Part shown: positions 1 to 64,000 of the stretch, piece by piece
Position numbering within the stretch: the stretch's first letter is position 1
How the letters are laid out: each line of letters begins with the position of its first letter
DNA from: Oxynema aestuarii AP17
GTDB taxonomy: Bacteria > Cyanobacteriota > Cyanobacteriia > Cyanobacteriales > Laspinemataceae
DNA: 64,000 bases
Assembly: GCF_012295525.1 (NCBI RefSeq)
Contig: NZ_CP051167.1
Span: 1,488,001-1,552,000, forward strand
Direction of reading: 5' to 3'
The notes under the pieces: generated by a model
Database searches by the model: none
What the model saw: the letters and a program-made list of their open reading frames with translations, nothing else
Told to the model about the DNA's origin: nothing
Translations under genes and position numbers: made by a program

Positions 1-949
1 GTCCGGCGTCCCCCAGGGCCACGGCGCGAGCGTGCCGTAGCCAACGGTTTAAATAGCTGTATTGGTCACAATCGGGCGTTTTCTGGGACTGAAGGGCGAT
101 CGCGCGGTCGTAACTGGCGATCGCCTCCTCGTGATGCCCCAATTGCTGCAACACCTGACCCCGTTGATACCAACTCCACTCCTGTTCGCCGTTGAGGTCG
201 AGGGCTTCGTCGTAACTGGCGAGGGCTTCGGTCCAGCGCTCTAAGTCGCTCAGGGCGATCGCGCGATCGTACCAAATCCGCTCGTCTTCGGCGTCGATCT
301 CGATGGCGCGGTCGTAAGCGGCGATCGCCCCTTCGGCGTCGCCGAGTAAGTCGAGGACGCGCCCGTAACGATACCAAACCGTGGCGTCCTCCGGGTCAAT
401 CCCTAACACTCGTCGGTAACTACTCAGGGCTTCGTCGTAACGGCGCATCTGCTCTAAGGTCTCGCCGCGACGGTACCAGGCCCAATCGTCTCCCGGGCGG
501 ATTTCGAGGGCGCGGTCGTAACTGGCGATCGCCTCGTCGAGCCATCCCGCCTCGCGCAAGGCTCCCGCACGACGATACCAGGCCCAGTAATCATCCGGTC
601 GGATATCTAAAGCGCGATCGTAACTGACGATCGCTTCTTCCGGGCGATCGCTCTGGTCGAGCATGATGCCAATTTGATAGTAAACCCAATAATCTCCCGG
701 TCTGGCGGCTAAAGCTCGCTCGAAACTGGCGATCGCTTCTTCGTAACGCCCTAAATCTCCCAAGACGTTGCCGATCTGATACCACGCCCAATAATCTTGC
801 GGTTGATATTCCAGGGCTTTGTCATAATATCCTAACGCTTCGTGGTAATGCCCCCCATCTCTCAACTGATTCCCTTGCTGGTAGCAATCCCAGTAATTAT
901 CCGGTCGAGACTCCAAAGTGCGCTGGTAATTGGTCGTCAGTTCGTTCAT
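1..949 (-). CDS. TPR-repeat protein, 3' end beyond the window
   Basis: The reading frame is open from an ATG at 949 to the left edge, 316 codons with no stop, so the C-terminus lies outside. It is a run of about eight 34-residue tetratricopeptide repeats starting near residue 17. Each repeat reads roughly D-Y-W-A-W-Y..G..L...G..EEAIASYDRAL.I.P, with the usual TPR Gly, Ala and Pro positions. The extra aromatic block (W-x-W-Y) at the start of each repeat is strikingly regular. TPR arrays are protein-binding scaffolds; no enzymatic domain is visible in the part seen. There is no signal peptide. It is divergent from the aspartase gene. The call as a TPR protein is firm; its partner and role are unknown. 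Confidence 0.9.
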   Translation of the reverse strand, partial: MNELTTNYQRTLESRPDNYWDCYQQGNQLRDGGHYHEALGYYDKALEYQPQDYWAWYQIGNVLGDLGRYEEAIASFERALAARPGDYWVYYQIGIMLDQSDRPEEAIVSYDRALDIRPDDYWAWYRRAGALREAGWLDEAIASYDRALEIRPGDDWAWYRRGETLEQMRRYDEALSSYRRVLGIDPEDATVWYRYGRVLDLLGDAEGAIAAYDRAIEIDAEDERIWYDRAIALSDLERWTEALASYDEALDLNGEQEWSWYQRGQVLQQLGHHEEAIASYDRAIALQSQKTPDCDQYSYLNRWLRHARAVALGDAG

Positions 950-1081
950 CTTCCTGGACTCCCGGGGTGAGCCAACCCGAATTCAAGTGGTTCCTACTCA
1001 CCAGGATACTGCGCCCAAACCCCTTTCGTTCGAGTTCTCGTGCGAAGATGGAGAACCGTCATCCGCTTAAGAAAAACAGTT

Positions 1082-2521
1082 ATGAGCGAGCCAACGAACC
1101 GAGATTATCGAACCGAACGCGACTCGATGGGGGAACTGCAAATCCCCGCCGATGCTTATTACGGGATTCAAACTTTACGGGCGATCGAGAATTTCCCGAT
1201 TAGCGGACTCAAACCCCTACCTACTTATGTCGATGCTTGCGTTTTAATCAAAAAAGCTACCGCTTTGACCAATGGCGAACTCGGTTGCATTCCTTCGGAG
1301 ATTGCCGAGGCGATCGTGCGGGCGGCGGACGAGATTCTCCAAGGACAATGGCGCGATCAGTTCGTGGTCGATGTCTATCAAGCCGGGGCGGGAACGTCTC
1401 ACCACATGAATGTTAACGAAGTTTTGGCCAATCGGGCTTTAGAATTGTTGGGCGATCGCAAAGGGAATTACAGCCGCGTCAGCCCCAACGATCACGTCAA
1501 CTTCGGCCAGTCTACCAACGACACGATCCCGACGGCGATCCGGGTGGGCGGCTTGTTAGCCCTCGAACACCATTTTTACCCGGCTCTGTCCGAGGCGATC
1601 GCCGCTTTGGACGATAAAGCAATTGAATTTAAAGATATCGTCAAATCCGGTCGCACTCACATGCAAGATGCGGTCCCGGTCCGCCTCGGCGAGACATTCG
1701 GCGCCTGGGCCCAAATCCTCACCGATCACTTGATTCGGATCGAAAACGCCGCCAAAGACCTCACCGTTATCGGACTCGGCGGTAGCGCCACGGGAACTGG
1801 ATTGAATACTCATCCGCAATATTACACCCGCGTCGCCCAAGTGCTTTCGGAGTTAATTCAACTGCCGTTAGAACCCGCTTTGCACTACATGGCGGCGATG
1901 CAAAGTATGGCTCCGTTTGTCAGCGTCTCTGGCGCTTTACGCAATTTAGCCCAAGATTTAATTAAAATCTCCCACGACTTGCGCCTGATGGATTCGGGCC
2001 CGAAAACGGGCTTGAAGGAAATTCAACTGCCCCCCGTTCAACCGGGATCGTCGATTATGCCGGGGAAATACAATCCGGTGATGGCGGAAATGACTTCGAT
2101 GGTCTGCTTTCAAGTCATGGGCTACGATAGCGCGATCGCCCTGGCGGCGCAAGGGGGACAACTCGAACTCAATGTGATGATGCCGTTAATCGCTTATGAT
2201 TTAATCCACAGCATCGAAATCCTCGGCCACACGATCGCTGCCCTGACGGAACGCTGTTTGAAGGGCATTACGGCGAAGGGCGATCGCTGTGCGGAATATG
2301 CAGAAGGCAGTCTCGCCTTGGTGACGGCCCTCAATCCTCATATCGGCTATCTCAACGCGGCAGCTATCGCTAAAGAATCTTTAGAAACGGGTAAGTCTCT
2401 GCGCCAACTCGTGTTAGAAAAAGGACTGATGAGTGAAGAACAATTAGCTCAAGTCTTGGATTTGCAAAAAATGAGCGCTTTACCCGGATCGGCACAAGCT
2501 CGCTCCCGGGAACTGAGCTAA
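1082..2521 (+). CDS. aspA: aspartate ammonia-lyase (class II fumarase/aspartase family)
   Basis: Predicted to convert aspartate to fumarate and ammonia in the cytosol. With the ATG at 1082 the protein has 479 residues, the usual length. The N-terminal ADAYYGIQTLRAIENFPIS stretch and the GAGTSHHMNVNEV stretch are aspartase-like rather than fumarase-like. The family signature GSSIMPGKYNP lies at about residues 322-332 with the catalytic-loop serines 323/324, and a THMQDAVP motif is at 192-199. The signature has Tyr330 where Val is usual. An upstream in-frame start at 1040 would add 14 basic residues that do not look family-like, so 1082 is preferred. Fumarase is the alternative, but the Y-Y-G-I-x-T-L-R-A block favours aspartase. 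It stands alone rather than in a clear operon. Confidence 0.85.
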   Translation: MSEPTNRDYRTERDSMGELQIPADAYYGIQTLRAIENFPISGLKPLPTYVDACVLIKKATALTNGELGCIPSEIAEAIVRAADEILQGQWRDQFVVDVYQAGAGTSHHMNVNEVLANRALELLGDRKGNYSRVSPNDHVNFGQSTNDTIPTAIRVGGLLALEHHFYPALSEAIAALDDKAIEFKDIVKSGRTHMQDAVPVRLGETFGAWAQILTDHLIRIENAAKDLTVIGLGGSATGTGLNTHPQYYTRVAQVLSELIQLPLEPALHYMAAMQSMAPFVSVSGALRNLAQDLIKISHDLRLMDSGPKTGLKEIQLPPVQPGSSIMPGKYNPVMAEMTSMVCFQVMGYDSAIALAAQGGQLELNVMMPLIAYDLIHSIEILGHTIAALTERCLKGITAKGDRCAEYAEGSLALVTALNPHIGYLNAAAIAKESLETGKSLRQLVLEKGLMSEEQLAQVLDLQKMSALPGSAQARSRELS

Positions 2522-2601
2522 AGTTAACCCAGAACTACAGGGCGATCGCTTTACCTGTCGAAGCGGGTAGTTTCTAATTAGATGAATTCAGGAGTTTGGA
2601 T

Positions 2602-2925
2602 ATGGTTAGAGGATCGTTTGCTTCGATGCAAACCGAACCGGAAGTGACAGAGGTGACTTTTTATTATGATGACGGCCATCACGATTCTTTTAAGGTTCCT
2701 CTATCTCCCCAACAGTTTCAAGCTCAATTAAACGATCTTTTAGGTCAGGGTTGGGCGATTTTTCATTTGATGGACAATACGGTGATTGTCTGCATGAGTA
2801 AAATTACAAAAATTGAAATTAAACCGCCGATTACTCAGTATCAAGTGTCAGGAACTTTCTCGAATGCAGAACGAATTACGACTCTGCAACGGGGAGCGAA
2901 GGGACGCTTGGGAATTCAAACTTGA
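2602..2925 (+). CDS. small conserved-looking hypothetical protein
   Basis: A 107-residue protein starting at the ATG at 2602, with a good AGGAG at 2590-2594; a TTG at 2596 is in frame but too close to that ribosome binding site. The sequence is a compact alpha/beta mix with an aromatic-acidic N-terminal strand (FYYDDGHHDSF), a hydrophobic centre, and a basic tail ending RGAKGRLGIQT. There is no signal peptide, membrane helix or cysteine pattern. It lies 80 bases after aspA on the same strand and may be co-transcribed. I do not recognise a named family and give no function. Confidence 0.75.
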   Translation: MVRGSFASMQTEPEVTEVTFYYDDGHHDSFKVPLSPQQFQAQLNDLLGQGWAIFHLMDNTVIVCMSKITKIEIKPPITQYQVSGTFSNAERITTLQRGAKGRLGIQT

Positions 2926-3525
2926 AGCTCGAACGAGGAGGGAGTAAACACCGTAAAAGAGCTATCCTATTTGAGTTGTGAAATTTAATTTTTGCCCGAC
3001 TGACTCCCTCAACCCGTCATTTCAGTGGAAATACTGAATCTACCCACAGAACCGGGAGTTTACCTTATGAAGAATCGGGTTTTCAGTCTGTGCGCTTCTT
3101 GTTTCAACTGATTTAGGATGGCTATCAATCGTTCTCTAGGATTGGCGATCGCTCAATAGTAAGGCGGTCGAAGGCGATCGCCCTTCTCAATTTTTCGAGA
3201 GAACCATTTGTTAGATAATCGAGCTGTCGATCGCCTAAATGGGATCCTGCAAAAGCGATCGAGATGCTCGCATTCCCGACAGGCCGAAATGATTTCCTCG
3301 TCTCCATGGCGAACGGCTTACCGGATTTAAAGGGATAAAATATCTAACAATTCGATTGAAAAATCCTCTTGTTACTCGGTTTCACAATCAGACGAGATCG
3401 AGTTTTTTTAAGGGGTCATCCTTGGGAAAAACTTGCAAACGAGGCGATCGCCGATCCGCGCGACTGGCTAAGATGACGAGAAAATTGCTATAACTCAACA
3501 TCAGAAGTGATTTTATTTTCAAATA
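2926..3525 (+). other. intergenic region, 600 bases
   Basis: No supportable gene is seen. The stretch holds HIP1-type octamers and AT-rich patches (around 2975-3000 and 3330-3410) that may carry the promoter of the DUF362 gene. A leftward frame at 3125-3307 has composition unlike a real protein and was discarded. Confidence 0.5.
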
Positions 3526-4494
3526 ATGGCTCAAGTCAGTTTAGTGCGATCGCGCAGTTACGAACCTCAGTTATTAAAACAAACGATCGCGCAGATGCTC
3601 GATCCCTGGGGAGGGATGGAGGGCTTTGTCAAGCCGGGCGATCGCGTTTTACTCAAACCCAATTTACTCACGGGTTCCCGTCCGACGAAGGAATGCGTCA
3701 CCCGTCCCGAAATCGTCGCTTGTGTGGCGCAAATGGTGCGCGATGCGGGGGGCGATCCGTTTTTGGGCGACAGTCCCGCATTTGGCAGCGCGCGCGGGGT
3801 GGCGAATGCGAACGGATACGGGGAACTGGTCGAGGCGTTGAATTTGCCGATTGTGGAGTTCAAAGGGAAACGCTATCAAACGTTAGGCGATCGCTTCGAC
3901 CACTTGTTACTGTCGAAAGAAACAATGGAAGCGGATGTCGTGATTAATTTACCCAAAGTCAAGTCTCACGTGCAACTGACAATGACGTTGGGGGTCAAAA
4001 ATCTGTTCGGCTGCGTTCCGGGCAAAATGAAAGCGTGGTGGCACATGGAGGCGGGGAAAGATGTAGACCGCTTCGGGGAAATGTTGGTGGAAACGGCGCG
4101 GACGATCGCCCCGAATTTGACGATTGTCGATGGCATCATCGGCCACGAGGGAAACGGTCCGAGTGGCGGGGAACCGCGCGATTTGGGCATTTTAGCGGCC
4201 TCTGACGATGTATTTGCCTGCGATCGCGCCCTCTTGGAGGTTCTCAATGTCGATCCGGCGATCGTGCCGACGGCGGCGGCCTCCCTGCGGTTGGGTTTAT
4301 GTCCGGAACTCGACGCGATCGCCTTTCCTCACTTGAGACCCGTTGACGTGAGGATCGAGGATTGGAAATTACCGGAAGCCCTGGTTCCGATCGATTTCGG
4401 CCTGCCCCGGGTCCTCAAATCGACCTTCCGACATTTATACATCCGCTTAATTCAAGAACCGATGAAAGCCTATCGCGGCCAGAACAAGGCTTAA
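3526..4494 (+). CDS. DUF362 domain protein
   Basis: A 322-residue protein starting at the ATG at 3526. The DUF362 core is evident: VKPGDRVLLKPNLL near residues 36-49, a GDSPA motif near 85, and the D-V-V-I-N-L-P-K-V-K-S-H block near 140-150. The latter is followed by GVKNLFGCVPG. Some DUF362 proteins carry a C-terminal 4Fe-4S ferredoxin domain; none is present here, and the only cysteines are scattered. The biochemical role of the family is unclear. It is convergent with the CHAT gene (stop to stop 20 bases) with no obvious hairpin between them. Confidence 0.85.
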   Translation: MAQVSLVRSRSYEPQLLKQTIAQMLDPWGGMEGFVKPGDRVLLKPNLLTGSRPTKECVTRPEIVACVAQMVRDAGGDPFLGDSPAFGSARGVANANGYGELVEALNLPIVEFKGKRYQTLGDRFDHLLLSKETMEADVVINLPKVKSHVQLTMTLGVKNLFGCVPGKMKAWWHMEAGKDVDRFGEMLVETARTIAPNLTIVDGIIGHEGNGPSGGEPRDLGILAASDDVFACDRALLEVLNVDPAIVPTAAASLRLGLCPELDAIAFPHLRPVDVRIEDWKLPEALVPIDFGLPRVLKSTFRHLYIRLIQEPMKAYRGQNKA

Positions 4495-4514
4495 TCGGGT
4501 CGATCGCGTAGCGT

Positions 4515-5918
4515 CTACTTTGCACGATCGCCGCCGTTGGCGGATTCGACCAAGACGAAGGCGGCCCAATGGGCGAGGTCGGCGTTGCGTTCCCTGGCGG
4601 CGAGGGAGGCGCGCCGCAAGGCGATCGCCCGATCTCCGGTGGCCTGCCATTCTCGGTAAAAATCGAGGAGCAAGGGGGTGCTACTCCCCTGGGGCGGTCG
4701 CCAGGAGGACAACAGCAAACTGGGGATTCCGGCGGCGATCGCACTCCAACACAACCAGAAAAAGTGATGCCCTTGCAGGCGCCCGGGTTTGGGATCGCAG
4801 CCGCTTAACACGAGCAGTTCGGGATTGTCCCTACTACGAGTCGATCCCGGTGTCGGTGCGAACAGTTCCCAAATCCGGCACAAGCCATTATGTCGTTTAT
4901 CTGGAGAGAGGGCGATCGTTTCACTCAACCCTGGGGTATCTTCGACAAATACGGGGGTTGCCAAATGGACGATCGCCGCGTCGGGCCACTGTTGCAAGAG
5001 GGCGTTTTTGGTGGCGCGATCGCCTGCGAACGCTTCGACGTTTAAAAAATCGGCGATCGCGAGGGCTTCGCTTTCGCTGTCGCACAGTGGGGGCAATTGC
5101 AACGGCGGTTCGCCAAATTCTAGTGCGACTCGGGGCATCTTGACGGAACCGACGACTAAAGCACAACGCGATCGCGTGGGTTGGGGCAATCGCCCTGGGG
5201 CTTGGGGCAAACCCAAGGTTTCGATCGCCGGTGCTAACAATAAGGTATGTTTTTCGAGTAAAGGCCGTCCCTGGCGATCGGCGAGGGCCGCAAAGGGCAC
5301 TAAAAAGAGAAAATCTTGGGGAATGACGCTCACCCGTCGGCTCGGATCGTCGGGCAACCATGGGGCGATCGGCTCGATTAAAATTTGATAGAGGATCGCC
5401 AGCAGGTCGGGAATGTCTAACCCGGTTTTGCCGTCGTCGTTCATACGACTGGGGTCGCATTGGCGGGCGATCGCCTTTCGTAAGTTGCGAACCAGTCCGG
5501 CGAGGGAGACCCCGTATTCTTGATAGATTTTTTCCAGGTAAATCCGGCGAAACTGGACTTTTCCTTGGGGAGGCACAACCCAGATATAGAGTTCGGTAGC
5601 GTAACCGTAGAGGCGATCGAACCCTTTATCGATCCACGGGTTTTGATTGAATAAGTCGTAATCGTAAACTAAGGAATACTCGATTAAGGTGGTCTGCGTG
5701 CGGGCCGCCATTTGCGCGATCGCCCGGATATTCGGCGAGGCGATCGGCTCTGCAAAGCCCGCCCTCGGGCATTCGTGACTGTCCAGCCACTGCTCGAAAG
5801 CCTTAATTCGTCCCTGTTCGCCGACTTCCAACGCCGTCTCGATTCGATTTTGAACGATCAACACTCGTTGAAATCCGCGATAGAGATCCGGAGACAAACT
5901 CCCACCCCATACATTCAT
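4515..5918 (-). CDS. CHAT-domain protein, probably catalytically inactive
   Basis: A 467-residue protein. Residues 1-45 match the last helices that usually sit between TPR repeats and CHAT (EVGEQGRIKAFEQWL), and the CHAT (caspase-like) fold covers about 75-465. In active members the His-Gly follows an H-F-A-T motif. Here the stretch reads IVHLATPVF at 316-324, so that His-Gly is replaced by Pro-Val. The Cys is kept (LSGCDP, Cys374), but the usual ACDTG context is lost. The TPR array normally fused upstream is missing: an in-frame stop lies about 54 bases before the ATG. A regulatory or pseudo-protease role is inferred. A shortened descendant of a TPR-CHAT protein is the simplest reading. Confidence 0.8.
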   Translation of the reverse strand: MNVWGGSLSPDLYRGFQRVLIVQNRIETALEVGEQGRIKAFEQWLDSHECPRAGFAEPIASPNIRAIAQMAARTQTTLIEYSLVYDYDLFNQNPWIDKGFDRLYGYATELYIWVVPPQGKVQFRRIYLEKIYQEYGVSLAGLVRNLRKAIARQCDPSRMNDDGKTGLDIPDLLAILYQILIEPIAPWLPDDPSRRVSVIPQDFLFLVPFAALADRQGRPLLEKHTLLLAPAIETLGLPQAPGRLPQPTRSRCALVVGSVKMPRVALEFGEPPLQLPPLCDSESEALAIADFLNVEAFAGDRATKNALLQQWPDAAIVHLATPVFVEDTPGLSETIALSPDKRHNGLCRIWELFAPTPGSTRSRDNPELLVLSGCDPKPGRLQGHHFFWLCWSAIAAGIPSLLLSSWRPPQGSSTPLLLDFYREWQATGDRAIALRRASLAARERNADLAHWAAFVLVESANGGDRAK

Positions 5919-6104
5919 GATCTCTTGACTCCCGTCAACGGTGCGATCGTCTTCCCGATGCTGCTCGAATTACCCTAATCTTCGTTCGACTTGATAGACG
6001 GTCGGAAATACGCCTTCCATCATAGTCAATTGCTCAAAATTCGATTAAATTACTTCAGAAAAATTATTGTCGTCTGCAGGCGGCGAATGAGGAAAGCCAA
6101 AAAG

Positions 6105-6136
6105 CAAAAAAGCGAGCATCGAGGTCTCGCTTTTGT
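6105..6136 (-). terminator. intrinsic terminator after prfA
   Basis: Read leftward this is an AAAAGCGAG...CTCGCTTTT stem of 9 pairs with a loop of about 9, extended by a run of six T. It lies 46 bases past the prfA stop and plausibly ends the whole ribosomal block. The A-run on the other side would also let it work rightward, but no rightward gene ends here. Confidence 0.85.
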
Positions 6137-6181
6137 AACTGGTCCGAGAATGGAACAACGCAGTATGGGTATTTGTAGGGA

Positions 6182-7291
6182 CTAGACCGATGTCGGCATC
6201 GACGTGGAAGCCGCTAATTCAGCCAGCCTTTCTTGCTGATCTTGGCCGATACAAGCTTGCACCATCGGCTCGATATCTCCTTCCAAAACCGAGGTCAGGG
6301 TGAAGTTCTGCCCCAAACGGTGATCGGTCACTCGGTTGTCTTTGTAATTGTACGTGCGGATTTTCTCCGATCGCGCCCCGGTTCCAACTTGAGAACGACG
6401 CATCGAGGTCACCGCTTCTTGTTGTTCGCGCAGTTTAATTTCGTACAATTTAGCTCGCAAAATCTGCATCGCCCGTTCTCGGTTTTGCAGTTGCGATCGC
6501 TCTTCCGTACAAAAAATCCGGATTCCGGTCGGTTTGTGGAATAAATCGACGGCGGTTTCTACCTTGTTGACGTTTTGACCGCCCGCCCCGCCGGATCGCG
6601 CCGTGGAAATATCGATATCTTTCGGATCGATTTCCACTTCGACGTCATCCACTTCCGGCATCACCGCGACGGTGGCGGTAGAGGTGTGAACCCGACCCCC
6701 GGCTTCGGTGACCGGAACGCGCTGCACGCGGTGAACTCCGGCTTCAAATTTTAATTTGCTGTAAACTTGTTCCCCTTGAATTTCGAGGATGGCTTCTTTG
6801 AAGCCGCCCATATCTGCTAGAGACTCGCTGAGTAATTTGACTCGCCACCCTTGGCCTTCCGCGTAGCGCGAATACATCCGCACCAAGTCCCCCGCCCAAA
6901 TACTCGCTTCGTCGCCTCCCGTTCCGGCGCGGATTTCCAACATGATGTTTTTATCGTCGTTGGGATCGCGCGGTAATAGGAGGATTTTGAGCCGGACTTC
7001 GAGGTTTTCGATCGCCTCCTCCAGTTCGCTCACTTCTTGAGCGGCCATTTCTTGAAGGTCGGGATCGGCATTGGCTTCTTTGAGTACTTGGCGGGCGCCT
7101 TTGAGTTCTTCTTGGGTCTTTTTCCAAGTCTCGAAGGTCGTGACGACTTCTTCCAAGGAAGAACGAGCCTTCGCCACTTTTTGAAATTCGTTCGGGTCGG
7201 TGGCAATATCGGGATCGGCCAGCCGTCGAGTCAATTCGTTGAAGGTTTGCTCGACGGATTTGAGTTTCTCTAGCAGATAAGTTTCAGCCAT
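6182..7291 (-). CDS. prfA: peptide chain release factor 1
   Basis: Recognises UAA and UAG stop codons on the ribosome and triggers peptide release. At 369 residues it is full length. The catalytic GGQ tripeptide is in [16 protein letters not shown] near residue 240, and the stop-codon-reading P-x-T motif is present as Pro-Val-Thr in [15 protein letters not shown]. The PVT, rather than the SPF type motif, separates it from release factor 2. It is the last gene of the translation block, 156 bases after rpmE, and is followed by a strong terminator. Confidence 0.97.
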
Positions 7292-7447
7292 AAGTCAGCG
7301 ATCGCTCAGTTAAAGAATTGAGAAGAGTTGCTCGATAGGGTTAGAGATGATATCTGGCGAATCGAACGGCGCGCGTCGGACGAACGGGAAGGGGTTCGGC
7401 GACGGTTGCGGACATTGGCGACCCGCCCACCTCTGCAATCAACTCTG

Positions 7448-7672
7448 CTATTTCTTCGACTGAGTGTCGGACATGCCGTATTTACGCATGAAGCGTTCGA
7501 CCCGCCCTTCGGTATCGATAATTTTTTGGGTTCCGGTATAGAAGGGATGGTTGCCGGACCAAACATCGACGTGAATTTCCGGTTGGGTAGAACCGACGGT
7601 CATCACGAATTCGCCGTTGCAGTAGACTTTGGCTTCGGGGTACCACTCGGGGTGAATATCGGGTTTAGGCAT
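7448..7672 (-). CDS. rpmE: 50S ribosomal protein L31
   Basis: A 74-residue protein with the L31 pattern HP.W.P.A.VYC.GE and the core VWSGNHPFYTGTQK followed by GRVERF. Only one cysteine (YCNGE) remains of the four used for zinc in E. coli type L31, so this is the zinc-independent form. It lies between rpsI and prfA, the usual cyanobacterial neighbours. Confidence 0.96.
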   Translation of the reverse strand: MPKPDIHPEWYPEAKVYCNGEFVMTVGSTQPEIHVDVWSGNHPFYTGTQKIIDTEGRVERFMRKYGMSDTQSKK

Positions 7673-7841
7673 CGTTCTTGATTCTTGCTACGGTGGTGGT
7701 ATTTTCAATTTTAGCGTTTTCCAAGCTCGATTCGCGGGCGATCGCACGAGTCCCCCGTTCCCGTCGAGGCTCTCTTTTCAAGCTGCGCTGGCGCGCGATC
7801 GCCACGACGGACAAAGGACTCGCAGAAGGCCGCGAGGGGGA

Positions 7842-8255
7842 TTAGCGCTTGGAGTATTGAGGGGCTTTGCGGGCTTTGCGCAAGCCGTATTTTTTCCGCT
7901 CTTTGGCACGAGGATCCCGGGTGAGGTATCCTTCAATTTTTAACGGACCCCGATTGTCGGGATCGAGTTCGCACAAGGCGCGGGCGACGCCCAAGCGAAT
8001 CGATTCGGCTTGTCCGGTCAGGCCGCCCCCGTGGGCGTTGACGAGAATGTCGTATTCGTTTTCCAAGCCGAGGGTTTCGAGGGGGGCTTTGGCGGCGGAG
8101 ATATAGGCGGGATTGAATTGCAGGTATTCTTCTCCCGGAGATTTGTTGATTTTGAGTTGACCCGTCCCGGGAACTAAGCGCACGCGGGCGATCGAAGATT
8201 TCCGGCGGCCCGTTCCCCAGTAAACGGCTTGATTGCTGCGATCGGTTCGTTGCAT
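7842..8255 (-). CDS. rpsI: 30S ribosomal protein S9
   Basis: A 137-residue S9 with the family opening [18 protein letters not shown] and the conserved basic tail [20 protein letters not shown], which in S9 reaches the P-site tRNA. Its ATG shares one base with the stop of rplM, so the two are translationally coupled in the usual L13-S9 pair. Confidence 0.97.
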
Positions 8256-8710
8256 TACGCTTTTCCTCCTGGAATGGTTTCGATCTCTAAGGTTTCGGGT
8301 TGTTGGGCTTGGTGGGGATGGTTCGGTCCGGCGTACACTTTGAGTTTGGTAAACAGTTTCCGGCCCAGGGCGTTTTTGGGCAGCATTCCCCGGATAGCTT
8401 GTTCGACGATCCGTTCGGGCAGGCGGTTTTGCAGGTGGGCGAAGGTTTCGGTTTTCATCCCACCGGGACGGCCCGAATGGCGGCGGTAAAGTTTTTGGCT
8501 GCGTTTTTTACCCGTGACTTGGATTTTTTCGGCGTTGACGACGATCACGAAGTCGCCCGTATCCATGTGAGGGGTGTAGGTGGGTTTGTTTTTCCCTCTG
8601 AGGATTTTGGCGATTTCGCTGGCCAAGCGCCCCAAACGCTGGTTTTCAGCATCGATGACGTACCATTTGGGGTCTAGGGAATCGACGGGAGGGACGTATG
8701 TTTTATTCAT
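8255..8710 (-). CDS. rplM: 50S ribosomal protein L13
   Basis: A 151-residue L13, recognisable by W-Y-V-I-D-A near the N-terminus, [25 protein letters not shown], and the RHSGRPGG and RGMLPKN motifs. It binds 23S rRNA early in large-subunit assembly. It starts 6 bases after the truA stop and overlaps rpsI by one base. Confidence 0.97.
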
Positions 8711-8716
8711 GGTCGG

Positions 8717-9610
8717 TTAGTCGGTAGGTGAGTTACTCGCGATCGCGGTTTCCGGTCGAGCGCTCCCGACGGGGGAGACTGCAGGGGGGTCGAAATGGTA
8801 TTTGGGCAGGGTGCGGTCCCAAATTTCCCGTGGAAAGGGAAAGTCCGGGTAGCCGACGCCCAACAAGCACAAGCCTTGGGGAGGGGCGGCATATTTGACG
8901 CGCTCCCGGCGCTCGTTTCGCCAAATCTCGGCAAACTCGCTTGTGGACAGGGTTCCGCGCCCCACTTTGACGAGCATTCCCACGAGCAGCCGCATCATGC
9001 CGTAGAGGAAGGCGTTGGCTTGTACTTCGATGTAAACCAGAGGGCCGTCGCGATCGCAGTGGGCTTCGTGAACGTCCACCCAGGAATGAGAACGGCTGGA
9101 GTTGGCGCGATGGAACGCTGCCAGATGGTGGGTGCCGAGTAAGGGGTCGAGGGCTTCTTGGATGCGATCGACGTCGAGAGGGGCGTGATAGTAGTGCCAA
9201 GAAACCGGAGCGACGAATAGGTTCGGACGAGCGCCTGTATATAAAGTATACCTATATCGCCGCCAAGTTGCGGAAAATCGCGCGTGCCAGTTGTCGGCGA
9301 CGGCTGCGGAAGCGCGAATGACGATATCTTCCGGCAGCCATTTGTTGAGAATCGCGGCCCACCTCTGGGGGGGGATCGGCGTGCTGGCTTCAAAGTGGGC
9401 GACTTGAGCGGCAGCATGAACTCCGGTGTCGGTTCTCCCGGCGGCGTGGACGGTGACCGAGTGCTGGAGAACGTTTGACAACGCGGTCTCGATTTCTGCT
9501 TGTACGGTGCGGCGATCGGGTTGCCGTTGCCACCCGTAGAAATGAGTCCCTAAGTATTGAATCACCAAAGCGATTCTCTGTTTGTCCTTTGCCTGCACGG
9601 CCTGGTTCAT
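8717..9610 (-). CDS. truA: tRNA pseudouridine synthase A
   Basis: Makes pseudouridine at positions 38-40 of the tRNA anticodon arm. From the ATG at 9610 the protein has 297 residues. The catalytic Asp is in AAGRTDTGVHA (Asp61), after the Y-x-G-x-x-F-Y-G-W-Q-R-Q type opening (YLGTHFYGWQRQ). A GTG at 9640 is in frame and would add ten residues; 9610 fits the family start better. It sits between rplQ and rplM, as in other cyanobacteria. Confidence 0.95.
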   Translation of the reverse strand: MNQAVQAKDKQRIALVIQYLGTHFYGWQRQPDRRTVQAEIETALSNVLQHSVTVHAAGRTDTGVHAAAQVAHFEASTPIPPQRWAAILNKWLPEDIVIRASAAVADNWHARFSATWRRYRYTLYTGARPNLFVAPVSWHYYHAPLDVDRIQEALDPLLGTHHLAAFHRANSSRSHSWVDVHEAHCDRDGPLVYIEVQANAFLYGMMRLLVGMLVKVGRGTLSTSEFAEIWRNERRERVKYAAPPQGLCLLGVGYPDFPFPREIWDRTLPKYHFDPPAVSPVGSARPETAIASNSPTD

Positions 9611-9696
9611 GATTTCGGCTGAGTTTCGGTGCAACTCCACGGTTCGACGGTGGGGGACAAAGGACGGCGATCGCGCAATTTTCGCAGCAAGGGGAA

Positions 9697-10047
9697 TTAG
9701 ACTAATTCGATAATCGCCATTTCGGCATTATCGCCCCGTCGGTTGACGGTGCGGATGATGCGGGTGTAGCCCCCGTTACGATTGCCGTAACGCGCTTCCA
9801 CTTGCTCGAACAAGGCGTGTACGAGTTGCTTATCGTACACGTAACCGAGGGCCCGACGTCGAGCAGCTAAGGTTCCTTGTTTGGCCAAGGTGATAATTCT
9901 TTCGACTTCCGAGCGCACGGCTTTGGCCCGCACTTTCGTCGTCGTAATCCGACCGTGACGGATCAATTCGGTGGTCAGCGATCGCAGTAAAGCTCGACGC
10001 TGATCGGCGGGTTTGCTCAGTTGAGGTACACGACAACGGTGACGCAT
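9697..10047 (-). CDS. rplQ: 50S ribosomal protein L17
   Basis: A 116-residue L17 with the family start [23 protein letters not shown] and the end [21 protein letters not shown]. It follows rpoA after a 126-base gap that holds two inverted repeats. Confidence 0.97.
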
Positions 10048-10114
10048 AATGAATTATTTACTATCAATTTTCAAGGAGCGAAAATCTAGCTCGAAACGTG
10101 CCGCGAAGCTTTAA

Positions 10115-10152
10115 TAAAGTGCAACGCGACGCGAAGCCGGGTTCGCACTTTA
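10115..10152. repeat. inverted repeat in the rpoA-rplQ gap
   Basis: Eight-base arms TAAAGTGC (10115-10122) and GCACTTTA (10145-10152) are perfectly complementary and flank a GC-rich 22-base loop with its own GCGACGCG/CGAAGCC core. Read leftward it lies in the rpoA-rplQ transcript. There is no T-run, so it looks like an RNA processing or spacing element rather than a terminator. Confidence 0.55.
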
Positions 10153-10154
10153 CA

Positions 10155-10182
10155 CCGAGCGCTTCGGCGACGCTTAGCTCGG
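10155..10182. repeat. short hairpin overlapping the rpoA stop
   Basis: CCGAGC (10155-10160) and GCTCGG (10177-10182) form a six-pair stem around GCTTCGGCGACGCTTA. The rpoA stop codon lies within it. Its loop shares the CTTCGGCGACGC type core with other intergenic repeats in the window. Confidence 0.45.
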
Positions 10183-11121
10183 TTTGGCTGTTTTTTCTTG
10201 AGGTAAGGTAATGCCCAAGCGTTTTTGTAGGGCTTCAATCACTTCTTCCGCAGACTTCTGACCGAAGTTTTTAATCTCAAGTAAGTCTTCTTGAGAGTAG
10301 TCGAGTAAGTCGGCGACGGAGTTAATTTGAGCGCGCTTGAGACAGTTGTACGCCCTTACGGATAACTGCAACTCTTCGATGGGAATTTGGCTGGTCGGAT
10401 CGGTATCCTCCGTCGATTCGTCAACCATCGACTCTAAGGTAATATCTTTGAGCGGGACGAACAGATCGACGAGAATGCTGGCCGCTTGGCTGAGTGACTC
10501 TTGCGGGGTCACCGAACCGTTGGTCCAGATTTCTACAATCAATCGGTCTTTTTCCAAAGATCCACCGACGCGAGCGTCTTCTACGGTGTAGTTCACTTTA
10601 CGAACGGGCATGAACACCGCGTCAATTTGGAGGAAGTCCAAAGCGGTCGCGTCGTCGCGGACTCGTTCGACGGAACGATATCCTTTCCCTTTCTCGATCC
10701 GAAATTCCATTTCTAGGGTTGCCCCTTCGGAAAGGGTGGCCACGTATTGATTGGGATCGACGATCTCGACTTCAGAAGGCAGGTCGAACTGCCCCGCCAG
10801 AACGGTAGCCGGGCCTTGGACGAGCAATCGACCGATTTGCGGTTGAGAGGAATAGCTTTTGAGGACTATTTCCTTCATATTCAACAAAATTTCGAGAACG
10901 TCTTCCCGCACGCCCTCGATGGTCGCAAATTCGTGATTCACGCCCGCAATCCGGACTGCCGTAATTGCGGTTCCTTCCAAGTTAGACAAGAGAACGCGCC
11001 GCAGCGCGTTGCCTAAAGTGGTGCCTTGACCTCGTTCTAACGGCTCCAATACAAATTTGCCGTATTGACCTTGGTCTTTTTCGGTGTTGGATTCTACACA
11101 CTCAATCTGAAACTGCGCCAC
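10174..11121 (-). CDS. rpoA: RNA polymerase alpha subunit
   Basis: A 315-residue alpha subunit of RNA polymerase, which scaffolds assembly and contacts promoter DNA and activators. The start is the GTG at 11121, preceded by GGGAGG and giving VAQFQIECVES, the standard cyanobacterial beginning; a longer frame from 11163 is not family-like. The N-terminal domain has LERGQGTTLGNALRRVLLSNLEG. After an acidic linker, the C-terminal domain has LSVRAYNCLKRAQINSVADLL and FGQKSAEEV. It lies 245 bases after rpsK. Confidence 0.97.
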   Translation of the reverse strand: MAQFQIECVESNTEKDQGQYGKFVLEPLERGQGTTLGNALRRVLLSNLEGTAITAVRIAGVNHEFATIEGVREDVLEILLNMKEIVLKSYSSQPQIGRLLVQGPATVLAGQFDLPSEVEIVDPNQYVATLSEGATLEMEFRIEKGKGYRSVERVRDDATALDFLQIDAVFMPVRKVNYTVEDARVGGSLEKDRLIVEIWTNGSVTPQESLSQAASILVDLFVPLKDITLESMVDESTEDTDPTSQIPIEELQLSVRAYNCLKRAQINSVADLLDYSQEDLLEIKNFGQKSAEEVIEALQKRLGITLPQEKTAKPS

Positions 11122-11366
11122 GGAGTGACCTCCCTTCTCCTCGATCGCTAGAAGGCCAATCAAAGCCTCCCTCGTTTACTGCTGACTAGATCCCCCGATC
11201 GAACAGGACTGAGGGAACTCGAAACCATTTGACCGCCATGTGGGGTGAGTCAAAATGGCGAGCCTCGTATCTGGGGGCAGTTGTTGGCGATCGTTTTCGT
11301 TCGCTCCAAACCCTTGTTTTCCGATTCAAGATACCTGTGCTCTCAGCCCTGCGTCATTCCTATGCG

Positions 11367-11762
11367 TTAGACCCGACGGCGTTTTGGCGGACGGCAGCCG
11401 TTGTGAGGAATGGGGGTGATGTCCCGAATCAGGGTGATTTCCAAACCAGCAGCTTGCAGTGCGCGAATCGCGGTTTCTCTACCGGATCCCGGACCGCTCA
11501 CCATGACTTCAATTTGCCGCATTCCTTGGTCGGTTGCCCGACGGGCCGCATTTTCGGCGGCGGTTTGAGCGGCGAAGGGGGTGCCTTTTTTGGCCCCTTT
11601 AAAGCCGCTCGATCCGGCTGAAGCCCAGGAGATCACTTCGCCATTGGGATCGGCGATCGTGACGATCGTGTTGTTGAACGTAGACTGAATGTATCCAATC
11701 CCGTTGGGTACATTCCGCTTTTGCTTGCGTGCTCCAGTTTTTTTGTTGGGTTGTCGCGCCAT
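11367..11762 (-). CDS. rpsK: 30S ribosomal protein S11
   Basis: A 131-residue S11 with the conserved [14 protein letters not shown] and [12 protein letters not shown] motifs and the ending [18 protein letters not shown]. It is part of the platform of the small subunit. It lies between rpsM and rpoA. Confidence 0.97.
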
Positions 11763-11855
11763 ATCGGTCTCTTAGACGGAGTGGTTAATTGAATGCTCGG
11801 AGCGGTCGGCTTTGACATGAGATTCGACACAGCCCACCGATACCTGTCAAACAGA

Positions 11856-12239
11856 TTATTTCTTGCCAGGGGCTTTCTTTTTCCCGGCAACGGTTCGACG
11901 GGCGCCCCGGCGGGTTCTGGCATTGGTGCGGGTTCGCTGTCCGCGAACGGGTAGACCCATGCGATGGCGGCGTCCTCGGTAGGTGCCGATGTCCATCAGG
12001 CGTTTGATGTTCATCGTCTCCCAACGCCGCAGGTCCCCTTCGACCTGATAGTTGGTTTCTACCGCTTCTCTGAGGGCGGCTACGTCGGCATCGCTGAGGT
12101 CTTTGACGCGGGTGTCGGGGTTGACACCTGTCTTGGCGATAATTTCTTTGGCTCTCGTCGGCCCAATTCCGTAGATGTAACGCAGACCTATTTCAACTCG
12201 TTTGTCACGAGGTAGATCTACTCCGGCAATCCTTGCCAC
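11856..12239 (-). CDS. rpsM: 30S ribosomal protein S13
   Basis: A 127-residue S13 starting at a GTG at 12239 (read as [14 protein letters not shown]). It shows [13 protein letters not shown] and the basic C-terminus [23 protein letters not shown] that contacts tRNA. The non-ATG start is supported by the exact family beginning. Confidence 0.97.
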
Positions 12240-12389
12240 GCTTGTTTACTCCCTTTTCCGTGTTGCTAATCTGAAGGTGCTTCTGTCGAACGATCGCGTC
12301 CGCCAGAGGCGCGCTGCACGCCGAGGCAGCGAATCGACCCGGGTTCGCCCGGGAGTTGGAGGTCAACCCAACGGTGCTGACCGATGGGG

Positions 12390-12503
12390 TTAACCTTGAC
12401 GTTGCTTGTGTTTCGGGTTAGAACAAATGACCATTACCCGACCGCGCCGACGGATGACGCGGCATTTTTCGCACATTTTCTTGACAGAGGCTCTAACTTT
12501 CAT
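12390..12503 (-). CDS. rpmJ: 50S ribosomal protein L36
   Basis: A 37-residue gene. It begins [20 protein letters not shown] and ends with [10 protein letters not shown], with the three Cys and one His of the zinc-binding L36 type (Cys11, Cys14, Cys27, His32). It sits 100 bases after infA and 150 before rpsM, its normal place. Confidence 0.97.
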
Positions 12504-12603
12504 GCCGATTTGAGCAGCGCTACAAACTTCATATTATATCAATTTTTCTGCAAGCTGACAAAATGAGTGGGCTTTAATATTCATCGCTGGCGGCTGGAGG
12601 GGT

Positions 12604-12828
12604 TTATTTTTTCCGCAATCGGTACGTAATTCGACCTTTGGTTAAGTCGTAAGGGGTCAGTTCGACTTTGACGCGATCGCCGGGTAGAATTTTGATATAG
12701 TTCCGCCGAATTTTACCGGAAATATGGGCGAGAACGTTAAATCCGTTGTCGAGATCGACGCGGAACATGGCGTTAGGCAGGGATTCGGTCACCGTACCTT
12801 CCATTTCGATCAGATCTTGCTTAGCCAA
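12604..12828 (-). CDS. infA: translation initiation factor IF-1, TTG start
   Basis: A 74-residue IF-1, an OB-fold protein that occupies the A site during initiation. It shows [15 protein letters not shown] and [17 protein letters not shown] and ends [11 protein letters not shown]. The only start that gives the full family N-terminus ([11 protein letters not shown]) is a TTG at 12828; the next Met would cut into the first strand. It lies 244 bases after adk, so it may have extra regulation. Confidence 0.95.
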
Positions 12829-13072
12829 GTGACTTTTACCTCGTTCGTGCTACAACTTTAAAAAATAGAAGTCTATTTCTCAGGGGCGAACCCGGGTTCA
12901 GAGTCGCCGGGGGCGCCGTTCGGCTGCGACTTCTTAACAGATCTTAGCAAAAAGACCTGGCGACGCGGTTGCGATTCCCCGGGGGAGTTACGCCAGCGAT
13001 CGCCAACTCCGACGGAGATGGGAGCTGGGTAAACCCCGAGGGGAAAGCCCCAGGTCGAAGGGTGCCGAGCGC

Positions 13073-13627
13073 CTAAGACAGGACGGCTTGTTTGAGAGAT
13101 TCCGTGACCGCTTCGACGTCGCGATCGCCGTCGAGAGACACGAGCAGGTCGTGCTGGCTGTAATACTCGATCACCGGAGCGGTTTGCTCGCGGTAGACTT
13201 CCAAACGGCGGCGAATCGTTTCCTCATTGTCATCTTGGCGACCGCGACCCAACAACCGTTCAACTAAAATCGAGTCGGGAACGTCCAAATTGACAGCGCA
13301 ATCGCATTCCTGGTGAATGTCTGCGAGCAGCTTGTCTAAAAAATCGGCCTGAGCGACATTGCGAGGGAAGCCGTCGAGGATCCACCCATTTTGGGCATCT
13401 TCTTCGGCGAGGCGATCGCGAACCATATCGAGTAACAGGTCGTCCGGGACTAATTCGCCGCGATCCATATATCCTTTCGCTCGATTGCCCAACTCCGTTT
13501 GGCGGGCGACCGCGTCGCGCAACAGATCCCCCGTAGAAATATGGGGAATCTTGCAAAAATCCGCCAATTGTTTGGCTTGCGTACCTTTACCCGCTCCCGG
13601 CGGGCCTAAAAAAATTAATCGGGTCAC
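13073..13627 (-). CDS. adk: adenylate kinase
   Basis: Interconverts ATP plus AMP with two ADP in the cytosol. The 184 residues carry the P-loop [10 protein letters not shown] (residues 7-16), DGFPRN in the middle, and a short LID around [16 protein letters not shown] without zinc cysteines. This is the short-LID form. The GTG start at 13627 overlaps the secY stop by one base (TAGTG), indicating coupled translation in the standard secY-adk pair. Confidence 0.97.
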
Positions 13628-14940
13628 TATTGTTTCACCATTCCTTCATAGCGTTGCGAAATGACGTAAGTTTGGATTTGTTTGGCCGTATCGATCGCCA
13701 CGCCGACTAGAATGAGCAGAGAGGTCGCCCCCAACCCTTGAAACGTCGGAACCCGGGTGGCACTTTCCACGGCAGTCGGCACGATCGCCACCAAACCGAG
13801 GAAGACTGCCCCTAAAAAAGTCAACCGATTGAGCACCCGTTCTACATACTCGCTCGTCGCCCGTCCGGGGCGGATTCCAGGAATACTCGCTCCCATTTTC
13901 TTCAAATTCTGAGCCATATCCACGGGGTTGATAATCAACGAGGCGTAGAAATAGCTGAAAAACAAAATCAAGAGCAGGTAAAAAGCAACGTACAGCCAAG
14001 GAGTCGGACCGCTCGGGCTGAGATATTGAGCGACGGAGATGAAAATGTTGTTATTGGTAAATTGCGCTAAAGAACCGGGCAGAATTAACACCGCCGAGGC
14101 AAAGATAATCGGCATGACGCCGCCTTGGTTCAAGCGTAAGGGGAGGTAGCTGGTGCGTTCCCGATAGAGCTTGCGACCGACTTGACGGCGGGCGGAGATA
14201 ATGGGAATGCGTCGGCTTCCTTCTTGTACGAAGACGATGCCGACGATCGTGATCAAAAAGACGAGCAGCAAGATAATGACCCGACCGATGATGTCGCGAT
14301 CGCCACTCTGGGCCAGGGCTACCGTATCTCCGAGAGATTTCGGCAACACCGCCACAATATTGATAAAAATCAATAAAGACGCGCCGTTCCCCACGCCCCG
14401 TTCGGTAATCGACTCCGACACCCACATGACGAACATCGAGCCTGCAGTGAGGGCGAGAGCGGTTTCGGCGTAAAACAAAAAGCCGGGATTGGGTGTTTCG
14501 GCGAAAGCGCTCACCCAAATGGCAATCCCCGTACTTTGGAGCAACGCCCACGCCAGGGCGACGTAACGGGTGATTTGAGAAATTTTCCGCCGTCCGGCTT
14601 CCCCTTCATTTTTTTGCAAGTCTTCGAGACTCGGAAGGGCCGCAGTCAATAACTGCATGATAATGGAGGCGTTAATGTAAGGTAGGATCCCCAGGGCAAA
14701 AATCCCCAAGGCTCGCAACCCCCCACCAGAAAACAGATCTAAAAAACCGATCAGGGGACTGTCGCTGATGTTGTTTTGGAAGGCTTGGCGATCGATGCCC
14801 GGTACGGGGATCCAGACGCCCAAACGAACCAAAACCAGCATACCAATGGTCAGAAGCAGCCGACCTCGAAGGCCAGCTGCTTGAGCCATCTGCATGAAAG
14901 TCTCCTGAGGGGTTGGCGCTTTGTCTCGACTAACGACCAT
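13627..14940 (-). CDS. secY: preprotein translocase subunit SecY
   Basis: The pore subunit of the Sec translocon in the plasma and thylakoid membranes. The 437 residues are strongly hydrophobic, with about ten membrane helices. The family patterns are seen in [41 protein letters not shown] (two parts) and the cytoplasmic loop [15 protein letters not shown]. Cyanobacteria use one SecY for both membranes. It lies 65 bases after rplO and overlaps adk. Confidence 0.97.
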
Positions 14941-15005
14941 TAAGGAGTACCTCTACGTAATAGTTGCAGCGGCGTATCAATCAAAGTGAAAGCGACGGGC
15001 GCTTT

Positions 15006-15473
15006 TTAACTTTCCGCTTTGGCGCTGGCATCTAGCACGTGACAACTCCCACCAACTGCCTCGATTTTGCGGCGGGCATTGGCGGTAAAGGCAGCCGCTT
15101 TCACCGTGAGAGCCACGTTGAGTTCGCCGTCGCCTAGGATTTTGAGCGGCCCGTCGTCGGTTGTCACGAGACCGTTTTCTAACAAGGAAGCTAAGGTGAC
15201 TTCGCTGTTGGCGGCTAAAGATGCCAACTGGCCTACGTTAATCGTAGTGTAATGTTTGCGATTGATGACCGTAAAGTGCTTGAGTTTCGGCAACCGACGG
15301 TATAGAGGCAGTTGTCCGCCTTCAAAACCGGGACGGGTACTGCCGCCGGAACGAGATTTCTGCCCGCGCATTCCCTTGCCGCAACTGGCGCCTTGACCTG
15401 CAGAAATGCCCCGACCTAAGCGACGCCGCCGCTTTTTAGACCCCTTTTGGGGTACAGCATCATTTAATCTCAT
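15006..15473 (-). CDS. rplO: 50S ribosomal protein L15
   Basis: A 155-residue L15 with the glycine- and lysine-rich N-terminus [21 protein letters not shown], the [14 protein letters not shown] motif, and a C-terminal globular part ending in [11 protein letters not shown]. It follows rpsE directly because rpmD (L30) is absent, as in cyanobacteria generally. Confidence 0.97.
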
Positions 15474-15563
15474 AATTTTCTACCTGACGATCTCTACAAG
15501 GGTGTCTGGCGAACGACTCTAGGGGTGAATGCTTTGGAGGAATGTAGTTCGGACTCCAAGGCT

Positions 15564-16088
15564 CTAAGCGTAAAGTTTTTCAATAGCAATGCCGCGTTCT
15601 TCGGCCACTTCGGAGAAGCGGCGCAGACTGGCGAGGGCGTTAATGGCTGCCCGGGCGTTGTTGAGCGGGTTGCTCGAACCGAGCTGTTTGGCCAAGATGT
15701 TACGCACGCCTGCGAGTTCGAGGACGGTACGCACGGCGCCCCCGGCAATTACCCCGGTCCCTGGGGCGGCGGGTCTCATGATCACTTTGGCGCCACCCCC
15801 TTGACCTTGAGTGGGGTGCGGAATGGAGTTGGCGCGGTTCATGGGAACTTCGACCAGGTGCTTTTTGGCGTCGGCTACGCCTTTTTTGACGGCACTGATG
15901 ACGTCTCCGGCTTTACCGACGCCGACGCCGACTTGGCCGCGTTCGTTACCGACGACGACAATGGCACGGAAGCTGAGTTTTTTACCGCCTTTAACGACTT
16001 TGGTGACGCGGCGGATCTGGACGACCCGCTCTTGCCAATCCGTGTCTTTGTCACGATTGCGATTAGTTTTTTTGCGACGATCCGCCAT
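15564..16088 (-). CDS. rpsE: 30S ribosomal protein S5
   Basis: A 174-residue S5 with the N-terminal RNA-binding domain ([18 protein letters not shown] followed by [15 protein letters not shown]) and the C-terminal [19 protein letters not shown] motif. It takes part in decoding accuracy. A 203-base gap separates it from rplR. Confidence 0.97.
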
Positions 16089-16291
16089 GATTTTTTTTCC
16101 TTTGTCCTTCGTCTGTGGTTCGCTCCCTCGGGGGGATGAGAGAAGGGCTGATGGTTGGCAAAAGACCCTTCTAGCCAGGGGTCGCTCTTGCGGACTTCGT
16201 GCCTTCGCCCCACGGGGGTGGAGAGGGAGGCTTGCCGCCGCTCGCGCTTCTGGAGAGTGGCGCTCGCGTGCGGACGGTAGGCGACGATCGC

Positions 16292-16654
16292 CTAGAAGTC
16301 CAGCCCAGCTTCCCGCGCGGCTTCGGCTAAAGATTTGACCCGTCCGTGGTAGAGGTTGCCGCCGCGATCGAAAACGACCTTTTGGATGCCTTGTTCTACG
16401 GCGCGCTGGGCGACGAGTTTGCCCACGGCGGCAGAAGCTTCACAGGTGGCACCGGATTTCAAAGTCTCTTTGAGTGCGGGATCCAAGGTCGAGGCGGCAG
16501 CCAAGGTGTGATGCTTGGTATCGTCGATCACTTGAGCGTAAATATGTTGGTTGGATCGAAAGATGACTAAGCGAGGCCGTTCGGAGGTGCCCGATACCTT
16601 GCGACGTACCCGGCGATGCCGACGCCGGATCGATTCTTTTCGAGTCAGCTTCAT
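16292..16654 (-). CDS. rplR: 50S ribosomal protein L18
   Basis: A 120-residue L18, the 5S rRNA binding protein. It shows [20 protein letters not shown], the [11 protein letters not shown] helix and the end [28 protein letters not shown] (in two parts). It starts only 3 bases after the rplF stop. Confidence 0.97.
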
Positions 16655-16657
16655 AGT

Positions 16658-17197
16658 CTATTTTTTCCCTGCTTTCCCAGCTTTACGTCTGACTTGCTCG
16701 CCTGCATAGCGAATGCCTTTACCTTTGTAAGGTTCGGGGGGACGAACATCGCGAATCTTGGCGGCGGTGTTGCCGACGACTTCTTTGTCGATGCCGCTCA
16801 CGATGACTTCGGTGTTGTTTTCGACCTGCACGTTAATCCCTTCTGGAGGATTGATTTCAACAGGTTTGCTGTAGCCGACGTTGAGAATTAAGTTGCGACC
16901 TTGGACTTGGGCGCGGTAACCGACGCCTTGGATTTGCAGGCGCTTTTGGAATCCTTGAGAAACGCCTTCGACCATGTTGGCGACTAAGGTTCGGCTCAGT
17001 CCGTGTCGTTGTCTGGCGACGCGGGATTCGTCCCGTCTTTTAACGCTGACGGTTTCGCCGTCGAGTTCGACGATCACTTCGGCGGGAAGGACTCTAGAGA
17101 GTTGGCCTTTGGGGCCTTTGACCGAGACTTGTTGCCCGTCAACGGCGATTTCTACTTTATTGGGAATTTGGATGGGGCGCTTGCCAATTCGCGACAT
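16658..17197 (-). CDS. rplF: 50S ribosomal protein L6
   Basis: A 179-residue L6 with the start [12 protein letters not shown], two similar domains, and the C-terminal signature [19 protein letters not shown]. It sits near the factor-binding site of the large subunit. It is tightly linked to rplR. Confidence 0.97.
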
Positions 17198-17295
17198 AAC
17201 AATGCTCCTTTGTCATTTGTCTTGGGTCTGGGATGGATCGCGCTGGGGCGATCGCCGATCCGGTTGAAATCGAGAGTCACCGACGGACTCGCCGA

Positions 17296-17697
17296 TTACC
17301 AGACATAACAAAGCACTTCCCCACCAATGCCCTTGTGACGGGCTTCTCTATCGGTCATGATTCCCGAGGACGTCGAGACGATCGCAATACCAATACCGCC
17401 TAAAACTCGGGGGAGTTCTTTCCGGTTGGAGTACACTCTCAATCCGGGTTTGCTCACTCGTTTTAACGCCGTGATAATCGGCTGTCGGTTTTTCCCTTTG
17501 TATTTCAAAGAGATCGCCAGCATTTTTTTGATGCCTTCGCCAGTCTCTTCGTAGTCGCCAATAAAGCCTTCGGCTTTGAGCACTTCGGCGATCGCGCGAG
17601 TCATGCGAGTCGATGGAACTTGCGTGGTTTGATGCCGCGCCAGACTGGCATTGCGGATGCGCGTCAGCATGTCTGCAATTGTATCGTTTGCCGCCAT
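17296..17697 (-). CDS. rpsH: 30S ribosomal protein S8
   Basis: A 133-residue S8 with the start [14 protein letters not shown] and the C-terminal [20 protein letters not shown] signature. A strong GGAGG lies just before the ATG at 17697. rpsN (S14), which separates rplE and rpsH in E. coli, is not here. Confidence 0.97.
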
Positions 17698-17718
17698 TAT
17701 TTCCTCCTTAATACCTTG

Positions 17719-18264
17719 CTAGCGATTCCAGAACGGCATACCCATTTCTTTGAGCAAGGCGCGGCCCTCTTCGTCTGTGTTTGCGGTGGTGACGATCGTA
17801 ATGTCCATCCCACGGATTTGATCGATGCCGTCGTAGTCGATTTCCGGAAAGATCAATTGCTCTCGCAAACCCAAGGTGTAATTTCCGCGACCGTCAAAGC
17901 TTTTGGGACTCACTCCACGAAAGTCGCGGATCCGAGGCAGAGCCAGATTGATGAGGCGGGTCAGGAAGGAATACATGCGATCCCCTCGGAGGGTGACCAT
18001 CACGCCTACGGGCATTCCTTGGCGGAGCTTGAACCCGGCGATCGCCTTTTTCGCGCGGGTGACGACGGGTTTTTGTCCGGTAATGGTAGCGATTTCATTA
18101 ATCGAGGATTCGAGCGCTTTCGCATTTTGCGACGCTTCACCCAACCCTCGGTTAACCGTAACCTTTACGAGTTTGGGAACCTGATGGATATTCTCATAGT
18201 TGAATTGTTCCATCAGCTTGGGAACGATCGTTTCTTGATAGAGAGATTTGAGTGATTGTGTCAT
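17719..18264 (-). CDS. rplE: 50S ribosomal protein L5
   Basis: A 181-residue L5 that binds 5S rRNA in the central protuberance. It shows [34 protein letters not shown] and the end [19 protein letters not shown]. It lies 21 bases before rpsH. Confidence 0.97.
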
Positions 18265-18385
18265 GACAGACTACATCCTAGTTCCCTGGTCTTGGTCAGG
18301 GAATTGATACGAGGGATTACGTGCCAGATTGGGCAGCTTGGCCGATTGATGCTTGGCCGATAACTTCCGAAAAAGAGGCGGGAAA

Positions 18386-18745
18386 TCAATCGATAATTTC
18401 CCCAGTTTTCTTGAGCATGCGGACTTTTTTACCTTCGTCGTTGAAGGTGTAGCAAATCCGACTGGCCACCTCTTTTTTAGTGGAATACAGCATCACGTTG
18501 GAGCTGTGGATGGGAGCTTCAAAGGTTTCGATCCGACCGGATTCTCCCTCTTGGCGGGGTTTGACGTGGCGGGTACGAACGTTCACTCCTTGGACGATCA
18601 CCTTGCTGGTCTTGGGAATAGCTTTGAGAATTTCGCCGACTTTCCCTTTATCTCGACCTGCAATCACTTGCACGGTGTCGCCTTGTTTGACGTGCATTTT
18701 GTAGCTGGCGGACGGTTTGCCTTTGCTACTTTTATATTTAGGCAT
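18386..18745 (-). CDS. rplX: 50S ribosomal protein L24
   Basis: A 119-residue L24 with the KOW motif [21 protein letters not shown] and the [11 protein letters not shown] and [16 protein letters not shown] motifs. Its ATG overlaps the TGA of rplN by one base. Confidence 0.97.
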
Positions 18746-19110
18746 CAGAGTACCTCCGGAGCTAAGGACACAATTTTGGTGAAGTTTTTATCGCGCAGTT
18801 CGCGAGCCACCGGACCAAATACCCGGGTTCCTCTAGGATTGCCATCTTGGTTGATGATGACTGCCGCGTTGTCGTCAAAGCGAATACTCATGCCACTTTC
18901 GCGGCGCAAGCCTTTGCGAGTCCTTACGATCACGGCACGCACGATATCGGACTTTTTGATGGCCATGTTGGGGATGGCATCTTTGACGACGGCGATCACG
19001 ATGTCGCCAACACCTGCATAACGACGGTTGCCTCCTAAGACGCGAATGCATTGCAAGCGCTTTGCACCGCTATTATCGGCAACATTGAGCATCGATTCTT
19101 GTTGAATCAC
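18745..19110 (-). CDS. rplN: 50S ribosomal protein L14
   Basis: A 121-residue L14. The true start is the GTG at 19110 ([17 protein letters not shown]), with GGGAG ahead of it; the longer frame up to 19320 runs through rpsQ in another frame and is not protein-like. It shows the family patterns [19 protein letters not shown] and a C-terminus ending IVSLAPEVL. Confidence 0.97.
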
Positions 19111-19129
19111 GTTCCCTACTCCCTTTTGC

Positions 19130-19381
19130 TTAGACCTCGGCGGCGCTCGTGAGAATCTCGATGACTTTCCAGCGTTTGGTACGGCTGAGGGGGCGAGTTT
19201 CCTGGATGCGGACGCGATCGCCCTCTTTACACTGATTGTCTTCGTCGTGCGCTTTATACCGCTTCGTTTGAACGACGATTTTTCCGTACTTGGAGTGGGC
19301 GGCACGGTTTTCAACGGCAACGACGACGGTTTTATTCATCTTGTCGCTGACGACGACGCCGACTCTTTCTTTTACTGCCAT
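19130..19381 (-). CDS. rpsQ: 30S ribosomal protein S17
   Basis: An 83-residue S17, an OB-fold protein. It shows [20 protein letters not shown] at the start and [18 protein letters not shown] near the end. It lies 12 bases after rpmC and 19 before rplN. Confidence 0.97.
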
Positions 19382-19393
19382 GTGACCCTACTC

Positions 19394-19642
19394 TTATTCT
19401 GCTTGTGACTCGGTCGTTGACGAAGCTTCGGAAGAAGACGCGGCCTGTCTTTGTCTCTCACCTTCTACCGTCAGCATTTGCGCCAACTTGTGTTTGAGAT
19501 GTTTGAAGTGATGGGTGCCTTCTAGTTGGCCCGTGGCTTTCTTGAGACGCAACTGGAACAGCTCGCGCTTGACCGATGCAATCTCTTCAGCCAAAGCTTC
19601 ATCACTGAGTTCTCTGACCTCAGAAATCTTGGGAAAAGACAT
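19394..19642 (-). CDS. rpmC: 50S ribosomal protein L29
   Basis: An 82-residue L29, a helical hairpin near the exit tunnel. It shows [20 protein letters not shown] and [13 protein letters not shown], followed by a Ser/Glu-rich tail longer than in E. coli. It starts 3 bases after the rplP stop. Confidence 0.96.
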
Positions 19643-19645
19643 GAT

Positions 19646-20065
19646 TTACGATTGCTCCCCTTCGCGCGAGATGAACTTCGTCTTAATCGGCAGCTTGTTA
19701 GCCGCCAAGCGCATGGCTTCCCGGGCGGTGGCTTCGGGAACCCCACCGATCTCAAACAGAATGCGACCGGGTTTGACGACCGCCACCCAATATTCCGGGG
19801 ATCCTTTTCCGGAACCCATCCGGGTTTCTGCCGGACGCATGGTCACGGGTTTGTCGGGGAAAACGCGAATCCAGATTTTCCCACCCCGGCGGATGTAGCG
19901 GGTCATGGCCCGACGTCCGGCCTCGATTTGACGCGAGGTAATCCAGGCTGGCTCGGTCGATTGCAGGGCAAAATCGCCAAAATTAATTTTGTTGCCTCGG
20001 GTAGCCAGACCCCTCATCCGCCCGCGTTGTTGTTTGCGGAATTTCGTTCTTCTAGGACTTAACAT
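19646..20065 (-). CDS. rplP: 50S ribosomal protein L16
   Basis: A 139-residue L16 with [17 protein letters not shown] at the start, the R[12 protein letters not shown] block and [18 protein letters not shown]. It lies near the peptidyl transferase centre and helps tRNA binding. Confidence 0.97.
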
Positions 20066-20155
20066 GATTGCTTTTTTGTCCTTATTTGCTTACGGTTGGC
20101 TCTTGAATGGCAAAAGGTTGCCTGTCGCTCGTCGATCGTCGCTACGATTCAACCG

Positions 20156-20887
20156 TTAGGAATCGTTCGAGCGGTCTTCAAATTGCTGGCGGCGTCTTTG
20201 TTGACGGCGGCGGGGTTGGCCGACGGCGGGGTTGGGGATTTCTTCTTGTCCGGGAATAATTTCTCCCTTGAAGATCCACACTTTGACGCCGAGGATGCCG
20301 TAAATCGTCCGAGCGGTGCGGTAGGAATAATCGATATCCGCGCGCAGGGTATGCAGGGGAACTCGACCTTCGCGGGTCCATTCGGTGCGGGCGATTTCGG
20401 CGCCGTTGAGCCGACCGCTCACTTGGACTTTAATGCCTTCAACGCCTGCTTTTTGAGCGCGCTGGATCGCTTGGCGGACGACGCGACGGAAGGAAACCCG
20501 CCGTTCGAGTTGGCTGGCGATGTACTCGGCGATCAAGGTGGCGTCGGCATCGACGCGGGCGACTTCGACGACGTTGATGCGAATCTGGCGGTTGCTGCCG
20601 CCGAGCAGGTCTTGGAGTCCGGTTCGCAAGGATTCGATTCCGGTGCCGCCGCGACCGACGACGACGCCGGGACGGGCGGTGCGAACTTCTAAATCGATTT
20701 GATCGGCTTTGCGTTCGATGCGAACTTCAGAAATGCCCGCGTTGCTGAGGGTTTTGCGGACGTATTCGCGAATCTCGTAATCCTCTTGGAGGATTTCGGG
20801 ATAGCGCTTGCTGTCGGCAAACCAACGAGAGCGATGCTCTTGGGTTACACCGATGCGAAAGCCTATTGGATGAATTTTTTGTCCCAC
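20156..20887 (-). CDS. rpsC: 30S ribosomal protein S3
   Basis: A 243-residue S3 from a GTG start at 20887 ([13 protein letters not shown]). The KH domain carries [13 protein letters not shown], and the C-terminal domain carries [12 protein letters not shown], followed by [13 protein letters not shown]. The tail is rich in Gln and Arg. It is part of the mRNA entry channel. Confidence 0.97.
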
Positions 20888-20947
20888 AGATGTGCGTCCT
20901 CTAGAAATTCACTGATTAGGTGCGGCGACTTCCCGGCTGGGGTCGCT

Positions 20948-21310
20948 TTAGTTGTCGCTTTGTTCGGGAGCGACGGCGACGGTAATGTGACAGGTGGGTT
21001 TGCGAATCATGTAGGCGCGGCCTTGAGCGCGAGGGCGGTAGCGTTTCAAGCTCGGGCCTTGGTCGGCAAATGCTGTCGAAACCATTAACGTTGCCGGATC
21101 TAAGCCCTCGTTATGTTCGGCGTTGGCGGCTGCCGATCGCAGAGTTTTGCGGATCGGGTCGCAGGCGCGATAGGGCATGAATTCGAGCAAGATCAGGGCT
21201 TCGCGATAGGAACGACCGCGAATTTGATCGAGGACGCGACGTACCTTGTAGGGAGACATGGGAACGTAGCGCGCGATCGCTTTGACTTCTTGGGTGGTAT
21301 CAATCGCCAT
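20948..21310 (-). CDS. rplV: 50S ribosomal protein L22
   Basis: A 120-residue L22 with [22 protein letters not shown] at the start (21 positions, here named by its pattern Y-V-x-x-S-P-x-K), the SAAANAEHN helix and the end [18 protein letters not shown]. Its hairpin lines the exit tunnel. Confidence 0.97.
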
Positions 21311-21395
21311 ACTTTTCTCCTGTGTCCTTGGCCTGGGGCTGTTCGTCCCGGACTCCCTACACGAGGTCGGGAGGGGAGGACGCTCAACCGTTTAG

Positions 21396-21674
21396 TTAGC
21401 GGCGGGACTTTTTATCACTTTTTGCATGTCCCCGGAAGGTTCGGGTCGGCGCAAATTCGCCTAATTTATGTCCGACCATTTGTTCGCTGATGTAAATAGG
21501 AACGTGCTGGCGTCCGTTGTGAACGGCGATCGTATGCCCCACCATTTGAGGAATGATCGTCGAAGCGCGCGACCAAGTTTTGATCACTTGCTTTTCGCCT
21601 TTATCATTCAAAATTTCAACCTTTCGCAGCAAATGGTCGGCGACGAAAGGACCTTTTTTAAGAGAACGACCCAT
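21396..21674 (-). CDS. rpsS: 30S ribosomal protein S19
   Basis: A 92-residue S19 with [16 protein letters not shown] at the start, [17 protein letters not shown] in the middle and the end [19 protein letters not shown]. It sits in the head of the small subunit. Confidence 0.97.
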
Positions 21675-21800
21675 AGTTTTAGAACGGTTGCGGCTGAATG
21701 ACTGATAGAGTTCCCGATTCGGACTGACCCCGGAAAGTTGGCCTGGGCGACCTGCTCGACCCTCTGTAAGGGGCGATCGGGGTCGGTCTGACCCGTGAGC

Positions 21801-22664
21801 TTAGGAATCGCGACCGCCTTTACCCCGTTTCGAGGAACGACGGCGGCGGCGGACGATGTAAGCGTCGCTGAGCTTGCGTTTCTTGCGGGTTTTGGCACCC
21901 AATGCGGGTTTACCCCAAGGAGTAACCGGGCCACTTCTGCCGATCGGGGCGCGCCCTTCCCCACCACCGTGGGGGTGATCGACGGGGTTCATCACGCTGC
22001 CTCGGACTTGCGGGCGACGGCCTTTCCAGCGCGTCCGTCCGGCTTTACCGAGACTGATATTGCGGTGGTCGGCATTGCCGACTTGGCCGATGGTGGCGTA
22101 GCATTCGCGACGGATCAGGCGAACTTCCGTGGAAGGTAACTTGAGGGTGACGAAGTTGCCTTCTTTGGCCACGACTTGGGCGCTGGTTCCGGCAGCACGG
22201 ACGATCTGACCGCCTTTTCCGGGAACGAGTTCGACGTTGTGAACGCTGGTGCCGAGGGGAATGTTGGCCAGGGGTAAGGCGTTCCCGACTTCGAGGGGAG
22301 ATTCGGATCCGGCGATCACTTCGCTGCCGACTTGCAGGCCGTTGGGATGCAAGATGTAGCGTTTTTCGCCGTCTCGGTAATGCAGCAGGGCAATGCGAGC
22401 ATTGCGGTTGGGATCGTATTCGATCTGCGCTACTTTGGCCGGGATATCCCGCTTGTCGCGCCGGAAGTCGATAATTCTATAGAGACGTTTGTGACCGCCC
22501 CCACGATGCCGACAGGTGATGACGCCTCGGTTGTTGCGGCCTTTTTTGCGGTGCTTGGAGGTCGTCAGGGACTTTTCGGGGTCGTTGCGGGTGACTTCCG
22601 CAAAGTCCGAAACGCTGTGTTGGCGGGTGCTTGGAGTGTATGGCCGATAAGAACGGATGCCCAT
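21801..22664 (-). CDS. rplB: 50S ribosomal protein L2
   Basis: A 287-residue L2 with [16 protein letters not shown] at the start, [19 protein letters not shown], and the C-terminal signature [19 protein letters not shown]2 is needed for subunit association and peptidyl transfer. Its length is normal. Confidence 0.98.
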
Positions 22665-22766
22665 AGCTTAGATTCTCGGTAACAGTGGTCGTTGGCGTGA
22701 GTTTCCCGGTCTGATGCCGATCGCCCGGGGCGTTCCCGGGTTGGACTCAAGGGAGCGAGCCGATCT

Positions 22767-23075
22767 CTACACTTCGGGGAAGAAGACGGGTTGCAACGAA
22801 TCTTCGGGGGCTAAGGTGACGATCGCCCGTTTGTAGTGAGCTTTGTAGCCGACAAATCGACCGACTCTACGCTTTTTCGGGGGCAGGTGTTGGGTGTTGA
22901 CGCTCGTGACTTTAACGTCGAACAAATATTCGATCGCCGCCTTGATTTCAGGTTTGGTCGCTTTGGGCACGACGTCAAACATGTATTTGTTCTGCTCCAT
23001 CAAAATCGTTGCTTTTTCGCTGAGAATCGGACGGAGGATCAGATCGGCGAGATCGCGAGTTTCATGTTTAGTCAC
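22767..23075 (-). CDS. rplW: 50S ribosomal protein L23
   Basis: A 102-residue L23 with [19 protein letters not shown] at the start and the [21 protein letters not shown] region. It is the docking site for trigger factor and SRP at the tunnel exit. Its start overlaps the end of rplD by 8 bases. Confidence 0.97.
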
Positions 23076-23700
23076 TGTAAACCTCCTGAATTTTCTCTAG
23101 ACCCGCCGGGGTGATGACGATCTTGTCAGCTAAAAGCAGGTCGTAAACATTTAATTTGTCAGCGCCGACCATGCGGATTGTGGGGACGTTGCGCGCGGAT
23201 AAATAAATGTTTTGCTCGCGTTCGCACAAGATCAGCAGGACTTTTTCGCCGGGTTCCACTCCCCAACGATTCAGGGCGCCCATTAACTCTTTGGTTTTGG
23301 GTCGCGACAGTTTGCTGCCAAAATCTTCGACGACGACCAATGCTTCGGCCCGACTCATCAGCGCCGTTCTCAGGGCGAGTCGCCGTTCTTTACGGTTCAT
23401 TTTGATGCGGTAATCTCTCGGTTTGGGGCCGAAGATGACACCGCCGCCCCGCCATAAGGGCGATCGGATCGAACCCGCGCGGGCGCGTCCGGTTCCTTTC
23501 TGACGCCAGGGTTTTCTACCCCCGCCTCTGACTTCCGATCGGGTTTTCGTGGAAGCCGTCCCCTGACGGGCGTTGCACATTTGACGGCGCACGGCCCGGT
23601 GGACGACGTGTGCTGCCGTTTCTTCTTTCGCTACCGCCAACTCGATGCTGGCTTCTCCGACTTGTTGGCCGTCCCAATTTTTGACTGTACAGTTAACCAT
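23068..23700 (-). CDS. rplD: 50S ribosomal protein L4
   Basis: A 210-residue L4 with the signature [20 protein letters not shown], then [20 protein letters not shown]. Part of it reaches the exit tunnel. In E. coli L4 also represses its own operon; nothing in this sequence shows whether that holds here. Confidence 0.97.
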
Positions 23701-23822
23701 GTCTTTCTATTCCCGTGTCTTATTGAACGTTGATGGGTCAGTTACATCTGAGGAGTCAGGCGAATCGTTCCTCTAGATTGCGGCGCAAGCAGCAGTGCTA
23801 ACGCCTCTCCCTGACTCTCCGG

Positions 23823-24458
23823 TTACGCTCCCCCCACGATATTGGCGGGTTTGATGTTCAACAAAGCACCGGGTTTACCGGGAACTGCACCTTTAACCAG
23901 GATCAAGTTGCGCTCGGTATCGATGCGAACGACGGTCAACTTACGGATGGTTACCTGTTTGCCTCCGAGACGACCCGCCATGCGCTTGCCGGGATAAACC
24001 CGCCCGGGGGTGGTTCCCGCTCCGGTGGAACCGGGTAAGCGATGGTTTTTAGAACCGTGAGACATCGGTCCGCGTTTGAAGTTATGCCGTTTTTGATATC
24101 CGGCAAACCCCCGACCGATACTTTTCCCACTGACGTCCACCAGTTGACCCGGCTCGAAGTGTCCCACGTCTACCTGCTGGCCGAGCTCGAAGTCGCTCGG
24201 ATCTTGGCGATACTCGCACAAGTGGCGCAGGGGAGGCGCGCTGGACTTGACCAGGTGGCCGAGTTCGGGTTTGTTGATGGCTTTGGTGGACACTTCGCCG
24301 TAACCGATTTGTACGGCTTCGTAGCCATCTGTTTCTTTGGTTTTGATTTGGGTCACCGTGCATGGCCCGGCTTGAATGACGGTTACGGGGATGGCTTTGC
24401 CATCTTCGTCAAACACTTGGGTCATGCCTAATTTAGTGCCGAGAATACCGACAGACAC
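23823..24458 (-). CDS. rplC: 50S ribosomal protein L3, first gene of the block
   Basis: A 211-residue L3 from a GTG start at 24458 ([20 protein letters not shown]). It shows [20 protein letters not shown], the [14 protein letters not shown] stretch and [13 protein letters not shown]3 starts large-subunit assembly. Its long upstream region (24459-25299) probably carries the promoter of the whole leftward block. rpsJ, which precedes rplC in E. coli, is not here. Confidence 0.97.
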
Positions 24459-25299
24459 GGGTGTATGGTCTCTCCTACTTACGCACTACAGTACGATTGG
24501 ATTCGCTCGGACTGGAGAGCCTGGGCAAATCCAATAGCTTCGATCGCAATTTGCACGCCAAACCTCCCGAGAACCCTTCTCCCGCTTCTTATGAGAGACC
24601 TCGGTCTCGAAGTGATTGACGGATTGAGTTGGCTGACGTCAAAACTCTCCGACGGGAGAGCCATTGCTCTATCGTTGCCTGTTGTCGCTGAGGACTTAAA
24701 CCCAACGGCGTCTCGGTTGACGGGGTTGAATTTAGTATCCGTTGATGAGACCAAACGACAGGCTAGGGAAGACCTGCGCTCGAACTAAGGACGTCGGTTG
24801 CTTCGACGGCTTCGTCGCTCGGCCTTTCTGAACTTGCAGTAGCGCTGGGAAACGGTCGATCTCCCTTCACCGTTCGGGGAGCCGATCGCGCCTAGCCCGG
24901 ACATCACCTCTACGAGAGAGGTTAGTTCTTTCAAGTCAGTAGCTTGGACTCATTTTTGGCGACAATTTAATACTATAGACAATCTGTTGACACTTGTCCA
25001 GACTCCCGAGCAATTTATTATTTCCGGGCGATCGCCCGAGGGCGCGGCGGGATGAATTCGATCGCCCGAAGGGGGAAGAGGAAGTTATACTTTTTGAAGC
25101 TTTTGCAGAAATTGAGCGGGTTGGGTTCGCCGCCCGAGCATTTCGGGCAGATGAAGACGGTGGCGGTATCAGTGCGACCCGATCGAGGAATCTTCCCCTC
25201 GACATTCTCAGCCAACCCGAGTGTGACGACTCACTCGACGAGCTCAACTCGCTCAAGCGCAAACCCTTATAGCAGCAGATCTTTGAGGACTAAAACTTT
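24459..25299. other. divergent intergenic region between rplC and ndhN, 840 bases
   Basis: No gene is supported on either strand. Several frames of 60-108 codons exist, but they overlap each other and look like shadows of GC-rich DNA. A GAGACCTCGGTCTC palindrome lies near 24596-24612. The region must hold the leftward ribosomal promoter and the rightward ndhN promoter. Confidence 0.55.
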
Positions 25300-25755
25300 A
25301 TGGCCTTGATTACCACAGGCAAGCCCTTAATGCGCGATCTGGAACAACACGGATCCCTAGCCCTCTACGTTCCTTTAGAAGGAGGATTCGAGGGGCGATA
25401 TCAACGACGCCTGCGTGCGAGTGGCTACGACATGATGGCGATTACGGCGAGAGGACTCGGAGACGTGGCCATGTACCTGACCGGGGTTCACGGCGTCCGT
25501 CCGCCTCACTTGGGCAAAAAAGAAATCCGCACCTATTTCGTCCCGCCGATGGTCAGTTACAACCTCGAACACTTGAGCGCCAATTCCAAAGGCTTAGTGC
25601 TGTGGATACTCGAAGGGGGGATGCTGTCGCGCCAAGAAATCGAATATCTGACCAAGTTGCCGCAACTCGAACCCAAAGTGAAAGTCACTGTTGAAGTGGG
25701 TGGCGATCGCCAATTCCGGTGGACGCCCTTAACCGATCTGTTAGTCTCGGCCTAA
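25300..25755 (+). CDS. ndhN: NAD(P)H-quinone oxidoreductase subunit N
   Basis: A 151-residue NdhN, a cyanobacteria- and plastid-specific peripheral-arm subunit of the thylakoid NDH-1 complex used in respiration and cyclic electron flow. Recognised by MALITTGKPLMRDLEQHGSL at the start, GGFEGRYQRRLRASGY, GLGDVAMYLTGVHGVRPPHL and the end RQFRWTPLTDLLVSA. It has no membrane helix. It is divergent from the ribosomal block, as in other cyanobacteria. Confidence 0.97.
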   Translation: MALITTGKPLMRDLEQHGSLALYVPLEGGFEGRYQRRLRASGYDMMAITARGLGDVAMYLTGVHGVRPPHLGKKEIRTYFVPPMVSYNLEHLSANSKGLVLWILEGGMLSRQEIEYLTKLPQLEPKVKVTVEVGGDRQFRWTPLTDLLVSA

Positions 25756-25786
25756 ATTGACCCGTCGATCGGAGTCGAATCCCCAA

Positions 25787-25814
25787 GCTCAGGCGCGTCC
25801 GGATGCGGCTGAGC
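25787..25814. repeat. inverted repeat after ndhN
   Basis: GCTCAG (25787-25792) and CTGAGC (25809-25814) enclose a second complementary pair (CGC with GCG), making a GC-rich hairpin 31 bases after the ndhN stop. There is no T-run, so a terminator role is uncertain. Confidence 0.45.
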
Positions 25815-25851
25815 CTTCCCTCTCTCACCAGATAGTTTAGGAGAAGCGATC

Positions 25852-26457
25852 GTGCTTGAAAATCGTGACTATACTCTAATTATCGACAAAAGCGGTAGTA
25901 TGTCCGTGGCCGACCAACCGGGAAGCCAGACGCGCTGGCAAGCTGCCCAGGAATCCACTCTCGCTTTGGCGCGCAAATGTGAGGAGTTCGATCCCGACGG
26001 CATTACCGTTTATCTGTTTTCCAGCCGATTCAAACGCTACGATAACGTGACGTCGGCGAAAGTTTCGCAAGTTTTCCAGGAAAACGAACCGTCCGGACGC
26101 ACCGATTTGGCGGGGGTTCTCGAAGACGCACTCAAAGATTATTTCAAACGTAAAGCGGCGGGACAGACCAAACCCAACGGCGAGACCTTTTTAGCGATCA
26201 CCGACGGCGAACCGGACGATCGCAAAGCGGTCATGAAAGTTATCGTCGAAGCGTCGCGCCAGATCGATCGCGACGAAGAACTCGCGATTTCCTTTATCCA
26301 AGTAGGAAACGATCGCCAAGCCACGGAATTTCTCAAAGCACTCGACGACGCCTTGCAAGGGGCGGGGGCGAAATTCGATATTGTCGATACGGTGACGATC
26401 GACGATATGGGAGATATGACCCTGACCGAAGTGCTGATGAATGCGATCGTCGATTAA
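25852..26457 (+). CDS. von Willebrand factor A domain protein, first tandem copy
   Basis: A 201-residue single-domain vWA protein from a GTG start at 25852, with GGAG 12 bases ahead. The metal-ion-dependent adhesion site is complete: DKSGSM (Asp12, Ser14, Ser16), a Thr in GRTDLAG near 83, and an Asp in DGEPDD near 123. No signal peptide or membrane helix is seen, so it is probably cytosolic. A close paralogue follows at 26664. vWA proteins bind partners through the metal; the partner here is unknown. The same-strand Slr1339-type gene downstream suggests a stress-linked cluster, which is inference. Confidence 0.9.
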   Translation: MLENRDYTLIIDKSGSMSVADQPGSQTRWQAAQESTLALARKCEEFDPDGITVYLFSSRFKRYDNVTSAKVSQVFQENEPSGRTDLAGVLEDALKDYFKRKAAGQTKPNGETFLAITDGEPDDRKAVMKVIVEASRQIDRDEELAISFIQVGNDRQATEFLKALDDALQGAGAKFDIVDTVTIDDMGDMTLTEVLMNAIVD

Positions 26458-26465
26458 TCCTCCAG

Positions 26466-26517
26466 CCGGGTTCGATTGGGCGGCGTCGCTACGTTTTCGA
26501 CCCCGAATCGAACCCGG
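26466..26517. repeat. inverted repeat between the two vWA genes
   Basis: CCGGGTTCGATT (26466-26477) and AATCGAACCCGG (26506-26517) are a perfect 12-base stem around a 28-base loop that contains GGCGTCGCTACG. It begins 9 bases after the first vWA stop. It could be a terminator without a T-run, an RNA processing site, or an interspersed repeat. Confidence 0.6.
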
Positions 26518-26663
26518 TCGGGCGCGCTTCGATGCGGTTTACCCCCCATCAAAACTCTGACCTGTTCGGTATTCGGGGCGATCGCCGGGGGGTGCCAACC
26601 GAACCCCAGCCAAATTAGACCATTGCCACAATAAGAATAATAGAGGAGGAAACATATCACATT

Positions 26664-27266
26664 ATGCTAGAAAATCGCGATTACACTTTGATTATTGATA
26701 AAAGTGGCAGCATGATGACCGTCGATCGCCCGGGCGGTCCCAATCGCTGGCAAGCTGCACAAGAGTCTACCTTTGCCCTGGCGGCGAAATGCGAACAAAT
26801 AGACCCGGACGGCATTACCGTTTACCTGTTTTCGAGCCGTTTCAAACGCTACGATAATGTCACTTCGGCCAAAGTTTCGCAAATTTTCCAAGAAAACGAA
26901 CCGATGGGTCGCACGGACTTGGCGGGGGTACTCAAAGATGCGTTAGATAATTTCTTGGCGCGCAAACAGGCGGGACAGATCAAAGAAGGGGAAACGATCT
27001 TAGTGGTCACCGATGGCGAACCGGACGATCGCAAAGCGGTGATGAAAGTTATCGTCGAAGCATCTCGCCAACTCGATCGCGATGAAGAATTGGCGATTTC
27101 TTTAATTCAAGTCGGCGCCGACCCGAGTGCGACGCGGTTTTTAAAAGCGTTGGACGACGAATTAGAGGGGGTGGGAGCGAAATTCGATATTGTCGATACG
27201 ATCGCGATCGACGACATGGAAGATCTGACCCTTTCGGAAGTCTTGCTTAACGCGATCTCCGATTAG
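26664..27266 (+). CDS. von Willebrand factor A domain protein, second tandem copy
   Basis: A 200-residue paralogue of the preceding gene. Long blocks are identical (YTLIIDKSGSM, RWQAAQEST, YLFSSRFKRYDNVTSAKVSQ, DRKAVMKVIVEASRQ), and differences cluster near residues 18-26 and 105-120. The metal site residues are all kept. The start is the ATG at 26664, with AGAGGAGG about 15 bases upstream. Both copies look functional, so this is a duplication kept under selection rather than decay. Function unknown. Confidence 0.9.
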   Translation: MLENRDYTLIIDKSGSMMTVDRPGGPNRWQAAQESTFALAAKCEQIDPDGITVYLFSSRFKRYDNVTSAKVSQIFQENEPMGRTDLAGVLKDALDNFLARKQAGQIKEGETILVVTDGEPDDRKAVMKVIVEASRQLDRDEELAISLIQVGADPSATRFLKALDDELEGVGAKFDIVDTIAIDDMEDLTLSEVLLNAISD

Positions 27267-27299
27267 GCGATCGCCGATGTAATTCGGTTTTATCATGGA

Positions 27300-27325
27300 A
27301 ACTGGGGGTGAAATCGCCCCCAGTT
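27300..27325. promoter_or_regulatory. hairpin just before the Slr1339-type gene
   Basis: AACTGGGGG (27300-27308) and CCCCCAGTT (27317-27325) form a perfect 9-pair stem with an 8-base loop. It ends 18 bases before the ATG at 27344 and 33 bases after the second vWA stop. There is no T-run. It may tune translation of the downstream gene or mark an mRNA end. Confidence 0.6.
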
Positions 27326-27343
27326 GCGCGCCAAGACCCCGCC

Positions 27344-27874
27344 ATGACTGACGAAATTGATAAGCTGCTGGCCAAAGTAAAAAGTGAGTACGACCCGAGT
27401 GGGCCGCCAGCAACGCCCGAAAGCACTCCTACACCTCCAAAACAGGAGGCTAAAGCTGCGAGTACGCCGCAAAATACGGGTTCGATCGACAACCTGCTCG
27501 CACAGATCGAGGTGGAGGGCAAAACCTCCGGGAGGGCGCCGACGGGTTGGCAAGGTTCCCCGAGTCAGAGCCGTTCCCCGCAAGGGTCGGGTTCGTTTGA
27601 CGAGTTGCTGACGGGGGTCAAGGAAGAGTTTGAAGGGCGCGATCGCCTGGAACGAGAAGAACACGAACGCGCCGAACGGGAGCGTGCGGAGGAAGAACGA
27701 CGGCGCCGGGAGCAACAGCGCCAAAAGGTAGCGAAAAAGGCGCAGGAGTGGTTAAAACAACTCGATCCGTATTCCGATGAGGGCTTTTGGTTCGGGCAGT
27801 TTGCCGAAGGGTATGCCTCGCGGCTGGAAGCGGCGATCGACTATCTCGAAGCCCTCGAACAAAAATCGGAGTGA
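27344..27874 (+). CDS. salt-stress protein, Slr1339 family-like
   Basis: A 176-residue soluble protein from the ATG at 27344. It has two or three short repeats of the form (S)-I/F-D-x-L-L-x-x-(I/V)-x-x-E near residues 4-15, 48-60 and 85-97. These are separated by Pro/Ser/Thr-rich linkers and followed by a highly charged Arg/Glu coiled coil (about 100-135). The conserved C-terminus is WLKQLDPYSDEGFWFGQFAE. I recognise this layout as the cyanobacterial Slr1339-type salt-stress family, by pattern only. It follows the two vWA genes on the same strand. Confidence 0.65.
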   Translation: MTDEIDKLLAKVKSEYDPSGPPATPESTPTPPKQEAKAASTPQNTGSIDNLLAQIEVEGKTSGRAPTGWQGSPSQSRSPQGSGSFDELLTGVKEEFEGRDRLEREEHERAERERAEEERRRREQQRQKVAKKAQEWLKQLDPYSDEGFWFGQFAEGYASRLEAAIDYLEALEQKSE

Positions 27875-28074
27875 AATCGGAGTGAAACCCCATCGGAAGG
27901 CGTAGCACGTGCCGTGCTGCTCTAGATTTGGGGGTTCCGGGAGGGGGCGATCGCTAGATATGGAGAAAACTCGGTAAATCGGGGGATCGAGGCGAACGGG
28001 AGGCGCTTGTCGAGACTGATGGGAATCTCAATTTTTACCTCCCAATTTTGCAAGAGTCGCATTAGCATATAGGG

Positions 28075-29247
28075 GTGATCCACGTTAACTCTCCTTTGAA
28101 GGCGCTCAGTCAAGGCCACTGGTTCAAACTGATCTGCGGTGCGAGTTTCGGACACCTTCCGGCGGTGCGAAATCTTGCTCTGGCTTATACCCTGGTGGGG
28201 GCTGACTGCATTGATGTTGCAGCCGATCCAGCCGTCATTGCGGCAGCCAAACAAGGCATTGAGGCGGCGCTAGAGGTCGCCGCAGCGCGAGGCGATCGCC
28301 TGGGGATCGGGGGAAACCTCCGTCGTCCTTTGTTGATGGCGAGTTTGAACGACGGCGAAGATCCGCATTTTAGAAAAGCTGAATTTAACCCGGCGATTTG
28401 TCCGTCGGATTGTCCGCGCCCGTGCGAGCGGATTTGTCCGGCGCGGGCGATCCGCTTCGAGTCGTCGCGATCCGGGGTGATTGACGAGCTGTGTTATGGC
28501 TGCGGGCGCTGTCTGCCCGTTTGTCCGATCGGCCAGATCGTCACCCGGTCCTACGTGGTGGCGCCGGGGACGATCGCCCAACTGATTCTCGACAGTGGGA
28601 TCGACGCGATCGAAATTCATACCCAAGTCGGACGGTTGGAGGATTTCAAACGGCTGTGGGGGGCGATCGCGCCGAAAGTCAACCGACTGCAGGTGTTAGC
28701 GATTAGCTGCCCGGACGCTGAAGGGTCGATCGATTACCTGCGATCGCTGTACGCGGCGATCGCGCCACTTCCGTGTCCCCTGATTTGGCAAACCGACGGT
28801 CGCCCCATGAGTGGCGATATTGGCGCCGGAACCACCCACGCCGCCGTTAAATTTGCCCGCAAAGTGCTGGCGGCGGACTTACCGGGGTACGTGCAGCTCG
28901 CGGGGGGTACCAATCACCATACGGTCGCCAAACTCCAGCAAGAAGGCTTGTTGCGCACCACTTCCGGCGCCGATAAGCAAGCAATCGCCGGAATTGCCTA
29001 CGGCAGCTACGCCCGCGCCTTACTCGCTCCCGTATTAGACCAACTCGAAATCGCCGACGGGACGCAGACCCCCGAAGTCATGCCGTTGGAACAGCAGCCC
29101 GATTTACTGCGCGAAGCGGTGAATTTAGCGGATTCCCTGGTTTCCCCACTCAAAATTCCTATACAATTACAAAATACTACAAACAACTACACTCCTGCGA
29201 TCGATGCGACGATGACCCGGAAACCATCTGCTCCATTGGAGAGCTAA
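28075..29247 (+). CDS. ldpA: LdpA, circadian clock iron-sulfur protein
   Basis: LdpA links the redox state of the cell to the period of the Kai clock in cyanobacteria. The 390-residue protein starts at a GTG at 28075, the first start after an in-frame TAG at 28063. It shows GHWFKLICGASFGHLPAVRN and GADCIDVAADPAV. Two ferredoxin-like cysteine sets follow: CPSDCPRPCERICPARA (near 112-128) and CYGCGRCLPVCPIGQ (near 140-155). Residues after about 365 are a variable tail. ldpA near ndhN and rplC is a known cyanobacterial arrangement; here the vWA genes lie between. Confidence 0.92.
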   Translation: MIHVNSPLKALSQGHWFKLICGASFGHLPAVRNLALAYTLVGADCIDVAADPAVIAAAKQGIEAALEVAAARGDRLGIGGNLRRPLLMASLNDGEDPHFRKAEFNPAICPSDCPRPCERICPARAIRFESSRSGVIDELCYGCGRCLPVCPIGQIVTRSYVVAPGTIAQLILDSGIDAIEIHTQVGRLEDFKRLWGAIAPKVNRLQVLAISCPDAEGSIDYLRSLYAAIAPLPCPLIWQTDGRPMSGDIGAGTTHAAVKFARKVLAADLPGYVQLAGGTNHHTVAKLQQEGLLRTTSGADKQAIAGIAYGSYARALLAPVLDQLEIADGTQTPEVMPLEQQPDLLREAVNLADSLVSPLKIPIQLQNTTNNYTPAIDATMTRKPSAPLES

Positions 29248-29289
29248 CGACCGTTCCTTTATTTACTGCTCATTGACATCACTCAATCT

Positions 29290-31137
29290 ATGGTGAAACC
29301 AGAGGGAATTGAACCCATCAACCCAAACAATCCAGCCGAATCGCCAGGGTCCATGGAGAACGTCGATTTAGGAAGGATGCAGATTACCGACGACCTCAAT
29401 CAACTGCTCGACATTCTGCCCGAAAGCATTCGCACTCCCTTAGAACAGCAGGAGCAATTGGGCAGCTTGGTTGAGGTGGTCATGGATTTGGGTCGTATTC
29501 CGGAAGCGCGCTTTCCCGAAGGCGCCAAATATTTATCCGATCTCCCGGTCTCTCGCAACGATCTCAACTACTGCATCGCACGAGTCGGCGAATTCAGTGG
29601 CGACAACCGCGCCGGAATCGAACAAACCCTGCACCGGATTAGCGCCATGCGGAACCGCCAGGGAGAAATTATCGGCTTGACCTTGCGGGTGGGACGTGCG
29701 GTATTCGGCACGATCGGCACGATTCGCGATTTAGTCGAGCGGGGTCAGTCGATTTTGATGCTAGGACGCCCGGGAGTGGGAAAAACGACGGCCTTGCGCG
29801 AAATTGCGCGAGTTCTCGCCGACGATCTGCACAAACGGGTGGTGATTATCGATACGTCGAACGAAATTGCCGGGGACGGCGACATCCCCCATCCGGCGAT
29901 CGGGCGATCGCGCCGGATGCAAGTGGCGACGCCGGAACAGCAACATAAGGTCATGATCGAGGCGGTGGAAAACCACATGCCGGAAGTGATCGTAATCGAC
30001 GAAATCGGAACCGAACTCGAAGCCCTGGCGGCGCGCACGATCGCCGAACGCGGCGTGCAACTGGTGGGAACGGCCCACGGCAATCAAATCGAAAATTTAA
30101 TCAAAAACCCGACCCTTTCCGACCTCGTGGGGGGCATCCAGTCGGTGACCTTGGGCGACGACGAAGCGCGACGGCGCGGGTCTCAGAAAACCGTACTCGA
30201 ACGCAAGGCACCGCCGACGTTCGAGGTGGCGGTGGAAATGATCGAGCGTCAGCGCTGGGTCGTTCACGAGAATGTCGCGGAAACGGTGGATTGCTTGTTG
30301 CGCGGTCGCCAACCGACGCCGCAAATCCGCACGATTAGCGAAACCGGGAAGGTGACGATTACCCGCGAACTGCCCCAACCCCAAGGACTGCCCACAGTGG
30401 CGGCGCCTCCCTTTGGCGCTACCGGGTGGCGCGCGTCGGGCCAGATGAAGGCGCTGCCAATGCAAAATCGGGGCGATCGCCCGGGGCGCCGCGATCGCGA
30501 ACTCGGCAGCGAACATAAATCGTTCGAGCAGATGCTCGAAGAATCGCTTTATTCGCAATCCTACCGAGGCGAAAGGTCCCGGGGGGTCGATGACGAGTTC
30601 GCGATGGGCGCAAGCGGGCCGAATGGCGAGGATTTACCGCTTCACGTTTACACTTACGCAGTCAGTCGCCACCAACTCGATCGCGTCATCCGGACGTTAT
30701 CGTTACCCGTGGTGACGACGAAGGATATCGACGGCGCCGATGCCGTCTTGGCCCTGCGATCGCACGTCAAAAATCACTCGAAATTGCGCCAAATGGCGAA
30801 AAATCGCCAACTCCCGATCTATACGATTAAAGCCAGCAGCATTCCTCAAATTACTCACGCCCTCAAGCGATTGCTGCATATGGATGGGGATGCGCTGGAG
30901 GAAGTCACGGATTTGAGCTTGTTTTCGCAAAGTGGTAGCGAAGACGAGATCGAAGCCCTGGAAGAAGCGCGCTTGGCGGTCGAGCAAATCGTGCTACCGA
31001 AAGGACAACCCGTGGAATTGCTGCCACGATCGCCCAAAGTTCGCAAAATGCAGCACGAACTCGTCGAACATTATCGTCTGAAATCGTGCAGTTTCGGCGA
31101 CGAACCCAACCGCCGCCTACGGATTTATCCGGCGTGA
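29290..31137 (+). CDS. ycf45: Ycf45-like AAA ATPase with R3H domain
   Basis: A 615-residue protein. The ATPase part (about 30-360) has Walker A GRPGVGKTT (159-167), then VVIIDTSNEIAGDGDIPHPAIG, and Walker B EVIVIDEIGTELEA. It resembles the Ycf45/SpoIIIAA group. A low-complexity linker (about 360-450) and a further alpha/beta domain follow. The last 30 residues form an R3H single-strand nucleic acid binding motif (RKMQHELVEHYRLKSCSFG, then EPNRRLRIYP). It starts 42 bases after ldpA on the same strand. A role in nucleic acid metabolism is inferred from the R3H domain. Confidence 0.88.
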   Translation: MVKPEGIEPINPNNPAESPGSMENVDLGRMQITDDLNQLLDILPESIRTPLEQQEQLGSLVEVVMDLGRIPEARFPEGAKYLSDLPVSRNDLNYCIARVGEFSGDNRAGIEQTLHRISAMRNRQGEIIGLTLRVGRAVFGTIGTIRDLVERGQSILMLGRPGVGKTTALREIARVLADDLHKRVVIIDTSNEIAGDGDIPHPAIGRSRRMQVATPEQQHKVMIEAVENHMPEVIVIDEIGTELEALAARTIAERGVQLVGTAHGNQIENLIKNPTLSDLVGGIQSVTLGDDEARRRGSQKTVLERKAPPTFEVAVEMIERQRWVVHENVAETVDCLLRGRQPTPQIRTISETGKVTITRELPQPQGLPTVAAPPFGATGWRASGQMKALPMQNRGDRPGRRDRELGSEHKSFEQMLEESLYSQSYRGERSRGVDDEFAMGASGPNGEDLPLHVYTYAVSRHQLDRVIRTLSLPVVTTKDIDGADAVLALRSHVKNHSKLRQMAKNRQLPIYTIKASSIPQITHALKRLLHMDGDALEEVTDLSLFSQSGSEDEIEALEEARLAVEQIVLPKGQPVELLPRSPKVRKMQHELVEHYRLKSCSFGDEPNRRLRIYPA

Positions 31138-31174
31138 AGCCAATCGCTCGCGTTTCTCACTGTGCCAACAACTC

Positions 31175-31209
31175 ACAAAAGCTCGTTACATAAGATAACG
31201 GGCTTTTGT
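31175..31209 (+). terminator. intrinsic terminator after ycf45
   Basis: A 14-base stem (ACAAAAGCTCGTTA with TAACGGGCTTTTGT, one G-T pair) with a 7-base loop lies 38 bases after the ycf45 stop. The descending arm ends in TTTTGTTT. Confidence 0.8.
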
Positions 31210-31263
31210 TTGTGGGATTGACCGCCGGATGCGCTGATTTGAAGGAGACGATCGAGGTTAAAA

Positions 31264-31764
31264 ATGGGGAGCAAAATTGCGATCGGGATTATGGGGCCGG
31301 GGTTGGGTGCGACGAAACTCGACTGCGATCGCGCCTACCGACTCGGCGCCGAGATCGCCCGCCACGGCTGGGTTTTGATTAGTGGAGGGCGCAACGTCGG
31401 CGTCATGGATGCGGCAAATCGGGGCGCCAAAAGCGCGGGAGGCTTGACCGTGGGGATTTTGCCGACGGACGATCGCTGGGGGGTTTCCGAGGCGGTGGAT
31501 ATCGCCATTCCAACGGGCATGGGAAGCGCCCGCAACAATATCAATGTCTTAGCCAGCGACGTGACGATCGCCTGCGGGATGGGTCCGGGGACGGCGTCGG
31601 AAATTGCCCTGGCGTTGAAAGCGAATAAAAAGGTAATTATACTTAACGACCGTCCCGAAAGTCAGCAATTTTTTCAAAGTTTGTCGCCGCAACGGGCGAT
31701 CGTGGTCGATTCCGTGGAAGCGGCGATCGCGCAGGTACGGGCGATCGTCGATCGCTTCGAGTAA
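31264..31764 (+). CDS. TIGR00725/LOG-like nucleotide-binding protein
   Basis: A 166-residue Rossmann-type protein. It shows IGIMGPGLGAT near residue 7, ISGGRNVGVMDAANRGAKSAGG near 38-60 and GMGPGTASEIALALKANKKVII near 117-137. The last is the counterpart of the PGGxGTxxE motif of LOG proteins, here with Met-Gly-Pro. Such proteins bind nucleotides or carry molybdenum cofactor; cytokinin-activating activity cannot be claimed with the altered motif. A GGAG lies upstream of the ATG at 31264. Confidence 0.8.
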   Translation: MGSKIAIGIMGPGLGATKLDCDRAYRLGAEIARHGWVLISGGRNVGVMDAANRGAKSAGGLTVGILPTDDRWGVSEAVDIAIPTGMGSARNNINVLASDVTIACGMGPGTASEIALALKANKKVIILNDRPESQQFFQSLSPQRAIVVDSVEAAIAQVRAIVDRFE

Positions 31765-32019
31765 ATCGGTTTATATACTTTTTGAATGCATGAAAAAATA
31801 TTCATCAATTGCCCGATAAAAAACGATTCTCAAATTTAAATGAATTGCATTGAAAAAATATAATTAATGCATCGATCCCCGTCCGTTCCCAGAGCGGCGA
31901 TCGGCCTCGGCGGGAGGCGATCGTAACTTTTTTCAAAAAATCTGTTATTTTTGCTATCTTTTGACCCGAATTATGTCACAGTAAGATTACAAATAAAAAC
32001 TGAATTGGAGAAAATCCCT

Positions 32020-32229
32020 ATGAATGCGGAAGAACTAGCGCGGGAAAAACTGGCAGAACAAAGACTCCAACAAGAACACCAACACGAATCGATGACCCGT
32101 CGCGCCACTCAAGAGATTCATCAATCCAGTCAAGGAAATACCGATGAAGAAGCGCGGGAATTGCTAGTCGAACAACGACGACACGAAGAACATCAGCACG
32201 AAACCATGAACGCTCGTGCAGTGAAGTAA
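32020..32229 (+). CDS. His-rich two-repeat mini protein, unknown
   Basis: A 69-residue protein from the ATG at 32020, with GGAG 11 bases ahead. It is built from two copies of one unit: E-E-L-A-R-E-K-L-A-E-Q-R...EHQHESMTRRA and E-E-A-R-E-L-L-V-E-Q-R...EHQHETMNARA. There is no cysteine, no membrane segment, and it is almost fully helical by composition. The repeated E-H-Q-H-E could bind metal or simply be solvent-exposed helix; no function is claimed. Its own terminator follows, supporting a real gene. Confidence 0.8.
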   Translation: MNAEELAREKLAEQRLQQEHQHESMTRRATQEIHQSSQGNTDEEARELLVEQRRHEEHQHETMNARAVK

Positions 32230-32258
32230 CTCGACGATCGCGATCGGAAAAAGCATGT

Positions 32259-32285
32259 AAAAAGCGGGCAAAATGTCCGCTTTTT
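32259..32285. terminator. bidirectional intrinsic terminator
   Basis: AAAAAGCGGGC (32259-32269) pairs with GTCCGCTTTTT (32275-32285), giving an 11-pair stem with one wobble and a 5-base loop. It has A-runs on one side and T-runs on the other. It lies between the convergent mini protein and SRPBCC genes and should serve both. Confidence 0.85.
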
Positions 32286-32331
32286 CACTGTTTTAAGATC
32301 GGGGGTACGGTAAAAATACTTATTCTCCCCC

Positions 32332-32790
32332 TCAAATTTCTGTTAATTTTTCGCATTCCCGTTGGGTGACTTCGTGACGGTAGCGAAACATGTCCCGAAG
32401 TCGAGATTCGACCCACCAACCCAATAATAATTCGCTCCACCATCCCCCCGGAATTGCATATTCAATCGCGTCGGTGAGTCGAGTTTTCCCATTTTCCGCA
32501 CTAAATTCGTGGCGGTGCATCCAAAATTCCATCGGTCCGCTTTGTTGTTCGTCCACAAACAGGCGGTGGGTTTCGCAGGCGGTATGACGTGCGACCCAGC
32601 GAACGGGAAACGGACCGAGAAAAATTAGAAATTCCGAGATCGACCCGACCTCCAACCCGCGATCGCGCCGCACGACCCGCACGGGCTGCCACGGAGGCGT
32701 TAAAATATCTAAAATATCGGGACGTTCGTGGAATTTCCAGACCGTCTCTACTGGAGCATTAATTAAAGATGAATACTCGAAATGCAGCAT
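32332..32790 (-). CDS. SRPBCC-fold ligand-binding protein
   Basis: A 152-residue START/Bet v1-like protein. It shows the opening FEYSSLINAPVETVWKFHER, then a series of beta strands with VRWVARHTACE and HRHEFSAENGKTRLTDAIEY, and a C-terminal helix. This group includes polyketide cyclase-like and lipid-binding proteins; the ligand here cannot be told. No signal peptide. It stands alone. Confidence 0.85.
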   Translation of the reverse strand: MLHFEYSSLINAPVETVWKFHERPDILDILTPPWQPVRVVRRDRGLEVGSISEFLIFLGPFPVRWVARHTACETHRLFVDEQQSGPMEFWMHRHEFSAENGKTRLTDAIEYAIPGGWWSELLLGWWVESRLRDMFRYRHEVTQRECEKLTEI

Positions 32791-32954
32791 AACTGTAGTG
32801 TAAGTTTTATGGTTATGTTTTAGGGTTATGTTTCGGGTCGGTAGAACTTGTCAAACTTATCCGTTAACCCGAGGCGATCGCTCGTTCTCATATCAGCCAG
32901 AATCCCCCCCATTAACACCCTCCAATTAACAATTGCAATAAAACTCATAAACGG

Positions 32955-33143
32955 TTAACTTTCCGGTGCGCTATCGATCTCGATATCGAGGGTATCTTCA
33001 TCGATACGAACATATAAAATATTCGGCTGACAGCAAACTTGACAGTCTTCTACATAAGATTGATGGGTTCCGGCGCTGAAGTCGATAAACGTCGCATTCG
33101 ATTCGCCGCAGTACGCGCAACAATATTCGGCGGTATTGTCCAT
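32955..33143 (-). CDS. CPXCG-motif cysteine-rich protein
   Basis: A 62-residue protein from the ATG at 33143 (an in-frame ATG at 33173 would add ten residues; the shorter form matches the family start). It has C-C-A-Y-C-G near residues 8-13 and YVEDCQVCCQPNILYV near 33-48, two cysteine knuckles that should bind one zinc. The acidic tail is typical. Function unknown in the family. Confidence 0.85.
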   Translation of the reverse strand: MDNTAEYCCAYCGESNATFIDFSAGTHQSYVEDCQVCCQPNILYVRIDEDTLDIEIDSAPES

Positions 33144-33281
33144 TTTTATAACAGTAGAGAGATCTTTTACCATTTTAACGGGTTAAAAGTCCTCAAAGGA
33201 ATGAATGCGATCGCCGCTTGCATCCCCATCAACAACCGCACCGATGAGAAAAATTGTTACTCTGTAATCTTTCACCCTTGA

Positions 33282-33719
33282 TTATTCGCGGTGGTGACTG
33301 TTAATCACAGGCTCTTCCTGTAGCAACTTATTCCCTTCGTAAATACTCAAGCTCAATCCGGTAACGATGTAAGTATAGTCCCCATTTTCGACGACATAAC
33401 CCGTTCCTTCTTCCGTATAAGTGTACAACGGACCGATCGCTTCAGCTTCCGAACCTTTAGCGATTCCATAATACCAAATATCGTTATTGCTATCGTAGCA
33501 AAGGTGTATGAAAAAATTCTTCGTCTCAAAATATCCTTCCACTCTCATTTCGCGATTGCCACAAAATTGTCTAGCACGCCTTAGGGATTCTGAATCGATT
33601 TGTTTGTTTAGACTATTATACGGTTTTAAACTCGGTTCTACTCCACGAACCACAGAGGTTAAGGACAGCAAGGTAACAGAGCTGAGGAATAAAAGGATCC
33701 CAGATTTTGCAAGTTTCAT
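33282..33719 (-). CDS. secreted hypothetical protein
   Basis: A 145-residue protein with a clear Sec signal peptide (MKLAKSGILLFLSSVTLLSL, cleavage probably near residue 25). The mature part has two cysteines (FCGNREM and LCYDSNN) that may form a disulfide, and a beta-rich core with many Tyr (YTYTEEGTGYVVENGDYTYI). I do not recognise a family. It is probably periplasmic. Confidence 0.7.
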   Translation of the reverse strand: MKLAKSGILLFLSSVTLLSLTSVVRGVEPSLKPYNSLNKQIDSESLRRARQFCGNREMRVEGYFETKNFFIHLCYDSNNDIWYYGIAKGSEAEAIGPLYTYTEEGTGYVVENGDYTYIVTGLSLSIYEGNKLLQEEPVINSHHRE

Positions 33720-33958
33720 CGCCTAATAAGGGGTCTGACCCTTCACGTAGATGACCCTTTCGTTGTAACACCTTCTTTTGAGAATGTCCATTATAGGAAT
33801 TGAGGAGAAGATGACGATTGCGATCGGTTCTGGGATCGAGGACTTCGTGGATTGGATCGAACACATGACAGGTGAATTCAACTCGATCGAATCGTCAAAT
33901 TTAAATATATATTACTCCTCTTTTATCTTCTTTGATCTTTCCCCTCGCCGCAGTTAAA

Positions 33959-35596
33959 TTAGCGAACCTTTGTAGAAGCGGGAAAATAACGACTTGCTTC
34001 GTCGAGATGTTTTTTCAAGGTGGCTACAGGTAACGGACCGTCAAGATGATTCCAGGGGAGGATTTGGTTTAAATCCCAGTTCTCGCGAACGTAAAAGTCG
34101 AGGTCTGGGAGTTGTCCGTGCAATTCTTTAAATGCACGGCGATAACTCCCGAGAGAATCGCCATAATGACGGACTAATTCTAACAAGTGGGAGACGCGCC
34201 GATCGCCTCGCGAAATCAAGGCTTGAATCACGGACCAGTTATAACTTTCAGGACGAAAATCGATCTTTAACCGTCCCAATTCTTTTTGTAATGTCTTCAA
34301 GCGCTTTTTCGCCTCGGAGTTGACCCCAAACCATTGAAACGGCGTGTGCGCTTTAGGGACAAAGGTGCTGCATCCGAGGGTCAGTTGCAAACCCGGCGCG
34401 GCTTTTTTGAGCGATCGCATCATCTCGACCGTCGCTTCTAAATCTTCGGCTTCTTCTCCTGGAATTCCCGCCATTCCATAGAGTTTTAAGCCTTTCAATC
34501 CTCCTGCTTTGGCGTTAATGGCGGCGTCGATTATTTCCGAGTTTTCCAGTTTTTTATTAATAATTTTTCGCACGCGATCGCTGCCACTTTCGACGGCAAT
34601 CGTGAGAGATTTCGTTCCCCGTTGCGCGAGGGTTCGTGCGAGTTGTTCGGTGACCGTATTCGTGCGGACGGACGCAATACTGAGGCGCACGTCGTCAAAT
34701 TGGGGCTGACAGAGATAGTCGAGTAAGTGAGAAAACTCCGGATGTTGGGTGACCGACGCGCCGAGTAAGCCGATACGCCGGGTGACGGTCAATCCACGCT
34801 CGATCGCCGGAATGAGAGAAGCATCTACACTGGCAGTTCTAAACGGCAAAGTGAGATAGCTGGCGAGGCAAAAACGGCACATTTCCGGACAACTACGGAC
34901 CACCTCGACCATAAAAATATCGGGCCAGGCGGCTTTTTCCGTGACCACGGGAGAGACGGACAGGGTATTTCCGCGATAGGTTTGCTTGGCGATGCGTTCG
35001 GGGATGTCAGGATCGACGGGTTCGATCGCGGCGATCGCACCGTCCGGGCGATCGTAGGTCACTTGATATAAACTAGGCACGTAAATGCCGGGAACTCGTG
35101 CTAAAGTGCGCAATTGACTGGCCCGATCGCGCGATCGCACGGTTTTGTAAGCTTCGACGAATGCGTTGAGGAGGTTTTCGCCGTCGCCGAGGAGGATGAG
35201 GTCGAAAAAGTCGGCGAAGGGTTCGGGATTGGCGGTCAAGACCGGACCGCCGCCAAAAATTAGCGGATCTCCGGCGCCGCGATCGCTCGCACGAATGGGG
35301 ATATTGAGCGATTCTAACAGACCGAGAATGTTGACATAATCTAATTCCCAAGATACGGAAAATCCGAACAATTCCGGGGTCGTCGGTAAAGGTTCGTGGA
35401 GGTCTAAAAAGAGGCGGGAAACGGCGACATCTTGACGACTGGCGAGAGTAGACCAGACAATTTGATAGCCGAGACTGGTAATTCCGATGCTGTAGTCGTT
35501 AGGAAAAGCATAGATAAGCTCAATCGCATCGGCGTCGGGAATGGCAGGAGTAAATAAGAGGCGTTCGGCATCAAAAACGGTAGAAGTCACGGGCAA
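33959..35596 (-). CDS. B12-binding-domain radical SAM protein
   Basis: A 545-residue protein. Residues 20-190 have the layout of a degenerate cobalamin-binding domain (ITSLGYQ, ELFGFSVSWELDYVNI, LIFGGGPVLTANPEPF, LGDGE). The radical SAM core starts with CPEMCRFC (Cys236, Cys240, Cys243), ligating the 4Fe-4S cluster. LGASVTQHPEF, AVESGSDRVRKIINK and GMAGIPGEEAEDLE follow. Typical of the TIGR03960-like family found across cyanobacteria; the reaction is not known. Leftward, upstream of nothing obvious. Confidence 0.9.
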   Translation of the reverse strand: MPVTSTVFDAERLLFTPAIPDADAIELIYAFPNDYSIGITSLGYQIVWSTLASRQDVAVSRLFLDLHEPLPTTPELFGFSVSWELDYVNILGLLESLNIPIRASDRGAGDPLIFGGGPVLTANPEPFADFFDLILLGDGENLLNAFVEAYKTVRSRDRASQLRTLARVPGIYVPSLYQVTYDRPDGAIAAIEPVDPDIPERIAKQTYRGNTLSVSPVVTEKAAWPDIFMVEVVRSCPEMCRFCLASYLTLPFRTASVDASLIPAIERGLTVTRRIGLLGASVTQHPEFSHLLDYLCQPQFDDVRLSIASVRTNTVTEQLARTLAQRGTKSLTIAVESGSDRVRKIINKKLENSEIIDAAINAKAGGLKGLKLYGMAGIPGEEAEDLEATVEMMRSLKKAAPGLQLTLGCSTFVPKAHTPFQWFGVNSEAKKRLKTLQKELGRLKIDFRPESYNWSVIQALISRGDRRVSHLLELVRHYGDSLGSYRRAFKELHGQLPDLDFYVRENWDLNQILPWNHLDGPLPVATLKKHLDEASRYFPASTKVR

Positions 35597-35634
35597 TTTT
35601 AGAGGTAAAGGAACGGTGCGATCGATAGGAAAGG

Positions 35635-35886
35635 TTATCTATATTTTAGTTTAAGCCATAAGATTGTCGAAGCTAAAATAAAAGTAACAAAATTAGCGAC
35701 AATTACGGGAGTATCGCCGACTAAAATACCGTAAACGATCCAGAGAAATACTCCAGAGCAGAAGATTAAAAACATTTCTAAAGAAACGTCTTTAGCCGAT
35801 TTACTTTTCCAGGTTTTAATGACTTGGGGAAGAAAAGAAATCGTCGTTAACGTTCCGGCGAGTAATCCGAGAAAGGTTACTATCAT
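35635..35886 (-). CDS. SemiSWEET sugar-transporter-like protein
   Basis: An 83-residue membrane protein with three helices and the PQ-loop in SFLPQVIKTWKSKSAKDVSL (Pro20-Gln21), plus GVFLWIVYGILVGDTPVI. SemiSWEETs dimerise to pass sugars. Its start lies 71 bases inside the end of the upstream zinc ribbon gene, in another frame, so the two are probably translated in a coupled way. Confidence 0.9.
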   Translation of the reverse strand: MIVTFLGLLAGTLTTISFLPQVIKTWKSKSAKDVSLEMFLIFCSGVFLWIVYGILVGDTPVIVANFVTFILASTILWLKLKYR

Positions 35887-36421
35887 AAGCGAATAGAGAA
35901 CGGGAGTGAGGGGTCGTATTTACAAGATCGAAGTTTGTCCGTGGTGGCGAAACTAGATCGAACAAATTTGTAGACTTGTCGATGAATTTGCTTTGAGAAT
36001 TAGACTCGATCGCAGACCAAGAAGAGCGATCGAATGTCCACTGACCGATCGCCTCGTATCCAGTCGCCACTTGTCCCATTCCAAATAATACCCCTGCGGC
36101 GACTTGCGCGATCGCGATCGCGCCGAATGTAACTTGTCCGAAACTGAATAAAAAGCCGATCCCAAATTGAGCGATCGCGATCGCGCCGATCCCAAATTGT
36201 CCGATAGCGACGATACCTTTCGCCACTCGCAGACCGCCGCGACCGTTGCGACCGAAGGCAATATGAACTAACGGATACCCCCACAACGTCGCCTCAGATC
36301 GCCATTCAAATCCGGGACCTTTCCAATGGGATTGGGTCGGATAAGGCGCGCCACAATGGGGACAGGCGATCGCTTCCGTACTCACTTCTCGTTCGCATTC
36401 CCGGCAAGGTTTTAGAGTCAT
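35816..36421 (-). CDS. zinc ribbon protein with glycine-rich solenoid-like repeats
   Basis: A 201-residue protein. The N-terminus has C-R-E-C (residues 6-9) and C-P-H-C (20-23), a zinc ribbon. From about 45 to 130 there are roughly seven 10-residue units of the form (I/F)-(A/G)-Q-(F/V)-x-x-G-x-(I/L)-(A/F). These could stack as a beta solenoid or insert into a membrane. The last 70 residues are Ser/Asn-rich and non-conserved-looking, and they overlap the SemiSWEET gene. No function is known to me. Confidence 0.75.
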   Translation of the reverse strand: MTLKPCRECEREVSTEAIACPHCGAPYPTQSHWKGPGFEWRSEATLWGYPLVHIAFGRNGRGGLRVAKGIVAIGQFGIGAIAIAQFGIGFLFSFGQVTFGAIAIAQVAAGVLFGMGQVATGYEAIGQWTFDRSSWSAIESNSQSKFIDKSTNLFDLVSPPRTNFDLVNTTPHSRSLFAYDSNLSRITRRNVNDDFFSSPSH

Positions 36422-36567
36422 AAGATTTACTGTAGTGGATTTTTTGTCAATCGATCGTCGATCGGCTTAAAAAAATTAGTTTTTCACTGTCAAGTTATCT
36501 GAAAATTATATAGTATTTGTAAATCTTTTGAATCCCATTTTGACTTTAGCAATTCGCCAAATTTCTG

Positions 36568-36594
36568 TAGGGACACGGCAATTCCGTGTCCCTA
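36568..36594. repeat. palindromic intergenic repeat
   Basis: TAGGGACACGG (36568-36578) and CCGTGTCCCTA (36584-36594) are a perfect 11-pair stem with loop CAATT, between the flavoprotein and the zinc ribbon gene. I recognise this GTAGGGACACGG-type hairpin as a dispersed intergenic element in many cyanobacteria. Only this copy is seen here. Confidence 0.7.
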
Positions 36595-36645
36595 AAACCC
36601 ATCAATCTTACACCTATTTAGGTGTTAAAAATGCTTAAAAACTAA

Positions 36646-38208
36646 CTAAATTTTGACTAATTCTTCAGCGCGATCGCGCGATTGTTTCCCAATCGATATC
36701 CCGGTCAGTAGAGATACCAAATTCATGCCATTTTTGATGACACCGGGAACGCTGGGATACCCCGAACTAGCTCCCACAAAAAACAAATTTGGCAATTGTG
36801 TCGTATATCCCAATCGATTTAAACCGACTTGTTGCGGGATTAACTTCGCACCGTAAATATTTCCTTGAGGTTGACCTAAATAATATTCGCTCGTCGTCGG
36901 AGTCCCGTAGACTTTCAAACGAGCATATCGATCGACATCTGGAATTAAATCGCGAACGCTTTGCATTATTTTTTGATAAAATTCCCGTTTGAGCGATCGA
37001 TAAGCTTTGCGATCGCTTTCGTGCAGTTTTTTAAAGGGTTCGTAAGGACAAACGGTGGCAATTTCTAACACGTGATGGCCTTCTGGAGCCATTCCCGGTT
37101 CGTCGGATTTGCACGTCGGAGAAGATAGGAAGATCCAGGGATATTCGAGATCGCCTTCGAGTTGTTTTTGATATGCCCGATTGAGATTTCCCGTGGGATA
37201 ATACCAAATATTCCAATTGCCAATTCCGTAAGCTTTCGGATCGAAACGTTTGTCTAAACCGAGGTAAATATTAAACGCACTGGCGGAATATTCGTAATCG
37301 GTCAAGCGATGGCGTTCGCGATCGCGGAGTCCGGTTCCATCGTGCATTAAAGAAACCGTCAATTTCGGATCTAAATCGCTAATATAGCCTCGCGAAGCTT
37401 CGTAGCGAATTCCGGCAGCGATCGCCCCTTTGACTTCCCCATCGCGAACGTCAATATGTTCGACAGGATTGGACAGTAAAACCGCACTTCCTCCTTCATC
37501 AATAGCCTCAACAATAGTATCGACAAAGGCTTTAAAATGAGCTTTGGGATAGTAAGCGCCTTCGGAGTAATTCCAAACGACGGCGGTATGACTCAAGAGG
37601 GCAATTTCGGCGGGAGGCAGGGCGTAATCGCCGCTTTGTCCGGCTAAAATGGCTTGTAATTTCGGTGAAAGTCCGCAGCGATCGTAGAGGTCTTGTAACG
37701 TCCAATGACGGCGGCGGAATAAGTGCCAGTATTTTGGCAATTTTAACCAATCGGCGAGATGGCGATCGTACCAGTGAACCTCCCGACCGAGACGGCGAAC
37801 TTCGGCATTGAATTGGGCGATTTCATCGCAATAGCGATGAATGGCGGTGGCTTCTTCGGGGAATTCGGCGAGGAGGCGTCGGCGTAAGTTTTCCCAACCG
37901 AGGGGGATGCGAAAGTCGGCGTCTGGGGTGATGATGCGATCGATACAATCGGGGTCGAGGGAGTTAAACGCAATGGGGCGATCGATGTAGTTGAAAAAGA
38001 GATCGACCGTCTGACCCGGACCGCATTGATAAATATAGTGAACGTCGGCGCAAAAACTATAGTTTCCGTAGTCGAAGGTGTGACAGCAACCGCCGGGTAA
38101 GTAATGTTTTTCTAAAACAGCGACGCGATAGCCTTGACGGGTGAGGCAAGCGGCGGCAGAGAGTCCGCCTAATCCGGCTCCAAAAATGATGTAATCGAAG
38201 GTTTCCAT
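36646..38208 (-). CDS. FAD-dependent oxidoreductase, CrtISO / retinol-saturase-like
   Basis: A 520-residue flavoprotein. The dinucleotide-binding motif GAGLGGLSAA is at 10-19, followed by LEKHYLPGGCCHTF. Near the C-terminus, NLFFVGASSGYPSVPGVIKNG is the FAD-binding end typical of phytoene desaturase, carotene isomerase and retinol saturase relatives. The substrate is probably an isoprenoid or carotenoid, but the sequence does not decide. No carotenoid gene is next to it. Confidence 0.85.
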   Translation of the reverse strand: METFDYIIFGAGLGGLSAAACLTRQGYRVAVLEKHYLPGGCCHTFDYGNYSFCADVHYIYQCGPGQTVDLFFNYIDRPIAFNSLDPDCIDRIITPDADFRIPLGWENLRRRLLAEFPEEATAIHRYCDEIAQFNAEVRRLGREVHWYDRHLADWLKLPKYWHLFRRRHWTLQDLYDRCGLSPKLQAILAGQSGDYALPPAEIALLSHTAVVWNYSEGAYYPKAHFKAFVDTIVEAIDEGGSAVLLSNPVEHIDVRDGEVKGAIAAGIRYEASRGYISDLDPKLTVSLMHDGTGLRDRERHRLTDYEYSASAFNIYLGLDKRFDPKAYGIGNWNIWYYPTGNLNRAYQKQLEGDLEYPWIFLSSPTCKSDEPGMAPEGHHVLEIATVCPYEPFKKLHESDRKAYRSLKREFYQKIMQSVRDLIPDVDRYARLKVYGTPTTSEYYLGQPQGNIYGAKLIPQQVGLNRLGYTTQLPNLFFVGASSGYPSVPGVIKNGMNLVSLLTGISIGKQSRDRAEELVKI

Positions 38209-38392
38209 AAGTTTGAATCTCCAAAGAATGACTTGTTAAGCTGAGTTGAGGTCATCGGAAATTAAAAGGAAAAATGAATAGTGAAAGTTTAACAAATTTG
38301 AACTGAAACGGTGGGCGATCGCCGGGAGGGAACGGGGGGGCGATCGCGCCGAGAGAGGGCGAATCAATGGGTTAAAAAGAGGAACGATCGCC

Positions 38393-39928
38393 CTAACGCG
38401 GGAGAGATTGCAATCGTCCGGAAAGACCGAGACGCTGCTTGACCGTATTGCCGGGAACGGCTACCTTGCCACTGGGATCGAACGGTTTGGGCCGATCGCC
38501 GCGATCGCGATCGAACTCGTCTCCCGGCGGGTCGCATTCCCCCGCTAACACGCAATTCACGTAATTCCAGCCATTAGTCACCCGTCCGAGGTGGTCGCGA
38601 AACCACTCGCCTTTTCCTTCTAAATCGGCGGGATTTTTAGCCGCTTCGAGCCCATCTCGATAGTGGGTTAAATCGGTCAAATCGCGGATTGCGTCTTCGC
38701 TGGGGGGTCGATTGGCGCGTTCGAGTTCTTGACGGTAGCGATCGAGTTTTTCCCATTTTTCGCGGGCGGAATTGACACGATCGCGATACGTTTTCCACGT
38801 CGGTTCGCCATTGCCCCCCGACGCCAGGATTTGAGGTCGCGCGCGATCGCCCGAGGTTGTTTTCACTGCAATCGCGGCAAGTTTGGCGCCCGGGCGATCG
38901 CCGTAGTCCGTCCCTTCGGAAGACGCTACGATCCAGCCCGTATTTTCTACCGTCCACTCGTCCCCCGGTTGCGGACCGCTAAAGTGGAGGCGACGGAACC
39001 GCCAAATCGGCACGCTTTCGCCCTCGGGAGAGACGAGGCGATCGCCGCCCGGGGTATCCTCGTAGGTCGTTTCGATGCGATAGTTGCCACTTTCAAAGAC
39101 AATAATCCGTCCTCGGGCGTCCCGTTGCAGGCGATAAGCCGCCGGACGCAACAGTTCGACCGTCGTGGTCGGATAACTTTGGGGATAGGTTCGCAGATAA
39201 AATCCATCTCCAGCATAATTCCAGTTGCCCGGATCGATCGTGCGACTGCCTTTCCCCGTCGGGGCGACCCCGGTGAGAATCGCAATCCGTTCGAGGTCTT
39301 CGTAAGTCGCTTGGGCGTTGGTGAGGGTTTGGCGGATGTCGCGATAGAGATTGAGGGCGCGTTTGAGCGAATCTGGGATAAAGCGACCGATGAGGCGTCC
39401 GGCGATCGATTCGACGTCGATACTGAGGGCGGCGATTTCCGACGGTTCGAGTAACGGCGCGATTCGCACTTGAAAATCGAGGGGATATTGAGTGAAATTG
39501 GCGCCCGCTTCGATGCCCCAAATCAAGCGTTGGATATCTTGTTGGGAGATCTGCGCTTGCGCGAGCGATCGCTGTAAAATTGCCCGAATCAGTTCGGCCC
39601 GGTTACCTTCGAGGGTCGCGAGGAGATAGCCGTCCCCTTGGGTCGGGGCGTAGGTTCCGGCGTGCAGACAGTAACTTTGAACGGTGAAACGGTAATAACC
39701 GGGGGCGAATGCCAAGGAGGCATCGGCTGGGTCGGGAACGGTTTCGGGGAAGTCGTCCAGCCAAGCGGAGATCGCCCGCGCGTCTTTAATGTTGGTGGTC
39801 ACGGCTTTTTCCGGGGACCAATCCGGGAGTAAGTCGCCGATGGAGGTCGCGATCGCGCGATCGCTCGGAATTGAAAGGGAAAAGAGGGCGATCGTGGCGA
39901 TCGCCATCTTGCGAAACGGTAATAACAT
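38393..39928 (-). CDS. large secreted hypothetical protein
   Basis: A 511-residue protein with an N-terminal signal sequence (KMAIATIALFSLSIPSDRAIA, shown as pattern; cleavage near 27). A first helical part (30-225) has SYCLHAGTYAP, then a beta-rich part (235-335) has DPGNWNYAGDGFYLRTYPQS and ENTGWIVASSEGTDYGDRPG. A charged helical stretch and a Pro/Asp-rich tail follow. There are only a few cysteines (SYC, NCVLAGEC). I do not recognise the family. It is probably periplasmic or outer-membrane associated. Confidence 0.7.
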   Translation of the reverse strand: MLLPFRKMAIATIALFSLSIPSDRAIATSIGDLLPDWSPEKAVTTNIKDARAISAWLDDFPETVPDPADASLAFAPGYYRFTVQSYCLHAGTYAPTQGDGYLLATLEGNRAELIRAILQRSLAQAQISQQDIQRLIWGIEAGANFTQYPLDFQVRIAPLLEPSEIAALSIDVESIAGRLIGRFIPDSLKRALNLYRDIRQTLTNAQATYEDLERIAILTGVAPTGKGSRTIDPGNWNYAGDGFYLRTYPQSYPTTTVELLRPAAYRLQRDARGRIIVFESGNYRIETTYEDTPGGDRLVSPEGESVPIWRFRRLHFSGPQPGDEWTVENTGWIVASSEGTDYGDRPGAKLAAIAVKTTSGDRARPQILASGGNGEPTWKTYRDRVNSAREKWEKLDRYRQELERANRPPSEDAIRDLTDLTHYRDGLEAAKNPADLEGKGEWFRDHLGRVTNGWNYVNCVLAGECDPPGDEFDRDRGDRPKPFDPSGKVAVPGNTVKQRLGLSGRLQSLPR

Positions 39929-40609
39929 CGGGCATTCCTCCTTATCCGATTGAGGAATACGACAGGATCGAGAATCTAGAATTTCGCGATCGCCCGATCT
40001 TGGGTCCCTACATTCGGACGAGAAGGGGAGGCACCCTCCAGTTAAGCCCTACCGTCTTATATCTATAGATAGGACTACAATTTTTTATCTTTTTTTGATT
40101 TTTCCTCAATCCGATCCGGTTTCGATCTCGATGGCCGATGGCCGACGGTAACACCGAGTCACCGATGGGGTACTAGACGACACGACGACCCCAAATGAGA
40201 TTCCTCGTTCCCGTTCGCGAATACGGGCGATCGCCCCGACGATCGGGGGCGAACTTATCCGAGATTCTCTTAGATCCAGTCTAGCTCAAGAATGTGAAAA
40301 TCGCTCTCGTCGGACAGGAGATCGCCCGGGGCTACGGTGGCGATCGCCGAGGGTGTGAGAAACTGGATCGAGGCGTCCGCAATTCTCTCCTGGTTAGCTC
40401 CTCACGATCGCCTCGATACTAGGGAGAAGCGCAACCCCGGCGGGGGCAATCGCGCGCACTCGGGGGATTTCCGAATCCTCAAAGCGAGGAAAAGCAGTTA
40501 TTTTCAATGCCAAACCGTCGAATCCGCAATTGGGTTTGGACGGATCTCTACACTGATAATCCCCAACCGTTTTTGTCAGGATGGAAGAAATCGGTCAAAG
40601 GCTACATTT
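39929..40609. other. intergenic region, 680 bases
   Basis: Between the divergent secreted protein and DUF1232 genes. It holds an AT-rich patch (40070-40110) and many GATCG motifs. An upstream in-frame extension of the DUF1232 gene to 40337 exists but is not protein-like. Confidence 0.5.
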
Positions 40610-40939
40610 ATGAGCTATTCCATCCAATCCATCTATAACTGGTATCGCAATACCCTCCGCAATCCGAAATATCGCTGGTGGATTATTTTAGGAACCTTGG
40701 CTTATGTCTTGAGTCCGTTTGATATTTCGCCGGACTTCCTGCCAATTGTCGGACAAATTGACGATATTGCAGTAATCAGTTTGCTCGTTGCCGAAGTCTC
40801 GCAAATGACGATGGACTACTTCAAATCGCGGCAAGGCGATCGCGACCGTCAGGGTTCCGACTTTGCCGTCAATAGCGAGAACGCGACGACCACGGTAGAT
40901 GTAGAAGCGTCCGGCACTCCCGTTTCCGAGTTAGATTAA
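40610..40939 (+). CDS. DUF1232 (YkvA-like) membrane protein
   Basis: A 109-residue protein from the ATG at 40610. The DUF1232 signature is clear: NPKYRWWIILGTLAYVLSP followed by FDISPDFLPIVGQIDD, with a short membrane segment. The C-terminal 35 residues are acidic and Ser/Thr-rich. The function of the family is unknown. An alternative longer start is rejected because the extra residues are unlike the family. Confidence 0.9.
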   Translation: MSYSIQSIYNWYRNTLRNPKYRWWIILGTLAYVLSPFDISPDFLPIVGQIDDIAVISLLVAEVSQMTMDYFKSRQGDRDRQGSDFAVNSENATTTVDVEASGTPVSELD

Positions 40940-41339
40940 TCGCGATCGCCCCAGGGGTTACCTTCGCCCAGACAGCCCGACTCCAGACCTAGAGAGTTGG
41001 GTTGTTTTTTAATGGCGAGTCCGCATTGAGGGGACGATTTTCGATCGCCCGGGAGACGATCGCCCGGCGCGGTTCTTTGAAGGGCGATCGTCGATCGAAA
41101 ATGGGCGATCGCCGGGTAAAAATTACAGTTTTTCGACCCGCCGATCGATGATACGATGGCAGAGTTGCGATCGCTTTCCACGGCGATCGCCGACCCTCGT
41201 TTATCCTTAACAATTGGATTCGCAAGCAACTCGACAATCGCCCGGTCTTGTTCGCTCCAAAAACCCTACAGCGCGATTCTGCTGACTCCTTTGGAGTCGC
41301 TACGCGAACGCCATCTCTCCTCCAGGCTCAACCCAACCT
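40940..41339. other. intergenic region with a short palindrome, 400 bases
   Basis: No gene is supported. GACTCC (41284-41289) and GGAGTC (41293-41298), followed by GCTACGCGAACG, form a small hairpin of the type seen dispersed in cyanobacterial genomes; similar cores occur at 10155, 26482 and 42757. Confidence 0.5.
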
Positions 41340-42392
41340 ATGAAATTTAGCGAACTGATAGCACAACTCGGCGATTTAGTCCTCGACAGCCGCCTCGACA
41401 CCACACAAGGGGATCCGGAGATTTGTGGAGTGGCGGCGATCGACGATGCCATGACCGCGAGTTTGAGTTATGTTGAAAGTGCCAAATTTGCCCCCCAAAT
41501 CGCTACGACCCAAGCGAGTGCCTTAATTTTGCCCCAGGACGAAGGGATTCAGGCGCGGGCGAACGAGCGCGCTATCCCCTGGCTGAGTACCCGAGAACCC
41601 CGACTCGCTTTTGCCCGGGCGATCGCCCTATTTTACAAACCCTTTCATCCCGAGAGTGAAATTCACCCGAGTGCGACCGTCGATCCGGAGGCGGAGATCG
41701 GCGAAGGGGTTTATATCGGACCGCACGTGACTGTCGGCGCCGGGGTCAAAATTGGCAATCGAGCCTGTTTGCACGCCAACACCGTGATTTATCCCGATGT
41801 CGAAATCGGCGATCGCGTTATCTTGCACGCCAACTGTACGATTCACGAACGCACCCACATCGGCGCCGATTGTGTCATTCATAGTGGCGTCGTCATTGGC
41901 GGCGAAGGGTTCGGCTTCGTGGCGACGGCGAACGGCTGGATCAAAATGGAACAATCGGGATGCACGATTTTAGAAGACGGGGTAGAAGTTGGCAGTAACA
42001 GCACCATCGACCGTCCCGCCGTCGGCGAAACCCGCATCGGTCGCCAGACGAAAATTGACAATTTAGTGCAAATCGGTCACGGCTGTCAGATCGGCGAAAA
42101 TTGTGCGATCGCCGCCCAAGTCGGCTTGGCGGGAGGGGTTCGCGTGGGCGATCGGGTCATCCTCGCCGGACAGGTGGGTGTTTCCAACCAAGTGCGGATT
42201 GGGGACGGGGCGATCGCCTCGGCGAAATCGGGGATCCACAGCGATATCGCCCCCGGGGAGATCGTTTCGGGGTATCCGGCGATTAATAATAAACTTTGGT
42301 TGAAAGCGGTAGCGATTTACAATCGACTGCCGGAGATTTATCGATCGCTCAAGGACGTTCAACGTCAGTTGGGAAAAAATAGTAATAACTAA
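41340..42392 (+). CDS. lpxD: UDP-3-O-acylglucosamine N-acyltransferase
   Basis: LpxD adds the N-linked acyl chain in lipid A synthesis at the cytosolic face of the membrane. The 350 residues hold an N-terminal uridine-binding domain (1-100) and a left-handed beta helix of hexapeptide repeats (IGEGVYIGPHVTVGAGVKIG and many more, about 105-320). VIGGEGFGF lies in the middle and the catalytic His is in the QIGHGCQIG region (about residue 247). A C-terminal helix follows. No other lpx gene is next to it. Confidence 0.95.
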   Translation: MKFSELIAQLGDLVLDSRLDTTQGDPEICGVAAIDDAMTASLSYVESAKFAPQIATTQASALILPQDEGIQARANERAIPWLSTREPRLAFARAIALFYKPFHPESEIHPSATVDPEAEIGEGVYIGPHVTVGAGVKIGNRACLHANTVIYPDVEIGDRVILHANCTIHERTHIGADCVIHSGVVIGGEGFGFVATANGWIKMEQSGCTILEDGVEVGSNSTIDRPAVGETRIGRQTKIDNLVQIGHGCQIGENCAIAAQVGLAGGVRVGDRVILAGQVGVSNQVRIGDGAIASAKSGIHSDIAPGEIVSGYPAINNKLWLKAVAIYNRLPEIYRSLKDVQRQLGKNSNN

Positions 42393-43753
42393 GCCATCGA
42401 TCGCCCGGGATCGAGAGTGGATAAGGGGCTAAAATCGGGCGATCGGGCGGTAATTTTCCCGCTCGTAGAGGTCTAAGTCGCAATCGTTACGAGCGCGCCA
42501 TTACACCCCGATCGCGATTTCGGTTCGTTTCCTCGGTAACCGTGGAAATGGAGCCGACGGTGTAGGGGTCCATTTCAGTGAAAAATAACCGACTTTTGAG
42601 CGCTTCCCCGTCCGGCGATCGTTCCGGGGGAGCGGTCTCGTCCCGGCGATCGATGGGGCGTGGAAATCGTGAAATCGATCGGCGATCGTGGAAGACCGTT
42701 TAATGTTGAGAGTCAAACATTTGAGTGGGTCTGCTCGGATCGAAATTGGGCGGGTGGCGATACGCCGGAGGCGTCGCTTTGCGAACGCGCGATCGCGATC
42801 TTTTCTTGGCAAGAACCCCCATCCTTCGTCCTCGATTTCGAGGCGCCGGGAATCGGACGATCGGCGCGGCGACTTGAAATCGAACCCCCACCGGGTTCGA
42901 TCGATCTAAGCTCGATCTAAACGATCGAATTGCCCCAGATCGCCCCGACTTTTTTGGAAAACAAGCGCCCCATCCTTATCGAAGTTTGTCAATATCCAAA
43001 GATCGGTTTTAGTTCGTCCCCGTCGCCACCGACCTCGGCGATCGCCTCGTCATCCCCAACCCCCCTTTTTCGGTTCCGCCTGTCCCTTGTTCGCACCTAA
43101 AATTGGGCAATCCAATTCCAAGGGGTAAGGTTTAGATCTCTTAAAAATCTGCCCGATTGAGGGGATTTTGAAGCGGCGCGATCGCCCGTTCCCGAGGAGT
43201 ACGGCTCGAAACGCAACCGACCTCCCATAGAGTGCCTAACCGTCGCCCGGGTCGCCGCCAACACTGACAAAAAAACTGCTTTTCCCCTAGTCAATGCATG
43301 AAAATTTCTTATCGTTTTTATTCCCGGGCGATCGGCACGGGTTTGGCACTGTAAGCTATAGAACACCGACAAGCGTAGGGGTTACGACCGCCGCGATCGC
43401 ATCGGAGCGCCCCGGAAAAAAATTATTTTCCCTCCCTCAATCTTTTTTTCCAGGTAAGAGAGTCCTACCTCAAGGCCCAATCCACGATCGCGCCTCATTA
43501 TAATAGTGCGGATTTCCCACTGGTGCGCTGCAAAAACACAATCGAGTCCGATTCGACGGGAAAATTTTTCCCAAAATTTCCCCGACCTGCGCCCTCAAAG
43601 GTCCAATTTTGATTAAATTATGTTGACTATCGATCGAAATTAAGAAAAAGACTTGTCAAAATCCATCAATTTAAGGATATATTTTTATAAGGCCGAGTAC
43701 AAACATGAGCCTAGATTTCCTATCATAGAGATCGAAGGATATTTTGCAAAGCG
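42393..43753. other. gene-poor region before the cyAbrB gene, 1361 bases
   Basis: The longest stretch without a supported gene. It is rich in GATCG motifs; frames of 60-100 codons on both strands have no recognisable content. A GGCGATACGCCGGAGGCGTC type repeat lies at 42757-42788. The last 150 bases become AT-rich and probably hold the promoter of the downstream regulator. A small RNA or decayed gene cannot be excluded. Confidence 0.5.
43653..43683 (+). promoter_or_regulatory. candidate promoter of the cyAbrB gene
   Basis: TTGTCA at 43653 and GATATA/TATATT at 43676-43683, spaced 17-19 bases, in an AT-rich stretch about 70 bases before the start codon. Based on consensus likeness only. Confidence 0.3.
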
Positions 43754-44173
43754 ATGAGTGAAACAGCTACAAGCCCCCTGACGGGAAAAGCGCTACTTCA
43801 AAAAATAAAAGAACTCTCGCACTTACCCCGGAGAGAAACTGCAAAGCGCTGCGGATACTACACGACAACAAGAAATAACCAGACCCGCGTAAATCTAACG
43901 GATTTTTATGATGCGGTTCTGGCTGCTCGCGGCATTCCTCTGAGTCCTGAAGGGACAAAAGATGGTCGCGGTCGCGAGCCGACCTATCGGGTAAGCGTCC
44001 ACAAAAATGGTCAAATCGTCATCGGTTCCACTTACACTCATGCGATGGGATTAAAACCCGGCGATGAGTTTGAAATTAAGTTGGGCTACAAACACATTCA
44101 CCTGATCCAGGTGGGTGCGGATAAAAATGGCTCCGACCTCGATGACGACGAACTGTTAGAAGACGAAGAATAA
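43754..44173 (+). CDS. cyAbrB-family transcriptional regulator
   Basis: A 139-residue cyanobacterial AbrB protein, a global DNA-binding regulator of carbon and nitrogen balance. It shows PLTGKALLQKIKELSHLPRR and ETAKRCGYYT in the N-terminal part. The C-terminal AbrB-like domain has PTYRVSVHKNGQIVIGSTYT and GLKPGDEFEIKLGYKHIHL. An acidic tail follows. Whether it corresponds to cyAbrB1 or cyAbrB2 of Synechocystis is left open. The start is the ATG at 43754, after a long gene-free region. Confidence 0.92.
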   Translation: MSETATSPLTGKALLQKIKELSHLPRRETAKRCGYYTTTRNNQTRVNLTDFYDAVLAARGIPLSPEGTKDGRGREPTYRVSVHKNGQIVIGSTYTHAMGLKPGDEFEIKLGYKHIHLIQVGADKNGSDLDDDELLEDEE

Positions 44174-44613
44174 GCAAAAAGTCGCTGGATCGGGGAAGGA
44201 ACGCGGCGGGCGATCGCCCTTCCTCCCCAGTTCGGAGTTCGACTATGCCAAAAAATCGCCGACAGGCGATCGCTGTCGCCTGCCATACCATCGAACGGTA
44301 AGTGCACTTCGATTCCCGAAAAGGCTTTTACCGTTAACCGATTTCCCACTCATATTCTCGGCAGCCAATTTGTCGAGAAATGAGGGGGTTATTTTATGGG
44401 AAAGTCAGGATGAAGACGAAAATGAAAAATTCCTGGGACAGACATCGGGTTTGCTGCCCCAGAGAAGGGAATCGGGAGTGGGGTGCGGGAAATCGGGTCA
44501 GCACAACGCCGATCTACCCACTTCCCTAGAAAGCAACCCCCTCCATCGAAAATCTAAAATTTAAACGCTAAACTGCTTAAGATCTGCCAAAAACTGCCAA
44601 AAACGAGCATCGA
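44174..44613. other. intergenic region, 440 bases
   Basis: Between convergent genes. A 64-codon rightward frame at 44370 has no recognisable content. AAAATCTAAAATTTAAA near 44547-44563 is a short copy of the heptamer repeats found further right. Confidence 0.5.
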
Positions 44614-46029
44614 TTAGGGAGATTGAGAAAGAGAAGGCTCGATCGCCTCTACAGACACCGAAGGGAGCGCACTCGGATCGTGAGCCGTCGCCGAATGAAC
44701 CGTAGACGAAAGGGTGCCGAGGCTTTGAGCTAACAGGGTTTGTTGCTCTAAATGTTGGGTAGAAGAGAGCAAATCGCTCAAACTTTCGATCAAATTGCGG
44801 ATATTTTCCCGTAACGTCGGATCTCCGGTGAGTTCGTCGAGATCCGACGTGATTTTTTGGGCATTTTGGAAAGTAGCGCGAGCCGAATCGAGAGTTTGTT
44901 GTAGCAGCAAGAGATTGGTGGGGGTTCCGACCGCCGAGGAAAACTCGCGCAGGGCCGCAGAGGCTTCGGCAGCATTGGCCGACACTTCGGCGGCATTATT
45001 GGCGAGGGTATTGAGATTGTCGAATAACGTGCCAAAATTGCCGCCTCCGATTTGACCTTCTACATTGGCTAAGGTCGGGGCGATCGCGGAGATCGTCCGT
45101 CGGACTTGCTCGCTGGTTTGATTGAGATTGTTGAGGGTCGAAACGAGGGTGCCGCGATTGCTGGCGACGAGAGAATTAACATTAGAAACGAGGCGGTAGA
45201 CCTCCACCGTGGTCAAATTGAGGCGGTTGGCGGAGGTACCGATATCGTCGGCGATCGCCCCAAATTGACGGGCCGCACCGCCGATTTCGCCGACGGAGGT
45301 GCCGATTTCATCGGCGATCGAACCGAATTCCCCCGCCGCATTGCCGATTTGACGGGCCGCCGTGGCGATCGCCAGCGCCGATTGATTGGTCGAACTCGAA
45401 ACCGCCGTCAGTTCTTTTTGAACCGACTGACTGAGGACGTTGATTTGTCGGGTGAGTTGGGTCACTTCGGCACTCGCTGCCGTCGTATTTTTGACCAGAG
45501 AATTGAGGTTATTAAAAAAGGCCGGATCGCTAAACAAGCGTGTAAAACGAATCGATCCGCGCACCAATTCATCAAAACTAACACCGATTTGCCCTTTGAG
45601 GCGATCTCGGGCGCAGACAATTTCATCGGAATTGCATTGAGGATCCAACGGTTTTGGCGCGTTCGCCGACCGGGTGGGTACGGGTTTGAGAGGGGTAATA
45701 TCGACCACCGTTTCGCCAATTAACCCCCCTTGATTGGCTTCGATCAGGACTTCTGAAGGCATCACCAAATCCGGTGGCGAAATCGTCAGTTCGACTTCAA
45801 CCCCATTCGTTCCCGGTTGAATCGAGCTGATTCTACCGACCTTGACCCCGCGATAACGAACCGAGGCCCCCTCTTGCATTCCGACGACATTGGCAAACTC
45901 GACTAAAATCCGGTAACTTTGCGGGCCGAGGGTCACCCCTTTCAACCACAAAACAATCCCGCCAAATAAGCCCAAAGCGCCGAGAATTAACAACCCGACC
46001 GATCCTTCTCTGAGTGTTCGCGATCGCAT
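44614..46029 (-). CDS. MlaD/MCE-domain lipid-transport protein
   Basis: A 471-residue protein with one N-terminal membrane anchor (VGLLILGALGLFGGIVLWL, about 10-29). An MCE domain follows (35-115: YRILVEFANVVGMQEGASVRYRGVKVGRI). Then comes a long helical part with many near-heptad repeats (QIGNAAGEFGSIADEIGTSV and similar, 160-420), probably a coiled-coil tunnel. It is the periplasmic substrate-binding part of an Mla-type phospholipid ABC transporter. It is transcribed after the ATPase gene with a 120-base gap. Lipid import or thylakoid/outer membrane exchange is inferred. Confidence 0.9.
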   Translation of the reverse strand: MRSRTLREGSVGLLILGALGLFGGIVLWLKGVTLGPQSYRILVEFANVVGMQEGASVRYRGVKVGRISSIQPGTNGVEVELTISPPDLVMPSEVLIEANQGGLIGETVVDITPLKPVPTRSANAPKPLDPQCNSDEIVCARDRLKGQIGVSFDELVRGSIRFTRLFSDPAFFNNLNSLVKNTTAASAEVTQLTRQINVLSQSVQKELTAVSSSTNQSALAIATAARQIGNAAGEFGSIADEIGTSVGEIGGAARQFGAIADDIGTSANRLNLTTVEVYRLVSNVNSLVASNRGTLVSTLNNLNQTSEQVRRTISAIAPTLANVEGQIGGGNFGTLFDNLNTLANNAAEVSANAAEASAALREFSSAVGTPTNLLLLQQTLDSARATFQNAQKITSDLDELTGDPTLRENIRNLIESLSDLLSSTQHLEQQTLLAQSLGTLSSTVHSATAHDPSALPSVSVEAIEPSLSQSP

Positions 46030-46149
46030 AATTTCTCCTGATAGTCATTTCACGTTCGTCTGCCCCCCAAACTCGACATCCACCCAAAACACCACCCTCA
46101 AGTTCTCAGGGTTCGGCAGGGGTGACCTCACGACTCCCCTACCATCGAG

Positions 46150-46932
46150 TCAGCCAAAAGCTTGAATCGGGCCGTCAATATTGCCACTGAAAAATTGCTG
46201 GACGGCTTGATGATCCGTACTTTCGCTGTCGGCGACGCTGCCTTCCCACTGTATCTTTCCCCCGTACAGAAAAATGATACGGTCTGAAGTCCGGCGAATG
46301 GTACTTTGTTGGTGGGTGACCATCACGTAGGTACTGCACCCCCCTTGAGCAGCTTGTAAGTCGCGGATCAAATCTTCGATCACCGTCGAGGCGATCGGAT
46401 CTAATCCGGCGGTGGGTTCGTCGTAGAGCAAGACTTCCGGGCTGGCTTTGGGATCCTCGGGATTGGCCATAATCGCTCGGGCAAAACTTACCCGCTTTCG
46501 CATCCCGCCGGATAGTTCTGCCGGGTAAAGATTGCCAATTCCGGGCAATCCTACCATTTCTAATTTTTCACTGACGAGTTGGCGAATCCGACGCCGAGGT
46601 AATTTAGAATGCTGGTAAAGGAGAAATCCGACATTTTCATCGACGGTGAGCGAGTCGAATAATGCGGCATTCTGAAACACCATCCCGATCCCGATCGGAT
46701 CGGCAAGGTCATCTACCCAGCCTTTGCGGCGCTCGCCTTGAATGTAAACTTCTCCTTCGTCGGGGGCGAGCAAGCCTGCGATAATTCGCAAGATTGTCGA
46801 TTTTCCGGTTCCCGACGGCCCGATGATCGAAAGGGCTTCACAAGGATAAATTGAGAGATCGACGCGATCGAGGATGACGTTATTGCCAAAGGCTTTAGAG
46901 ATTCCCTTGAGTTGGATTAACGGTTCAGTCAT
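46150..46932 (-). CDS. MlaF-like ABC transporter ATP-binding protein
   Basis: A 260-residue ABC ATPase. Walker A is GPSGTGKST (38-46), the signature is AELSGGMRKRV (about 147-157), and Walker B is EVLLYDEPTAGLDP. The D-D-L-A-D-P-I-G-I-G-M-V-F-Q Q-loop is of the Mla type. It pairs with the MCE protein just downstream. No MlaE permease gene is in the window, so the third part must be elsewhere. Confidence 0.92.
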   Translation of the reverse strand: MTEPLIQLKGISKAFGNNVILDRVDLSIYPCEALSIIGPSGTGKSTILRIIAGLLAPDEGEVYIQGERRKGWVDDLADPIGIGMVFQNAALFDSLTVDENVGFLLYQHSKLPRRRIRQLVSEKLEMVGLPGIGNLYPAELSGGMRKRVSFARAIMANPEDPKASPEVLLYDEPTAGLDPIASTVIEDLIRDLQAAQGGCSTYVMVTHQQSTIRRTSDRIIFLYGGKIQWEGSVADSESTDHQAVQQFFSGNIDGPIQAFG

Positions 46933-47469
46933 GAGCTGTGTTTTTGGGAGGCGATCGCTGGCTCGGGTTTTTTAGATTCTAGATTCTAGATTTTAGATTC
47001 TAAAGAGTTAAGGGATGCGATCGCCCATCCTGAAAGGAAACCCCAAGATCGGTATAGAAGTCTGAGGTCTTAAGGCTCGCCGCCGGGGCGATCGCCCCGT
47101 GCCCATTTGCCGAGTCTGTTGCCGCGAGCCAACCTCGGGAGTGGACGACGGCGATCGGCCAACATTTGAATTAAGACTCCACTCACGCAGACGATTGATA
47201 GAAGTCCTGGGTGTTCGATAAGCTATGGACGGTTTGGGCGATCGCTGTTCTCAATCCGTCGGATGCAGTATATCTTGGTAGGGAATAATTCCTAGACACT
47301 GGCGCAAGCCCTCCAGGCAGATGACCGAACTCTCGGAATCGTCGATCGTTTTTTTGCTACTGCCATACTTGATTGCCATACTTGCCGTTCGCCCTCCGAC
47401 TGGAATCTACGACCGTAATTTCGCGATCGATCTGGCGGACATTCGATCCCCCATCACTGTATCGAGCCT
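46933..47469. other. divergent intergenic region, 537 bases
   Basis: Contains four TAGATTC/T heptamers at 46973-47000 and no supported gene. A rightward 73-codon frame at 47321 overlaps the YvcK start and is not protein-like. Promoters for both flanking genes must lie here. Confidence 0.5.
46973..47000. repeat. heptamer tandem repeat TAGATTC
   Basis: Four units: TAGATTC, TAGATTC, TAGATTT, TAGATTC. This is one of several such arrays in the last third of the window and fits the cyanobacterial short tandem heptamer class. Confidence 0.75.
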
Positions 47470-48846
47470 ATGTTTATTGCTCTACTCAAACAAGCTTTAT
47501 TTGCCTTTAAGCGAGATGCTCCAGGTCGCCGCACGCGGATGAACCAGTGGTTTAAATGGCTCGCTCCCGGTTTATTTGTCAAGCGTTGGGTTCTCATCAG
47601 TGCGGGTGGGGTCTTTTTGGCCTTGTTGGGATTGTCAATTTGGATTAAATTGACCCCGATTTATTACGGGATTCAGTTAATCGAGACCTTTTTAGCGACA
47701 ATTACCAGTCTCGTTCCCAGTTATATTAGCGGTCCGCTCGTGATGCTCGGCGGCATCGTTTTGATTTTGTGGGGACAAACTCGCACCGTCGGCTCGATTA
47801 CAGAAGTATTGCGTCCGGGAAGCGATCGCGAACTGGTAGACGTACTGATCGACCACCGCCGCCTCAGTCGTGGCCCGAGGATCGTGGCGATCGGTGGCGG
47901 GACGGGGCTTTCGACCTTATTGCGCGGGTTGAAACAATATAGCGCCAATATTACGGCGATCGTCACCGTCGCCGACGATGGCGGCTCTTCCGGGCGCCTG
48001 CGTCGCGAAAATCGCGTGTTGCCCCCGGGAGATATTCGCAACTGTTTGGCGGCGTTGGCGGCGGAAGAAAAGTTATTGACGGAGTTATTTCAATATCGTT
48101 TTAGAGCCGGGGAAGGACTAACCGGACATAGTTTCGGTAATTTATTCCTGACGGCGATGATGGATATTACCGGAGATTTGGAACGGGCGGCGGCGGCGAG
48201 TTCTCAAGTGTTGGCCATACGCGGTCAGGTGCTCCCCGCGACCCTTTGTGACGTTCATTTATGGGCTGAATTGGCCGACGGGCGCAAAATCGAAGGCGAA
48301 TCGCGCATCAGCGAAGCTGGGGGCAATATTGTCAAAATTGGTTGCATTCCGGGCAATCCCCCGGCTTTACCGAAAGCGGTGCAGGCGATTCGCGAGGCGG
48401 ATTTGATTATTATGGGACCCGGAAGCCTTTACACGAGCGTGATTCCCAATTTGTTAGTGCCGGAAATTGCGGAGGCGATCGCCTGTCGGGACGTTCCTAA
48501 AATTTACGTGTGCAATATCATGACCCAACCGGGGGAAACCCAAGGGTACACGGTCTCGGATCACGTCAAGGCGATCGATCGCGCCTGCGGTCGTCCTCTG
48601 TTCGATTCGGTCTTAGCTCAGAGTCAAGTCCCGTCCGCTCAAGCCCTGATTCGCTACGCTCAAGATAATTCCCATCCGGTCTTTCTCGATCGCGAAGATT
48701 TGGCCAATTTGGGCCGGCAGGTCGTCGTCGCTAATGTTATGGATGAAGATCCGCAAACGGGTTACGTCCGCCATAATTCCCAATTCTTGGGACGAGTGTT
48801 GTTACGCTGGTATGCCCGGGTTCAGGGAATAGCGAGTAAAGAGTAA
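47470..48846 (+). CDS. YvcK-family protein (CofD-like) with membrane anchor
   Basis: A 458-residue protein. Two membrane helices (about 40-60 and 81-101) precede the CofD-like domain, with [17 protein letters not shown] near 139-155, [27 protein letters not shown] and [13 protein letters not shown]. YvcK proteins bind UDP-sugars and affect cell shape and carbon use in other bacteria. The membrane-anchored form is usual in cyanobacteria. The ATG at 47470 keeps the conserved L-K-Q-A-L start. Confidence 0.9.
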
Positions 48847-48906
48847 AGCATCGGGAATACGGACTAGCAACGCGGTCACAACGGGCGTGTTACGGTGTCG
48901 AGCTAA

Positions 48907-48931
48907 AATCTCAAATCTCAAATCTCAAATC
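48907..48931. repeat. heptamer tandem repeat AATCTCA
   Basis: Three and a half units of AATCTCA between the yvcK-like gene and tsaE. It is a variant of the TAGATTT family read on the other strand. Confidence 0.65.
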
Positions 48932-48967
48932 CCCTCTCCTACTCCCTTGTCTTGCCTCTAAAAAGCG

Positions 48968-49438
48968 ATGAATCCAGACGTTAGAAAGCACAAAAAATCT
49001 GAATTGTGGTTGGCGGATGCAGAGGCGACGCGATCGCTGGGCAAGCGCTTGGGCGAACGGTGTCCGGCGGGTACGGTAATTTTGCTCGAAGGGGATCTCG
49101 GTGCGGGCAAAACAACCCTCGTTCAAGGGATTGGAGAAGGGTTGGGACTCGATGAGGCGATCGTCAGTCCGACATTTACCTTGATTGTGGAATATCTCGA
49201 CGGTCGCCTGCCACTGTACCACCTCGATTTATATCGTTTGGAACCGAAAGATATTCCGAGTTTGAATTTAGAAAGTTATTGGGAAGGGATCGAGGTCGAA
49301 CCGGGGATCGTGGCGATCGAATGGTCGGCCCGATTGCCCTATCTCCCTCCCGACTATTTGCGGATTGCCCTCACCCACTGCGATCGCGGCAGATCGGCCA
49401 CTATTGAGAAGGTTGGGGATTGGCAAGAGGTCATTTGA
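48968..49438 (+). CDS. tsaE: tRNA threonylcarbamoyladenosine biosynthesis ATPase TsaE
   Basis: A 156-residue P-loop ATPase needed for making t6A37 in tRNAs reading ANN codons. Walker A is GDLGAGKTTL (42-51), followed by SPTFTLIVEYL, YHLDLYRLE and the Walker-B-like VAIEWSARLP. Length and order are those of the family. The ATG at 48968 follows an AGCG rather than a strong ribosome binding site. Confidence 0.95.
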   Translation: MNPDVRKHKKSELWLADAEATRSLGKRLGERCPAGTVILLEGDLGAGKTTLVQGIGEGLGLDEAIVSPTFTLIVEYLDGRLPLYHLDLYRLEPKDIPSLNLESYWEGIEVEPGIVAIEWSARLPYLPPDYLRIALTHCDRGRSATIEKVGDWQEVI

Positions 49439-49447
49439 GGAAGTCGG

Positions 49448-49475
49448 GATGTTAGATGCTAGATGTTGGATTTTC
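49448..49475. repeat. heptamer tandem repeat GATGTTA
   Basis: Four units (GATGTTA, GATGCTA, GATGTTG, GATTTTC) just after tsaE. Confidence 0.6.
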
Positions 49476-49577
49476 GATTGAGAGAGATGGGAGGCGGGCG
49501 CGTCTTCGCGATCGCAGCCGAAGGATGCCCGCCCCTCTTGTTACTCTTGTCTTTTGCTTCTTCCCAATACCCTAAAA

Positions 49578-50247
49578 TCAACCAAAAGTCAAGGCTTTGG
49601 CGCGCACGGTGTCGTCAAATTGGCCGCGATTGTAAACAACTTGGCCGACGACCGGGGTCATGACACTTGGTTGTCTTAAATTTCCGAATGGGCGGCGGGG
49701 TCGGTGCGATCGCGGTCTTCGGTGTGAAGGGCAATCAGGCGATCGCCACGAGTAAATCACCTTTCATCGACCCATAAAAATTTTAATCCCCGGTGTGCGA
49801 TTGGCTTCGCGCAAGTCCGGTAAATTCTCCGGCGTGGCGCCGATAAAAAAGCCGCTTCTTTCCCTAATTGACCAAATATTTCTCGGACGCCAGTTTGAGT
49901 TTGTCGTCGAGAATGGCTTGCGTAATGGTCAACGGGCGGGTGTTGGGCATTTCCAGAAAGGACGTGACGCCGCCTCTAGCACAAACTCGGGTGTCGGTGG
50001 TGAGGTCTTCTTTATATTCCAAACCCGATTCTCGGAAATGAACTTGCGGGTCGATGGCCCCGGGCAACAAAGTCAAACCCTCGGCGTCAATCACTTGAGA
50101 TGGGGCATCATCTTGTTCGGACCAGGTAATCTGGGGAGCAATCCGAACGATTTGCCCGCCACGGATTTCGACATCTCCGAGCAAAACTTCACCGTCGGGC
50201 TGGAGGATACGGGCATTGCGGATCGCTCAACAGGGATGACCACTCAT
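49578..50247 (-). pseudogene. pyrC: decayed dihydroorotase
   Basis: Read leftward from an ATG at 50247, fragments of one dihydroorotase follow in order but in different frames. First comes a start broken by a TGA after six codons. Next are [20 protein letters not shown] and [19 protein letters not shown] (metal-site D-x-H region), [12 protein letters not shown] and [10 protein letters not shown] before a stop. In another frame are [20 protein letters not shown] and IKIFMG; then MKGDLLV; then DRLIALHTEDRDRTDPAAHSE. After a large gap comes the family C-terminus VMTPVVGQVVYNRGQFDD and TVRAKALTFG before TGA at 49578. The total is about 670 bases against about 1300 for an intact gene, so the central half is deleted. 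A working copy must be elsewhere, since the enzyme is needed for pyrimidines. Confidence 0.9.
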
Positions 50248-50559
50248 AACTAAGCTTTGATTTCAAATCGTACACGGCGATCGTTCGGCATTCTGGCGGG
50301 AAAAGGGCTGAAGTTTTTTCATTGGGGAAAACTTTCCCGAGGATTGCCAAAAAATGCCGTTTATTTTAAAGTTAAAATACAACGACTGTCAACCTTCCGT
50401 GTAGGGTTGTTCAAAATTCTCAAGAGTTTTCGCGATTCGTTCTCGTCTGGGCGGTTGGACTGGAAAAAACGTTAATATCAAAGGGTAAGCCTCTCAAATC
50501 CAACCCCACAAACCGGAGTTTGGTTATCGTAACAGTTATCTTTCATTACTATTTACCCT
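50248..50559. other. intergenic region before lepB, 312 bases
   Basis: AT-rich around 50350-50390 (TTTATTTTAAAGTTAAAAT), a likely promoter area for lepB. GGGGAAAACTTTCCCG near 50322 is a small palindrome. No gene seen. Confidence 0.45.
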
Positions 50560-51192
50560 ATGACTCGTGCGCAGGAACCCGTGTCCGATTCTAAATTGCA
50601 TTCCGGCGATCGCGCAGACGCCGAATCCCGTCAAGAAAATCCCTGGATAGAGGGACTCAAAACGATTGGCTTGAGTGCGGTTTTAGCGTTAGGAATCCGC
50701 CATTTCGTGGCTGAAGCTCGCTACATCCCTTCAGGTTCGATGCTTCCGACGCTCCAGATTAACGATCGCCTGATTGTCGATAAACTGGTTTATCGCTTCA
50801 AAGAACCTCAACGGGGTGACATTATCGTTTTTTCGCCGACCGAAGCGCTGCAACGACAAAATTTTAAGGACGCCTTCATCAAACGGGTGATCGGTTTACC
50901 GGGAGAAACCATAGAAGTCAAGGGCGGGCGGGTTTACGTCAACGATCGCCCCTTGCGCGAAAGCTACATTGAAGACCGTCCCAATTACCAATACGGTCCG
51001 GTGACCGTCCCGGAGGATTCCTATTTAGTCCTCGGCGACAATCGCAATAACAGTTACGACAGTCATTATTGGGGTTTTGTCCCGCAAGATCGGATTATCG
51101 GTCGGGCGGCGGTTCGCTTCTGGCCCCCCAATCGTCTCGGGGGTCTCGACCCACAACCCCTGTATCCGGTCACTCCGTCGGTGACTCCCTAA
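50560..51192 (+). CDS. lepB: signal peptidase I
   Basis: Removes signal peptides from exported and thylakoid proteins. The 210-residue protein has a short cytosolic N-terminus, one membrane helix (about 34-50), the Ser box [11 protein letters not shown] with catalytic Ser60, the Lys box [12 protein letters not shown] with catalytic Lys108, and [18 protein letters not shown] near the end. It is full length for the cyanobacterial type. Confidence 0.96.
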
Positions 51193-51507
51193 CTCGGAGG
51201 GGTCGGTCGCGAGTAACCGTGCGATCGCCGTTGCGGTCGGTTGCGCGGTTGGTTCGTTCGAGCTTGAGGGAGTTCGCCGCTTGTTTGAGCGCTCAAATCG
51301 GCACTATTAAAATTCTGCAAATCGATCTGAATCGGGCGATCGCGCGATCGAGGAGATGGTTTTGCTTTCAAGATCGCCTCAAAATTATTGTAATTTATTG
51401 TAATTTATTGTACTTATCGAACGGCGATCGGCCTTAGCATTAGAAAGCAGATAGGTGACCGTGCTAAGTTTTAAACGGCGATCGTTGTGGCGGAGTGATT
51501 TGAGATT
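51193..51507. other. intergenic region with 10-base tandem repeat, 315 bases
   Basis: Contains three copies of a 10-base unit close to TAATTTATTG at 51381-51410. No gene seen. The AT-rich repeat lies about 100 bases before the histidine kinase gene and might be part of its promoter region. Confidence 0.5.
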
Positions 51508-52884
51508 GTGAGTGTAGAAGGCAATTGCCAATTCTCCCTCCCCGTCTTTTGTGAGGGGAGTTATCAAGATTTGCGTTTGGAGTCTAATCTCGGAGAATTA
51601 CCCCTTTTTTATTTTGAAGTTCAACTCAGTTTGAACTGTGCGGATATTTTACCGTTATTTGAAAAATACCCATTATTACCCGGCGTTGTTTTAAGAGATA
51701 GCGATCGCTTTTTTGGCATGATTTCTCGCCAGCGATTGTTAGAATTCTTAATTCGTCCCCGAGGGATGGAATTATTTTTAAATTCTCCCTTAGAAGTCAT
51801 TTACAGCTACGCGCGAACCGACTTATTACTGTTGCACGAAACCATGCCGATTGTCGAAGTGGCGCGCTTGGCGTTGCGGCGATCGCCCGAATTACTCGGG
51901 GAACCGATCGTGGTGGAAATGAAATCGGGAAAATATAAACTCCTCAACATTCACGAACTCAATATCGCTTATTGGCAAATACGCGGCATCGAAACTCAAC
52001 TACGATTCGAGCGCGTCCAAGCACAAATGATCCAAAGTGAAAAAATGGCGAGTTTGGGTCGCTTGGTCGATGGTGTGGCTCACGAAATCCTCGATCCGGT
52101 AGGCTTTATCTGGGGAAATTTAACCTATATCGACAACTACAGCACGGCATTAATTGAAATTATTGAAGCTTACGAAGCCCATATCGGCGAACCTGTCCCC
52201 GAAATCGAAGCGTTAAAAGTAGACTTAGAATTTGAATTTTTAAAAGAAGATTTACCCCATTCTCTCGACAGTATTAAAAATGGGGCGCAACGCTTAAAAA
52301 CTCTGGCGACCAGTTTGCAAAACTTCTGTCATATCGATGAGGTGTTTCCCAAACCTGCCGATTTGCACTCCTGTATCGATAGCGTTTTGTTATTATTGCA
52401 AAGCCGCTTGAGTGGCGAAATTGAAGTGGTCAAAAACTACGGTCATTTACCGCCGATCCACTGTTATGCCAGCCAACTGAGCCAAGTTTTTATGAATATT
52501 CTCAGTAACGCGATCGATGCCTTGCTCAATCAGGCGATCGATCGCGAGTTTACCTCGAAGTTTCAAGGGTCGCAAAAACTCAGCCAATCGGCGCGCAAAT
52601 CGCGGATTGAAATCAAGACCCAATTGGGATCGCCGGATGAAAACGAGAGCCAACAACCGCAACCGCGTTGGGTGACGATTCAGATCGCCGATAACGGTCC
52701 GGGAATGTCGCCGGACACCTTGGAGGCGACGGTCGAATCGTTTTCGGTGCAACGGCGGGCGCAAAAAGAAACCAGTTTGGCGGTGTCTTATTGGATCGTG
52801 ACCGCGCGTCATGGCGGACGGTTTCGCTTGCGATCGCAGTTGGGAGAGGGGACCGAGTTCGAGATTTTATTGCCTGCATTTTGA
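51508..52884 (+). CDS. sensor histidine kinase with N-terminal CBS-like region
   Basis: A 458-residue protein from a GTG at 51508. Residues 30-155 resemble a CBS pair (LPGVVLRDSDRFFGMISRQR, then TMPIVEVARLALRRSPE). A coiled linker leads to the H box GVAHEILDPVGF with His192. The N box NILSNAIDAL and the G1 box IADNGPGMSPD are intact. The usual G-x-G-L-G-L of the G2 box reads KETSLAVSYWIV, so ATP-lid function is doubtful. No membrane helix is seen, so it is cytosolic. No response regulator gene is adjacent. Confidence 0.88.
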   Translation: MSVEGNCQFSLPVFCEGSYQDLRLESNLGELPLFYFEVQLSLNCADILPLFEKYPLLPGVVLRDSDRFFGMISRQRLLEFLIRPRGMELFLNSPLEVIYSYARTDLLLLHETMPIVEVARLALRRSPELLGEPIVVEMKSGKYKLLNIHELNIAYWQIRGIETQLRFERVQAQMIQSEKMASLGRLVDGVAHEILDPVGFIWGNLTYIDNYSTALIEIIEAYEAHIGEPVPEIEALKVDLEFEFLKEDLPHSLDSIKNGAQRLKTLATSLQNFCHIDEVFPKPADLHSCIDSVLLLLQSRLSGEIEVVKNYGHLPPIHCYASQLSQVFMNILSNAIDALLNQAIDREFTSKFQGSQKLSQSARKSRIEIKTQLGSPDENESQQPQPRWVTIQIADNGPGMSPDTLEATVESFSVQRRAQKETSLAVSYWIVTARHGGRFRLRSQLGEGTEFEILLPAF

Positions 52885-52890
52885 CTCGGT

Positions 52891-52918
52891 AAAATCTAAA
52901 ATCTAACATCTAACATCA
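52891..52918. repeat. heptamer tandem repeat AAAATCT/AACATCT
   Basis: Four units (AAAATCT twice, AACATCT, AACATCA), the complement-strand form of AGATTTT, in the 47-base gap between the kinase and RCK genes. Confidence 0.65.
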
Positions 52919-52931
52919 ACAAAATGGCTTC

Positions 52932-54929
52932 ATGGCAAATGGGGGAGGCAAAACGCCCGATCGCTTTTTAGTTTGCGGTTTGGGCAGTTTGGGTCAGTAT
53001 TGTGTCGCCTTACTCAAAGATTTTGGGGTGTGGGTAACGGCGATCGATACGGTGGAGCCGATCGCGTGGGAAATTGAAACCTTACCGGACGCGGTCGAGA
53101 TCGGGGATTGTCGGGACAAGCGGATATTAGACGCCGCGAACATCCGCAATTGTCGGGCGATTTTGTTGGTGACGCCGAGCGATCGCACGAATTTAGAAAC
53201 GGCTTTGCAGGCGCGGGTGCTCAATCCGCAGATCCGCTTGGTGGTGCGATCGAGCAAACAAAATCTCAATCATCTGTTAGCGCGAGAATTGGGGAATTTT
53301 GTCGGGTTCGACCCGCATCAACTCCCGGCGCCTGCTTTCGCTTTGGCGGCGTTGGGAAATGAAACACTCGGTTTTTTCAAGTTGGACGAACAGTGGTTGC
53401 AAGTGGTCCGCCGCCAGGTTCGACCGGGCGATCGCTGGATCGGGCGCCCGGTTCGCGAACTGAATCGGCGATCGCGCCGCCTCCTCGCCCACGGTTCCAA
53501 AAGGACGGGCAATCGTGCCGATCGCTGCCATCCGCTCTTTTATCAATGGAATCCGAATACGATCGTCCGGGAAGGAGATGCGTTAATTTACATCGAGACG
53601 ATGGCGCGGATCGAGACGCGATCGCGCGAAATCCCGATCGCACGGCGTTTCTGGCAACAGTGGCGAGGTCAAACCTGGCGGGACTGGCGCGACAGTCTGG
53701 CGCGGTTTTGGCGCCGCAATCTCCAGCATCAAGTCCGTCGAGTGGCGATCGCGGCGAGCTTGACGATCGCGATCTTGCTGGTCTGGGGAACGCTGCTCTT
53801 TCGGCTCGCCTTTCCAAACTGGAGTCTCGCCGAGGCTTTGAATGTCACGGCGATCTTGCTCCTCGGGGGTTATCCCGAACTGTTTGGGGAAATTCAAACC
53901 TCCCTGTCGGTTCCGTGGGGGTTGCAATTGTTCGGCTTGGGGCTGACCTTAGCGGGAACGGCTTTTGTAGGGGTTTTGTATGCTTTGGCGATCGAATATT
54001 TACTCAGCGCCCGTTTGGACTTTCTCAAACGCCGTCGTCCGATTCCCCATCGCAATCACGCGATCCTCGTCGGGTTCAATCCGATCGGATCGCACACGAT
54101 CGCCCTGCTGCAAGAGTTTCGCCAACCTTTAGTCTGCGTGGTCGATCGCCCCTTCGATTGGGAACGCCTGCCACCCATTCCGACGGTGGTCGGCAAGGTG
54201 CACGAAGCACTCACCCAGGTCAATTTAAGCCGCGCCCGCAGTGTCATCGCGATCGCCAACGATCGAATAGAAAATCTGGAAGTGGCGTTAATGGCCCATC
54301 AGGTCAATCCGGAAATTCACTTAGTAATTCACACTTTAGATATGCGTTTTGGCGAAAATATTGCTCATCTTTTACCTCGATCTCACGTATTGTGTGCGAG
54401 TTTGTTGGCGGCAGAAGCTTTTGTCGGAGCGGCTTTTGGGGAAAATATCGAGCACCTATTTCGCTTCGACGGACGCACGGTCTTAGTGACGGAATATACC
54501 ATCGAAGCAGGGGATACCCTCATCGGCTTAATTTTGGCTGAAATTGCCTACGGTTATGGCGTCGTGCCGATTTTATGGCAGCGATCGCCCCAAGGAGAAG
54601 CCCAGTTAATGCCGTCCGATGACAGCCGTCTCCATTGCGGCGATCGCCTGGTCGTTTTGGCGACGATGGAAGGGTTGCGCGCGATCGAACGGGGAGAATT
54701 GGAGCGGCGATCGGTCGGAGTTTGGGTCAAAAGTGCGCTGACTCCCGACGCCGCGTTTGAAGGCGCACAAACGATCGCCCGTATTTCCGGCTGTAATATT
54801 GGTACGGCGCGATCGCTGATGGAGAATTTGCCGGGGAGGTTAGCCATTCCCCTCTACTATCCACAGGCGTTAAGACTGGTGAGCCATTTAAAGCGGATTC
54901 AAGTGGAAGCGGAAATAGAGGTGGATTGA
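52932..54929 (+). CDS. double TrkA-N (RCK) membrane protein, ion-channel-like
   Basis: A 665-residue protein. A first TrkA-N domain (11-125, nucleotide motif CGLGSLGQ) is followed by a C-terminal RCK-type part (145-225), two membrane helices (271-293 and 330-358), and a second TrkA-N domain (376-500, GFNPIGS). A second RCK C-part follows (505-590). Between the helices, residues 303-316 (NVTAILLLGGYPEL) could be a pore loop, but the TxGYG filter of potassium channels is not present. It is probably an ion transport regulator or channel. The first ATG lies shortly after the kinase, with which it may be co-transcribed. Confidence 0.8.
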   Translation: MANGGGKTPDRFLVCGLGSLGQYCVALLKDFGVWVTAIDTVEPIAWEIETLPDAVEIGDCRDKRILDAANIRNCRAILLVTPSDRTNLETALQARVLNPQIRLVVRSSKQNLNHLLARELGNFVGFDPHQLPAPAFALAALGNETLGFFKLDEQWLQVVRRQVRPGDRWIGRPVRELNRRSRRLLAHGSKRTGNRADRCHPLFYQWNPNTIVREGDALIYIETMARIETRSREIPIARRFWQQWRGQTWRDWRDSLARFWRRNLQHQVRRVAIAASLTIAILLVWGTLLFRLAFPNWSLAEALNVTAILLLGGYPELFGEIQTSLSVPWGLQLFGLGLTLAGTAFVGVLYALAIEYLLSARLDFLKRRRPIPHRNHAILVGFNPIGSHTIALLQEFRQPLVCVVDRPFDWERLPPIPTVVGKVHEALTQVNLSRARSVIAIANDRIENLEVALMAHQVNPEIHLVIHTLDMRFGENIAHLLPRSHVLCASLLAAEAFVGAAFGENIEHLFRFDGRTVLVTEYTIEAGDTLIGLILAEIAYGYGVVPILWQRSPQGEAQLMPSDDSRLHCGDRLVVLATMEGLRAIERGELERRSVGVWVKSALTPDAAFEGAQTIARISGCNIGTARSLMENLPGRLAIPLYYPQALRLVSHLKRIQVEAEIEVD

Positions 54930-54962
54930 GGGAATCAGCAGGGGACAGGAGGGGTACGCCCG

Positions 54963-54980
54963 ACATCTAACATCTAAAAT
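54963..54980. repeat. short heptamer repeat ACATCTA
   Basis: Two and a half units of ACATCTA between convergent genes. Confidence 0.5.
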
Positions 54981-55033
54981 GTTAACTCCCTACCGCCACT
55001 CCTTCTTTCCAGGCGATCGCCTCGCCCTCGTCT

Positions 55034-55678
55034 TCAACGGGATAAGGCGGGTTGCTGGCGTTCTACTAAGGTGACGAAGTTAGACAAGATTTGCAAACCC
55101 AAATCCGAGGATTTTTCCGGGTGAAATTGTACCGCCATCAAGTTGTCCCGGGCGATCGCGGCGGTGACCGTTTGGCTGCCGTGGGTGACCGTGGCGGCTC
55201 TCACTTCAGGGTCGATGGGATCTACGTAGTAAGAATGGACAAAGTATACCCAAGGGTGGGCGGGTAAATTCTGCCAGAGGGGAATCTCGGGTTGGGTGAA
55301 GTCGAGTTGATTCCAGCCCATGTGAGGCACCGTCAAGCCGGGTTCGGATCGGAAGCGGCGAACCGTACCGGGAATAATGCCCAAACCGGGTTCTTTCCCT
55401 TCTTCGCTACCGTCGAAGAGGATTTGCAAGCCGAGACAGACGCCGAGGAAGGGCTTACCGGAGGCGATCGCCTCTTTGACGACGCCGACGAGATCGCGCG
55501 ATCGCAGGTGTTGGATAGCGGGATCGAAGGCGCCGACCCCGGGGAGGAGTACCGCGTCCGCCCGGGCGATCGTGTCGGCGTCCTCGGCGATCTGGGCCGT
55601 CGCCCCGGCGTTTTCCAAGCCTTTGCACACCGAGTGCAAGTTTCCCATGTCGTAATCTACAACGGCGATAACTGGCAT
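55034..55678 (-). CDS. hisH: imidazole glycerol phosphate synthase, glutaminase subunit
   Basis: HisH releases ammonia from glutamine for HisF in histidine synthesis. From the ATG at 55678 it has 214 residues, the family length; a frame to 55720 adds an unlikely tail. It shows VVDYDMGNLHSV at the start, the catalytic Cys in FLGVCLGLQ (Cys81), and the His-Glu of the triad in VQFHPEKS. No other his gene is adjacent. Confidence 0.96.
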   Translation of the reverse strand: MPVIAVVDYDMGNLHSVCKGLENAGATAQIAEDADTIARADAVLLPGVGAFDPAIQHLRSRDLVGVVKEAIASGKPFLGVCLGLQILFDGSEEGKEPGLGIIPGTVRRFRSEPGLTVPHMGWNQLDFTQPEIPLWQNLPAHPWVYFVHSYYVDPIDPEVRAATVTHGSQTVTAAIARDNLMAVQFHPEKSSDLGLQILSNFVTLVERQQPALSR

Positions 55679-55789
55679 TGCCCCATCCTTCTGCGTGCGA
55701 ACATCGAGCGGAGAGTTCACGAAATTTGGTACAATTCCGTGAGATCGGGCGCGATCGCGACTCCGAACCTCCTTATTGTACGCGATGAA

Positions 55790-55870
55790 AGAGTTTAGAG
55801 TTTAGAGTTTGGATTTTAGAGTCGAGATTTTAGAGGGGAGAGTTGGGGAGTCGAAAGTTTAGATTTTAAA
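55790..55870. repeat. heptamer repeats AGAGTTT and AGATTTT
   Basis: Three perfect AGAGTTT units (55790-55810) followed by degenerate GATTTTAGAG units up to 55870, filling most of the gap before the next gene. Confidence 0.7.
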
Positions 55871-55883
55871 GGGCGATCTGGCA

Positions 55884-56462
55884 ATGACTCGAACGGTTTT
55901 GCTGACTTCGTTTACCACCTGGTTACCCCACCAACCCTCTAATGCTTCAGACGATTTGTTGGGTTATTTAAGCCGCGATCGCTTCGCGACGCCTCCGGCG
56001 GATCGCGCACTGTTACAAAACGCTCATTTTTTGAGAAAACTGCCCGTCGATTTTCACTTAGCCCCCCAACGGGCGATCGCGGCGATCGAACACCTGCAAC
56101 CGGAGGCGATCGTCTGTTGCGGAATGGCAGAAACTCGGCAAAAACTCACCCTAGAATCTCGGGCCCGGTATGGCGATCGCACGGTCAACAATCCCCTCGA
56201 TCTCGATCGCCTCGTCCACGGCTTACAGTGGACTGAAATTAGCCACGATGCGGGACAATTCGTCTGCGAACGGCTGTATTATTCCGTTCTCGATTATCTC
56301 CACCACCGACAGAAAGCCACCGTCGGCGCGATCGCGGTTCGACCCGACCCCGTAAAGCATGACAACCATCGCCGTTGCTTGTTCGTCCACGTTCCGCCTC
56401 TCAATCGCGAGAACCTCACCGCGATCGCGCAAGATTTTGTAACAATTTTGCAGCGCCTCTAA
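55884..56462 (+). CDS. pyroglutamyl-peptidase I-like cysteine peptidase (C15)
   Basis: A 192-residue protein with the C15 layout: VLLTSFTTWLPHQPSNAS at the start, AIVCCGMAE with the catalytic Glu83, DAGQFVCERLYYSVL with Cys128, and LFVHVPP with His169. These match the Glu-Cys-His triad of pyroglutamyl peptidases, which remove N-terminal pyroglutamate from peptides. The stretch between 85 and 110 is more diverged. It lies before the ATP-grasp cluster on the same strand, 271 bases away. Confidence 0.85.
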   Translation: MTRTVLLTSFTTWLPHQPSNASDDLLGYLSRDRFATPPADRALLQNAHFLRKLPVDFHLAPQRAIAAIEHLQPEAIVCCGMAETRQKLTLESRARYGDRTVNNPLDLDRLVHGLQWTEISHDAGQFVCERLYYSVLDYLHHRQKATVGAIAVRPDPVKHDNHRRCLFVHVPPLNRENLTAIAQDFVTILQRL

Positions 56463-56733
56463 TCCCCCGGCAACATCGGATACCCGGCGATCGCCCTTCG
56501 CGAAAACCCTGCCCGAGCGATCGGCTCGATCCGTCCATTTCACAAGCTAAAACCACAGCCACTCTTTCACAAAATCCGCCGCATTCAACCCCGTTCCCCC
56601 TCGCCGAAACAGCACATTTCTCCCCGACAACCAGCAATTTGTAATCTTTGTAACAACTATTACCGCCTTCCACTGACACGATTTATAAATACTCCCAACC
56701 CATAGCCTTTATAGACCTTACCAACATCGGGCC

Positions 56734-58167
56734 GTGCGATTTGACAACTACGATCCAGGGGATTTTTACGACGAACTGTTCGCTTCCAAGGGTCAACCCC
56801 GTCCCTACACCACCCCTTTAATTGAAAAAATTAATTCCCTTTCCGAAGGCGAACTGGTGCAACGCCAACAAGCGGCGCAAATTGCCATGTTCAAAATGGG
56901 AATCACCTTCAGTGTCTACGGAGACAGCGAAGGAACCGAACGGATTTTCCCCTTCGACCTGATTCCGCGCATCGTCGCCGCACAAGAATGGCAAGAACTC
57001 GACCGAGGACTGAAACAACGGATTCATACCCTCAATCTGTTTATTGCCGATATCTACGGCGAACAGAAAATTATTAAAGACGGAATTATTCCTCAAGATA
57101 TTATTTATTCCGCCAAAGGTTTTCTCAAACCCTGCATGGGTTTAAAACCGCCGGGGGATATCTGGTGTCACATCACCGGAACCGACCTGGTACGGGATAA
57201 AAATGGCCAGTGGTACGTATTAGAAGATAACCTGCGCTGTCCTTCTGGGGTTTCCTACGTTCTGGAAAACCGACGGGTGATGAAAAGCACCTTTTCTCAA
57301 GTATTCCGAACGATGGACATCCAACCCGTAGACGAATATCCCTCGCACTTACTCGAAACCTTACTCAATATTGCCCCTCCCCATTTACCCGATCCGACGG
57401 TGGTGGTATTAACCCCGGGGATTTATAATTCGGCTTATTTCGAGCATTCTTTCCTCGCCCAACAGATGGGGGTCGAACTGGTCGAAGGGCGGGATTTAGT
57501 CGTCGCCGACGGCTACTTACAGATGCGAACGACGAAAGGCTTGCAGCGTGTCGATGTCGTCTATCGCCGCATCGACGACGATTTTATCGATCCGAAGGTG
57601 TTTCGGTCGGACTCGATGCTCGGAGTTCCGGGACTGACGGAAGTTTACCGCGCCGGACGGGTCGGAATTGCCAATGCGTTAGGAACGGGGGTGGCGGACG
57701 ATAAGGTGATTTACGCTTACGTTCCGGAAATGATTCGCTACTATCTCGGGGAAGAGCAGATTTTACCGAACGTTCCGACATATATGTGTTGGGAACCGAA
57801 GCAACTGGAATATGTGTTGGCGAATCTCGATAAGTTAGTGGTCAAGGCGGCGAACGAATCGGGCGGTTATGGAATGTTGGTGGGAACCCAAGCCACGCCG
57901 TCAGAACGGGAGGAGTTTGCGGAAAAAATTAAGGCCAATCCGCGCAATTATATCGCCCAACCGACGTTATGTTTGTCGCGGGTTCCGACGTTATTAAACG
58001 GTCAGTTTGAGGGATGTCACGTCGATTTGCGTCCTTATATTCTTTACGGAGAAGATATTTATGTGAATCCGGGAGGATTGACGCGGGTTGCCCTCAAACG
58101 GGGTTCTTTGGTGGTCAATTCTTCTCAAGGGGGAGGGAGTAAGGATACTTGGGTGTTGACTCGATGA
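56734..58167 (+). CDS. circularly permuted ATP-grasp type 2 protein
   Basis: A 477-residue protein from a GTG at 56734 (VRFDNYDPGDFYDELF). It has the family patterns EGTERIFPFDLIPRI, IYGEQKIIKDGIIP, LEDNLRCPSGVSYVLENRRV, VVLTPGIYNSAYFEHSFLAQ and KAANESGGYGMLVG, and ends in GGGSKDTWVL. Such enzymes are predicted to form peptide or amide bonds with ATP. It is the first gene of a rightward trio that usually occurs together. Confidence 0.93.
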   Translation: MRFDNYDPGDFYDELFASKGQPRPYTTPLIEKINSLSEGELVQRQQAAQIAMFKMGITFSVYGDSEGTERIFPFDLIPRIVAAQEWQELDRGLKQRIHTLNLFIADIYGEQKIIKDGIIPQDIIYSAKGFLKPCMGLKPPGDIWCHITGTDLVRDKNGQWYVLEDNLRCPSGVSYVLENRRVMKSTFSQVFRTMDIQPVDEYPSHLLETLLNIAPPHLPDPTVVVLTPGIYNSAYFEHSFLAQQMGVELVEGRDLVVADGYLQMRTTKGLQRVDVVYRRIDDDFIDPKVFRSDSMLGVPGLTEVYRAGRVGIANALGTGVADDKVIYAYVPEMIRYYLGEEQILPNVPTYMCWEPKQLEYVLANLDKLVVKAANESGGYGMLVGTQATPSEREEFAEKIKANPRNYIAQPTLCLSRVPTLLNGQFEGCHVDLRPYILYGEDIYVNPGGLTRVALKRGSLVVNSSQGGGSKDTWVLTR

Positions 58168-58232
58168 ATTTTAGATTTTAGATTTTAGATTTTAGATGGT
58201 TCTAATTTCTGATTTTTGATTTCTAATTTCTA
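58167..58232. repeat. heptamer tandem repeat AGATTTT
   Basis: At least three perfect AGATTTT units (58173-58193), then degenerate TTTCTAATTTC-like copies to 58232. It sits between the ATP-grasp and alpha-E genes. Confidence 0.75.
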
Positions 58233-58314
58233 GTTTTGGGCGGACAGGATGACTGTCCCAAAGGATCGTGAATTTTCCCCTTAGATTTATACCTTTAAGT
58301 TATCAGCCAAGATC

Positions 58315-59328
58315 ATGCTCAGTCGTGTTGCAGATTCAATTTACTGGCTCAATCGTTATGTAGAACGGGTTGAAAATATCGCTCGTTTTATTGATGCGAA
58401 TTTGAATTTAATTCTGGATTCTCCGGCGGGAATGGATCAGCAGTGGGAACCGTTAATTGCGGTGACGGGAGATTTAAAACTGTTTCAAGAGAAATATGGA
58501 GAGTTTACGGCAGAAAAAGTTATTCAATTTTTGACATTCGATCGCGACTACAATAACTCGATTTTGTCTTGTTTGCGATCGGCGAGGGAGAACGCGCGAT
58601 CGGTGCGAGAAATTATTTCCTCGGAAATGTGGGAACAAATCAATGCGTTCTACATGATGGTCACCGATGCTTGTCCGGGGAAACCCCTTGGGGCGTTGCA
58701 CGAATTTTTCGCGGAGGTGAAGTTATCGAGTCACCTGTTTGCGGGAATTATGGATGCGACGATGACCCATAATGAGGGATGGCATTTCGGACAGATAGGG
58801 CGCTTGATCGAACGGGCGGATAAAACATCGCGCATTTTAGATGTGAAATATTTTATTTTGTTGCCGTCGGTGCAAGATGTGGGGACGACGTTGGATGAAA
58901 TTCAATGGATGTCGTTATTGCGGTCGGCGAGTGCGTATGAGATGTATCGCAAACGCCAACATCGGATTACGCCGAAGGCGGTGGCGGATTTCTTGATTTT
59001 AGATGCGAATTTCCCGCGATCGATTCGTTTTTGTTTGATTTCGGCGGAACAGTCTTTGCATCAAATTACGGGAACGCCTTTAGGAACGTGGCGCGATCCG
59101 GTGGAAAGGACTCTGGGGCGGTTGCGATCGGAAATGGATTATCTGACGGTTGACGAGGTGATGGATACGGGATTGCACGAGTTTCTCAATGGCTTGCAAG
59201 AACAACTCAATCAGGTGGGTGAAAAGATTTTTGCGACCTATTTCGCGCTCAATCCGGTGGAAGAAAGGGTAGAAAACTGGACGCCGATCGCCCGTCTGAG
59301 CAAGCAAACGCAAACGTTGTTGAGATAA
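58315..59328 (+). CDS. alpha-E domain protein (DUF403)
   Basis: A 337-residue all-helical protein with the typical start MLSRVADSIYWLNRYVERVENIARFID, given here in parts: MLSRVADSIYWLNRY and ERVENIARFID. It continues with SCLRSARENARSVREIIS, HFGQIGRLIERADKTSRIL and FPRSIRFCL. It accompanies circularly permuted ATP-grasp and transglutaminase genes in many bacteria, and its own activity is not known. It lies 147 bases after the ATP-grasp gene, across the heptamer array. Confidence 0.93.
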   Translation: MLSRVADSIYWLNRYVERVENIARFIDANLNLILDSPAGMDQQWEPLIAVTGDLKLFQEKYGEFTAEKVIQFLTFDRDYNNSILSCLRSARENARSVREIISSEMWEQINAFYMMVTDACPGKPLGALHEFFAEVKLSSHLFAGIMDATMTHNEGWHFGQIGRLIERADKTSRILDVKYFILLPSVQDVGTTLDEIQWMSLLRSASAYEMYRKRQHRITPKAVADFLILDANFPRSIRFCLISAEQSLHQITGTPLGTWRDPVERTLGRLRSEMDYLTVDEVMDTGLHEFLNGLQEQLNQVGEKIFATYFALNPVEERVENWTPIARLSKQTQTLLR

Positions 59329-59367
59329 TACAAGGGTATTGTCTCAACAAGTTTTTGACAGACGATC

Positions 59368-60495
59368 GTGCGTTACGAAATTATTCACACGACGAGTTAC
59401 GCTTACAACCGGGCGGTCACGTTCGATCCGCACGTTCTGCGCTTGCGATCGCGCAATGATTGCACGCAAACGTTGCACGATTTTCACTTGCAGATCGCCC
59501 CGGAACCGATCCGGATCTCGGACATTATCGATCTCGAAGGAAACGATCTGGTCAAGGTTTGGTTCGACCAAACGAGCGATCGCCTCGAATTTACGGTCAA
59601 ATCCGAGGTGGAAACGTTTCGCCGAGATCCGTTTAATTTTCTACTCGAACCGTGGGCGGTTCGCTTACCCATCGACTATCCGGAACCGTTGCGAACTCAA
59701 CTGCACTGCTATTTGCATCCGTTGGGTACCCCCAGTACGGTCGATCCGGTGGTGGCGCAACTGGCCCACGAAATTTGGCAGGATGTGGCGGGAAGTACGA
59801 CGGCGTTTGTCTGCGAACTCAACCAACGCCTGCATGAAAATTGCCGCCACCAGGTGCGCGAAACGGGACCGCCTCTGGAGGCGAGTGTGACTTGGACCCA
59901 AAAACAGGGCAGTTGTCGGGATGTGGCGGTTTTGTTTATGGAAACCTGTCGGGTGATGGGATTGGCGGCGCGGTTCGTCAGTGGGTACCAACAGGGAAAT
60001 CCGAATTGGAAGCGGCGCCACCTGCACGCTTGGGTGGAGGTTTATTTTCCCGGCGGGGGATGGCGCGGTTACGATCCGACCCAAGGGATGGCGGTGGGCG
60101 ATCGCCACGTGGCGTTAGTCGCCAGTGCGATTCCGAAACAGGCGGCGCCGATTTCCGGGACGTTTCGCGGGAGTGCGGTGCGATCGCAGATGAACGCCCA
60201 TTTATCGATTAAGGTTCTCGACGGCGACGACGGCGGTGGGGTTGGCGCGTCGGATTCGTTGAATTTACACCAAGCGACGGAACGGGAAATTTACGAAATT
60301 CTGCATTCTAAAGGAACGGCAAAAAAAGAGATTCAGGCGGCGATCGAGGCGATCGCCTACTGGCAGGACGGCGATCGCGAACTGACGTGGAAAAACTTAA
60401 AACAGTCCACTAAATCCGGCAAGCATAAAGTGAAAGGTTTTGGCAAAAAAACCTACAAACTCTTACAAGAACTTGCCTTTTTGCGCGAGGCGTGA
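59368..60495 (+). CDS. transglutaminase-like protease-fold protein with extra C-terminal domain
   Basis: A 375-residue protein. The bacterial transglutaminase N-terminal part (RYEIIHTTSYAYNRAVTFDP) is followed by the papain-like core. Its triad is Cys183 in QGSCRDVAVLF, His220 in RHLHAWVEVYF and Asp236 in GYDPTQG. Residues 300-375 are an unusual helical extension (HQATEREIYEILHSKGTAK, then KVKGFGKKTYKLLQELAFL) with a short HhH-like G-F-G-K-K segment. The start is a GTG at 59368 (VRYEIIHTT). It is 39 bases after the alpha-E gene. Its partner enzymes suggest peptide-bond chemistry; the substrate is unknown. Confidence 0.92.
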   Translation: MRYEIIHTTSYAYNRAVTFDPHVLRLRSRNDCTQTLHDFHLQIAPEPIRISDIIDLEGNDLVKVWFDQTSDRLEFTVKSEVETFRRDPFNFLLEPWAVRLPIDYPEPLRTQLHCYLHPLGTPSTVDPVVAQLAHEIWQDVAGSTTAFVCELNQRLHENCRHQVRETGPPLEASVTWTQKQGSCRDVAVLFMETCRVMGLAARFVSGYQQGNPNWKRRHLHAWVEVYFPGGGWRGYDPTQGMAVGDRHVALVASAIPKQAAPISGTFRGSAVRSQMNAHLSIKVLDGDDGGGVGASDSLNLHQATEREIYEILHSKGTAKKEIQAAIEAIAYWQDGDRELTWKNLKQSTKSGKHKVKGFGKKTYKLLQELAFLREA

Positions 60496-60516
60496 GGGCG
60501 ATCGCCGCGAATCGGT

Positions 60517-61278
60517 TCAATCGATTAAAATATCTTCCTCCGACTCGTAATATTCCCACTCAATATCCGGCATGTCGTCAAATGCCTTTTTGACGTAGGT
60601 TTCCCATAACTTGCGGATTTTCGCTAAATAGGGATCGCCCAAGCGCAAGCGCAATTGATGGCGGATACTAAAAGAATCTTTTTCGTACATCACCAAATCG
60701 ATCGGCGGACCGACAGAAATATTCGATTTCATCGTCGAATCGATCGAGAGTAAAGCGCATTTCGCCGCCGCCTCCAAGGGGGTATCGAAATTGAGAGTTC
60801 GATCTAAAATAGGCTTGCCGTATTTAGTCTCGCCAATTTGTAAAAACGTCGTTTCTTTGGTGGTGTGAATGTAGTTTCCTTGGGTATAAATCAGGTAAAG
60901 TTTCGCTTCTTCCCCGTGAAGTTGTCCGCCTAAAAGAAAGCTGCATCGGGCGTCAATGCTATCGCGTTCCAACCAGGAGCGATCGCGATCTTGCACTTCT
61001 CTAAGTTTGTTGCCGACATAACGGGCGATTCCTTCCATACTGTCGATAGTATGTAAGTTATGGTCCTCCTTAAACTTGAGGTCTTTCTCTAAGGCGGTAA
61101 TCACCGCTTGGGTAATTGACAAGTTCCCCGACGTACATAAAACGACTACCCGATTGCCCGATGCGGAAAAATCGAACAATTTTTGATAAGTCGAAATATA
61201 ATCGACTCCGGCATTGGTTCGAGAGTCCGCCGCCATTACTAATCCGAAGCGAGTCACGATCCCGAGACAATACGTCAT
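60517..61278 (-). CDS. Anbu, proteasome-like peptidase
   Basis: A 253-residue member of the Ntn-hydrolase proteasome family. It starts MTYCLGIVTRFGLVMAADSR, so removal of the Met would free Thr2 as the nucleophile, as in Anbu. Conserved patterns include ADSRTNAGVDYISTYQKLF, VVVLCTSGNLSITQAV, FLLGGQLHGEEAKLYLIY and ALLSIDSTMKSNISVGPPID. It is convergent with the transglutaminase gene (22 bases between stops). Anbu genes commonly occur with ATP-grasp, alpha-E and transglutaminase genes, which supports a shared system of unknown purpose. Confidence 0.93.
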   Translation of the reverse strand: MTYCLGIVTRFGLVMAADSRTNAGVDYISTYQKLFDFSASGNRVVVLCTSGNLSITQAVITALEKDLKFKEDHNLHTIDSMEGIARYVGNKLREVQDRDRSWLERDSIDARCSFLLGGQLHGEEAKLYLIYTQGNYIHTTKETTFLQIGETKYGKPILDRTLNFDTPLEAAAKCALLSIDSTMKSNISVGPPIDLVMYEKDSFSIRHQLRLRLGDPYLAKIRKLWETYVKKAFDDMPDIEWEYYESEEDILID

Positions 61279-61420
61279 AACAGCTTACTGAGAGAGCAAC
61301 CTTAAATTTTAAGTCCTCAAAGTTTATCAAACAAAAGGCATTGAAAAGATGAGCCAGTGAACTTCTCGACGACAAGGAACGACCGACGCATCACCTTTTC
61401 AGCCTTTCCGAGTCGATCGC

Positions 61421-62860
61421 CTAAGACCCGCCGACACCCCACTCCAAAAAGGCGGCAGCTTCCACGTGGGAGGTCTGGGGGAAGAAATCGGCAGGTTGTA
61501 CCGTCGTCAAGCGATAGCCGCCCTCGCAGAGAATTTTGAGGTCGCGGGCGAGGGTGGCGGGTTTGCAACTGATGTAGACCAGTTGGCGGGGGCGCAGGTC
61601 GAGCAAACTTTCGAGGACGGCGCGATCGCAGCCCTTGCGCGGGGGATCCAACAACACCAGATCCGGAGGCCGATCTTCGGTCAACCCCAACGATTCCGGT
61701 TGCGACAGTAAAGTTTCTACGGCGCCTTGATAAAACTCGACATTATTCAAGTCGTTGAGTTCGGCGTTGGCGCGGGCGCAGGCGATCGAGGCGTCGCTGA
61801 CTTCCAAACCGATCGCCCGTCGGACCCGTTTCGCCAAGGGTAAAGTAAAGGTTCCGATCCCGCAATAGGCATCGATCGCCAGTTCGTCGCCGCGCAAATT
61901 CAGCCGTTCGAGGACGCGATCGAATAACGCTTCCGCCGTTTCCGTATTGACCTGAAAAAACGTATCCGCCCGAACCTGGAGTTTGACCCCGGCAAACTGT
62001 TCGGTCAAGGCATCCCGTCCGCTCACCGTGCGGGTTTCGTTGCCTAAAATGGCATTTGTTCGCCGGGAATTGCGATTGAGACAGACGCCGACGAGGGAGG
62101 GATAGCGATCGCGCCACTGCTGCGCCTGAGCTTCGATCTCGGGAACGTCCCAATCAGTCACCACCAAGGTTAACAAGATTTCCCCACTTCGCCGACCGAT
62201 TTGCAGGGATAGGTGACGCAACAGACCACGATGGGTTTGGCTGTTGTAAATCGACCAGCCCCGATCTTGGATATCTTGCTTGACTTGGGCTAAAAGCGGA
62301 TTGAGGCGCGGATCTTGTACCGGACATTGGTTTAAGTTAACCAGGCGGTGACTACCTTTGCGGTAATAGCCCGCTTGTACGCGCCCTTGGGACGACAGCG
62401 AGAGGGGATAGGTCGCTTTGTTGCGATAACCCAAAGGGGACGGGGATTCGTCGTCGGTGTGGGGGACGAGAACGGGTTCTACGGGAGGGTTGGGAATGCC
62501 GCCAATGCGGGCGATCGCCTCCCGGACCAGTTGGCGTTTGGTTTCGAGTTGGAATTCGTAAGCGACATGCTGCCACTGACAGCCCCCGCATTTATCTGCG
62601 ACGATACAACGGGGACGGGTTCGGCGATCGGACGGTTCGATCAGGCGGTGGAGTTGACCTCGGGCGAAATTGGGCTTGACGTGGACGAGACGGACTTCGG
62701 CGCGATCGCCCGTCACCGTATCGGGGACGAAGACGACCCGCGATCCCCAACGCCCTACCCCTTCCGAGGTGTCGCTGAGATCGACAATTTCGATCTCGAT
62801 TAATTGTCCCTGTCTCCAGGAGTCATCTTGAGAATGCGGACTTAAAGATGGCTGATTCAT
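61421..62860 (-). CDS. rlmD: RlmD-type 23S rRNA (uracil-C5)-methyltransferase
   Basis: A 479-residue protein with a TRAM domain (about 18-75) and iron-sulfur cysteines C-x5-C-x2-C (Cys85, Cys91, Cys94, the fourth in NLNQCPV). The SAM-binding core has VNTETAEALFDRVLERL and DAYCGIGTFTLPLAK, then VLLDPPRKGCDRAVLE and VYISCKPATLARDL with the catalytic Cys. It methylates uracil in rRNA. RlmD versus the closely related RlmCD type cannot be told here. Confidence 0.88.
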   Translation of the reverse strand: MNQPSLSPHSQDDSWRQGQLIEIEIVDLSDTSEGVGRWGSRVVFVPDTVTGDRAEVRLVHVKPNFARGQLHRLIEPSDRRTRPRCIVADKCGGCQWQHVAYEFQLETKRQLVREAIARIGGIPNPPVEPVLVPHTDDESPSPLGYRNKATYPLSLSSQGRVQAGYYRKGSHRLVNLNQCPVQDPRLNPLLAQVKQDIQDRGWSIYNSQTHRGLLRHLSLQIGRRSGEILLTLVVTDWDVPEIEAQAQQWRDRYPSLVGVCLNRNSRRTNAILGNETRTVSGRDALTEQFAGVKLQVRADTFFQVNTETAEALFDRVLERLNLRGDELAIDAYCGIGTFTLPLAKRVRRAIGLEVSDASIACARANAELNDLNNVEFYQGAVETLLSQPESLGLTEDRPPDLVLLDPPRKGCDRAVLESLLDLRPRQLVYISCKPATLARDLKILCEGGYRLTTVQPADFFPQTSHVEAAAFLEWGVGGS

Positions 62861-62987
62861 TCTAGGTCGTTGAGGAGCGAGGGTTGAGGGTCTGAGGGTC
62901 TAAAGATGGGTTGCCCCGGCAATAAGTCTTTATTTGTGTTCCCCCAAATCGGTAAACTACAGGGGATAACTAATATTTTCCAATACC

Positions 62988-63473
62988 ATGAGTGTAGTTA
63001 GCCAAGTTATTCTCAACGCTGACGACGAACTTCGTTATCCTAGCACTGGCGAACTCCAGAGCATAGTAGACTTTTTTCAAACCGGAGAACAACGGTTGCG
63101 CATTGCCACGACCCTGGCTGAAAACGAGAAGAAAATTGTCGATCGCGCCAGCAAGCAACTGTGGCAAAAACGCCCCGATTTCATCGCTCCCGGTGGAAAT
63201 GCTTACGGGCAACGTCAACGGGCTCAATGCCTGCGCGATTATGGCTGGTATTTGCGTCTGGTGACCTACGGCGTTCTCGCTGGCGACAAGGAACCGATCG
63301 AAAAAATTGGTTTGGTCGGCGCCCGGGAAATGTACAACGCCCTCGGCGTTCCCCTCCCCGGGATGGTGGAAGCGATCCGGTGTTTGAAAGAAGCGTCTCT
63401 AGGGCTGTTGAGTGAAGATGATGCCGCCCAAGCTGCACCCTACTTTGACTACATCGCTCAAGGCATGTCCTAA
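62988..63473 (+). CDS. apcD: allophycocyanin alpha-B subunit
   Basis: ApcD is a terminal emitter in the phycobilisome core, carrying a phycocyanobilin and passing energy to photosystem I and II. The 161 residues start [18 protein letters not shown] and carry the chromophore Cys81 in [19 protein letters not shown], then [17 protein letters not shown] and [11 protein letters not shown]. The length and N-terminus identify ApcD rather than ApcA. It stands as a single gene with its own terminator. Confidence 0.97.
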
Positions 63474-63517
63474 TTCATCGAGTGCGATCGGGTACGATCC
63501 CACTCCCTAAGTTTGTC

Positions 63518-63547
63518 AAACCCTCCAGCTTTGGGGCTGGGGGGTTT
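63518..63547 (+). terminator. intrinsic terminator after apcD
   Basis: AAACCCTCCAGC (63518-63529) pairs with GCTGGGGGGTTT (63536-63547), one wobble, with loop TTTGGG. It is followed by TGTG and then the heptamer array, 45 bases past the apcD stop. Confidence 0.8.
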
Positions 63548-63550
63548 TGT

Positions 63551-63592
63551 GATTTTAGATTCTAGATTTTAAATTTTAGATTTTAGATTTTA
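63551..63592. repeat. heptamer tandem repeat GATTTTA
   Basis: Six consecutive units: GATTTTA, GATTCTA, GATTTTA, AATTTTA, GATTTTA, GATTTTA. The longest array in the window, directly after the apcD terminator. Confidence 0.8.
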
Positions 63593-63765
63593 GATAGAGA
63601 GAGCAATATTTTGCGGTTGACGCCTCATTGAGCCTGCGCCACGGGCTAGGGGGAATTCCCAGAGTGTGGGGACTGAGCGATCGCCCGTTCGCAAATGCTA
63701 TAACAGAACCAACTTTAACTAGACCGCTACGACAAATTAGCATTTCAACTCATTTCTATTCGCCG

Positions 63766-64000
63766 ATGAAAGAATTACTCATTTCTTGGTTGACTGTTGC
63801 CGGGGATGCCTTGCAAAATAACAGTCGGTTCATGACCTGGAATTTGTTTTTAGCCTTAGTTCCATTAGGGCTGAGTTTCTGGCTATTTTACCAACCGCGA
63901 TCGCTGTGGTTGCGTTGGGGGGTGCCGCTTCTGATTGGCGCTACCTTTTTGCCCAATAGCTTACGGGTCGCCGAATACGCGCTGTTTCTCTTACGAGATC
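63766..64000 (+). CDS. DUF1361 membrane protein, 5' part
   Basis: The frame opens at the ATG at 63766 and runs off the right edge after 78 codons. It starts MKELLISWLTVAGDALQNNS, then FMTWNLFLALVPLGLSFWLFY and WGVPLLIGATFLPNSLR, the first two membrane helices and the F-L-P-N motif of DUF1361. The rest lies outside. Function of the family is unknown. Confidence 0.8.
   Translation, partial: MKELLISWLTVAGDALQNNSRFMTWNLFLALVPLGLSFWLFYQPRSLWLRWGVPLLIGATFLPNSLRVAEYALFLLRD

Follow-up and report, generated by a model that had tools for sequence, protein, structure and literature searches.

Here we describe the remnant of a dihydroorotase gene at positions 49578-50247 (minus strand) of a 64,000-nucleotide stretch of the genome of Oxynema aestuarii AP17 (hereafter the window), together with the genomic setting in which it was lost. 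The remnant is a unitary pseudogene of a PRK07575-type dihydroorotase. It is very probably the resident pyrC, a gene for an essential step of pyrimidine synthesis, decayed after gain of a non-orthologous dimeric dihydroorotase (TIGR00856). The pseudogene is ordinary by itself; the interesting part is the recurrent series of states around it. The features of the locus are as follows:

47470-48846, plus strand: yvcK/cofD-like neighbour, syntenic in relatives (named from the resemblance of its ORF)
48968-49438, plus strand: tsaE, syntenic neighbour (TIGR00150; synteny)
49578-50247, minus strand: whole pyrC pseudogene (PRK07575-type dihydroorotase), from ancestral ATG to ancestral stop
50227-50229, minus strand: TGA, premature stop at codon 7 (sequence)
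49867-50223, minus strand: N-terminal block, about 117 codons open in a single frame (PRK07575 profile, E = 5e-42; tblastn)
49770-49857, minus strand: codons ~136-163 (28 residues), in a different frame (frame-aware alignment)
49680-49769, minus strand: short bits of codons ~165-215, shifted in frame twice and missing 12 and 11 codons (frame-aware alignment)
49578-49667, minus strand: C-terminal piece (VMTPVVGQVVYNRGQFDDTVRAKALTFG) past a loss of ~200 codons, with the ancestral stop (tblastn; frame-aware alignment)
50560-51192, plus strand: lepB (signal peptidase I), divergent syntenic neighbour (TIGR02227; synteny)

The ancestral start codon is the ATG at 50247-50245, and the first stop, the TGA at 50229-50227, follows six codons on. 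The N-terminal block then closes at a second stop, an in-frame TAA (49866-49864). A frameshift near 49857 leads into codons ~136-163 and another near 49769 into codons 165-170; near 49749, a further frameshift is accompanied by the loss of 12 codons and followed by a stretch from which 11 codons are missing. At the 3' end, ~200 codons are gone before the last ~25 codons run to the TGA at 49580-49578. With a probable fourth frameshift at this 3' junction, the frame-aware alignment gives a total of three or four. Homology extends along the length of the gene, with the pieces in order between the disabling stops, frameshifts and large deletions. The NCBIfam model PRK07575 (NF005751) matches the N-terminal block (profile search, E = 5e-42), an intact ortholog used as a tblastn query matches the pseudogene with E = 7e-50, both far beyond what chance would give, and the frame-aware alignment agrees with both. 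An earlier note on this DNA had described ordered N- to C-terminal pieces of one dihydroorotase, interrupted by frame changes, premature stops (one of them six codons after the start) and a large internal deletion, and all of these are present. The same note called the decay recent, which is true in a relative sense only: the frame-corrected remnant is 70% identical to the intact PRK07575 gene of a relative (G003), compared with 77% for the intact G003 gene against that of G006 (same family), half of the gene is missing, and far younger cases with only a single frameshift occur in other genomes.

In most relatives, an intact PRK07575 gene sits between tsaE and lepB, divergent from lepB, within the conserved gene order yvcK-tsaE-[pyrC]-lepB; a search at this place had been proposed in the earlier note. 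Because the relatives' intact gene occupies the same position, the remnant is the resident ortholog decayed in situ and not a dead extra copy. The window genome is a single 6.36-Mb contig rated 100% complete. It contains no intact PRK07575 (NF005751) gene, and the pseudogene DNA matches one place only. Duplication of the same gene, one of the two origins put forward earlier, was therefore rejected. Replacement, the other, is borne out: an intact dihydroorotase does exist elsewhere in the genome, although it is not a same-type pyrC but a horizontally acquired member of a distantly related class, the dimeric one (TIGR00856, 524 bits).

This dimeric PyrC, of the E. coli/Burkholderia type, is encoded at G000:C1:4679024-4680052 and is, as far as sequence can tell, the evident replacement for the lost PRK07575 enzyme in the window genome. 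Its motifs HLHLRD, KYYPSGATTNS, LHGEV, LEHITT and GTDSAPH are intact, with the catalytic residues kept, and it would supply dihydroorotase activity in vivo. Its best solved relative is 4LFY, which we take to be a Burkholderia dihydroorotase; structures of the E. coli/Burkholderia-type dimeric enzyme (TIGR00856) are 1XGE and 4LFY. The metal-site motif is DPQVHFRE in PRK07575, with Gln for one metal His, versus HLHLRD in the dimeric enzyme. The window genome also has an intact PRK07369-type paralog (L004 1450-2790; NF005614, 660 bits), a dihydroorotase by its family model, whose motif DLYSHSGEPG is without the first metal His and the substrate Arg of HxHxR. A second match, of ~30% identity and apparently this same paralog, turns up in genomes of both PRK07575 states. 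For all three dihydroorotase-like proteins, activity is predicted. In L004 the paralog adjoins a gene with two phosphoglycerate-mutase-like halves, as it likewise does in several relatives. In proteobacteria, inactive and alternative forms of PyrC are known (PMC2770081, PMC5929573), among them inactive homologs that serve ATCase (PMC5929573).

The two types of gene are close to mutually exclusive across the order. In a first set of 39 relatives, nine of nine genomes with TIGR00856 had PRK07575 broken or absent. The dimeric gene is present in 76 of 293 genomes of the order; among good assemblies, intact PRK07575 occurs in 2 of 72 with the dimeric gene versus 179 of 185 without it (Fisher p = 4e-53), counts taken from match tables and lesion mapping in which 'intact' denotes a near full-length match of expected strength, with a residue-level check for some genomes only. 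At least 24 changes of state of the dimeric gene are needed on an RpoB tree of 77 genomes, and in 17 well-supported independent pairs PRK07575 differed in the opposite direction in 15, showed no difference in two and never differed the same way (p = 6e-5). The exclusion is not absolute: both genes are kept in two order-level genomes (G055 and G061) and in about 18 Nostocaceae, and six good assemblies without the dimeric gene are also without an intact resident gene. Neither intact PRK07575 nor dimeric PyrC is present in the good assemblies G290, G276, G288 and G019, two of which are reduced genomes of 1.4-1.5 Mb; the remaining two may be pyrimidine auxotrophs or users of another enzyme.

Apart from genus g23, the dimeric genes of cyanobacteria fall into a single clade, and this clade conflicts with the species tree. 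PyrC identity reaches 97% in cross-family pairs whose RpoB proteins are 88-90% identical, and in the dimeric-gene tree the AU test rejects monophyly of f5 and of f14, two of the families. Between the window genome and G055, which belongs to another family, dimeric PyrC is 92% and RpoB 85% identical; because the G055 copy comes from a 7.6-kb contig in a fragmented assembly, it may be contamination. A shared origin of the dimeric genes of the window genome (G000) and G002, both of family f1, is compatible with the data (p = 0.48). Three Nostoc plasmids bear a dimeric gene that is 85-86% identical to that of the window genome; one (ATCC 53789) has been typed as conjugative, and two have transposases in the vicinity. 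The insertion sites of the dimeric gene are not homologous between genomes. In the window genome the copy is chromosomal and the nearby ORFs seen include no mobile element, so that delivery by plasmid would be no more than a possibility for this genome. Genus g23 (family f19; L201, L211, L218, L227 and others) has a second dimeric PyrC subtype, only 35-38% identical to that of the window genome, and no PRK07575 gene; this is apparently an independent displacement from a second donor. On a Klebsiella plasmid, pBckp091-1 (L322), a dimeric-type pyrC is clustered with dihydroorotate dehydrogenase and a Zn-dependent hydrolase, an arrangement more suggestive of a cluster for catabolism or salvage than of a pathway-gene copy.

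Coexistence and decay are both seen. The dimeric gene occurs in 25 of 218 genomes of the family to which the Nostoc plasmid strains belong. Chromosomal PRK07575 is still full-length in about 18 of the 25, among them the three plasmid carriers (G384, G397 and G472; matched by coordinates), and broken in seven. In other genomes the damage may be one frameshift (G167), a few lesions (G023, G096, G032 and G090) or so extensive that scraps are left (G026, G059, G075 and G140). Congeners differ in their lesions (G023 versus G090, G032 versus G096, G095 versus G111), and near-identical sisters differ in state: G079 has a full-length match and no dimeric gene, as against G032 and G096, and further sister pairs that differ are G065 and G043, G153 and G075, and G216 and G177. 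No disabling lesion common to the window genome and G002, of the same family, was seen, and the G002 frameshifts fall inside the block that is still open in the window genome. In G378, stops, a frameshift and a large insertion disrupt the chromosomal PRK07575 gene (L372), and the one dihydroorotase of either type that is intact is encoded on a 59-kb contig (C3; L375, L400-L402). This contig, which is partly masked, encodes an integrase and an actin-like (ParM-type) protein and has transposase-like genes beside pyrC; it is likely to be a plasmid.

The dimeric gene appears to travel with little besides itself. In 223 cross-family pairs with at least 85% DNA identity, the shared block typically starts 19 nt ahead of the ATG and closes 3 nt past the stop (medians). 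No shared cargo block surrounds the gene, the flanks not being common between families; the closest pairs are the exception, with homology up to about 1.1 kb upstream. A TAT[AG]AT box is present at -12 to -7 in 53 of 69 distinct upstream sequences of dimeric pyrC (for example L389, L394 and L317; 78 loci), and information content drops upstream of about -16. The same box at -12 precedes 0 of 80 candidate resident-gene starts and 11 of 648 long-ORF starts, with dimeric genes among the latter. The copy in the window genome lacks a good -10 box at -12; the nearest likeness is TATTTT, three bases farther upstream. A -10 element so near the ATG would put the transcription start at or beside the start codon and yield a leaderless message, so that dimeric pyrC is probably a leaderless, self-contained unit of ORF and -10 box.

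These data suggest the following course of events. The dimeric pyrC would arrive horizontally, on plasmids in some lineages, as a nearly self-contained unit whose -10 box 12 nt before the ATG could make it expressible at many sites, a portability that we infer from the shared block and the box. Both enzymes would then coexist for a while, as seen in Nostocaceae. The redundant resident gene would gather stops, frameshifts and deletions and erode in place, many stages of which are seen, until the newcomer alone remained, even on a plasmid-like contig, as in G378. Lesions, synteny, mutual exclusion, gene-tree conflict, plasmid carriage, coexistence and the decay series can each be read from the genomes themselves; the direction of events in each lineage is what we infer from them. 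The case has the marks of displacement in that a non-orthologous gene is present, its distribution is complementary (with the Nostocaceae exceptions) and its gain was horizontal. Neutral redundancy suffices for this course, and redundancy alone would explain the loss.

That the gene is truly intact and its frameshifts are artefacts of sequencing or assembly is next to impossible. Frameshifts and stops are indeed typical of poor base calling, but losses of 12, 11 and ~200 codons cannot be base-calling errors, and these large deletions exclude sequencing error as the cause; moreover, the genome is one complete contig and the locus is broken differently in many independent assemblies that have the dimeric gene. 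It is also very improbable that the PRK07369-type paralog, not the dimeric enzyme, compensates the loss. The paralog is intact here and annotated as a dihydroorotase, but its apparent match is found in both states of the locus and so cannot explain which genomes lose PRK07575, and its motif lacks the first metal His and the Arg, inactive PyrC homologs serving ATCase being known elsewhere (PMC5929573). Equally hard to sustain is an ancestral dimeric PyrC that was lost many times in the order, with PRK07575 surviving in those lineages and no horizontal transfer. The single cyanobacterial clade, g23 apart, would fit such a history, but cross-family pairs that are closer in PyrC than in RpoB, the AU rejection of f5 and f14, the non-homologous insertion sites, the plasmid carriage and the conserved syntenic place of PRK07575 in most genomes all speak against it.

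Two further readings build on displacement of the resident gene by the dimeric one. The swap might have been adaptive and metal-driven, with zinc supply deciding whether the resident or the full binuclear zinc enzyme is favoured, which would add a cause to displacement and not replace it. Such a metal advantage is possible because the resident has Gln for one metal His (DPQVHFRE) whereas the newcomer has a full binuclear site (HLHLRD), and zinc-linked PyrC paralogs are known in proteobacteria (PMC2770081). We nevertheless regard it as rather unlikely: Zur-like boxes are not enriched upstream of the dimeric genes, where the best matches to an assumed consensus were about as in shuffled sequence, and the annotated plasmid neighbourhoods contain no zinc genes. 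More tentatively than the displacement itself, a plasmid-borne leaderless pyrC may have captured the essential step repeatedly, such that the chromosomal gene decays, the carrier becomes indispensable and displacement stabilises the plasmid; we hold this possible, though doubtful, and if it is true G378 is a direct example of plasmid capture.

Recurrent non-orthologous displacement of a gene for an essential step is known in kind and is unusually well resolved here. In the phosphoglycerate mutases (PMC2964296), as in this case, two unlike enzymes serve one essential step, with a patchy and mostly exclusive distribution, horizontal transfer and a few pseudogenes; the mutase paper states that loss has to be preceded by redundancy and leaves it open whether genomes that contain both forms represent early stages. 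By contrast, the single syntenic pyrC locus displays coexistence, decay and absence as a series, and the dihydroorotases are distant homologs (amidohydrolase superfamily), whereas the mutases have unrelated folds. Pseudomonas and other genomes with Zur-regulated PyrC paralogs or inactive PyrC' (PMC2770081) likewise have several dihydroorotase-like genes, one homolog being without the conserved zinc ligands; the alternatives coexist there as regulated paralogs, whereas here they are exclusive outside Nostocaceae and no Zur box was found. The cyanobacterial dimeric PyrC resembles the E. coli/Burkholderia dihydroorotase (TIGR00856) in its full-length match and active-site motifs, and differs in being encoded by a solitary gene preceded by a -10 box at -12, which some strains carry on a plasmid. 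In the open-access literature that was searched, we found no report of pyrC displacement in cyanobacteria.

Displacement of essential genes is usually inferred from end states. The pyrC locus presents the full series (resident only, both genes, newcomer with decaying resident, remnant, gone), and does so about two dozen times over within a single order. Rates, the succession of events and a possible selective advantage can thereby be tested with strains that grow in culture. The locus further points to a route by which an essential function may come to reside on a plasmid, and annotation of cyanobacterial pyrimidine synthesis must expect two unlike dihydroorotases.
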